A stretch of DNA of 33,791 nucleotides. Origin: Elusimicrobia bacterium GWB2_63_22 (GTDB taxonomy: Bacteria; Elusimicrobiota; Elusimicrobia; Elusimicrobiales; UBA9959). The notes beneath the pieces were generated by a model. It saw nothing but the letters and a program-made list of their open reading frames with translations. It searched no databases and was not told where the DNA came from. This document shows, one piece after another, positions 1-33,791 of the stretch. Each line of letters begins with the position of its first letter. Positions within the stretch are counted from its first letter, which is position 1. The stretch covers positions 1 to 33,791 of the forward strand of contig MGUA01000025.1 in assembly GCA_001799735.1 (NCBI GenBank), given 5' to 3'. The translations under genes were made by a program, and so were the position numbers.

Positions 1-716
1 AGCACTTCGGCCATCTGCTGCAGGCAGGCGTTCTGCATGACGATGTCGGTGTAGCCGATCTGCTTCATCATCTCTTTCATCTGCGCGGTGCGGAGATAGT
101 TCTTGGTCTCGTCGTCGAAGAGGATGCCCTTGTTGGCGGTGCCGGTGCCGGAGGGCGCCTGCTCCATCTTGGGGTCTATCCAGCCGAGGCCGTGGTTCCA
201 GAGGACCAGCATGGTCTTCTTGGCGGGGAAAGTGGTCTTGGCCCACTGGGCGAACTCTACGACGCGCTTGTAGTCGCCCATGTCGGCGTTGGGGTATTCC
301 CCGTAGACTTTCTCGCCGGAGGAGAAGACGCCGCCCTTCTTGGTGATGAGCATGCGCTTGGAGCCTTTGCCCTTGATGCCGTGCTCGACCACGATGTTGA
401 TCTTGTCGGAGGTGCCGACTTCCTTCATCTCTTTAATATCTTTCTCGGCCCATTTGCCTACCAGGCCCATCAGCTGGCTGTCGCTGAGGTCGTTCTTGGC
501 GTTCATGAAGACCATGATGGTCCATTCTTTCTGGCCCATGGGCTGGGGCTTGTCGGGTTTGATGAAATCGAAGATGCCCTTGTCGGCCTGCATGGCCCTT
601 ATGTCCGCGGCGTTGAGGCCGTTAAGGTTGAAGTCCTGGGCGTTTACGGCGGCGGCGCCGAAGAAGGCCAGGGAGAGGATGCTGAGGAACTTAAGGTTCT
701 TGTTTATCATACTCAT
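1..716 (-). CDS. Clostripain-like (C11) secreted cysteine peptidase, 3' part cut by window edge
   Basis: This is a predicted exported cysteine peptidase of the C11 (clostripain) family. The reading frame opens at ATG 716 (or the in-frame ATG at 710) and runs off the left end of the window, so only about 238 residues are visible. The N-terminus is a signal peptide (Lys/Asn, a hydrophobic run, then AVNAQ). The family core begins at KEWTIMVFMNAKND. The likely catalytic His lies in LVLWNHGLGW and the Cys in QNACLQQMAEV, where most relatives have D-A-C. It is paralogous to the two plus-strand peptidases at the other end of the window, sharing the WTxMVF, MGDYK, AKK and NHGxGW blocks. There is no Shine-Dalgarno sequence. 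A -10-like TAGACT directly abuts ATG 716, which would place the transcript start at about ATG 710. The substrate is unknown. Confidence 0.85.
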   Translation of the reverse strand, partial: MSMINKNLKFLSILSLAFFGAAAVNAQDFNLNGLNAADIRAMQADKGIFDFIKPDKPQPMGQKEWTIMVFMNAKNDLSDSQLMGLVGKWAEKDIKEMKEVGTSDKINIVVEHGIKGKGSKRMLITKKGGVFSSGEKVYGEYPNADMGDYKRVVEFAQWAKTTFPAKKTMLVLWNHGLGWIDPKMEQAPSGTGTANKGILFDDETKNYLRTAQMKEMMKQIGYTDIVMQNACLQQMAEV

Positions 717-745
717 AGTCTAGCGTATAGGAGCGGCCCGCAATA
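717..745 (-). promoter_or_regulatory. Putative promoter of the left clostripain gene
   Basis: On the minus strand a TAGACT hexamer (722 to 717) sits immediately before ATG 716. TATTGC lies 17 bases further upstream as a weak -35. The sequence from TAGACT into the coding start (TAGACTATGAGTATGA) closely matches TAAACTATGAGTATGA before the third clostripain gene at 33143-33158. With normal -10 geometry, transcription would start at the second ATG (710), giving a leaderless message. This is inferred from sequence only. Confidence 0.45.
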
Positions 746-750
746 GAGGC

Positions 751-803
751 GGAGGGCCCAAAGGGGGGAAGTTTTAGGGCCTACCCCCATCTGGGCCCTT
801 TGG
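751..803 (-). promoter_or_regulatory. Cluster of GGCCC motifs upstream of the left clostripain gene
   Basis: Read on the minus strand, this stretch holds CCAAAGGGCCCAGATGG (803-787), TAGGCCCTAAA (783-773) and TTTGGGCCCTCC (762-751). The same kind of TAGGCCC/GGGCCC units, some flanked by CAAAG or CTTTG, recur upstream of the two clostripain genes at the right end. GGCCCAGATGG is shared exactly with 33091-33101. The units may be binding sites for a common regulator, but no regulator is identified. Confidence 0.4.
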
Positions 804-818
804 AATATGTTAACTGGG

Positions 819-939
819 GGAGCTGACCGGAGGGTGCCCCCCGCTCACCCGAACTGCAGGGAACCGTTGCGCGGTTCCCCCCCGAAGCGGGGCCCCCCTT
901 CCCCAACGGGTGCTCGGGGGGCACCCTCCGGTCAGCTCC
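819..939. repeat. Long inverted repeat with nested hairpins (cloverleaf-like element)
   Basis: The arms 819-843 and 915-939 are perfect 25-base reverse complements. After a two-base mismatch the pairing continues for five more base pairs (846-850 with 908-912). Inside are an 8-bp hairpin (859-866 with 872-879, loop TTGCG) and a 5-bp hairpin (880-884 with 888-892, loop AAG). The element fills the spacer between the divergent peptidase and flippase-like genes. It could be a small non-autonomous mobile element (MITE or REP-like) or a structured RNA. No second copy is seen in this window and there is no transposase nearby. Confidence 0.75.
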
Positions 940-967
940 AAAGGCTAAACCCACCCCGGCTTATTGT

Positions 968-973
968 TATAAT
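968..973 (+). promoter_or_regulatory. -10 box (TATAAT) for the glycan operon
   Basis: A perfect TATAAT lies 26 bases upstream of the ATG at 1000, giving an expected leader of about 20 bases. No good -35 hexamer is visible at 17 bases (CTAAAC at 945-950). It is the only promoter-like signal before the plus-strand glycan gene run and lies just after the inverted-repeat element. Confidence 0.5.
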
Positions 974-999
974 ATGGATATCGTTGGGCTGAACCAAAC

Positions 1000-1995
1000 A
1001 TGAAGACAAAGATCTCCATCGTAGCCGGTTTCCTGCTGGGCGCCGGGCTGCTTTACCTGGCTTTCCGGAACATGGATTTCCGCAAGCTCATGGAGATCTA
1101 TTCCGGCGCCAACCCCCTCTACATCCTGCCCTTCGCCCTCATAGCCGTGCTCGAGCTGCTGGTGCGCGCCGCGCGCTGGCGCCTGCTGCTCAAGCCCTCC
1201 GGCGAAGTGAGCCTGTGGGACTCCTTCCGGCTGCAGGCGGCCGGCCTGGCCCTCAGCAATATCCTGCCGCTGCGCCTGGGCGAGGTGGCCCGGGGCACCT
1301 TCGGCGCCAAGCTCTTCAATATCCCCATGGTCACCGTTTTCGCCACCATCCTGGTGGAGCGCGCCCTGGACGTCATCGTGCTCTTCGTCATGGTCGCGGC
1401 CGCGGTCAGGCTGGGGGGGATAAGCGGGGCCCTGTCCGGCCACGGCGGCGTGATCTGGGCCGTGCTGGCCGTCATGACGTTCTCGCTCGGGGCGCTGGTG
1501 TTCGCCGAGGAGATAGTGGCGCATGCCTGGTTCTCGGGCGCCTTCGCGCGCTTCCCGCGGGTGAAGGGCCTGTTCGAGAAGCTGGCCATGGGCGTAAAAG
1601 GCCTGCGGTCCCCGGTGAACGCCGCGCTGATACTGCTGCTGGCCGCCGCGCAGTGGCTGCTGGATTCGCTTAACTACTACCTGATAGCCCTGGCCTTCGG
1701 CCTGGGCGGCACGGTGGATATTTTTAAGAGCGTCGCCCTGCTCTTTACCGGGGCCATGGCCGCGTCGGTGCCCGGCCCGCCCGGTTATTTCGGCAACTTC
1801 GAATACGCGCTGCAGAAGGTCATGGAGGCCTGGGGCATAGCCCCCGACGTGGGCTTCGCCTACGCCTCCTACCTGCATTTCCTCGGCTACGCCCTTATCA
1901 CGCTCATCGGCGTGGTTTTTGTCTACCAGATGGGGCATTCTCTCGGCAAGGTGTGGGGGCAGTTCTCCTCCTCCGGCCGGAAGGAGAGCGCGTGA
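1000..1995 (+). CDS. UPF0104 / AglD-like flippase-like integral membrane protein
   Basis: This is a polytopic inner-membrane protein of the UPF0104 family (lysylphosphatidylglycerol synthase transmembrane region, AglD-like), 331 residues. Family signatures are PLRLGEVARG at residues 90-99, VERALD at 119-124, and the loop SVPGPPGYFGNFE at about 256-268. I see roughly seven or eight hydrophobic segments (about 5-22, 40-55, 110-135, 150-168, 208-235, 242-258, 290-310) and a short basic C-tail. Members commonly sit beside glycosyltransferases and are thought to act on, or move, lipid-linked sugars or phospholipids. The exact reaction is not known for this one. The last codons overlap the GTG of the next glycosyltransferase gene by four bases, so the two are translationally coupled. 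No Shine-Dalgarno is seen before the ATG. Confidence 0.85.
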   Translation: MKTKISIVAGFLLGAGLLYLAFRNMDFRKLMEIYSGANPLYILPFALIAVLELLVRAARWRLLLKPSGEVSLWDSFRLQAAGLALSNILPLRLGEVARGTFGAKLFNIPMVTVFATILVERALDVIVLFVMVAAAVRLGGISGALSGHGGVIWAVLAVMTFSLGALVFAEEIVAHAWFSGAFARFPRVKGLFEKLAMGVKGLRSPVNAALILLLAAAQWLLDSLNYYLIALAFGLGGTVDIFKSVALLFTGAMAASVPGPPGYFGNFEYALQKVMEAWGIAPDVGFAYASYLHFLGYALITLIGVVFVYQMGHSLGKVWGQFSSSGRKESA

Positions 1996-3149
1996 CCCCC
2001 GTTAAGTCCGTGCTGATGATCAGCCAGACCTTCCACCCCGTCATAGGCGGGTCGGAGCGGCAGGCCTTCGAGATCTCCAAGGCGCTGGCCGGGCGCGGCG
2101 TGGCCGTTACCGTGCTTACGCGCCGCCCCCCGGGCCTGCCGGCCGAGGAGACCGTGGCGGGGGTCAGGATCAAACGTTTCGCCTGCCCCGGCTCCGGGCT
2201 GCTCAATTCCATTTTCTTCATGTCGCGGGTATTCGCCTGGATGCTCGCGCACGCCGCCGGTTACGACGCCGCGCACGTGCACCTGGCCTCTTCCCCGGCG
2301 GTGGCCGCGGCGCTGGCCGGGCGCCTTACCGGGCGCCGCATCGTTATAAAGCTGGGCGGGGGCAAGGGCGTGGACGAGATCTCGCTTTCGCAAAAGACCC
2401 TGGCGGGCCGCCTGAAGCTCGCTTTTTTCCGCTACGTCAGGCCGGAGCTGCTGGTGATGAACGGCGAGGTGCTGGAGTGGCTCCGGGCGACTAAAGAGTA
2501 CGCCGGCATGAACCTGCGCCTTTTCCGCAACGGCGTGGACACCGGGCGCTACACGCCGCCTCTCTACAACGAGAAGATCAACGCCAAGGCCGCGCTGGGC
2601 CTGGACAACGCCGCCGTGTTCCTGTTCGTGGGCCGGCTGTCGCCCGAGAAGCGGGTGCGGGAGCTGGTGGAGGTCTGGGCCGAACTGCTGGGCGAGGAAA
2701 CCGCTCCGCCCAGGGTGCGGCTGGTGATCGTGGGCGGAGGCCCCGACGGCCCCGCGCTGAAGAAAGCCGTGGCGGACCTGGGCCTGTCCGGCAGCGTGCT
2801 GCTGGCCGGGCCGCAGCAGGACCTGTTGCCGTATTACCGCGCCGCCGACGTTTTTATCCTGCCCTCCATTTCTGAAGGCCTGTCCAACTCCATGCTGGAG
2901 GCCATGGCCAGCGGGGTGGCCGTGCTGGCCAGCCGCGTGGGCGGGGCGAAGGACGCCATAAACCCCGGCGTGAACGGCAGCCTGTTCGACCCGCTCAGCC
3001 GCACCGAACTGAAGGAAGGCCTGCGCCGGCACATAGCCGACCGCAGCCTGGCGGTGAAGATGGGCGAGCAGGCCCGCAGGACGGCGACGGAAAAATATTC
3101 CATGGCCAGGGTCACCGACGACCTGCTGGCCATCTACGGGGAAAGCTGA
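1992..3149 (+). CDS. Glycosyltransferase family 4
   Basis: This is a GT-B retaining glycosyltransferase of the GT4 family, 385 residues, probably adding a sugar to a lipid-linked glycan at the cytoplasmic membrane face. The N-terminal domain has the donor/acceptor glycine loop HPVIGGSERQ (residues 15-23). The C-terminal domain carries FVGRLSPEKR (212-221) and the nucleotide-sugar E-x7-E motif (E295 and E303 in SEGLSNSMLEAM). I chose GTG 1992 because AAGGAG lies five bases upstream and the codon overlaps the previous stop (GTGA). An in-frame ATG at 1953 lies inside the upstream gene without a ribosome site. One base separates this gene from asnB. Donor and acceptor cannot be read from the sequence. 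Confidence 0.88.
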   Translation: MTPVKSVLMISQTFHPVIGGSERQAFEISKALAGRGVAVTVLTRRPPGLPAEETVAGVRIKRFACPGSGLLNSIFFMSRVFAWMLAHAAGYDAAHVHLASSPAVAAALAGRLTGRRIVIKLGGGKGVDEISLSQKTLAGRLKLAFFRYVRPELLVMNGEVLEWLRATKEYAGMNLRLFRNGVDTGRYTPPLYNEKINAKAALGLDNAAVFLFVGRLSPEKRVRELVEVWAELLGEETAPPRVRLVIVGGGPDGPALKKAVADLGLSGSVLLAGPQQDLLPYYRAADVFILPSISEGLSNSMLEAMASGVAVLASRVGGAKDAINPGVNGSLFDPLSRTELKEGLRRHIADRSLAVKMGEQARRTATEKYSMARVTDDLLAIYGES

Positions 3150-3150
3150 T

Positions 3151-5058
3151 ATGTGCGGCATCTGCGGAATCTACAATTACGCTTCGGGCCTGCCGGTAGA
3201 GAAGGCCGACCTGAAGGCCATGAACGACCTCATCGTCCACCGCGGCCCGGACGACGAAGGCTACTACTCCGACCATAACATCGGGCTGGCCATGCGCCGC
3301 CTGTCCATCATAGACCTTTCCACGGGCCACCAGCCCATCACTAACGAAGACGGCTCGCTGTGGATAGTCTTCAACGGCGAGATCTACAACTACAAAGAGC
3401 TGCGCGAGGGCCTGCTGGCCCGCGGCCACGTTTTCAAGACAAAAAGCGACACCGAGGTGATCCTGCACCTCTACGAGGAAAAAGGCGAGGACTTCCCCAA
3501 GGAGCTGCGCGGTATGTTCGCCGCGGCCATCTGGGACAGCCGCCGCAAAAAGCTGGTGCTGGCGCGGGACCGCGTGGGCAAGAAGCCGCTGCTCTACGCG
3601 GTGACGCCCTCCTCCTTCGCTTTCGCCTCCGAGCTGCGCTGCCTGCTGACGCGCAAGGACGTGCCGCGCGAGATAAACCCGGCGGCCATAGACGCCTACC
3701 TGACCCTGCAGTATATTCCCAGCCCGATGAGCATCTTCAAGGGCGTGCGTAAGCTCGAGCCCGGCTCGGTGCTGGTGTTCGAGGACGGCAAGGTACGCAC
3801 CGAAAAATACTGGGACCTCCCCGTCGGCGAAGAAAAGCTGGGACACGTCCCGCTGGAGGAGCTCAAGGAGCGCCTGCGCGACGAGATGTCGGAGGCGGTA
3901 AAGATCCGCCTGATGTCGGAGGTGCCGCTCGGGGCCTTCCTGTCGGGCGGCATAGACTCCACCATCGTCACGGCGCTGATGGCCAAACACTCGGCCACGC
4001 CGGTAAAGACCTTCGCCATCGGCTTCAAGGAAGAAAAATTCTCCGAGCTGGGCTATGCCCGGCAGGCGGCCAAAATGTACGGCACCGACCACACCGAGTT
4101 CACGGTGGAAGCCCACATGACGGACGTGCTGGAGAAGCTGGCCTGGCATTACGGCGAGCCCTACGCCGACTGCAGCGCCCTGCCTTCCTATTTCGTCTCG
4201 CGCGAGACGCGCCGGTCGGTCACCGTGGCGCTCAACGGCGACGGCGGCGACGAGGCCTTTGGCGGCTACCTGCGCTACGTCGGCATGAAGGCCGACCGCC
4301 TGATCTCCGGCGTGCCGGCCTGGGCCAAGCGCGGCGCGCTGCGGGCCGTGGGCGCCTTCCCCAAGACCGCGCCTTTCAACTTTTTCTGGCGGCTGGAGAA
4401 GTTCCTGAAGTTCTCGGTCATGCCCACCACCGAGCGCCGCTACCTCTCCACGGTGTCGTTCTTCGGCCCCGGCGAGGCCAACGGCATCTATAGCACGGCC
4501 TTCGCCAACCTGCTGGGCGCCGACAAGGATTACGCCGAGCGCTACCTCTCCAAATTCTTCGCGCGCGTCCCGGACGAAGACCTGCTCAACCGGATGACCT
4601 ACGTGGACATGCGCTCCTACCTGCCGGAATGCCTGATGACCAAGATGGACATCGCCTCCATGGCCAATTCCCTGGAGACGCGCTCGCCCTTCCTGGACCA
4701 CAAGGTGCTGGAATTCGCCTTCCGCCTGCCGGGTCACCTCAAACTGAAGGGCCTGACGGGGACGAAGTGGATCTTGAAGGAAGCTTTCAAGGAGATGCTG
4801 CCGCCGGACATCTACAGCCGCGGCAAGATGGGCTTCGGCGTGCCGCTGGGCATCTGGTTCCGCGGCGAGCTGAAGGATTACTGGGCCGGCGCCTGCCTGT
4901 CGCAGAAGGCGCTGGGGCGCGGCTATTTCAAGCCGGAGCAGCTGTTCCGCCTGTGGGACGAGCATCAGGGCGGCCTGAAGGACCACGGCTACAAGCTCTG
5001 GGCCCTGCTGATGCTGGAGCTGTGGCACCGGCAGTACGCCGACGATGCCCGGATCTGA
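3151..5058 (+). CDS. asnB: Asparagine synthetase-like glutamine-hydrolysing amidotransferase (AsnB family)
   Basis: It is 635 residues long and starts MCGICGIYNY, so Cys2 is the expected Ntn glutaminase nucleophile after Met removal. The N-terminal half is a class II glutamine amidotransferase domain (RGPDDEG, FNGEIYN). The C-terminal half is the ATP-pyrophosphatase synthetase domain with the PPi loop SGGIDS at residues 265-270 and LNGDGGDEAFGGY downstream. AsnB relatives of about 630 residues are frequent in surface-polysaccharide loci, where they may amidate a sugar carboxylate rather than make free asparagine. Here the gene sits between glycosyltransferases, so that role is plausible but inferred. 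The start is unambiguous, one base after the preceding stop. Confidence 0.92.
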   Translation: MCGICGIYNYASGLPVEKADLKAMNDLIVHRGPDDEGYYSDHNIGLAMRRLSIIDLSTGHQPITNEDGSLWIVFNGEIYNYKELREGLLARGHVFKTKSDTEVILHLYEEKGEDFPKELRGMFAAAIWDSRRKKLVLARDRVGKKPLLYAVTPSSFAFASELRCLLTRKDVPREINPAAIDAYLTLQYIPSPMSIFKGVRKLEPGSVLVFEDGKVRTEKYWDLPVGEEKLGHVPLEELKERLRDEMSEAVKIRLMSEVPLGAFLSGGIDSTIVTALMAKHSATPVKTFAIGFKEEKFSELGYARQAAKMYGTDHTEFTVEAHMTDVLEKLAWHYGEPYADCSALPSYFVSRETRRSVTVALNGDGGDEAFGGYLRYVGMKADRLISGVPAWAKRGALRAVGAFPKTAPFNFFWRLEKFLKFSVMPTTERRYLSTVSFFGPGEANGIYSTAFANLLGADKDYAERYLSKFFARVPDEDLLNRMTYVDMRSYLPECLMTKMDIASMANSLETRSPFLDHKVLEFAFRLPGHLKLKGLTGTKWILKEAFKEMLPPDIYSRGKMGFGVPLGIWFRGELKDYWAGACLSQKALGRGYFKPEQLFRLWDEHQGGLKDHGYKLWALLMLELWHRQYADDARI

Positions 5059-5075
5059 GCCCGCTTTTAACCGAC

Positions 5076-6467
5076 ATGGATAATTTCTTCGCGACGGACC
5101 GGAAGCTGACCGCCAAAAATCTGGCGGCTATCCTGCTGCTGGCGGCCGCCGCCCGCTTCGCCCTGCTGCTGGCGCTGGGGCCGCAGGCCGAGCTCGATAC
5201 AGGCCCCTATCTCGACGGCGCCCGGCTCCTGCTGGAAACCGGCAGCTTTTCCGAGGTGGACGCCGTAACTGGCCAGCTCACCCCTTTCGCCTACAGGATG
5301 CCGCTGTTTCACGCTTTCGCGGCGGGGCTGATGCAGGTCTTCGGCGCCGATATCGCCTGGCCCCTGGCCCTCGCCAATATCCTCTTCTCCGTAGCCGCCA
5401 TACCGCTTGCGATGGTGGTGCTGTACGCCGCGGCCGGCCCGGCGGCCGCCGTGGCGGCCGGCTACCTGATGGCCATCGCCCCCAACTCCGTTTTCAACAG
5501 CGTCCTGCTGCTGACGGACAGCATGTTCGCTTTTTTCAGCGCCGTCTCTTTTATCGCCGGGCTCCAGGCCCTGAAAAACCGTTCCGGCGCCAGGTTCTTC
5601 CTCTGGGGCGCCGCGATAGGGCTCTGCGTCATGATCAGGCCCATCCTGCAGTATTACTTCATCGTGCCGCCCCTGCTGCTCTTCTCGCCCCTGTTCAGGG
5701 CGGAGTGGAGGGCCAGGGCCCGCTACTGCGCGCTGGTGCTGCTCGGCATGGCGGTTTTCATGGCGCCCTGGGTGGCGAGGAACAGCCTGCAGCTCGGTTT
5801 TGTCGGCCTGGAAACCAACCAGGGGGTGAACACCCTGGTCTCCACGATACACCTGGTCCGCCCGTCCACGCCGGAGCAGGCGCTGGCGGACCCCCGTCTG
5901 GCCGCGGTGAGGGATATCGTCGCCCGGCATACCGGCGCGCTGGAGGCGGAGGCCGAGGCGCGCGCCGCGCTGAAGCTTACCCCCGTGGAAGCCAGCGCCT
6001 ATTTAAAGCGCCTGGGTGTGGAAGTTATCCTGCAGAACCCCCTGCGCGTGCCGCGGCTGTACCTGCGCAACGCGGTGAATATCGTCACCTCGCCGTCCGC
6101 TTTCATGGAATTGGCCGCGCGCCTTTCGGGAAAGACCACGGCTGTTTTTCCCCATATCTCCGTCGCCCTGCAGAACCGCGACTGGCGCACCCTGGCCGTT
6201 AACCTGGGGCCGCGCCTGCTGCTGGCCCTGCTGTTCCTGGTCTGCGCCCCTCTGGGCGTGCGCCTGCTCTGGCGGAACGCGGACGCCGACCGCAAGTTGG
6301 CGATAGCCCTGCTGCTGGCCACGACGGTCTACACGGTGGGCCTCACCTCCATGGTGGCCGGCTACGACCGCTACCGGCTGCCGCTGGAGCCGTTCCTGCT
6401 GGGCTTCGCGGCGGTCTGGCTGCTTTCCCTGCGGGCCCGCGGGCGCGCTCCGGCCGGTGAAAAATGA
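5076..6467 (+). CDS. GT39 / ArnT-like membrane glycosyltransferase
   Basis: This is a multispanning membrane glycosyltransferase of the PMT/ArnT/RgtA type, 463 residues, expected to use a polyprenyl-phosphate sugar on the periplasmic side. The N-terminus is a short polar stretch followed by a transmembrane helix (about 15-35). The first periplasmic loop ELDTGPYLDGARLLLETG (39-56) has the acidic residue D41 expected for catalysis. About ten further hydrophobic segments follow, and a C-terminal YDRYRLPLEPF resembles the RY-R-P motif of the family. The frame is open upstream into asnB, but ATG 5076 is the sensible start because it leaves a complete first helix. There is no clear ribosome site. 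Its last codon overlaps trmL (ATGA). Confidence 0.82.
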   Translation: MDNFFATDRKLTAKNLAAILLLAAAARFALLLALGPQAELDTGPYLDGARLLLETGSFSEVDAVTGQLTPFAYRMPLFHAFAAGLMQVFGADIAWPLALANILFSVAAIPLAMVVLYAAAGPAAAVAAGYLMAIAPNSVFNSVLLLTDSMFAFFSAVSFIAGLQALKNRSGARFFLWGAAIGLCVMIRPILQYYFIVPPLLLFSPLFRAEWRARARYCALVLLGMAVFMAPWVARNSLQLGFVGLETNQGVNTLVSTIHLVRPSTPEQALADPRLAAVRDIVARHTGALEAEAEARAALKLTPVEASAYLKRLGVEVILQNPLRVPRLYLRNAVNIVTSPSAFMELAARLSGKTTAVFPHISVALQNRDWRTLAVNLGPRLLLALLFLVCAPLGVRLLWRNADADRKLAIALLLATTVYTVGLTSMVAGYDRYRLPLEPFLLGFAAVWLLSLRARGRAPAGEK

Positions 6468-6916
6468 AGATAGTCCTTATCAACCCCGACATCCCGTGGA
6501 ACGCCGGCAACATCGGCCGCTCCTGCGTGGCCACGGGCACGGAACTGGCTTTCGTAGGCAAGATGGGGTTCGACCTGAGCGCCAAGGAGATACGGCGCTC
6601 CGGCCTGGATTACTGGCAGTTCCTGAAATATTCGGTGCACGCCGACCTGGACGCGTTCCTGGCGACCCTGCCGGAGAACCCGTCGCTGATCTTCTTCTCC
6701 ACGCGCGGGGGAAAAAGCTACTGGGAGGCGCCCTACCGCCCGGACTCGTGCCTGATCTTCGGCGCCGAGACGGCGGGCTTCCCGGACGACATTTACGAAA
6801 AATATTCGGAGTCTCTCTACAGGATCCCCATGTGGTCGGACAGGGTGCGGTCGCTGAACCTGTCCACTTCGGCCGGGGTCGCCCTCTACGAGGCGCTGCG
6901 GCAGACTAAGGCCTGA
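6464..6916 (+). CDS. trmL: tRNA (cytidine/uridine-34 2'-O)-methyltransferase TrmL
   Basis: This is a SPOUT-class 2'-O-methyltransferase that modifies the wobble nucleotide of leucine tRNAs in characterised members. At 150 residues it has the minimal TrmL length, without extra RNA-binding domains. All three SPOUT motifs are present: motif 1 NAGNIGRSC (13-21), motif 2 IFGAETAGFP (98-107) and motif 3 RSLNLSTSAGVALYEALRQ (129-147). It is translationally coupled by an ATGA overlap to the glycosyltransferase upstream and so appears to ride on the glycan transcript, a housekeeping gene in an accessory operon. Its 3' end overlaps the convergent minus-strand gene by 11 bases. Confidence 0.93.
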   Translation: MKIVLINPDIPWNAGNIGRSCVATGTELAFVGKMGFDLSAKEIRRSGLDYWQFLKYSVHADLDAFLATLPENPSLIFFSTRGGKSYWEAPYRPDSCLIFGAETAGFPDDIYEKYSESLYRIPMWSDRVRSLNLSTSAGVALYEALRQTKA

Positions 6917-7796
6917 GCAGGTCCGCGAACTCCGGCGAACCCAGGCGGCCCAGCAGTTCGTGGCCGTTGACCTCGGCCTCCAGCGCCAGCGCCCCGCCCT
7001 TCTTCCCCAGCACGAAATAAGCCTCTCCGTCCTTGTACTTCCCGTTGTTCTGGCAGACGAACAGCCGTCCCCCGTCCTTGAGACCGGCCCCCAGGTTGGC
7101 GAGGGCTTTTTTTATTTCTCCGGGCGTGAAATACACCTCGTTGAGCACGTTGGCGCATTTAATAAGGTCGGCCTTGCGGGGCAGGGCGCCTGAAAAGATG
7201 TCGAAGGGCCGCAGTTCGGCACCCGGGAACTTTTCTGTCACGGCCGGGTTCAGCAGGGAGATCCTGCCCGCGCCGGCCGGCGCCTGCCCGCCGCCGCCGG
7301 TGCTGAGATAAAAGAGGGGGAGCTTCACTGAAACGCTTCCGTCGTCGCCGGCGTAGAACCGGCGCCCGCAGCAGAAATCTGTGTAGCGGTAGCAGTCCTG
7401 GCTGTCGGTCAGCAGCACCTCGCAGCCTTTCGCCCGCTCCAGCAGGCCCAGGGCGGAGACGCCGTCGGAAACCCCGGTCTCCACTATCAGGCTGCCCGGC
7501 GCGGCCGACGCCAGGAGGGCGGCGTCGGTGAGCGGGCTGCGGCCCGCCGCCGTGGTCTTGTAGGCGTTGCCGCTTTTAAAAAGGTTCATGGTCCTGGAGA
7601 ACAGCGCGGCCTTTTGGTCCGCCGGCAGGGCGCTGCGGCGCACCTCGTCAAAGATGTCCGGGCTGAACTTTATGCGCAGGGCCAGCGCCAGAAATCTGGA
7701 TACAGGGTTCTCCAGCGCCGCCAGGTAAAGGCGCAGAAAAGGCAGGCTGTCCAGGCAGGGCCCGCTGCGGAGAAGAATTTTTTTAATATCCGGCAT
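6906..7796 (-). CDS. Class I SAM-dependent methyltransferase-like protein
   Basis: It has 296 residues. A Rossmann-type SAM-binding glycine motif is seen at LIVETGVSDG (103-112), followed by an acidic residue at the end of strand 2 (LLTDSQD, D131). Strand 4 lies in LIKCANVLNEVYF (211-223), preceding a helix and DGGRLFVCQNNG (241-252). The arrangement resembles CheR-like or generic class I methyltransferases. The first 90 residues are helical and not recognised. A Gly-rich loop (residues 167-177) interrupts the core. It lies 35 bases downstream of the radical SAM gene on the same strand, probably co-transcribed, and could methylate a glycan or intermediate. The substrate is unknown. No Shine-Dalgarno is evident near the ATG. 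Confidence 0.65.
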   Translation of the reverse strand: MPDIKKILLRSGPCLDSLPFLRLYLAALENPVSRFLALALRIKFSPDIFDEVRRSALPADQKAALFSRTMNLFKSGNAYKTTAAGRSPLTDAALLASAAPGSLIVETGVSDGVSALGLLERAKGCEVLLTDSQDCYRYTDFCCGRRFYAGDDGSVSVKLPLFYLSTGGGGQAPAGAGRISLLNPAVTEKFPGAELRPFDIFSGALPRKADLIKCANVLNEVYFTPGEIKKALANLGAGLKDGGRLFVCQNNGKYKDGEAYFVLGKKGGALALEAEVNGHELLGRLGSPEFADLLRP

Positions 7797-7831
7797 AGAT
7801 CACAGATCCCGGCCTCCGGGCCCGGCGGCGG

Positions 7832-9373
7832 TCAGCCGTTGGCCGGGTCCCGCACGGTATGCGTCATTTTTTTGTACGCCATTATCAGCCGCATGTCCAG
7901 GTTGAACCCCCACAGCTGGTGGCGGATCCTGAAGTTGGAGGTCGCCTTGAGCACCTTGAAGGCCAGCTTTTTGAGCGGGCCGAAATTAAAGGCGTCGATG
8001 TTGATGTTCACGAAATCCATGTAGAAAGAGACCTTCCGGATATATTCCTTGTCCGGGATCCAGACCAGTTTCTCCACGTCCTCGAAGCCCGTAAGCGGCA
8101 CGACCGATTCGCTCCAGCCGGCGACCGTCTGCGGCTGTTGGTAGCCGTATTTCTGCACGCATTCCTCGTACAGTTCCCCGCCCGGGTAGGGGCGGAAGAT
8201 CTGCGGGCCGATGATGGACACCTTGTTGTCCAGGGCCCGCAGTTTCTGTATCAGGAGCAGGGTGGCGTCGGTGTCGCTCTGCTCCTCGCCGGGCAGGCCC
8301 ATCATGAAGGAAAAGGTCACGCCCAGGCCGTGCTTGACTATAAGCTCGGCCGACTGGCGGATCTGGGCGACGGTGATCTCCTTCTTGAGCTTGTCTAATA
8401 TCCTCTGCGAGCCGGACTCGGCCCCGATCGAGAGGTAATAGAGGCCGACGTCCTTGAGCCTTTCAAGCAGGGGCTCGTCCACCAGCTTCCGGTCGAAGGC
8501 GTCCGCGCGCATGGAGGTGTACCAGTTGAACTTCAGCCCCCGCTTCTTTATCTCGTTGGCGAAATTTTCCGGGTGGTCGCGCCTGACGAAGAAATTCTCG
8601 TCGAGGAAATCGAAATAATCCAGGCCGAACTCCCGGGTCAGGTAGGCCAGCTCGTCGGCCAGGCGGCCCGCGGATTTGGTCCGGTACCCGCCGAAGGCCA
8701 GGCGCTTGTTGGCGTTAACGCAGAAGGTGCACCGGTAGGGGCAGCCGACGCTGGAGATGATGACGCCGGAGTTGACGCGCATCGCCTCCCGGCCCCTGCC
8801 GACGCTGCGGACCCGGTACTTGGAATAGTCTATCAGGTGGTAGTTCAGGAAAGGCAGCGAATCCAGGTCGTTGGGGGCCCTGCGGCCGGTAAAGACCAGC
8901 TCCCCGCCCGACAGGAAATACAGGCCCTTTACGGACCGCGGGTCGGCGTTGCCGCGCAGCGCCGCCAGCAGCTCTTGCGTGGTGTACTCTCCCTCTCCGA
9001 CGCAGACAAAGTCGGCGACGCCTTCCCGCAGGACCTGCTCCGGGAACAGCGTGGGATGGATGCCGCCCCAGATGACGCGGGTGCCGGGGTAACGGGTCTT
9101 TACATGCCGGGACAGTTCAGCGGCGTGCCGGACCTGGCTGGTCATCACCGTGAAGCCTACCAGCAGGACCTGGCCCGGGGCCGCGTCCAGGTGCCGCGAC
9201 AGGAGGCCGACGGGGTCCTCCTCCGCCACCATGTCCAGGACGAAGGAGCTCACGCCGCTGCGCTCCAGGAAGCTGGCGATGGTCAGCAGGCTGGCGGGAG
9301 GATAGGGGATCGGCGTCTGGATGTAGTGGTAGGCAGAACGCGGGTTAATGAGAAGGCACTCGTGCGTTTTCAT
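7832..9373 (-). CDS. Radical SAM protein with N-terminal B12-binding-fold domain
   Basis: It has 513 residues. The N-terminal 150 residues form a cobalamin-binding-type Rossmann fold (LLINPRSAYH, VIWGGIHPTLFPEQVL, FVCVGEGE). The corrinoid ligand motif DxHxxG is not visible, as in BchE-like subgroups. The radical SAM core starts at SSVGCPYRCTFC, with the [4Fe-4S] cysteines C211, C215 and C218, followed by the barrel segments LDYFDFLDENFF and LSIGAESGSQRILDKLKK. The C-terminal extension of about 120 residues is unassigned. It sits in a run with methyltransferases and a flippase in the glycan locus. It may catalyse methylation, ring modification or another radical step on a sugar or lipid carrier. 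A TATAAT box eight bases before the ATG suggests its own promoter. Confidence 0.85.
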   Translation of the reverse strand: MKTHECLLINPRSAYHYIQTPIPYPPASLLTIASFLERSGVSSFVLDMVAEEDPVGLLSRHLDAAPGQVLLVGFTVMTSQVRHAAELSRHVKTRYPGTRVIWGGIHPTLFPEQVLREGVADFVCVGEGEYTTQELLAALRGNADPRSVKGLYFLSGGELVFTGRRAPNDLDSLPFLNYHLIDYSKYRVRSVGRGREAMRVNSGVIISSVGCPYRCTFCVNANKRLAFGGYRTKSAGRLADELAYLTREFGLDYFDFLDENFFVRRDHPENFANEIKKRGLKFNWYTSMRADAFDRKLVDEPLLERLKDVGLYYLSIGAESGSQRILDKLKKEITVAQIRQSAELIVKHGLGVTFSFMMGLPGEEQSDTDATLLLIQKLRALDNKVSIIGPQIFRPYPGGELYEECVQKYGYQQPQTVAGWSESVVPLTGFEDVEKLVWIPDKEYIRKVSFYMDFVNINIDAFNFGPLKKLAFKVLKATSNFRIRHQLWGFNLDMRLIMAYKKMTHTVRDPANG

Positions 9374-9381
9374 GAAGGACC

Positions 9382-9387
9382 ATTATA
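9382..9387 (-). promoter_or_regulatory. -10 box (TATAAT) eight bases before the radical SAM start
   Basis: On the minus strand a perfect TATAAT is followed by GGTCCTTC and then the ATG. Standard spacing would start the transcript about two bases before the ATG, giving a near-leaderless message. The arrangement is nearly identical before the zinc-ribbon protein gene (TATAAT, TGTCCTTG, ATG). No convincing -35 is seen. Confidence 0.5.
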
Positions 9388-9421
9388 CTAAAAGGCTATT
9401 TGCCCGCCGCCCGCGCGCCCG

Positions 9422-10993
9422 TCAGGCCGGCTTTTGCCGCCCCGGGCGGAACCGGTTAAGCGCAAGATTTGCCACCTTGCTCAGTTCTTCGAGCCGGAAG
9501 AAAGCGGAGATCGCCGTGAAACACAGCAGCCCCGCCAGGGCGGAGGCCGCCAGGGCCGCCCCCTGGCCCAGGGGCGTGCCGCCCGGAGCGGGCGCCAGCG
9601 CGGCGTGGGCCAGGAATACCGCCAGCCCCGAGACCGCCGAGAAGGCCGTGATCCTGAGCAGCGACCGGACTATCGCCACCCCGTGCAGGTTGGAGATGCG
9701 CTTTTTCAGGACGATAAAGAACAGTACGGCGGAGAGCAGGGAGCCCAGCGCGGCGGCCAGCGCTATGCCGCCGGCCGGCGGGCTCATCAGTTTCATGAAC
9801 GCGAGGTTCATGGCGATGTTGGCGAAAAGCGTGGCGGCTACGACCTTGATTATGCTCTTGAGGTCCTGGAAGGCGAAGAGGATCCGCATCAGGATGACGG
9901 CGGCGTAGTTGGAGAAAAGCAGCAGGCAGTAGAACACGAACACCCGGGAGGTCAGCTCCGTCGCGGCCGCGTCAAAGGCGCCCCGCTGGAAGAGGAGCTG
10001 TATGGCGGGTTTCGCCAGGATCATCATGGTTACGGTCAGGGGGATGAAGATGAAGCCCGACATCCTGATGCTCAGGGACACGGTGTCCTTCATCTCCTCC
10101 AGCCGGTTCTCCGCGGCCTGTGCCGACAGGAACGGGTAGATGGAGGAGGCGATGGTCGCGGAGAAGATCATGAGCGGGACCTGTATCAGTTTGTCCGCGT
10201 ACGCCAGGGCGGTTATGCTCCCGGCCGGCAGCCAGGAGGCCATGAACCTGTTGACCACGGTGTTGAACCCCGACAGGACCGGGATCACCAGGAAAAGGAA
10301 CATCAGGCCGAAGGATTTCCTGATCTCGGGGTGCTCCAGGTCCAGCACGCCGGAATACCTGGCGCCGTAGGACCTGGCGAAGGGCGCGAGGAAGACGAAC
10401 TGCAGGATGGTGCCCGCGAGCAGCCCCCAGGCCAGCGCGAAGACACCCAGCTGTTCGGTGAAGAGCAGCATGAAGAAGATGGTGCTCAGCGTTACGAAGA
10501 TCCCGGAGACCGCCGGCCATAAAAAACGCTCGAACGCGTTATAAACGGAGGAGAGGATGTTGACCGCGCCCGTAAAAAGGACCGCGGCGCCGATGATCCG
10601 GAGCATCGCGGCAGCTTTGGCGGCGGTTTCCGGGGCGAGCCCGGGCGACGAGAGCCTGATGATAGGGCCCGCGAACAGGAAAATGAGGGCGACGAGGGCG
10701 GCCAGGACGATGAGGATAAGGTTGGAAACCGTGCTGATGATCCGGTTCGTTTCCGCCAGGTCCTTAGTCCTGTACCTGGCGATGACGGGGATGAACAGGA
10801 TGGCGAAGAGCGAGAGGAAGACGTTGTTGAGCAGGTTGGGCACGGTCATCGCCGCGTAGAAGGAGTCCATCGACTCCGAGACGCCGAAATAATTGGCGAT
10901 GAGCATCTCTTTGGCCAGCGACAGCGCGTGGCCCAGGATGCTGGCGGCAACGAGGATGCTGGCGGCTTTCGCTATCTTTAAATTGGTGGTCAT
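9422..10993 (-). CDS. MurJ/MviN-like MOP-superfamily lipid-linked glycan flippase
   Basis: This is a polytopic membrane protein of 523 residues with about 13-14 hydrophobic segments, of the MurJ/MviN branch of the MOP exporter superfamily. The N-terminal region matches the family (AKEMLIANYFGVSESMDSFY, then TVPNLL). Where canonical MurJ has the NLLRRxxAEGA signature, this protein has NLLNNVFLSLFA, so the arginine pair and EGA are absent. Helices in the middle (FNTVVNRFMAS, LAYADKLIQVPL) and the LFQRGAFD motif are retained. Together with its position between glycan-modifying genes this favours a Wzx-like polysaccharide flippase over lipid II transport, though that is inference. GGGAG precedes the ATG with very short spacing. 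It is 21 bases from the upstream methyltransferase gene and probably in one operon with it. Confidence 0.85.
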   Translation of the reverse strand: MTTNLKIAKAASILVAASILGHALSLAKEMLIANYFGVSESMDSFYAAMTVPNLLNNVFLSLFAILFIPVIARYRTKDLAETNRIISTVSNLILIVLAALVALIFLFAGPIIRLSSPGLAPETAAKAAAMLRIIGAAVLFTGAVNILSSVYNAFERFLWPAVSGIFVTLSTIFFMLLFTEQLGVFALAWGLLAGTILQFVFLAPFARSYGARYSGVLDLEHPEIRKSFGLMFLFLVIPVLSGFNTVVNRFMASWLPAGSITALAYADKLIQVPLMIFSATIASSIYPFLSAQAAENRLEEMKDTVSLSIRMSGFIFIPLTVTMMILAKPAIQLLFQRGAFDAAATELTSRVFVFYCLLLFSNYAAVILMRILFAFQDLKSIIKVVAATLFANIAMNLAFMKLMSPPAGGIALAAALGSLLSAVLFFIVLKKRISNLHGVAIVRSLLRITAFSAVSGLAVFLAHAALAPAPGGTPLGQGAALAASALAGLLCFTAISAFFRLEELSKVANLALNRFRPGRQKPA

Positions 10994-11014
10994 TTCTCCC
11001 GTAAGCGAGCCGGG

Positions 11015-11854
11015 TTACTTTATTACGATGTCCTTCATGTGGTCTTTCGCCGCTTCAAGGGCGCTTTGCGGCAGGTGGCGCGGGTAGATCACCGGCATGC
11101 CTTTGTAGGAGGGGACCTTCCAGCCCTTCCCGTCCTTCTGGATCGCCCAGAAGCCGCCGAAAGCCGCCGCTTCGCCGAAGATCTCCGCGACCGCCAGGGT
11201 CACGCCGGGATGGAACTTCCGCCCGGTCTTCGGGTCCAGGATGAAATCCTTGTCGCCGGACCTTTTGGCCAGGTCGGCGTCGCATTGGGACAGCTGCAGG
11301 TTCAGGTCGTCGCCGCAGATGATGCCGCCGTCTTTTACCAGCGGGATGGCGTTGAGGATATCTTTTTTTACGGGGGCGTAGGTGTGGTCGGCGTCGATGA
11401 AAATAACGTCGAACTGCCCGGGCCTGAGCATCGGCAGGATGTCCCCGCTGCGGCCCTTGAAATGCTGGCAGAGGATGGTCTCGGGCAGGGTCTTTATATT
11501 GTGAAGGAAGATATTGTAGGCGATGTCCGAACTCAGCATCGCCTGCATGTTCTTATGGACGTCGTCCGAGTTCTTCTCCTCGTCGAAGAAGGCGGCCCAC
11601 GCGTCCACGCAGGTGATAGCCCCGCGCGAAGCGTTGTGCTCCTCCAGGCCCTGGGCGAAGGACAGGGCCGAGGCGCCCAGCCAGGTGCCGATCTCGAGCA
11701 CGCTGATGTCGGAGAGGGCCGGGTTCTGCTGCTTGAGCTTCCAGATGGTCCCGAGCATGAAGCAGTGCCTGACGGGGGCGCTCAGGATCCCGTATTTGAT
11801 GTCGAAGACCGGTTTGCCGGGGGAAACGGTTTCTAGCAGGTTTTGGTAGGACAT
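11015..11854 (-). CDS. Class I SAM-dependent methyltransferase (Methyltransf_24 / CmcI-like)
   Basis: It has 279 residues. The SAM-binding motif I is VLEIGTWLGASAL (52-64) and the acidic residue after strand 2 is D84 (TCVDAW). FDVIFIDADHTY (148-159) and GGIICGDD (176-183) match small-molecule O-methyltransferases of the Methyltransf_24/CmcI type, where the D-A-D-H and G-D-D acidic residues can bind a metal ion. It lies 26 bases downstream of the NUDIX gene and 21 upstream of the flippase gene, all on one strand. A sugar O-methyltransferase acting on the surface glycan is a reasonable guess. The acceptor is not readable from the sequence, and no Shine-Dalgarno is visible. Confidence 0.78.
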   Translation of the reverse strand: MSYQNLLETVSPGKPVFDIKYGILSAPVRHCFMLGTIWKLKQQNPALSDISVLEIGTWLGASALSFAQGLEEHNASRGAITCVDAWAAFFDEEKNSDDVHKNMQAMLSSDIAYNIFLHNIKTLPETILCQHFKGRSGDILPMLRPGQFDVIFIDADHTYAPVKKDILNAIPLVKDGGIICGDDLNLQLSQCDADLAKRSGDKDFILDPKTGRKFHPGVTLAVAEIFGEAAAFGGFWAIQKDGKGWKVPSYKGMPVIYPRHLPQSALEAAKDHMKDIVIK

Positions 11855-11880
11855 AGGTTAGGGGGCGGCTCGCTCTGATT

Positions 11881-12474
11881 TTAGCATTTATCTTTCGGGC
11901 CGCCGGCCGCCAGGGGCCGCAGCAGCAGCCGCGCGATTATGGCTATGATCGGGCCCAGGTAGATCTCGCCGTTGAGGATCTTTTTGACGAGGTCCGGGAA
12001 CGGGACGGCTTCGATGGAGACGATTTCGGAATCGTGCGGCTTGCGCGCCTTGAATTCCGCCGCCGTTAGGTCTATCCTGAAGACGCTCAGCAGCACCGGC
12101 ATCCGTCCGGGCATTTCCGAAATGGGCAGCTCCGGCACGAAGCGGGCCGGGTCCTTTATCCGGATGCCGGTCTCCTCGGCGAATTCGCGCATGGCCGCCA
12201 TGACCGGGGTTTCTCCGGGCAGCGCCCCGCCGCCGGGAATATCCAGGGGACAGTCGTCTATCAAAGGGCGCTTCACGCGGAGCATGACCACCGACTTCCC
12301 TTCCAGCACGGGGAGGATGGCGACCTGGGGCTGGTCGTACTCCAGGGTATAGTAGGAGCCCCTGGACCGCACCTTGAACCAGGGGTTCTTATGCGCGGTC
12401 AGGACCGGCTTTAAGTCCGGGCAGAGCAGCGGGGGCGCGCAGTCCGGAGGATACGGCAAGACTCTTTTTTTCAT
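11881..12474 (-). CDS. NUDIX hydrolase
   Basis: This is a 197-residue NUDIX pyrophosphohydrolase. The 23-residue Nudix box G-x5-E-x7-R-E-U-x-E-E-x-G-U is complete, running from GGALPGE through REFAEETGI. The upstream strands (PQVAILPVLEGKSVVMLRVKRP) and DCPLDIPGGG resemble the ADP-ribose/nucleoside-diphosphate-sugar pyrophosphatase branch. A role in hydrolysing a nucleotide sugar in the neighbouring glycan pathway is possible. General metabolite clean-up is equally likely. It is the first gene of the minus-strand run. TATAAT lies 14 bases upstream of the ATG, with a 14-base palindrome between the two. Confidence 0.88.
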   Translation of the reverse strand: MKKRVLPYPPDCAPPLLCPDLKPVLTAHKNPWFKVRSRGSYYTLEYDQPQVAILPVLEGKSVVMLRVKRPLIDDCPLDIPGGGALPGETPVMAAMREFAEETGIRIKDPARFVPELPISEMPGRMPVLLSVFRIDLTAAEFKARKPHDSEIVSIEAVPFPDLVKKILNGEIYLGPIIAIIARLLLRPLAAGGPKDKC

Positions 12475-12475
12475 C

Positions 12476-12494
12476 TATTCCCGGGAATATTATA
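12476..12494 (-). promoter_or_regulatory. NUDIX promoter -10 and adjoining 14-bp palindrome
   Basis: The minus strand has TATAAT at 12494-12489, and directly downstream a perfect palindrome TATTCCCGGGAATA (12476-12489) ending just before the ATG at 12474. A palindrome over the transcription start fits an operator, and the sequence is also readable as TATTAT (12488-12493) on the plus strand. It is inferred from symmetry only. Confidence 0.4.
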
Positions 12495-12501
12495 GTAAAT
12501 T

Positions 12502-12540
12502 CGTCCCCGCGGGGCGGTTGCGGGGGACGGCGCCTTTTTT
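12502..12540 (+). terminator. Hairpin plus T6 in the leader region of the transketolase pair
   Basis: CGTCCCC (12502-12508) pairs with GGGGACG (12523-12529), and six T residues follow at 12535-12540. No plus-strand gene lies immediately upstream. If it acts, it would terminate stray transcription or attenuate a transcript starting near 12500. The stem is only 7 bp and six bases separate it from the T run, so this is weak. Confidence 0.3.
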
Positions 12541-12558
12541 GGTATTATAGGGGCTGGG

Positions 12559-13389
12559 ATGAACATAGAAGCCCTGGAAAAAAAGGCCCGTGAAATACGG
12601 GCCACCTGCATACAGATGGCCTGCGACGGCCGGGTGGGGCATCTCAGCTCTTCGCTCGGCTACGTGGACGTGCTCGTGGCCCTTTACTACGGCTGGCTGA
12701 AGACCTTTCCGGGCGACCAGGCCAACCCCGGCCGCGACCGGTTCATCCTTTCCAAGGGCCACGGCTGCGCCTCCCTTTACGCCGTGCTCGCCGACCGCGG
12801 CTTCTTCCCGGCCGAGCGGCTTACCGAATATAACAAAGAGGGCTCCTGCCTGCCCAACCATCCCTGCATCCACGCCCTGCCGTCGGTGGAGATGTCCTCC
12901 GGCAGCCTGGGCCACGGCCTGGGCGTGGCGACCGGCATCCTTTACGGGCTGCGCCTGCGCGGCTCCGGCGCCCGGGCCGCCGTGCTGCTGGGCGACGGGG
13001 AATGCAACGAGGGCAGCGTGTGGGAATCGGCCATGTGCGCCGCCGCGCACAAACTTGACAATCTGCTGGCCGTGGTGGATTATAACGGCGTCCAGGCCGT
13101 GGGCAAGAGCGACGAGATCATGGGCCATACCTCCCTGGAGGAAAAATTCAGGAGCTTCGGCTGGGCCGCGCGGACCATAGACGGGTCCGACATGAAGGCC
13201 GTGACGGCGGCCCTGGCGGCGTTCCCTTTTGAAAAAGGCAAGCCTTCCGCCATCATCGCTAAGACAAAGATCGGCGTCTCCTTCATGGAGGGGGACGTGC
13301 TGTGGCATTACCGGGTGCCTTCCGAAGAGGAAAGGGTGAAAGCCCTGGCCGAGCTGGGCGCGAAGCCCCTCTACGGGGTGAAACCATGA
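12559..13389 (+). CDS. Transketolase N-terminal (TPP-binding) subunit
   Basis: This is the pyrophosphate-binding half of a split transketolase, 276 residues. The thiamine diphosphate motif is LLGDGECNEGSVWE (143-156), with the metal ligands in GDG...N. SKGHG (65-69) and SSGSLGHGLG (113-122) are standard transketolase N-domain motifs. It pairs with the adjacent C-terminal subunit through an ATGA overlap, so the two chains should be made in equal amounts. Split transketolases occur in carbohydrate gene clusters. Here the pair may produce a ketose phosphate precursor for the glycan rather than serve the central pentose-phosphate pathway, which is inference from context. TATTAT (12543-12548) lies ten bases before the ATG, and no Shine-Dalgarno is seen. 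Confidence 0.92.
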   Translation: MNIEALEKKAREIRATCIQMACDGRVGHLSSSLGYVDVLVALYYGWLKTFPGDQANPGRDRFILSKGHGCASLYAVLADRGFFPAERLTEYNKEGSCLPNHPCIHALPSVEMSSGSLGHGLGVATGILYGLRLRGSGARAAVLLGDGECNEGSVWESAMCAAAHKLDNLLAVVDYNGVQAVGKSDEIMGHTSLEEKFRSFGWAARTIDGSDMKAVTAALAAFPFEKGKPSAIIAKTKIGVSFMEGDVLWHYRVPSEEERVKALAELGAKPLYGVKP

Positions 13390-14309
13390 GGCGCGCTTTT
13401 TCCAAAGCTCTCTGCGACGCCGCCGAAAAAGATCCCGGCGTGGTCTTCCTCACGGGCGACCTTGGCTTCCAGGTCTTCGACGATTTCGTGGCCAGGTTCG
13501 GGCCGCGCTACATCAATGTCGGCATCGCCGAGGCCCAGATGGTGGCCATGGCCTCCGGCCTGGCCAAGGAAGGCTTCCGTCCCATCGCCTACTCCATCGC
13601 CTCGTTCATGACGGCGCGCCCCTTCGAGCAGATCCGTGTCTGCGTCTCCTACCCTAACCTGCCCGTGCTGCTGGTCGGGGCCGGCGGCGGCTACGCCTAT
13701 TCTTCCAGCGGCGTCACCCATCACGCCGGGGACGACCTGGCCCTGATGTCCCTGCTGCCCGGCATGACGGTGACGGCCCCCTGCGACCCTTCCGAGATAG
13801 AGCTGCTGCTGCCCCAGCTGCTCAAGCTCGACGGGCCTTCCTATATGCGTGTGGGCAAGTTCGGCGAGCCCGCGGTCCCGGCGCTGGAGGCGCCCGTGCT
13901 GGGCAAGGCCCGGCTCCTGCAGCGGGGCGCCAAGGTGGCCGTCCTGACCACCGGCGACATGGCGGCTCCGGCGCAGGCCGCGGTAAAGGAACTCGCCGTG
14001 GAAGGCATCTCCCCGCTGCTGTATCATTTTCACACCGTAAAACCCCTGGATACCGGAACGCTCGAGCTGATAGCCGCCGCTGCCGGCACCCTGATAGTGG
14101 TGGAGGAGGCGTCCCCGCACGGCGGGCTCGCGGCCTCCGTGGCCGGCTGGCTGGCGGCCGGCGGGCGCGGGACGCGCCTGGTGCGGCTGGGCCCGCCCGA
14201 CAGTTTCTTTTTCGGCAGCCTGTCCCGCGAGACCTATGCCGCGCGGCAGGGCTACGACAAGAAAGGGATAATGGAGGCCTGCCGGAAAGTTTGGCGGCAG
14301 GCGGCTTAA
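13386..14309 (+). CDS. Transketolase C-terminal (pyrimidine-binding) subunit
   Basis: This is the second half of the split transketolase, 307 residues. It carries VGIAEAQMV (45-53) with the conserved Glu (E49) that activates the TPP aminopyrimidine, and SFMTARPFEQIR (73-84). A C-terminal transketolase domain follows (AKVAVLTTGDMA, LLYHFHTVKPLD, LIVVEEASPHGG). I start it at ATG 13386, which overlaps the stop of the N-subunit. A longer frame back to 13302 lies inside that gene. It ends 11 bases before the radical SAM gene and is probably co-transcribed with it. The two subunits together make one active site across the dimer interface. Confidence 0.92.
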   Translation: MRRAFSKALCDAAEKDPGVVFLTGDLGFQVFDDFVARFGPRYINVGIAEAQMVAMASGLAKEGFRPIAYSIASFMTARPFEQIRVCVSYPNLPVLLVGAGGGYAYSSSGVTHHAGDDLALMSLLPGMTVTAPCDPSEIELLLPQLLKLDGPSYMRVGKFGEPAVPALEAPVLGKARLLQRGAKVAVLTTGDMAAPAQAAVKELAVEGISPLLYHFHTVKPLDTGTLELIAAAAGTLIVVEEASPHGGLAASVAGWLAAGGRGTRLVRLGPPDSFFFGSLSRETYAARQGYDKKGIMEACRKVWRQAA

Positions 14310-14320
14310 AGAATTTACCT

Positions 14321-15802
14321 ATGGCAGAAAGACTCAACCTCCTCCTCGTCAACGTCGGCGGCACCAAGAAGAAGGTGTACCAGGACCTCAGCAAGGATTA
14401 CTCCGCCGTGGAGCCCCCGTTCTGGGCGGCCCTGATGGCGGGGTTCGTGCGCAAGAACGGCTTTACCGTGGACATCCTCGACGCCAACGTCCGCAACCTG
14501 AGCATAGAGGAGACGGCGCGGGAGATAACGGCCCGCAACGCCGAGATGACGGCCATAGTGGTGTACAGCCAGCAGGCCAACACCTGCGCGCCCATCATGG
14601 GCGGCGTAGGCGAGCTCTGCCGCCAGGTAAAAAAGCTGGCCCCGGACCACAAGGTCATCCTCACCGGCTGGCATCCCTCGGCCCTGCCCGAGCGCACCAT
14701 CCGCGAAGAGGCCTGTGACCTGCTGATCCAGGGCGAGGGTTTCTACCCGCTGCTGGGCGTGCTGCAGAAGAAGCCGAATGAGCAGGTGCCCGGCCTGTGG
14801 TGGCGGGAGGGGGGCGAGATCCGCCACAACGCCCGCGGTTCCAATATAGAGAATTTAACGGGGGAACTCAGCGACGTGGCCTGGGACCTGCTGCCGCTGG
14901 CCGGCGGGGAGTACCGGGCTTTCAACTGGATGACCCTGCAGAGCCTGGAGACGCGCAACCATTACGCGTCCATCTTCACCAGCCTGGGCTGTCCCTATAA
15001 ATGTTCCTTCTGCGCCATCCACGCCACGTTCGGCGAGCGCCGCATCCGCAACTGGAGCCCTGACTGGGCGCTGCGCCAGTTCGATATCCTGGCCCGCGAC
15101 TACGGCGTAAAACATATCAACCTGATAGACGAGCTCTACGTCTTCGACGCCAGGCATTACCTGCCCATCGCCGAGGGGCTGCTGCAGAGGGAGTATAAAC
15201 TGAATTTCTGCGCCTTCGCCCGGGTGGACCGGGTGGACGCGATGGATATCGCCGAGCTGAAGCTGCTGAAGAAGGCCGGCTTCAACTGGTTAAAACTCGG
15301 CATCGAGTCCAGCAGCGCGGCGGTGCTGTCCAAGGCCCATAAGGGCAAGTACGACCAGGATATAGTCCGGCGGGTGGTGGGTAAGATCCACGAGGCCGGC
15401 ATAGACCTGTGCGCCAATTTCATCTTCGGCCTGCCCGGCGACACCTGGGAGAGCATGCAGCAGACGCTGAACCTCGCTTTCGAGCTGAACTGCGCCTTCC
15501 CCAGCTTTTTCTGCGCGATGGCCGCCCCCGGCTCCGACCTTTACAACGAGGCGCTGGCCAACGGCACGGCGCTGCCCGACAAGTGGGAAGGCTTCGCGCA
15601 GCAGGGCTACGACTTCCTGCCGCTCGGCACCGAAACGCTCTCCGCCGCCGACGTGCTGCGGTTCAGGGACTACGCTTTCGACGCCTATTTCCGCAACCCG
15701 CGCTACCTGGCCTCCATAGAAAAGAAATTCGGCGCCGCCGCCCGCGAACACGTGGAAGGCATGGCGAAGATAAAACTCAAAAGAAAATTACTGGGAGATT
15801 AG
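14321..15802 (+). CDS. Radical SAM protein with N-terminal B12-binding-fold domain
   Basis: This second B12-fold radical SAM protein of the locus has 493 residues and is only broadly similar to the one on the minus strand. The N-domain has LLLVNVGG, a Rossmann-like core and VILTGWHPSALPERT, without a DxHxxG corrinoid motif. The core starts TSLGCPYKCSFC with C224, C228 and C231 as [4Fe-4S] ligands. It continues with INLIDELYVFDA and WLKLGIESSSAAVL, which are typical SAM-barrel strands. It follows the transketolase pair by 11 bases. ATG 14321 is chosen over a TTG at 14291 that lies inside the previous gene. The reaction is unknown; an unusual radical rearrangement, epimerisation or methylation of a glycan precursor is possible. 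Confidence 0.85.
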   Translation: MAERLNLLLVNVGGTKKKVYQDLSKDYSAVEPPFWAALMAGFVRKNGFTVDILDANVRNLSIEETAREITARNAEMTAIVVYSQQANTCAPIMGGVGELCRQVKKLAPDHKVILTGWHPSALPERTIREEACDLLIQGEGFYPLLGVLQKKPNEQVPGLWWREGGEIRHNARGSNIENLTGELSDVAWDLLPLAGGEYRAFNWMTLQSLETRNHYASIFTSLGCPYKCSFCAIHATFGERRIRNWSPDWALRQFDILARDYGVKHINLIDELYVFDARHYLPIAEGLLQREYKLNFCAFARVDRVDAMDIAELKLLKKAGFNWLKLGIESSSAAVLSKAHKGKYDQDIVRRVVGKIHEAGIDLCANFIFGLPGDTWESMQQTLNLAFELNCAFPSFFCAMAAPGSDLYNEALANGTALPDKWEGFAQQGYDFLPLGTETLSAADVLRFRDYAFDAYFRNPRYLASIEKKFGAAAREHVEGMAKIKLKRKLLGD

Positions 15803-15842
15803 CCGCCGTCGGCGCAGGCCGCGGCGATATCGGGGTTGGCGC

Positions 15843-17057
15843 TCAGCCGGGCCGGCCGGGGCCCACTTTGCCCAGGACGTTGCGCGCGGTCCTGGCCAGG
15901 CCGCCGGTAAAACCGGCCAGGAAGACCAGCGGCCCGTGCCGGAAGAGCATAAAGAAAGTCTCGGCGGCGGCCGCCAGCCTGAACCGCTTGAGCATGGCGA
16001 ACATGGAGAAGGTGCGGCTGTTTATTTCCCTGGTCTTGAAGCTCCGGCTCAGGTACAGCCGGCCGGGCCGGGCGGCGGGGGCCGCCAGCCGGGCGGCCAG
16101 GCCGTCCAGCAGGTTCTCCATGAACGTCTCCACGCGGTAGCTGCGGGCGGCGTGCGCGTGGGCGGCCGCGGCCATGGCCTCGCGCTTTTCCGGGTTGGCC
16201 AGGTAGAACTTCACCTTGGCCAGCAGCTCTTCCTTGTCGCGGAAAAAATCCAGTTCTTTCCCCGGCGTCAGCATGGTCTCCAGGGCGGGGGAATACTCCG
16301 TAAGGCAGAAAGCCCCCGCGGCGGCCACTTCCCTCGGCCTGCCCGTGTTCTGGCGCACCCGGTTGAGCAGCGGCTCGTCGTCGTTCTTCCAGTCCGGCGC
16401 GCCGACCTGGCTGAAGTTCAGGTTGATCCTGCTCCTGCATAAATATTCTGAGATCTTTTTCGCCGGCAGGTAGCCGTTGGGCGAGCCCTGCCCGTAAACT
16501 TCAACTTTTATCCCGGCGTCCCGGAGGAAATCTATATACTCGCGCCTGCCGCGCTTGCGCATGTCCCCGATAAAGCAGACGTCGATGTCCTTCTCTATCT
16601 TTACGGGGAAATACTTGTTGCTGGCGGTAAGCTCGTCCTGGCAGACCTGCGCCGGGATCTCCAGCCTGGCATAGGCGGCCACGGCCAGGTAATCGGAAGT
16701 GATGACGGCGTCGGCGGCCTGGGCGTAATACCTGTTGTAGCTTTCGAAGTAAAGCGGGTCGTCGGCGAACCAGAAGACCACCCGGGTCTTTTCGCGCAGG
16801 GCGGCGTAGAACTCCACCGAAAGCTGGTAGTCGCTGGCGAAAGGGCAGCAGAGCACGAGGTCCGTCTTTTCGCGGGCGACGGTGTCCAGGATGCGCCGCT
16901 CGGTGTTCTTTATGCCCTCCTCATGGCAGGCGGAGGCGTAGTTGAGCAGGCGCACGGAGGCGAAGTGCCGCTTTAGCGGGTCGAAGCGCATGGGAAAGCC
17001 GCTGTCCTCGGCCGGGTACAGCGCGAGCAGGTTTTTATCTTTGAAAAAATCGGTCAT
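15843..17057 (-). CDS. CgeB-like glycosyltransferase (GT-B, Glyco_trans_1_2 type)
   Basis: It has 404 residues. The C-terminal half matches the CgeB/Glyco_trans_1_2 pattern: FIGDMRKRGRREYIDFL, INLNFSQVGAPD, RPREVAAAGAFCLTEYSPAL and KVKFYLANPEKREAMA. The N-terminal half has a Rossmann-like first domain (TDLVLCCPFASDY, RVVFWFADDPLYF). The tail after about residue 335 is basic and hydrophobic and may associate with the membrane. ATG 17057 is chosen because the residues before it (from 17093) are not family-like. It is convergent with the radical SAM gene (40 bases apart) and divergent from the epimerase gene. It probably adds one sugar of the surface glycan. Confidence 0.78.
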   Translation of the reverse strand: MTDFFKDKNLLALYPAEDSGFPMRFDPLKRHFASVRLLNYASACHEEGIKNTERRILDTVAREKTDLVLCCPFASDYQLSVEFYAALREKTRVVFWFADDPLYFESYNRYYAQAADAVITSDYLAVAAYARLEIPAQVCQDELTASNKYFPVKIEKDIDVCFIGDMRKRGRREYIDFLRDAGIKVEVYGQGSPNGYLPAKKISEYLCRSRINLNFSQVGAPDWKNDDEPLLNRVRQNTGRPREVAAAGAFCLTEYSPALETMLTPGKELDFFRDKEELLAKVKFYLANPEKREAMAAAAHAHAARSYRVETFMENLLDGLAARLAAPAARPGRLYLSRSFKTREINSRTFSMFAMLKRFRLAAAAETFFMLFRHGPLVFLAGFTGGLARTARNVLGKVGPGRPG

Positions 17058-17078
17058 GGGACGCGGCCTTGAACTGCC

Positions 17079-17112
17079 GGAACGCCGGGCCAAAGCGGGC
17101 CCGGCGCGTTCC
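17079..17112. other. Imperfect 13-bp hairpin in divergent spacer
   Basis: GGAACGCCGGGCC (17079-17091) pairs with 17098-17112 with a two-base bulge. It lies between the CgeB-like gene start and the epimerase promoter. It has no T run on either side, so it is not a standard terminator. It could lie in the leader of the minus-strand gene. Confidence 0.4.
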
Positions 17113-17120
17113 GAACGAGG

Positions 17121-17148
17121 TTGTAAACTCGCGCGATTAAATTATACT
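17121..17148 (+). promoter_or_regulatory. Promoter of the epimerase-heptose kinase operon
   Basis: TTGTAA (17121-17126), a 16-base spacer and TATACT (17143-17148) make a good sigma-70-type promoter. The start would be near 17155, giving a leader of about 50 bases before ATG 17206. It is the only promoter-like sequence before the four-gene plus-strand run. The same AT-rich patch reads TATAAT on the minus strand (17146-17141) and might also serve the divergent glycosyltransferase gene. Confidence 0.55.
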
Positions 17149-17205
17149 ATTAAAAACAACGCGCGGATAATATGGGTCCCGGGGCGGGACGCGGGGCTAA
17201 AATAT

Positions 17206-18159
17206 ATGAAAAAAACGGCTAAAAAACAGAAAGTGGCCATCACCGGCGGGGCCGGCTACATCGGGTCCGTCCTCGCGCCGACCCTGCTCAGGGCCGGTTT
17301 TAAGGTGCACGTGCTGGACAGTTTCATGTTCTCGCAGACTTCCCTGCTGGACTGCTGCTCCTCCCCCGATTTCGAGATAACCCGCGGCGACGCCCGCGAC
17401 GAGCGCCTGGTGAAGGAGCTTGTGGGCGGCGCGGACTACATCATCCCGCTCGCCTGCCTGACCGGCGCGCCCATCTGCGACCGCAACCCGGCCGAGGCCA
17501 AGGGCGTCATCCTGGACGCGCTCGATGTCATCTTGAAGTTCCGCTCGAAAGACCAGCGGCTCCTCTACCCCACCACCAACAGCGGCTACGGCCTGGGGGA
17601 AAAGGGGCGCTTCTGCACCGAGAAGACCCCCCTGCGCCCGGTCTCGCTGTACGGCCGGCTCAAGAACGCCGCCGAGGAGAAGATCCTCTCCGCCGGCAAC
17701 TCCGTGGCGTTCCGCCTGGCCACGGCCTTCGGCGTCAGCCCGCGCATGCGCCTGGACCTGCTGGTCAACGACTTTACCTACCGGGCCGTCACGGACCGGT
17801 TCATCGTGCTCTTCGAGGCCCATTTCAAGCGCAACTTCATCCATGTGCGCGACATCTCCAGGGCCTTCATGCACGCCATGGCCAAGTTCGAGGCGATGAA
17901 GGGCGAGACCTACAACCTCGGCCTGAGCGACGCCAACCTGAGCAAGCTGGAACTCTGCAGGGAGATCCGCAAACAGGTCCCGGAATTCTACGTTTCCGAA
18001 TCCGCCATCGGCAAGGACCCGGACAAGCGCGACTACATCGTCAGCAACGCCAAGATAGAGAAGACCGGCTACAGGCCCGAAGTTTCGCTGCAGGCCGGCA
18101 TTGCCGAGCTCGTAAAAGGCTTCCGCATCATCAGGCGGAACCAGTACTCCAACGTCTAG
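17206..18159 (+). CDS. NAD-dependent sugar epimerase/dehydratase (extended SDR)
   Basis: This is an extended short-chain dehydrogenase acting on a nucleotide sugar, 317 residues. The NAD-binding motif is TGGAGYIG (13-20), with D38 at the end of strand 2, typical of NAD(H) preference. The catalytic residues are in YPTTNSGYG (S126) and YGRLK (Y149, K153). Length and FIHVRDISRAF fit the UDP-glucose 4-epimerase/GDP-sugar epimerase group. With the heptose kinase, guanylyltransferase and PLP dehydratase directly downstream, its likely substrate is a GDP-heptose or related sugar. That is context-based. I start at ATG 17206. The upstream open frame from 16942 overlaps the divergent gene and its promoter. 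Confidence 0.88.
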   Translation: MKKTAKKQKVAITGGAGYIGSVLAPTLLRAGFKVHVLDSFMFSQTSLLDCCSSPDFEITRGDARDERLVKELVGGADYIIPLACLTGAPICDRNPAEAKGVILDALDVILKFRSKDQRLLYPTTNSGYGLGEKGRFCTEKTPLRPVSLYGRLKNAAEEKILSAGNSVAFRLATAFGVSPRMRLDLLVNDFTYRAVTDRFIVLFEAHFKRNFIHVRDISRAFMHAMAKFEAMKGETYNLGLSDANLSKLELCREIRKQVPEFYVSESAIGKDPDKRDYIVSNAKIEKTGYRPEVSLQAGIAELVKGFRIIRRNQYSNV

Positions 18160-18180
18160 GCCGCGCCCGGGGAACAAGGC

Positions 18181-19164
18181 ATGATAATCAGCAAGACTCC
18201 GTACAGGATCTCCTTCTTCGGCGGCGGGACCGATTACCCCTGCTGGTACAACAAGAACAAGGGGCAGGTGCTCACCACCTCCATCGACAAATACTGCTAC
18301 ATCACCTGCCGGCCCCTGCCGCCTTTCTTCAGCCACAAGTTCCGGGTCGTGTATTCCAAGATAGAGGATGTGAAGAAGATCTCCGAAATAAAGCATCCCT
18401 CCGTCAGGGCCTGCCTGCAGTTCATGCAGGTGAAGGAAGGCCTGGAGATCCACCACGACGGCGACCTGCCGGCGCGCTCGGGGCTGGGGTCCAGTTCCTC
18501 TTTCACCGTGGGCCTCCTTAACGCCCTGTACGCGCTGAAGGGAAAGGTGGTTTCCCAGGACCGGCTTGCCGCCGACGCCATCCATATAGAACAGGACCTG
18601 CTCAGGGAGAACGTGGGTTCCCAGGACCAGGTGATCGCCGCCCACGGCGGCTGCAACGTGGTGACCTTCGGAGAGAAGAACCACCTGCAGGTGCGCCCGC
18701 TCACCTTGTCCGCCGCCAGGCTGGAGGCGCTGCAGGACCGCCTGATGCTCTTCTACACCGGCATCGTGCGCACCGCTTCCGACATCGCCGGGGCGCAGAT
18801 CAAGAAGACGCCCCAGTGCCAGACCGAGCTGACGGAGATGTGCGGGATGGTGGACCGCGCCGTGGACATAGTCAACGGCAAGGCCGACATCGGCGACTTC
18901 GGCCGGCTGCTGCACGAGAGCTGGAAGATAAAGCGCAGCCTTACCGACAAGATCTCCAGCCCCGTCATAGACGCGGTGTACGCCAGCGCGCTCAAGAGCG
19001 GCGCCCTGGGCGGCAAGATCCTCGGCGCCGGCGGCGGCGGCTTCATGCTGTTCTTCGCCGAGCCCGGCGCCCAGCCCCGGATCAAAACGGCGCTGAAAAA
19101 ACTGCTGCACGTCCCTTTTAAGTTCGAAAATTCCGGCAGCTCGATAATCTTTTACAAACCATGA
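18181..19164 (+). CDS. hddA: GHMP-family sugar kinase, D-glycero-D-manno-heptose 7-phosphate kinase-like
   Basis: This is a 327-residue GHMP kinase closely resembling HddA, which phosphorylates C1 of heptose 7-phosphate in the GDP-heptose route. Motif 1 is SKTPYRISFFGGGTDYP (4-20), characteristic of the HddA/LmbP group. Motif 2 is LPARSGLGSSSSF (96-108), the phosphate loop, and motif 3 is GKILGAGGGGFMLFF near the C-terminus. It lies 21 bases after the epimerase and overlaps the guanylyltransferase start (ATGA). A kinase for a different C7 or C8 sugar phosphate, as in octose pathways, is possible. No isomerase (GmhA) or phosphatase (GmhB) gene is in the window. Confidence 0.85.
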   Translation: MIISKTPYRISFFGGGTDYPCWYNKNKGQVLTTSIDKYCYITCRPLPPFFSHKFRVVYSKIEDVKKISEIKHPSVRACLQFMQVKEGLEIHHDGDLPARSGLGSSSSFTVGLLNALYALKGKVVSQDRLAADAIHIEQDLLRENVGSQDQVIAAHGGCNVVTFGEKNHLQVRPLTLSAARLEALQDRLMLFYTGIVRTASDIAGAQIKKTPQCQTELTEMCGMVDRAVDIVNGKADIGDFGRLLHESWKIKRSLTDKISSPVIDAVYASALKSGALGGKILGAGGGGFMLFFAEPGAQPRIKTALKKLLHVPFKFENSGSSIIFYKP

Positions 19165-19853
19165 CCATGGACGCGGTTATCCTGTGCGGCGGCAAAGGCA
19201 CTAGGCTGCAGAGCGTGGTGTCGGACAGGCCCAAGCCCATGGCCGCCCTCAACGGCAAGCCGTTCCTGCAGATGCTGGTGGAATACGCCGCCGGCTTCGG
19301 GGTAGCGCGGTTCATCCTCTGCGCGGGGCATATGGCCGAAACGATAGAGGAGCATTTTTCCGCCGGCCTGCCCGGCCTCGAGATCCTGGTCTCCCGCGAG
19401 CCGCAGCCCCTGGACACCGCCGGGGCCGTAAAGAACGCCGAAGGCCTGATAAAAACCCCGCAATTCCTGGTCATGAACGGCGACTCCTTCTGCAGGCTGG
19501 ACCTGCGGGCTTTCATGGATTTTCATTTTTCCCGAAAGGCCAGGGCTTCCGTAGCCGTGGCCCGGGTCGCCGACGCCGGGAGTTTCGGTTCCGTGGCCAT
19601 GGACGGAGCAGGCAGGATAACCTCCTTCCGGGAAAAGTCCGCCGCCGGGGAAGGGTATGTGAACGCCGGGATTTACATCCTGGAGAAGGCGGACCTCGCC
19701 GCCGTGCCGCCCGGGGTTAAGTACTCCATGGAGCGGGACCTGCTGCCCTCGCTGATAAGCGGCGGGGGAGTTTACGGCTGCGTGACCGCGGAAAAACTTT
19801 TCGACATAGGCACCCCCGAAGGATACAGGGCTGCCGGGGAACAACTGAAATGA
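19161..19853 (+). CDS. hddC: Sugar-1-phosphate nucleotidyltransferase, HddC-like guanylyltransferase
   Basis: It has 230 residues. The nucleotidyltransferase signature is ILCGGKGTRL (7-16) followed by RPKPMAALNGKPFL. The metal-binding Asp is D108 in VMNGDSF, and GYVNAGIYIL is the sugar-binding loop. Short length, with no C-terminal left-handed helix, and adjacency to an HddA-like kinase point to HddC, which makes GDP-D-glycero-alpha-D-manno-heptose. Nucleotide specificity cannot be proved from sequence. The start codon overlaps the kinase stop, and its own stop overlaps the next gene (ATGA), giving a tightly coupled trio. A second ATG two codons in (19167) is an alternative start. Confidence 0.84.
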   Translation: MTMDAVILCGGKGTRLQSVVSDRPKPMAALNGKPFLQMLVEYAAGFGVARFILCAGHMAETIEEHFSAGLPGLEILVSREPQPLDTAGAVKNAEGLIKTPQFLVMNGDSFCRLDLRAFMDFHFSRKARASVAVARVADAGSFGSVAMDGAGRITSFREKSAAGEGYVNAGIYILEKADLAAVPPGVKYSMERDLLPSLISGGGVYGCVTAEKLFDIGTPEGYRAAGEQLK

Positions 19854-21055
19854 GACTACCTTTCGGCACCATCGCGGTCAGCAAGAAATCGCGCAAACTT
19901 ATAAACACGGCGCTCGACACCCTGAAGCTCTCCAGCGGCCGCCTGGTGCGGGAGTTCGAGGCCGGCTTCGCCGGGCATATCGGCACCAAAGAGGCCGTGG
20001 CCGTGAGCACCGGTACCGACGCCGACATCCTGGCGCTGGCCGTGCTGCACGATTTCGGGGCCAGGCGCGGCGACGAGGTTATCCTCCCGGCCCTGTCCTT
20101 TGTGGCCACCGGCAACGCCGTGCTGCACGCCGGCTTTAAGCCGGTCTTCGTGGACGTCGAGCGGCATACGCTAAACATCGACCCGAAGAAGATAGAGCGG
20201 GCCATAACCCCGAAGACCCGCGCCATCATGCCCGTGCACCTGATGGGCAAACCGGCCGACATGGACGCCATCAACAAGATAGCCAAAAAGCACAAGCTCT
20301 TCGTGGTGGAGGACGCGGCCGAGGCGCACGGCGCCGTGTACAAGGGCCGCAATGTCGGCACCCTCGGGGACATGGCCGCCTACAGCCTCTACATCGCCCA
20401 CATCATCACCACTATCGAGGGCGGCATCGTCACCACCGACAGGCCGGACTTCGCCGAGGTGCTGCGCTCGCTGCGCAGCCACGGCCGCGCCTGCAAATGC
20501 CGGGTCTGCGTGGTCAATACCTGCGACGCCTACTGCGAGAAACGGTTCAAGTACGGCGAGGGGTCAGACATACGGTTCGTGTTCGAGCGCATCGGCTACT
20601 CCTGCAAGATGAACGAGCTGGAGGCGGCGGTGGGGCTGGGCAGCCTGGACACCTACAAGAAGATCATAGCCAAGCGCCGCGCCAACCTGCTGTCGATGAT
20701 AGCCAAATTCAAGAAGTTCGAGCCCTGGCTCACCACGATAAAAGAAGAGAAGCACGAGCAGATCGGCCCGCATGCCTTCGCTATCATCCTCGGCGAGAAG
20801 GCGCCTTTCACGCGCAACGAGCTGGGCCTTTACCTCGAGAAGAACGGCATAGAGACGCGCCACCTGTTCTCGTCCATGCCCACGCAGTGCCCGGGCTTCG
20901 CCTACCTCGGCGGCAAACTCGGAGATTTCCCCAACGCCGAGTATATCGGCAACAAGGGCCTGCACATAGGCGTGCACCAGGACCTGGGCCCGCGGCACGT
21001 GGATTATTTTATCCGGAAAACGGAAGAGTTCCTGAAGGGGAAAGGGCTCTTCTGA
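19850..21055 (+). CDS. PLP-dependent sugar 3-dehydratase-like enzyme (DegT/DnrJ/EryC1 superfamily, His in place of Lys)
   Basis: This is a 401-residue member of the DegT/DnrJ/EryC1/StrS fold. The PLP-binding VVEDAAEAHG (152-161) and the GG-turn region are present. The usual Schiff-base Lys is replaced by His184 in SLYIAHIITTIEGG. That substitution marks the dehydratases E1 (AscC/RfbH) and ColD, which remove a sugar hydroxyl, whereas aminotransferases keep Lys. Downstream, GRACKCRVCVVNTC holds C215-x-C217-x7-C225, the spacing of three of the four [2Fe-2S] ligands of E1. The fourth ligand position (57 residues earlier, in E-D-x-C) is Ala157 here. Extra cysteines are C220, C229 and C252. It is coupled to the guanylyltransferase by ATGA. 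I infer deoxygenation of a GDP-heptose-type sugar. Confidence 0.85.
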   Translation: MRLPFGTIAVSKKSRKLINTALDTLKLSSGRLVREFEAGFAGHIGTKEAVAVSTGTDADILALAVLHDFGARRGDEVILPALSFVATGNAVLHAGFKPVFVDVERHTLNIDPKKIERAITPKTRAIMPVHLMGKPADMDAINKIAKKHKLFVVEDAAEAHGAVYKGRNVGTLGDMAAYSLYIAHIITTIEGGIVTTDRPDFAEVLRSLRSHGRACKCRVCVVNTCDAYCEKRFKYGEGSDIRFVFERIGYSCKMNELEAAVGLGSLDTYKKIIAKRRANLLSMIAKFKKFEPWLTTIKEEKHEQIGPHAFAIILGEKAPFTRNELGLYLEKNGIETRHLFSSMPTQCPGFAYLGGKLGDFPNAEYIGNKGLHIGVHQDLGPRHVDYFIRKTEEFLKGKGLF

Positions 21056-21072
21056 CCGCCGCCCTGGCGGTC
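21054..21072. terminator. Short hairpin between convergent genes
   Basis: GACCGCC (21054-21060) pairs with GGCGGTC (21066-21072), loop GCCCT. The stem begins within the TGA stop of the PLP enzyme gene and touches the stop of the convergent barrel gene. There is no T run on either side, so termination is only suggested by position. Confidence 0.35.
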
Positions 21073-21965
21073 TAGAACAGCCGCGCCGCGCTGAGGGCTA
21101 TCGCGGGAGAGGAGCCTATATTCCTCTTGTCGTGATGGTCGTCGTAGGCTTTTCCGCGGAAATACCTGCCGCGCAGGGCCCAGCCGGTCCACAGCGAAAA
21201 ATTATAATTGTCTGAAGCTTTATACTGGGTCCAGAGCCCGGCGTTGGCCTGCTCTATATAGGTGGAGTAATCCTTGTCGGGCCTGCCGGCCTGTTCGAAC
21301 TGCAGCGCGGAATAGATATACTCCGCTTTGAAGCTTAACGTTTCGGAGGCTTTCACGAGGACAGAGGCCTGGCAGTATTTGGGCGGTATATAGGCCGCGG
21401 AAAGTTCGTAGGCTTTAGAGGGCCGCCAGGAGGCGGAGAACGGCAGGCGGAAAGAGAACTTCTCGGAACGGTAGTTGTAGGAAACGTAGGGGAAAGGGAT
21501 ACGCCTGGCGAAGCTGCGGCGGGAAGAATACATCAGCCCGGCGGCGAAGGAATGCGGGCCGCTGCTGCTGAAAGTCCTGGCCGCGTTAAATGAAACGTTA
21601 GTTTCATGGATGGAATAAAAAGGCCGGTCCGAGTTGGATTGCAGGCCGGCGGAAAAAAAGTTCTTCCTGGTCCTCGCGTTAAGTTTGAAGCCGGCCGAAT
21701 AAAGTTCCCCCGGCAGCCAGCCGTCCTTGAGTATGCGGTGGTGGGTGGCGCCTGTTTCGAGCGAGACCCCCCTGCCCAGGGCGGCGCTGCCGGAGGCGCC
21801 CAGGGAGCGGTGGGCGAGACCCTCCGAGTCCGAGTAGCCGGTCCTGGCGGTCAGGTAGGAGCGGTTGTGCTCCGCCCTGCCCAGGCCGTCGGGAGAATAG
21901 AGCCCCTGCGCGGAGGCCGGAGCGGGGAGCAGGCTAAGGAGCAGGAGCAGCGCGGTGATTCTCAT
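21072..21965 (-). CDS. Putative outer-membrane beta-barrel protein
   Basis: This is a 297-residue exported protein. It begins with a signal peptide (MRITALLLLLSLLPAPASAQG). The rest alternates polar and aromatic/hydrophobic residues in short strands with turns, for example FSFRLPFSASW, YNFSLWTGWALRG and LSFKAEYIYSAL. It ends in ALSAARLF, a C-terminal aromatic residue as in BAM-recognised barrels. Nothing identifies a specific family. It lies 12 bases after the zinc-ribbon membrane protein gene with AAGGA eight bases before the ATG, so the two are probably co-transcribed. Repeated segments containing Tyr-Ser and Arg-Ser suggest 12 or so strands, but I cannot count them reliably. Confidence 0.65.
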   Translation of the reverse strand: MRITALLLLLSLLPAPASAQGLYSPDGLGRAEHNRSYLTARTGYSDSEGLAHRSLGASGSAALGRGVSLETGATHHRILKDGWLPGELYSAGFKLNARTRKNFFSAGLQSNSDRPFYSIHETNVSFNAARTFSSSGPHSFAAGLMYSSRRSFARRIPFPYVSYNYRSEKFSFRLPFSASWRPSKAYELSAAYIPPKYCQASVLVKASETLSFKAEYIYSALQFEQAGRPDKDYSTYIEQANAGLWTQYKASDNYNFSLWTGWALRGRYFRGKAYDDHHDKRNIGSSPAIALSAARLF

Positions 21966-21977
21966 GTGGTGTCCTTG

Positions 21978-22676
21978 TCAGCCGAAGTTAAAAGGCTCGC
22001 GGGTCTTCGCGTCCCTCGAGATCAGGTAGAAACTCCAGAAAATAACGGCGGAGCCGCAGAGGAAGATGAACTTCGCCACGGCCCCGGTATGGGCTATCAG
22101 GCCGAGCTCGGTCAGCAGGTAGGTCCAGTCGTGCTCGCCGCCTCCTACCAGCGGCAGGGCCTGCTTTATGGCGTCGCCGGCGTAGATGCTGACGTTGAGC
22201 AGGCTCTGGCCTGTCCAGAACAGGCAGAGCTGCCAGCCCAGGTTGGATCCCCGGCGCGCAAGGTGCGCCAGGCAGACCGCCGGCAGCAGCAGCTGGAACA
22301 GGGTGCCGCCGAGCACGGAGATGAAGCGGCCGAAAAAGCCCAGGAAGACATGGCCGGCCTCGTGAAAGGCCAGGTTCACGTAGTCCAGCGGGGAGAAATA
22401 ATTGTCGTTCGCCAGCCAGCGGGTGTAGAAAAGAAAGAGGGCGGCTATCAGGACCAGGCGGCCCCAGGACCGCGCTGCCGGGCGGTCCCGCTCGGGGGCC
22501 GCCGCGGAGCCCCCGGGAGCGCTGCGCAGGAGCTTTTCCGCCTTCGCCCCGGCGCGCACTTCTTTGGGGACGTGGGTCCTGTTGAGGCAGGCCCCGCAGA
22601 ATTCGTTCTCCGCGGGGTTCGCCGCCCCGCAGTACGGGCAGGGGATATTGGCCGGGATCTCTTCAGGGGCTTCCAT
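21978..22676 (-). CDS. Zinc-ribbon membrane protein with HEAGH metalloprotease-like motif
   Basis: This 232-residue protein has an N-terminal zinc ribbon (CPYC at 13-16 and CGAC at 27-30). A linker rich in Ala/Pro/charged residues follows, then an integral membrane part of about five helices (73-88, 100-118, 120-140, 148-165, 190-220). HEAGH (H105, E106, H109) lies at a membrane helix, as in M50-type site-2 proteases. H182-D183 in GEHDWTYLL could provide further ligands. It may be an intramembrane metalloprotease or a non-proteolytic relative. ATG 22676 is chosen over an upstream TTG. TATAAT eight bases before the ATG implies a near-leaderless transcript. It follows the ClpP-like gene's terminator. 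Confidence 0.72.
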   Translation of the reverse strand: MEAPEEIPANIPCPYCGAANPAENEFCGACLNRTHVPKEVRAGAKAEKLLRSAPGGSAAAPERDRPAARSWGRLVLIAALFLFYTRWLANDNYFSPLDYVNLAFHEAGHVFLGFFGRFISVLGGTLFQLLLPAVCLAHLARRGSNLGWQLCLFWTGQSLLNVSIYAGDAIKQALPLVGGGEHDWTYLLTELGLIAHTGAVAKFIFLCGSAVIFWSFYLISRDAKTREPFNFG

Positions 22677-22684
22677 CAAGGACA

Positions 22685-22690
22685 ATTATA
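22685..22690 (-). promoter_or_regulatory. -10 box (TATAAT) eight bases before the zinc-ribbon gene
   Basis: The minus strand reads TATAAT, TGTCCTTG, ATG. Spacing and the GTCCTT segment match those before the radical SAM gene at 9373. It lies just after the terminator hairpin of the upstream gene, so it would give the zinc-ribbon/barrel pair an independent transcript. Confidence 0.5.
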
Positions 22691-22698
22691 GTAATAAA

Positions 22699-22726
22699 GA
22701 AGGCCGGGCCTTGCGGCCCGGCCTTC
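22699..22726 (-). terminator. Intrinsic terminator of the ClpP-like protease gene
   Basis: A perfect 12-bp stem (22699-22710 with 22715-22726) with loop GCAA on the minus strand is followed by TTTATTAC. It stands 17 bases after the protease stop. On the plus strand it is not followed by T residues. Confidence 0.8.
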
Positions 22727-22743
22727 CCTGAGGCGCCCGGTTT

Positions 22744-24243
22744 TTAGCGGTAGTACCTGTCGGGGTTGTAGATGAAGTAGAAGTCGAACGGCTCCAGCCG
22801 CGGCAGCGTGACGAAACGCTGGCCTTTCTCGTCGAGCTTCTCGTCCAGGGGGAGCGAGGAGGCGTAGCGCGCCGCCGGGCGGGTCACCGGCTTTTCATCC
22901 GGGTTCTTCACTATGCCGGTCTCTTCGATCTCCTCCACCACGTTGGTGGCCCATTTGTAGCCCACCGCCTTGTCGCCGAACTCCTCCCAGTCGCCGTCGG
23001 AGTTCTTTTCGTACATCTTCTTGCGGAACTCCTCTATGGAGATCCCCATTTTCTTGCTGACCGGGACGTGCAGGCGCCGCTCCCATTCCTTGTTGAGCTC
23101 CAGCTGTTCCTTCATCTGGGTCATGTTGCCCCAGGCGAAAGAGGACATCTGGTGGTGCAGGATGATGGCGTTGGGGTAGACGTAGGACTTGTCGGCCAGC
23201 GTGGTTATGACCGCCGCCATGCTGGCGGCGTAGGAGCGCACCACCACGTGCACCGGGGCCTTGGAGGCCTGCATCGCCTTGACGATGCGGTAGCCCTCCA
23301 TCACGGAGCCGCCGGGGCTCATGTCGATCACTATGAAGATCGGCTGCGTGGAGATGTTGTTGAAGTAGTGGATGCGCTCCGTAACGTAGTCGGCCACGCC
23401 GGTGAAGATGGGGCCGTTGAGCGCTATGCGCCGGTCGCTGATGACCAGCTTGCCGTTGGCGAAGGGCTTTTCGGTATAGACCGGCTCGGTGTTGCTCTCC
23501 TTCTTCCACTCGGATCTCTTGACGCGCAGCTCCAGGTCGCTGTTGAGCCGGGCTATGCGGTTGTCCAGTTCCGCCTTCTCGAACTTGAGCAGGCGCTCCG
23601 CGAGGTCCAGGCGCTTAATTTTGAGATCGATCTCGTTGCGCTCCTTGCTGTCGGCCAGCAGGTCCATGCGCTGCTGTTCGGCCTTCATGTCGTTCTCGGC
23701 CTTCATGCGGGCTATCTTGGCGGCCAGCTCGCTCATGAGCTTCTTGTTTTTTTCTTCGGCCAGCTTGTTCTCCACGGCCAGCCTGGCCAGTTCTTCGCCC
23801 TGGGCCGAGGCGAGGGCCTTGGCCTGCTCGGCGGAAAGCTTGTTCTGCGAGGCCAGCTTCAGGTATTCGGTCTCCAGCCTGGCCAGGTCGGCCTTGCGCT
23901 TCTCGTCGGCCAGCTTGTTCTCCGAGGCGGTGCGGGAGAGCTCGGCTTCGAGTTCCGAGGTTTTGGCCTTCTGCCGCTGCAGTTCCAGCTCGTGCTGGGC
24001 CCTCAGTTCTTCCTTTTCGGCCGTGACCTGGTGCAGTTTCTTCTTGAGGCGCTGGTCGGCTATCTGGTTATCGGCGCTCAGCTTGGCGAGCTCCGTCTGT
24101 TCGGGCGAAGGCTGCGCGGGGGCGGGCGGCGTAGCCATTGACTGCGCCTGCTGCCGGGGTTGGACCGCCGGGTCCTGGGCGGCGGCCGCGGGGGCGGCGG
24201 CGCAGAAGAGCAGGGCTGGCAGCAACAGTTTGCGTATGGACAT
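22744..24243 (-). CDS. Exported ClpP/SDH-type serine protease with long periodic coiled coil
   Basis: This 499-residue exported protein starts with a signal peptide (MSIRKLLLPALLFCAAAPAAAAQ) and a Pro/Gln-rich linker. Residues about 50-245 are a charged coiled coil built on a 25-residue period: L-x-x-x-N-x-L-like units recur at 55, 80, 105, 130, 155 and 180, with Asn at 59, 109, 134, 159 and 184. Residues 265-445 are a ClpP-fold domain. It has IDMSPGGSVMEGY (oxyanion region), nucleophile Ser341 in SYAASMAAV, His364 in IILHHQM and an acidic residue near D416/D418 in NSDGDW. GGAG precedes ATG 24243. The longer frame to 24315 would destroy the signal peptide. No ATPase partner is near. It could be an ATP-independent envelope protease. 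Confidence 0.8.
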   Translation of the reverse strand: MSIRKLLLPALLFCAAAPAAAAQDPAVQPRQQAQSMATPPAPAQPSPEQTELAKLSADNQIADQRLKKKLHQVTAEKEELRAQHELELQRQKAKTSELEAELSRTASENKLADEKRKADLARLETEYLKLASQNKLSAEQAKALASAQGEELARLAVENKLAEEKNKKLMSELAAKIARMKAENDMKAEQQRMDLLADSKERNEIDLKIKRLDLAERLLKFEKAELDNRIARLNSDLELRVKRSEWKKESNTEPVYTEKPFANGKLVISDRRIALNGPIFTGVADYVTERIHYFNNISTQPIFIVIDMSPGGSVMEGYRIVKAMQASKAPVHVVVRSYAASMAAVITTLADKSYVYPNAIILHHQMSSFAWGNMTQMKEQLELNKEWERRLHVPVSKKMGISIEEFRKKMYEKNSDGDWEEFGDKAVGYKWATNVVEEIEETGIVKNPDEKPVTRPAARYASSLPLDEKLDEKGQRFVTLPRLEPFDFYFIYNPDRYYR

Positions 24244-24358
24244 GGGGCGTTTCTCCGTGGGGCTAAAGTGAGCGACAAGGGAAATAATATCGCATGCCGG
24301 GCCCCGTGTCAACAAAGCCGGGCCGGCCCCCGCTTTATAAACGCGCTTAAAAGTTGTT

Positions 24359-24364
24359 TAATAT
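24359..24364 (+). promoter_or_regulatory. Possible -10 (TAATAT) seven bases before secA
   Basis: TAATAT is followed by CGGATAT and the ATG at 24372, so transcription would begin one base before the start codon. No Shine-Dalgarno or clear -35 is seen. It belongs to the group of start-proximal -10 boxes described in the findings. Confidence 0.35.
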
Positions 24365-24371
24365 CGGATAT

Positions 24372-26984
24372 ATGCTCAAAAAACTCGTTGAATCCTTCAT
24401 TGGCTCCAAAAGCGAGCGCTCCCTTAAGACCGTCCAGCCGGTGGTCGACCAGATCAACGCTCTGGAAGAAGAGATCTCCAAGCTTTCCGACGACCAGCTT
24501 AAAGCCAAGACCCCCGAGTTCAAGGAGCGCCTGGCCAAAGGCGAATCCCTCGACGATATCCTCCCTGAAGCCTTCGCCTGCGTGCGCGAGGCGTCCAAGC
24601 GCGTATTAAAAATGCGCCACTACGACGTGCAGCTTATCGGCGGCATCACGCTGCACCGCGGCAAGATAGCCGAGATGCGCACCGGCGAAGGCAAGACCCT
24701 GGTGTCCACCCTGCCCGCCTACCTCAACGCCCTCACCGGGCACGGCGTGCACGTGGTCACGGTCAACGACTACCTGGCCAAGCGCGACAGCCAGTGGATG
24801 GGCCCGGTGCACGAATTCATGGGGCTGACGGTCGGCTTTGTGCAGCACGACATGCGCAACGAGGACCGCCGCGAGATGTACAACCGCGACATCACCTACA
24901 TCACCAACAACGAGGTGGGCTTCGACTACCTGCGCGACAACATGGTGATGGACAAGGAAGACCGCGTGATGCGCGAGCGCAACTACGCCGTGATCGACGA
25001 GGTGGACTCGATCCTGATCGACGAGGCCCGCACGCCGCTGATCATCTCCGGCCCGGCCGAGGAATCGACCGACAAGTATTATATCGTCAACCGCGTGATC
25101 CCGCTGCTGACCCCGCGCTTCATCACCGAGAAAGAAGAGATAGAGGCCAAGCGCGACGGCGTAGACCTGGGCAAGGGCTACGACGCCGTGATAGACGAGA
25201 AGTCCCACACCGCCACCCTCACCGAGGAGGGCGTGCACAAGGCCGAGAAGATCCTGGGCGTGGGCAACATCTACGACGATGTCTCTTCCGAATGGGCCCA
25301 CCACCTGACGCAGGGCCTGCGCGCCCACCACCTGTTCCGCAAGGACGTGGAATACGTGGTCAAGGACGGCGAGATCGTCATCGTGGACGAGTTCACCGGC
25401 CGCCTGATGCCGGGCCGCCGCTGGTCCGACGGCCTGCACCAGGCCATCGAGGCCAAAGAGAGCATGCGCATCAAGGAAGAGAACCAGACGCTGGCCACGA
25501 TCACCTTCCAGAACTATTTCAAGCTCTACAACAAGCTCTCCGGCATGACCGGCACCGCGATGACCGAGTCGGACGAGTTCTGGGAGATCTACAAGCTCGA
25601 CGTGGTGGAGATTCCGCCGAACCGCCCGCTGGTGCGCAAGGACTCCCCGGACCGCATCTACCGCACCGAGCGCGAGAAGAATAACGCCATCGTGGCCGAG
25701 ATAGACGAGCGCTGGCGCAAGGGCCAGCCGATGCTCGTAGGCACCCGCTCTATAGAAAAATCCGAGAAGCTCGCCACCATGCTGCGCGTGAAGGGCATCC
25801 CGCACCAGGTGCTTAACGCCAAGTACCACGAGATGGAAGCGCAGATCATAGCCCAGGCCGGCCGCAAGGGCCAGGTGACCATCGCCACCAACATGGCCGG
25901 CCGCGGCACCGACATCATCCTGGGCGGCAACCCGCCGCTGGCCGAGGAGCACGATTACGTAGGCTCCGTGGGCGGCCTGTGCGTAATGGGCACCGAGCGC
26001 CACGAGAGCCGCCGCATAGACAACCAGCTGCGCGGCCGCTGCGCGCGCCAGGGCGACCCCGGCTCCTCCGTTTTCTACGTCTCCCTCGAGGACGAGCTGA
26101 TGCGGCTGTTCGGTTCCGAGCGCATCTCGGCTATCATGGAGAAACTCGGCATGGAGGAGGGCGAGGTCATAGAATCGGGCCTCGTCAGCCGCCAGATCGA
26201 GGGCGCGCAGAAGCGCGTGGAGGGCATGAACTTCGACGCCCGCAAGCAGCTGCTGGACTACGACAACGTGATGAACAAGCAGCGCCTGGCGGTCTACGAG
26301 CTGCGCAACGCGGTGCTGGACGGCGTGGGCGTGACCGACCGGGTGAAGCGCATGATCCACGAGGCGGTGGAGGAGCAGCTGGACCTCAACGCCCCGCAGG
26401 ACCAGGCCTCTATGCTGTGGAACATGGAAGCGCTGAACGTTTACCTGAAGAAGACGGTGGGCTTCGAGCTGACGTACACCAAGGACGAGCTGCACGGCCT
26501 GATCCGGCCCGTGCTGCAGGACGAGGTGTTTAAGCGCGTGGACGGCGCTTACGAGGGCCGCTTTAACGACTTTGCCGAGCGCAACGTGGATTTTGCCGAG
26601 CTGCAGCGGGTGCTGCTGCTGCAGATCATGGACCATATCTGGAAGAACCACCTGTTCGAGCTGGACCACTTGAAGAAGGGCGTGGGCCTGCGCGCCTACG
26701 GCCAGAAGGACCCGCTGATAGAGTACCAGAAGGAATCCTACTCGCTGTTCGAGAGCATGCTGGGCCGGGTGCGCGACCAGATGGTGGAGTACGTGTTCCG
26801 CATCCAGCTGCCGCCGCGCCCGGTGGTGCGGCAGGCGGTGCAGGAGGGGGAGCCCCGGCCGGTGCAGAACGCCGCTCCGGCCAAGCCGGTCAACAAGTTC
26901 GCGGATTCCAAGATAGGGCGCAACGACCCGTGTCCCTGCGGCTCGGGCAAGAAGTACAAGAAGTGCCACGGCGCTAACGCGTAG
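24372..26984 (+). CDS. secA: Preprotein translocase ATPase SecA
   Basis: This is the motor ATPase of the Sec pathway, which drives unfolded preproteins through SecYEG. It is 870 residues, normal for the family. Walker A is MRTGEGKT (102-109), and the DEAD-box region is [20 protein letters not shown]. The preprotein-crosslinking and helical scaffold domains follow ([21 protein letters not shown]). Motor domain 2 carries [13 protein letters not shown] and [13 protein letters not shown]. The C-terminal zinc-binding SEC-C tail is [16 protein letters not shown], with C854, C856, C865 and H866. ATG 24372 is preferred to the TTG at 24354. It is monocistronic by position, divergent from the ClpP-like gene, and presumably serves the many signal-peptide proteins encoded here. 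Confidence 0.98.
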
Positions 26985-26994
26985 TTTCCGGCAG

Positions 26995-27021
26995 GCCTCA
27001 GGGGGCGCGTGTCCCCCAGGC
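26995..27021 (+). terminator. Hairpin after secA
   Basis: GCCT plus GGGGG (26995-27005) pair with CCCCC plus AGGC (27013-27021), with a two-base bulge, ten bases after the secA stop. The following sequence is GC-rich without a T run, so it may be a weak or Rho-type end. The second arm touches the left arm of the larger inverted repeat. Confidence 0.4.
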
Positions 27022-27151
27022 CCGGCGAGGGGACCGGAACGCAAAACCGGCGTCTCGCACACCGTGCTCGCGCCTGCCCGCCTCGGACCTCGCGCTTACG
27101 CAAGCTCGGTCCTCCGGCAGGCTTTTGCTAACCCGGTCCCCTCGTCGGGCC
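27019..27151. repeat. Long inverted repeat between secA and lnt
   Basis: Arms 27019-27037 and 27133-27151 are reverse complements over 19 bases with one G-T position. Inside, GGACC (from 27085), GCTT, AAGC and GGTCC (to 27112) form a nested hairpin. CAAAA near 27041 and CTTTTG near 27122 can extend the outer stem imperfectly. Architecture (long outer stem, internal hairpins, about 130 bases) is like the element at 819-939 although the sequence differs. The right arm ends in GGAG, which is the ribosome site of lnt, so folding could hide it. Confidence 0.65.
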
Positions 27152-27162
27152 GGAGTTAACGC

Positions 27163-28659
27163 ATGCTAAAAAAAATCCCGCCCATTATCTTTCCTGTACT
27201 CACTTCCGTACTTCTTGTCCTCGCTTATCCTGATTTTAATTTTGGGTGGCTGGCTTGGGGGGCGTTGGGGCCGCTTTGCTGGTTTATTCTTAAGGCGAAG
27301 AAGTTAAGGCACGCGGCGCTCGGGGGGCTGGTTTGCGGCGGATTGTTTTACGTCGGGATACTTTACTGGGTCTATCCTACTATGCGGGCCGGGGGCGTGG
27401 GGCCGGCGGTTTCGGCGCTGGGGCTGGGGCTGCTCGGTCTCACGCTGGGGCTGGAATTTCTGCTGGTCTCTGTCTGCGGGTTCTACCTGAAGAAGATTGG
27501 CCGCGGTTTGTGGCCTTACCTGTTCGCCCTCTGCTGGTTCCTGCTGGAGTACGGCAAGGTTTATCTGTCGCTTAAAGCGGTGTGGTTTCCCTGGTTCATG
27601 CTGGGCTATACGCAGTGGAGCTATACGCCGCTGATACAGGTAGCTTCGGTGACCGGGGTTTACGGCCTGAGCGCCGCCGTCTGTTTTACGGGGGCGCTGG
27701 CCGCGGCCGCGCTGGCGGCCGACGGGCCGGCCTGGCGGCGGGCGCTGCGCTTTAGCCCGGCGCTGCTGGTGTTCTGCGGGCTTTGGTATTTCGGTCAGCG
27801 CGAGCTGGCCGGCGCGGGCGCCCCGGCGAGGGAGCTCTCCGTGGCGCTGCTGCAGCCCTCCATAGACCAGTACGCCAAGTGGGACGAGGCCGAGGCCGCC
27901 GGCATAAAGAAAACCATGGAGGAGCTGTCGGCGCGGGCCGCCGGCGCCGACCTGGCGCTCTGGCCGGAGAACGCCCTGCCCTGCTGGCTCGACGAGCTGG
28001 ACTGCTACGCCTGGCTGAAGAAGGCCGCGGCCCCGCGCGCGGGCGCCAGCCTGGTGGGGTCAGTTTCCAAGGGCGACGGCCGGCACGTTTCGGCTTTCCT
28101 GCTGGATGGCGAGGGGGAGATAAAGGGCGCCTACGACAAGCGCCAGCTGGTGCCTTTCGGCGAGTACGTGCCGCTGCGCTCCTTCCTTGGTAAATTCATA
28201 GAGCCGGTGGCGGCCCTGGGGGAGTTTCAGCCGGGCGCGCCCTTCCAGATAATGCCGGAGCTGCGCGGCTTCAAGTTGGGCACGGCTATCTGCTACGAAT
28301 CTATTTTCCCGTATCTTTTCACCGGGGACGCGGCCCATGGGGCGGACCTGTTCGTAAATATCACCAACGACGGCTGGTACCTGGCTACGGCCGCGCCCTA
28401 CCAGCATTTTATCGTCAACATCTTCAGGGCCGTGGAGACCAGGCGCTCCGTGGCCAGGGCCGCCAACAACGGCATTTCCGGCGTCATAGACCCGTGGGGC
28501 CGCGTGCTGGCGAAAACCTCCCTGAACGAGCGGACGGTGCTGGAGGCGCGGGTGCCGGTCTATCCGGGCTCTTCTTTCTTCACCCTATACGGCCATTGGT
28601 TCGCGCTGGCCGCGGCGCTGGCCGTTTCCGCCTTCCTGCTGGCCGTGCTGTTCCTCTGA
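27163..28659 (+). CDS. lnt: Apolipoprotein N-acyltransferase
   Basis: This inner-membrane enzyme transfers an acyl chain from phospholipid to the N-terminal cysteine of lipoproteins, the last step of lipoprotein maturation in diderms. It has 498 residues. The N-terminal 210 residues contain six to seven hydrophobic helices, then a nitrilase-fold (C-N hydrolase) periplasmic domain and a final helix (about 477-496). The catalytic triad is visible: E269 in LWPENALP, K326 in AYDKRQLVPFGEY and C377 in TAICYES. GGAG lies seven bases before the ATG, inside the right arm of an inverted repeat. The first 30 codons are richer in T-ending codons than neighbours. One base separates it from the next gene. 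Confidence 0.95.
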   Translation: MLKKIPPIIFPVLTSVLLVLAYPDFNFGWLAWGALGPLCWFILKAKKLRHAALGGLVCGGLFYVGILYWVYPTMRAGGVGPAVSALGLGLLGLTLGLEFLLVSVCGFYLKKIGRGLWPYLFALCWFLLEYGKVYLSLKAVWFPWFMLGYTQWSYTPLIQVASVTGVYGLSAAVCFTGALAAAALAADGPAWRRALRFSPALLVFCGLWYFGQRELAGAGAPARELSVALLQPSIDQYAKWDEAEAAGIKKTMEELSARAAGADLALWPENALPCWLDELDCYAWLKKAAAPRAGASLVGSVSKGDGRHVSAFLLDGEGEIKGAYDKRQLVPFGEYVPLRSFLGKFIEPVAALGEFQPGAPFQIMPELRGFKLGTAICYESIFPYLFTGDAAHGADLFVNITNDGWYLATAAPYQHFIVNIFRAVETRRSVARAANNGISGVIDPWGRVLAKTSLNERTVLEARVPVYPGSSFFTLYGHWFALAAALAVSAFLLAVLFL

Positions 28660-28660
28660 T

Positions 28661-29572
28661 ATGAAGATAGTTTTTTCCAAAGACTATACCGTTAAAACTC
28701 CCGGCCACGTGTTCCGGGCGGACAAGTTCGAGGCCGCTCTGAAATTGCTGCTGCGCGAGGGGATTGTTTCAGAGAGCGACGTGGCCGCCCCGCGGCCTCC
28801 TGTAAGGGCCGACCTGCTGCTGGCGCACGGCCCGGCCTGGGTGGACAAGAGCCTCCGGGGCGGGTTCACCGCAGAAGATTCCAAACGGGCGGAAATTGAG
28901 ATAAGCCGGGGCGTGGTGCGGGCGCACCTGGCCAACGTGGGCGGCACGGTGCTGGCTGCCCGGCTGGCCCTGGCCGAAGGTCTGGCCGTCAACTGCGGCG
29001 GCGGCTCCCATCACGCTTTCCGGGACCACGGCGAAGGCTTCTGCCTGCTCAACGACATCGCCGTGGCCGTGAGGCTGCTGCTTAAGGAGCGCCGGGTAGC
29101 GCGCGCCATGGTGATAGACCTCGACGCCCACCAGGGCAACGGCACGGCCTCTATTTTTAAGGGCGACAGGCGTGTCTTCACTTTTTCCATGCACGGCGCC
29201 GAGACCTACCCCGAAAAGAAAGAGAGGGGGTCCCTGGACCTGGAATTAAAACCTAACATCGGCGACCTGGAGTACCTGGCCCTCCTGCGGCGGGAGCTGC
29301 CGCGGGCGCTGGACGGGTTCAAGCCGGAGTTCGCCTTGTACGTGGCCGGGGCCGACGTTTACCGTGGCGACCTGCTGGGCGGCCTGGGGCTGAGCGTCGG
29401 GGGGATACGCAGGCGCGACGCCTTTGTGCTGGCCGAATGCCGCCGCCGCGGCTTGCCAGTGGCGGCGGTCCTGAGCGGCGGCTACGCCAGGAAGTTCACC
29501 GACACCGTCCGCATCCACGCCAATACCATACGGGAAGCCCTCAGGGCGGGCAAACTTCAGAGTGAGGAATAA
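28661..29572 (+). CDS. Histone-deacetylase-superfamily (AcuC/Hdac-like) amidohydrolase
   Basis: This is a zinc-dependent deacetylase-fold enzyme of 303 residues. The active-site His pair is H117-H118 in GGGSHHAFRDHGEGFCLLND. Zinc ligands are D155 and H157 in VIDLDAHQGNGTA plus the Asp in VAGADVYRGD. The C-terminal LSGGYA supplies the transition-state Tyr. All catalytic residues are therefore present. Bacterial members act on acetylated polyamines, acetoin-related proteins or other small amides. The substrate here is unknown. It sits one base after lnt and one base before the regulator gene, so the three form one transcript. Confidence 0.9.
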   Translation: MKIVFSKDYTVKTPGHVFRADKFEAALKLLLREGIVSESDVAAPRPPVRADLLLAHGPAWVDKSLRGGFTAEDSKRAEIEISRGVVRAHLANVGGTVLAARLALAEGLAVNCGGGSHHAFRDHGEGFCLLNDIAVAVRLLLKERRVARAMVIDLDAHQGNGTASIFKGDRRVFTFSMHGAETYPEKKERGSLDLELKPNIGDLEYLALLRRELPRALDGFKPEFALYVAGADVYRGDLLGGLGLSVGGIRRRDAFVLAECRRRGLPVAAVLSGGYARKFTDTVRIHANTIREALRAGKLQSEE

Positions 29573-29573
29573 T

Positions 29574-30422
29574 ATGGCCACAATTTTTTCCGAGACGCTG
29601 ACGCGGCTGCGCAAGGAGGCCGGGTACGCTACGGCCTACCGGTTCTTCCACGATAATGGCGGGGCGCCGGTCTTTAAGGTCTCCTACCGCAACTACCTGA
29701 TGATGGAGCAGGGCAGGAACCTGCCGGTGCTGGGCCGCCTGGAGAGACTGATAGTCGGCCTGCATATGCCTTTTGGCACGCCCGCGGCCAGGGAGCTGAC
29801 GCTGGCCTGGCTGAAAACCATGGCCGGGGAGGAATCCTATGCCGGCCTGCTGGAGCCCCTGCTCAACGGGGCCTCTCCTGCCGGTTCCGTTTCTCCCGCC
29901 GAGGCGGCCCTGGGCCGGACCCTCGCGGAAAAGAAGTACCACATCACCATGAAGCAGGTCATAGCCACCGTCAGCAGTTTTGAGGCCTATAAGTGCTTCT
30001 TTGTGATAGAGACCGACACCGGAGTCTGGACCCCGGAGAGTATGGCCGGGGCGGTCGGGATAAAGAAGGCGGCGGCGGGCCGCGCGCTGAAGGAATTTTT
30101 GAAAGTCGGGCTATTGAAGGCCGAGGGGAAGGGCTACAGGTGCCGGATCTCCGGGCGGCTGGTGGAGTACCCGGCCGCCCCCGCTATCCCTAAAACCGTT
30201 ATCGACAGGCTGCGGGAATACCGCGGCCGACTGGAGCGCGAGGGCCAGCCGGAGTTCTCTATCTCGGGCATGGTGCGGGCCGACGCCGACGCGCTGCGCG
30301 GCTTTTTTCCCATGCTGAAATCCAGCGTGGAGGCCTCGTACGCCTTCTCCACCACCACCAGGACGAAGAAGTCCGCGGGCTTCTTTATTTCGGCCAAGGT
30401 TCAAAAACTCTGGAATTTCTAA
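29574..30422 (+). CDS. Putative two-domain DNA-binding regulator
   Basis: This is a 282-residue cytoplasmic protein. The first 60 residues look like an XRE-type helix-turn-helix (FSETLTRLRKEAGY through YRNYLMMEQGRNLP and LERLIVGL). Residues about 140-180 look like a winged helix (TPESMAGAVGIKKAAAGRAL, then LKVGLLKAEGKGYRC). The C-terminal 80 residues are unassigned. I do not recognise a named family. GAGG lies seven bases before ATG 29574, which I prefer to the GTG at 29562 that overlaps the deacetylase gene. It may regulate the lnt-deacetylase transcript or something unlinked. A strong bidirectional terminator follows. Confidence 0.6.
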   Translation: MATIFSETLTRLRKEAGYATAYRFFHDNGGAPVFKVSYRNYLMMEQGRNLPVLGRLERLIVGLHMPFGTPAARELTLAWLKTMAGEESYAGLLEPLLNGASPAGSVSPAEAALGRTLAEKKYHITMKQVIATVSSFEAYKCFFVIETDTGVWTPESMAGAVGIKKAAAGRALKEFLKVGLLKAEGKGYRCRISGRLVEYPAAPAIPKTVIDRLREYRGRLEREGQPEFSISGMVRADADALRGFFPMLKSSVEASYAFSTTTRTKKSAGFFISAKVQKLWNF

Positions 30423-30434
30423 ACCAGGGCGCGT

Positions 30435-30473
30435 AAAATAAAACAGCCGGCTCCGGGCCGGCTGTTTTATTTT
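30435..30473. terminator. Bidirectional intrinsic terminator
   Basis: A perfect 17-bp inverted repeat, AAAATAAAACAGCCGGC (30435-30451) with its complement at 30457-30473 and loop TCCGG. Its A- and T-rich ends provide a U run on both strands. It lies between the convergent regulator and Cys-repeat protein genes, 12 bases after one stop and 14 after the other. Confidence 0.92.
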
Positions 30474-30487
30474 GCCTGGGCTTTCCG

Positions 30488-31372
30488 TTAGCGCTGGAAG
30501 TAGCCGATAACGTAGTAGTAGCCGCCCTCGTAGGAGGCCACTTCGTGGGTGACCACGGTGGCGCCGTCGTTCTCGAGGCGGTCGGCCATGTCGAACATGC
30601 GCTCGTAGGCGTCAAGTTCCACCTTGAAGACCGGGCTGGACTCTATGGCCAGCGGGGCGGCGGCCCGGTAGGCTATGCGGAAGCGGTAGTCGCCGAGGCC
30701 GTTGACCACGATGGTCTGGTTGACCACTTCGGTCCTGGCGAACTTGAAGCCGTTGACGGCCCAGTTCAGGACTTCGGAGGCCTTGGCGGCGCTGGGGTAC
30801 TTGCCGTAGCTGTCGTAGACCTGCTCCGCGGAGACGGCCTTGTTGGCGAAGGGCGGCTTTATGGGGCGGATGATGTGGGTGGCGCAGGCGCCGGCCGGTT
30901 CGCCGGTGGAGAAGTCGGGCTTCTGGGCCGGTTCGGTGAGGATGGCGCCGCTCTCGCACTTAAAGAGGCACTTGTTATTCTTGAACTCGGTGAAGATGCA
31001 GTAGTCCAGGGTGGTCGGCTGGGGCTGGGGGAAGGGGTTGTGCTGGTTGTTTATCTGGTTCCAGATGGAGCCGGCATCGGGCATCTGCTGCTTGTCGGCG
31101 TCCCTGTAGTCGCCGCCGCCGCATTTCTCGTAAACGCTGGCAGCGCCCGGGTTGACCGGTTTCACCTGGAAGGTTTCGCCGCTGCGGCACTTGAAATTGC
31201 ACAGGCCGTCCTTGAGGCCCTGCAGGTAACAGCTGTCCGGACCGGACGGGTTGGGAAAGGGGTTTACCTTGGAGATGGCAGAGGCTTTGAAGCTCTGCAG
31301 GTCGGTAAAGTCGGCGGCGCCGGCGGGGGCGGCTATCGCGGCTGCTAACAGTATGGCTGAAATAAGGTTCAT
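30488..31372 (-). CDS. Secreted protein with two four-cysteine repeats, unknown function
   Basis: This is a 294-residue exported protein that I do not recognise. A signal peptide (MNLISAILLAAAIAAPAGAA) is followed by two related modules. The first has NPFP at 37-40 and C48, C58, C62, C84. The second has NPFP at 112-115 and C125, C135, C139, C163. Both follow C-x9-C-x3-C-x(21-23)-C, with the third Cys in KC-(R/E)-SG. Two disulphides per module are likely outside the cytoplasm. Residues 180-294 form a separate domain without cysteine (VYDSYGKYPSAAKASEVLNW to the end), predicted mixed alpha/beta. AGGAGG lies five bases before the ATG. It is divergent from the clostripain gene and shares its regulatory spacer. 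Confidence 0.8.
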   Translation of the reverse strand: MNLISAILLAAAIAAPAGAADFTDLQSFKASAISKVNPFPNPSGPDSCYLQGLKDGLCNFKCRSGETFQVKPVNPGAASVYEKCGGGDYRDADKQQMPDAGSIWNQINNQHNPFPQPQPTTLDYCIFTEFKNNKCLFKCESGAILTEPAQKPDFSTGEPAGACATHIIRPIKPPFANKAVSAEQVYDSYGKYPSAAKASEVLNWAVNGFKFARTEVVNQTIVVNGLGDYRFRIAYRAAAPLAIESSPVFKVELDAYERMFDMADRLENDGATVVTHEVASYEGGYYYVIGYFQR

Positions 31373-31653
31373 GTATCCTCCTGGCTCGTCTTAAGGGTAG
31401 GATATGAAAAAAGCGGCGGCCGCGTTGAGAGGCGAAAGGCCCCATAATTCGCGGTTAAAGGACCTAGGCCTTTGCGGACATTTGGCGGCCGGCCTGGGCC
31501 CTTCAGTCTGGACCGCAGGTAAAATAAAAAAACATGATTTCCATGTTTTGGCGCTCAAAGGGGCCTTTCTCCTATGAAGCATTGACAAGTCCATAGGCCT
31601 TAGGGCCCAAAAAGCAATAGGCCCAAAGACTTTTTCTTGACTAGGCCCTTTGG
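31373..31653. promoter_or_regulatory. Spacer with repeated GGCCC units between divergent secreted-protein genes
   Basis: No gene is seen in 31373-31747. The spacer carries AAAGGACCTAGGCCTTT (31457-31473), CTGGGCCCTT (31494-31503), CAAAGGGGCCTTT (31556-31568), TAGGCCTTAGGGCCC (31594-31608), TAGGCCCAAAG (31618-31628) and TAGGCCCTTTGG (31642-31653). A weak AT-rich hairpin (31529-31536 with 31542-31549) lies among them. The units resemble those before the other two clostripain genes. They may bind a shared regulator controlling both directions. Confidence 0.45.
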
Positions 31654-31684
31654 TCTTGATTATAATCAAGATAGTGCCTAAACT
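31637..31684 (+). promoter_or_regulatory. Overlapping promoters and palindromic operator of the middle clostripain gene
   Basis: Promoter 1 is TTGACT (31637-31642), an 18-base spacer and a perfect TATAAT (31661-31666). Promoter 2 is TTGATT (31656-31661), a 17-base spacer and TAAACT (31679-31684). A perfect 16-base palindrome CTTGATTATAATCAAG (31655-31670) covers the -10 of the first and the -35 of the second. It fits the TTGAT-N4-ATCAA pattern of FNR/CRP-family sites. Promoter 2 and the half-site spacing are conserved at 33120-33148. The position over promoter elements suggests repression rather than class II activation. Confidence 0.55.
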
Positions 31685-31747
31685 GTTATTAGACACAGCG
31701 CCTCCAGACCAGGCGCGACCAGACCAAACCGAAGTGACCGGAGGAGT

Positions 31748-33025
31748 ATGTTAAAGAAAGTTGCCGCAGTGTTCGCGATAATCGCTACCGTTTCCACCCT
31801 GGTGTCCGCTGAGATCAGCTTCGACACCCCCAAGAACACCAACATACAGCAGGAAATAGCCAGCCTCGACCTGAGCGTGCCTGTGGCCGTCCCGGTAGAA
31901 GAGAAGGGCTTTTTCACCAAAGTAGACAAAGAATGGACCGTGATGGTCTTCATCAACGCCAAGAACAACCTGGAGAAGTACGGCCTCCTGGACGTCAACG
32001 AGATGGAGAAGATCGGCTCCTCCGATAAGGTGAACATAGTGGTGGAGATGGGCCGCATCAACGGCTACGCCACCAATGACGGCGACTGGAAGACCACCCG
32101 CCGCTACCTGGTTAAGAAAGACAATGACTTCTCCAAGATAACCTCCCCCGTGCTTACCGACCTCGGCAAGACCGACATGGGCGACTACAAGAGCCTCATC
32201 GCCTTCGTAAAGTGGGCCAAGATGACCTACCCGGCCAAGAAATACGCCCTGATAGTCTGGAACCACGGTTCCGGCTGGGACAAGAGCCGCGCCTTCGACG
32301 TCACCAAGGGCATCTCCTATGATGACGAGACCGGCAACCACATCACCACCCCCCAGCTGGGCCTGGCGCTCAAAGAGATGGGCGGCGTGAACGTGTACGG
32401 TTCCGACGCCTGCCTGATGCAGATGCCGGAAGTGACCTACGAGATAAAGAATTACACTGAATATATAGTGGGTTCCGAAGAGACCGAACCCGGCGACGGC
32501 TACACCTACGACCTGTGGCTGGGCCCCGTGGTGGCCAAGGGCAACATGACCCCCTACGAGCTGGGCAAAGCCGCTGTGGACGGTTACAGCGACCATTACC
32601 AGCAGATCGGCCAGGGTTCCACCCAGAGCCTGCTGAAGAGCTCCGCGCTGGACAGGTTCGCAACCTTGATCAACGAGTTCGTGACGGCCGCCATGGCCAC
32701 CGGCGAGAAGGCGCTCGTAAAGACCGCCGCCTCCGGTTCCCAGAGCTACGCCGTGTACGACAACAAGGACATGGGGCACTTCTTCGGCCGCTACGCCGCC
32801 ACCACCGCCAACGCGGACGTGAAGGCCAAGGCGCTCGCCCTGCAGGCCTACATCGACGGCACCCTCATCGTCCACAACCGCGTGAACGAGGAGTTCGCCA
32901 ACGGCAACACCCACGGCATAGCCGGCTATATGCCCAGCTATTCCTTCAATGGCGACTACAATAACCTCGCCTGGGCGAAAGACGCCAAGTGGGACGAGTT
33001 CATACAGTGGTACCAGGCTAAATAA
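31748..33025 (+). CDS. Clostripain-like (C11) secreted cysteine peptidase
   Basis: It has 425 residues and is complete. The signal peptide is MLKKVAAVFAIIATVSTLVSA. A short propeptide-like stretch (22-60) precedes the C11 core KEWTVMVFINAKNNLEKY (61-78). The likely catalytic dyad is H173 in IVWNHGSGW and C222 in GSDACLMQMPEV. EETEPGDGYTYD (244-255) is a conserved substrate-pocket segment. No C-terminal sorting or adhesion domain follows. GGAGGAG stands directly before TATG, a strong but closely spaced ribosome site. It is followed by a terminator and then a tandem paralogue. It probably degrades protein outside the cytoplasm. Arg specificity, as in clostripain itself, is not established. Confidence 0.92.
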   Translation: MLKKVAAVFAIIATVSTLVSAEISFDTPKNTNIQQEIASLDLSVPVAVPVEEKGFFTKVDKEWTVMVFINAKNNLEKYGLLDVNEMEKIGSSDKVNIVVEMGRINGYATNDGDWKTTRRYLVKKDNDFSKITSPVLTDLGKTDMGDYKSLIAFVKWAKMTYPAKKYALIVWNHGSGWDKSRAFDVTKGISYDDETGNHITTPQLGLALKEMGGVNVYGSDACLMQMPEVTYEIKNYTEYIVGSEETEPGDGYTYDLWLGPVVAKGNMTPYELGKAAVDGYSDHYQQIGQGSTQSLLKSSALDRFATLINEFVTAAMATGEKALVKTAASGSQSYAVYDNKDMGHFFGRYAATTANADVKAKALALQAYIDGTLIVHNRVNEEFANGNTHGIAGYMPSYSFNGDYNNLAWAKDAKWDEFIQWYQAK

Positions 33026-33045
33026 GCTTTAAAACCTGGAGATCT

Positions 33046-33080
33046 GAAGGGCCGGCCAAAAGCCGGCCCTTCTGCTTTAT
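33046..33080 (+). terminator. Intrinsic terminator after the middle clostripain gene
   Basis: An 11-bp stem (33046-33056 with 33062-33072), loop CAAAA, is followed by TGCTTTATT. It ends the gene about 20 bases after its stop and separates it from its tandem paralogue, which has its own promoter. Confidence 0.8.
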
Positions 33081-33113
33081 TGGCCCTTTAGGCCCAGATG
33101 GCTCTGGGCCCGC
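33080..33113 (+). promoter_or_regulatory. GGCCC motif cluster upstream of the third clostripain gene
   Basis: TTGGCCC, TTTAGGCCCAGATGG and TGGGCCCGC follow each other here. GGCCCAGATGG (33091-33101) is identical to the minus-strand motif at 797-787 upstream of the left clostripain gene. It lies just upstream of the promoter at 33120. Confidence 0.4.
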
Positions 33114-33119
33114 AGTCCC

Positions 33120-33148
33120 TTGATGGAAATCAAAGCGCGGACTAAACT
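33120..33148 (+). promoter_or_regulatory. Promoter and operator-like palindrome of the third clostripain gene
   Basis: TTGATG (33120-33125), a 17-base spacer and TAAACT (33143-33148). TTGATGGAAATCAA (33120-33133) keeps TTGAT-N4-ATCAA, with the same distance to TAAACT as at 31656-31684. The bases after TAAACT (ATGAGTATGA) match those at the left clostripain start. Confidence 0.6.
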
Positions 33149-33190
33149 ATGAGTATGAACCGCAACGTAAACCGCAGCCTGGAGGAAGCC

Positions 33191-33791
33191 ATGATACGCA
33201 AGATCTCGCTGTCAGCCGTGGCCGTTTCGCTGTTAACCTCTCTCTCCTTCGCCCAGATGGATTTCGACCGCGGCGTCTCCGATATCGAGGCCGGCATAGC
33301 CGCCATGGATATCGCCGTGCCCGAGCCCGTGGCCGAGAACGCCGACAAGGGCTTCATTACCGACTTCCTGTTCGGCAAGCCGACCCCCAAGGCCGTGGCC
33401 GAGTGGACCATCATGGTCTATTCCAGCGCCAAGAACGACCTGGAACCCTTCCTCCTTAAAGACCTCAACGAGATGGAGATGATAGGCTCCAGCGCCAAGG
33501 TCAACATCGTGGCCGAAGTGGGCCGCATAGACGGCTACGATTCCTCGGACGGCGACTGGAAAGGCGTGCGCCGCTACCTGATCACCAAGGACAACGACAG
33601 GACCAAGATGGGCTCCAAGATGCTCAAAGACATGGGCATGCTGGACCAGGGCGACTACCGCACCCTGGTCGCCTTCGGCAAATGGGCCAAGCAGGCCTAT
33701 CCCGCCAAGAAGTACATGCTGATAGTTTCCAACCACGGCTCCGGCTGGGAGAAAGGCGCCAAGCGCCTGGTGCTCGAGAACAAGGGCATCT
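33191..33791 (+). CDS. Clostripain-like (C11) secreted cysteine peptidase, 3' part cut by window edge
   Basis: The first 200 residues of a third C11 peptidase are visible. ATG 33191 has GGAGGAA five bases upstream and opens a clean signal peptide (MIRKISLSAVAVSLLTSLSFAQ). In-frame ATGs at 33149 and 33155 lack a ribosome site. If the transcript begins at about 33155, as the promoter spacing suggests, that ATG could be used leaderlessly and would add 12 residues. The core starts at AEWTIMVYSSAKNDLEPF, and the likely catalytic His is in LIVSNHGSGW. The catalytic Cys lies beyond the window. It is most similar in layout to the peptidase directly upstream (GSSxKVNIV, VGRI-GY, DGDWK, RRYL), indicating tandem duplication. 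Confidence 0.88.
   Translation, partial: MIRKISLSAVAVSLLTSLSFAQMDFDRGVSDIEAGIAAMDIAVPEPVAENADKGFITDFLFGKPTPKAVAEWTIMVYSSAKNDLEPFLLKDLNEMEMIGSSAKVNIVAEVGRIDGYDSSDGDWKGVRRYLITKDNDRTKMGSKMLKDMGMLDQGDYRTLVAFGKWAKQAYPAKKYMLIVSNHGSGWEKGAKRLVLENKGI

Follow-up and report, generated by a model that had tools for sequence, protein, structure and literature searches.

ClpP is the textbook ATP-dependent, chambered protease of the cytosol. Some enzymes of the same fold function at membranes with no ATPase, among them NfeD/STOPP and SppA: NfeD1b and the SDH-type proteinases, both ClpP-fold serine peptidases, work close to membranes and have no AAA+ partner, and SppA, which belongs to the ClpP superfamily, is active on the exported side of the membrane. 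Neither the fold nor its occurrence at membranes without ATPases is new. In ClpP itself, a sensor Arg beside the catalytic Asp stabilizes the tetradecamer, which consists of two heptamers, and the Asp-Arg sensor and QXT motifs have both been described (PMC9035409). Among helical assemblies, helices with two separate hydrophobic seams lead to large barrels, whereas those of dimers have a single one (PMC6175849).

We analyzed a stretch of 33,791 nucleotides (hereafter the window) from Elusimicrobia bacterium GWB2_63_22. On its minus strand it carries a complete gene (22744..24243; ATG start, 499 residues and a stop codon) with full-length homologues at 35–76% identity, the extent of which had been given correctly in an original prediction of an exported ClpP-like protease fused to a coiled coil. 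Our own reading, to which we give slightly better than even credence, is that the product is an exported, ATP-independent ClpP-fold peptidase whose head would form a ring and whose two-seam stalk is adjusted in length by steps of 25 residues. What appears to be new is the combination of the ClpP fold with such a stalk and with a conserved C-terminal tail; we found no account of a coiled-coil-bearing, exported ClpP in the literature searched, which included few subscription journals. If this reading is true, the ClpP fold is exported without an ATPase in a manner conserved over several phyla, and the family would reveal how gating of a chambered protease is achieved without ATP. The stalk would also be a natural test of length quantization in whole 25-residue units, and from its two-seam helix a particular type of assembly is expected.

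Peptidase Domain and Conserved Tail

Profile, model, and alignment all place a ClpP-fold peptidase domain at residues 265–440 (22924..23451, minus strand, as for all features of the gene given below). The window protein scored 72 bits with the CLP_protease profile (PF00574, family S14; cut-off 20.2; 6e-20), and the same Pfam profile was matched by 28 of the 28 family members scanned. The AlphaFold model of the domain was confident (pLDDT mostly >90). Compared by Foldseek with solved ClpPs, it gave E-values of about 4e-14 and target TM-scores of 0.75–0.86; the better fits, to the ClpPs of S. aureus, E. faecium, and T. thermophilus, superposed at 1.6–1.8 Å over ~170 columns. The fold, the order and spacing of the triad, the GGS oxyanion region, and the HQ motif are those of ClpP, and the handle is of similar length. 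This handle helix, located between His and Asp, spans residues 374–399 in the model, and the ClpP of the same genome aligns through it.

The ClpP-type Ser-His pair and the acidic partner of the original prediction proved well founded. Ser341 (23221..23223) and His364, the second His of HHQ (23152..23154), are at the positions predicted, correspond in alignments to the nucleophile and the base of ClpP, and are invariant (73/73 sequences). The third triad member is Asp418 (22990..22992), aligned with the catalytic Asp in the RD of the ClpP motif TDRDYY; Asp is present at this position in 68 of 72 homologues and Asn in the other four. Given this conservation, the window protein is very likely an active peptidase.

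Other characters set the family apart from ClpP. The position of the oligomerization-sensor Arg is occupied by Gly417 in all 72 sequences and the QXT motif reads N-x-T, and therefore ring stacking may differ from that of ClpP. Also, the family has a signal peptide, an N-terminal helix of ~195 residues replacing the axial loops, a tail of 30 residues, and no ATPase partner that we could find. Models specific for true ClpP were matched far below their cut-offs (TIGR00493, 34.3 versus 308.6 bits; PRK00277, 48.3 versus 249 bits). Matches to the relatives acting at membranes were weak as well: NfeD1b (PF25145) gave 22.0 bits for a cut-off of 40, the SDH-type ClpP-like proteinase (PF01972) 26.4 for 31.3, and SppA (TIGR00706) 22 for 155. 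The window protein is without the membrane part of NfeD, and it has the ClpP handle instead of the SppA arrangement. A ClpP-related head-maturation protease of phages (NF045542; 65.7 bits, below the cut-off of 120) likewise has the ClpP fold without an ATPase but, unlike the window protein, neither a signal peptide nor a coil.

The tail (residues 470–499, 22747..22836) lies beyond every ClpP match. It reads LPRLxPFDFYFIYNPDRYYR in the window protein and, over its ~30 residues, is conserved across clades as LPRLxPFDFYFIYNPDxYYR. We can only speculate that it might cap the ATPase-docking site of the ClpP fold. One kiritimatiellal copy (L069 / L088) has lost the tail through a frameshift or a TGA codon, either by sequencing error or because the gene is decaying. 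The genome also encodes a separate canonical ClpP (L001:1489-2097), which apparently has Asn at the expected catalytic Asp (MERNFYLS) and reads AMSFGA around the Ser.

Export and Absence of an ATPase

Residues 1–22 (MSIRKLLLPALLFCAAAPAAAA; 24178..24243) have, as originally predicted, the characters of a signal peptide, with cleavage predicted before QD on the basis of the sequence and of homologue N-termini. A hydrophobic start with a small-x-small motif was present in 73 of 73 sequences, preceded by Lys or Arg in 70 of them; these counts are not fully independent, since the start codons of the homologues were picked partly for a signal-like N-terminus. The elements of a signal peptide, namely a charged n-region, a hydrophobic core, and a small-x-small motif, are each seen in 70–73 of the 73 homologues, and they strongly indicate that the window protein is exported. 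From this we infer a periplasmic location. Stretches exceeding the transmembrane threshold occur in many members, within the enzyme domain, with none in the coil. The signal peptide is followed by a Pro/Ala-rich linker (residues 23–50, 24094..24177) modeled with low confidence (pLDDT <50).

In two verrucomicrobial loci (L096 and L097), one of two adjacent paralogues carries a lipobox (FAGC), which fits an envelope location. Adjacent pairs of family paralogues were seen in L096, L097, and L098 (genomes G690, G717, and G643), and the partner of the lipobox paralogue in L096 and L097 has QHQ instead of HHQ. Such pairing suggests a two-subunit, membrane-anchored version.

As proposed originally, no linked ATPase was detected, either within the gene or among the conserved neighbors of its homologues; export would preclude a partnership with ClpX, ClpA, or ClpC. 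It could be argued that the protein is a cytoplasmic ClpP variant whose N-terminal hydrophobic stretch is no working signal, the fold being normally cytosolic and the genome also having a canonical ClpP. We consider this very improbable, as signal-like N-termini are found in all clades and lipoboxes in two members, an ATPase partner is lacking, and the axial loops of ClpP are replaced.

A Long Helix with a 25-Residue Period

In the AlphaFold model, residues 56–250 (23494..24078) form one uninterrupted helix of ~195 residues and ~29 nm, in which the sequence displays a 25-residue period and two hydrophobic seams. A Thiotrichales member was likewise modeled with a single helix (residues 177–357). 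No solved relative of the helix was found, and neither the helix nor the tail is covered by a Pfam model.

The period, described originally as L-x-x-x-N-x-L units recurring every 25 residues, is real. Identity at lag 25 over residues 48–255 was 0.240, against 0.101 ± 0.022 in shuffles, of which 0 out of 2000 reached as high a value; identity at lag 50 was 0.247, and the hydrophobic autocorrelation at lag 25 was 0.40. The Asn residues at 59, 109, 134, 159, and 184 are all in place. The complete motif occurs unaltered only at 130 and 155; the units at 55 (LSADNQI), 80 (LRAQHEL), 105 (TASENKL), and 180 (MKAENDM) are degenerate, so that its strict recurrence stood only in part.

The period recurs in five clades, in which the pooled hydrophobic autocorrelation at lag 25 ranged between 0.20 and 0.42 (7–19 SD above shuffles), and lags 21 and 28 were near zero, the opposite of what a plain heptad coil would give. 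It is weak in the short verrucomicrobial coils. Among near Elusimicrobiota, Asn is commonest at one position of the unit (63%); in Thiotrichales it is commonest (52%) seven residues further on, and therefore the period has outlasted a shift in register.

Coil lengths were not random. Among 29 Elusimicrobiota-type sequences with a recognizable anchor, the distance between a conserved N-terminal motif and Arg240 was 115, 165, or 190 in 27, which thus differ only by whole 25-mers, the exceptions being 129 and 206. On the tree, at least four separate changes of coil length were whole multiples of 25. Neither of the two refuting outcomes named with the original prediction, coils of random length lacking the period or a Ser-His pair that does not match ClpP, was thus observed. 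A unit of 25 residues corresponds to seven helical turns, so that gain or loss of one leaves both seams in phase, which would account for the stepwise lengths.

The units of the window protein are pairwise 4–52% identical in protein and 27–61% in DNA, a strong divergence which argues against a recent tandem duplication. Nevertheless, identities of up to 52%, together with changes by whole units such as unequal recombination gives, could be taken to mean that the period arose as a side effect of tandem duplication and has no structural role. This explanation is already disfavored and appears scarcely credible to us, as the period persists across clades with differing unit sequence and register, and the hydrophobic signal at lag 25 outlasts residue identity.

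Two Hydrophobic Seams

A helical wheel with 7 turns to 25 residues sorted the hydrophobic residues into two groups, and in each of the four clades examined the second harmonic was larger than the first. The strongest hydrophobic spectral line lay at 2.26–2.30 residues in nearly all members, and the line near 3.57 was weak. The 2.28 line alone was rejected as proof of two seams because the control, six stretches of the SMC protein of the same genome, showed that heptads give a line at 2.33 too; therefore only the ratio to the line at 3.5–3.6 counts. The ratio of the 2.28 to the 3.57 line had a median of 5.0 in 51 members versus 0.66–1.12 in SMC. The contrast was weaker on the Kyte-Doolittle scale (median 7.6 versus 1.3–4.2). 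The helices of OEP (TolC family) from the same genome, a known barrel family, gave ratios of 0.8–2.0. The seams were separated by 161–180 degrees in three clades; in the nearest clade this separation was poorly fixed and the seam strengths were unequal. Deduction of a helix number from the seam angle was rejected, as the fits were unstable in the nearest clade and R2 was 0.52–0.63.

The dominance of hydrophobic power at ~3.5 residues that marks a two-stranded heptad coil was not found in the helix, and two separate seams per helix were found, as in the type-3 helices of large alpha-helical barrels (PMC6175849). The window family differs from the latter by its single uninterrupted helix, its 25-residue units, and its fusion to a protease. 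Two seams on nearly opposite faces suit side-by-side packing, in a large ring, a tube, or a sheet, better than a dimer. Thus the ordinary coiled coil stepping by 7+7+11 residues that had first been proposed is not what the hydrophobic pattern shows. With these opposite seams and without the sensor Arg, the assembly may depart both from the usual ClpP barrel and from the usual coil.

A more conventional explanation, which we hold to be possible although rather less probable, is that the exported ClpP-fold peptidase uses its helix as a spacer, a coiled coil of the common two- or three-stranded kind, the second seam being partial or binding something else. It would agree with the unequal seam strengths of the nearest clade, with the dependence of the seam ratio on the hydrophobicity scale, and with the presence of a core Asn once per unit, which small parallel coiled coils typically show. 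However, every clade has a weak first helical harmonic, unlike SMC, and a two- or three-fold coil would mismatch the seven-fold ring of ClpP.

The helix might also be the functional part of the protein, which would form an envelope filament, layer, or scaffold, with the ClpP domain only processing this scaffold or its partners. Two-seam helices can form sheets. They can form large cylinders as well, as in barrels (PMC6175849). The periodicity of the helix is as conserved as the sequence of the enzyme domain. We find this role improbable nonetheless, since sequence conservation is strongest in the peptidase domain and the tail, and filament proteins are absent among the neighbors.

Proposed Mechanism

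We return to the exported, ATP-independent peptidase with a two-seam stalk. Its signal peptide suggests that the protein would be exported by Sec, after which the C-terminal ClpP domain, with its complete triad, would assemble through the handle helix into a ring. The N-terminal helices of ~29 nm would leave this ring at its axial face, as they occupy the position that the axial loops have in ClpP. Each helix would touch two neighbors through a primary and a secondary seam located on nearly opposite sides, and therefore a tube or bundle of several helices is more probable for the stalk than a simple dimer. The self-assembly in the periplasm that the original prediction put forward, and the contact of its coil with the wall or outer membrane, are conjectural. 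The repeat (7 turns at 3.57 residues per turn) would keep the seams in register, with length changing only by whole units. Such a stalk may space or gate the peptidase, which would clip, without ATP, small or unfolded envelope polypeptides able to reach the chamber unaided. More tentatively, and with considerable doubt on our part, the helices of the ClpP ring could form a hollow tube of ~20–30 nm over the axial pore, acting in the periplasm as a passive conduit or length ruler, adjustable by steps of 3.7 nm, which feeds unfolded polypeptides to the chamber without ATP.

Distribution and Gene Neighborhoods

The period-25 design was found in five clades: two of Elusimicrobiota, Kiritimatiellota, Verrucomicrobiota, and Thiotrichales. 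Full-length relatives (>460 bits) were present in 45 of the 295 Elusimicrobiota genomes sampled, and none of them was found in a small-genome family (f2) of the same order. They were also present in two further samples, in 14 of 241 genomes from a kiritimatiellal member's phylum and in 3 of 229 genomes from the class to which a Thioploca member belongs; one copy came from a genome labeled Myxococcota (L054). A tree built from the enzyme domain kept the main taxonomic groups mostly apart. A phage or plasmid origin was rejected, as matches to phages and plasmids span the enzyme domain only, and so was a role as a defence system, for which PADLOC gave no match.

No neighbor was shared when neighborhoods were compared across phyla. 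The gene is adjoined by secA only in close relatives, and the Kiritimatiellota copies adjoin a thioesterase-like gene. In the window, a gene of the histone-deacetylase family (28661-29569, plus strand) lies directly 3′ of apolipoprotein N-acyltransferase and secA, and a peptidase of the clostripain family (C11; 31748-33025, plus strand; 5.5e-52) is encoded ~7.5 kb from the ClpP-coil gene. Two genes for B12-binding radical SAM proteins are also present (7832-9373, minus strand; 14291-15802, plus strand). Both have the surroundings of a surface-sugar region, with an epimerase, a GHMP kinase, an NTP transferase, a DegT aminotransferase, a glycosyltransferase, and MurJ. In Thiotrichales, the copies come after genes for REC and REC-GGDEF-EAL proteins. 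In giant sulfur bacteria (L070, L071, L072, L074, L078, and L083), the family gene lies 3′ of a single-domain response regulator and of a REC-GGDEF-EAL gene, and several genomes of these bacteria have two family copies.
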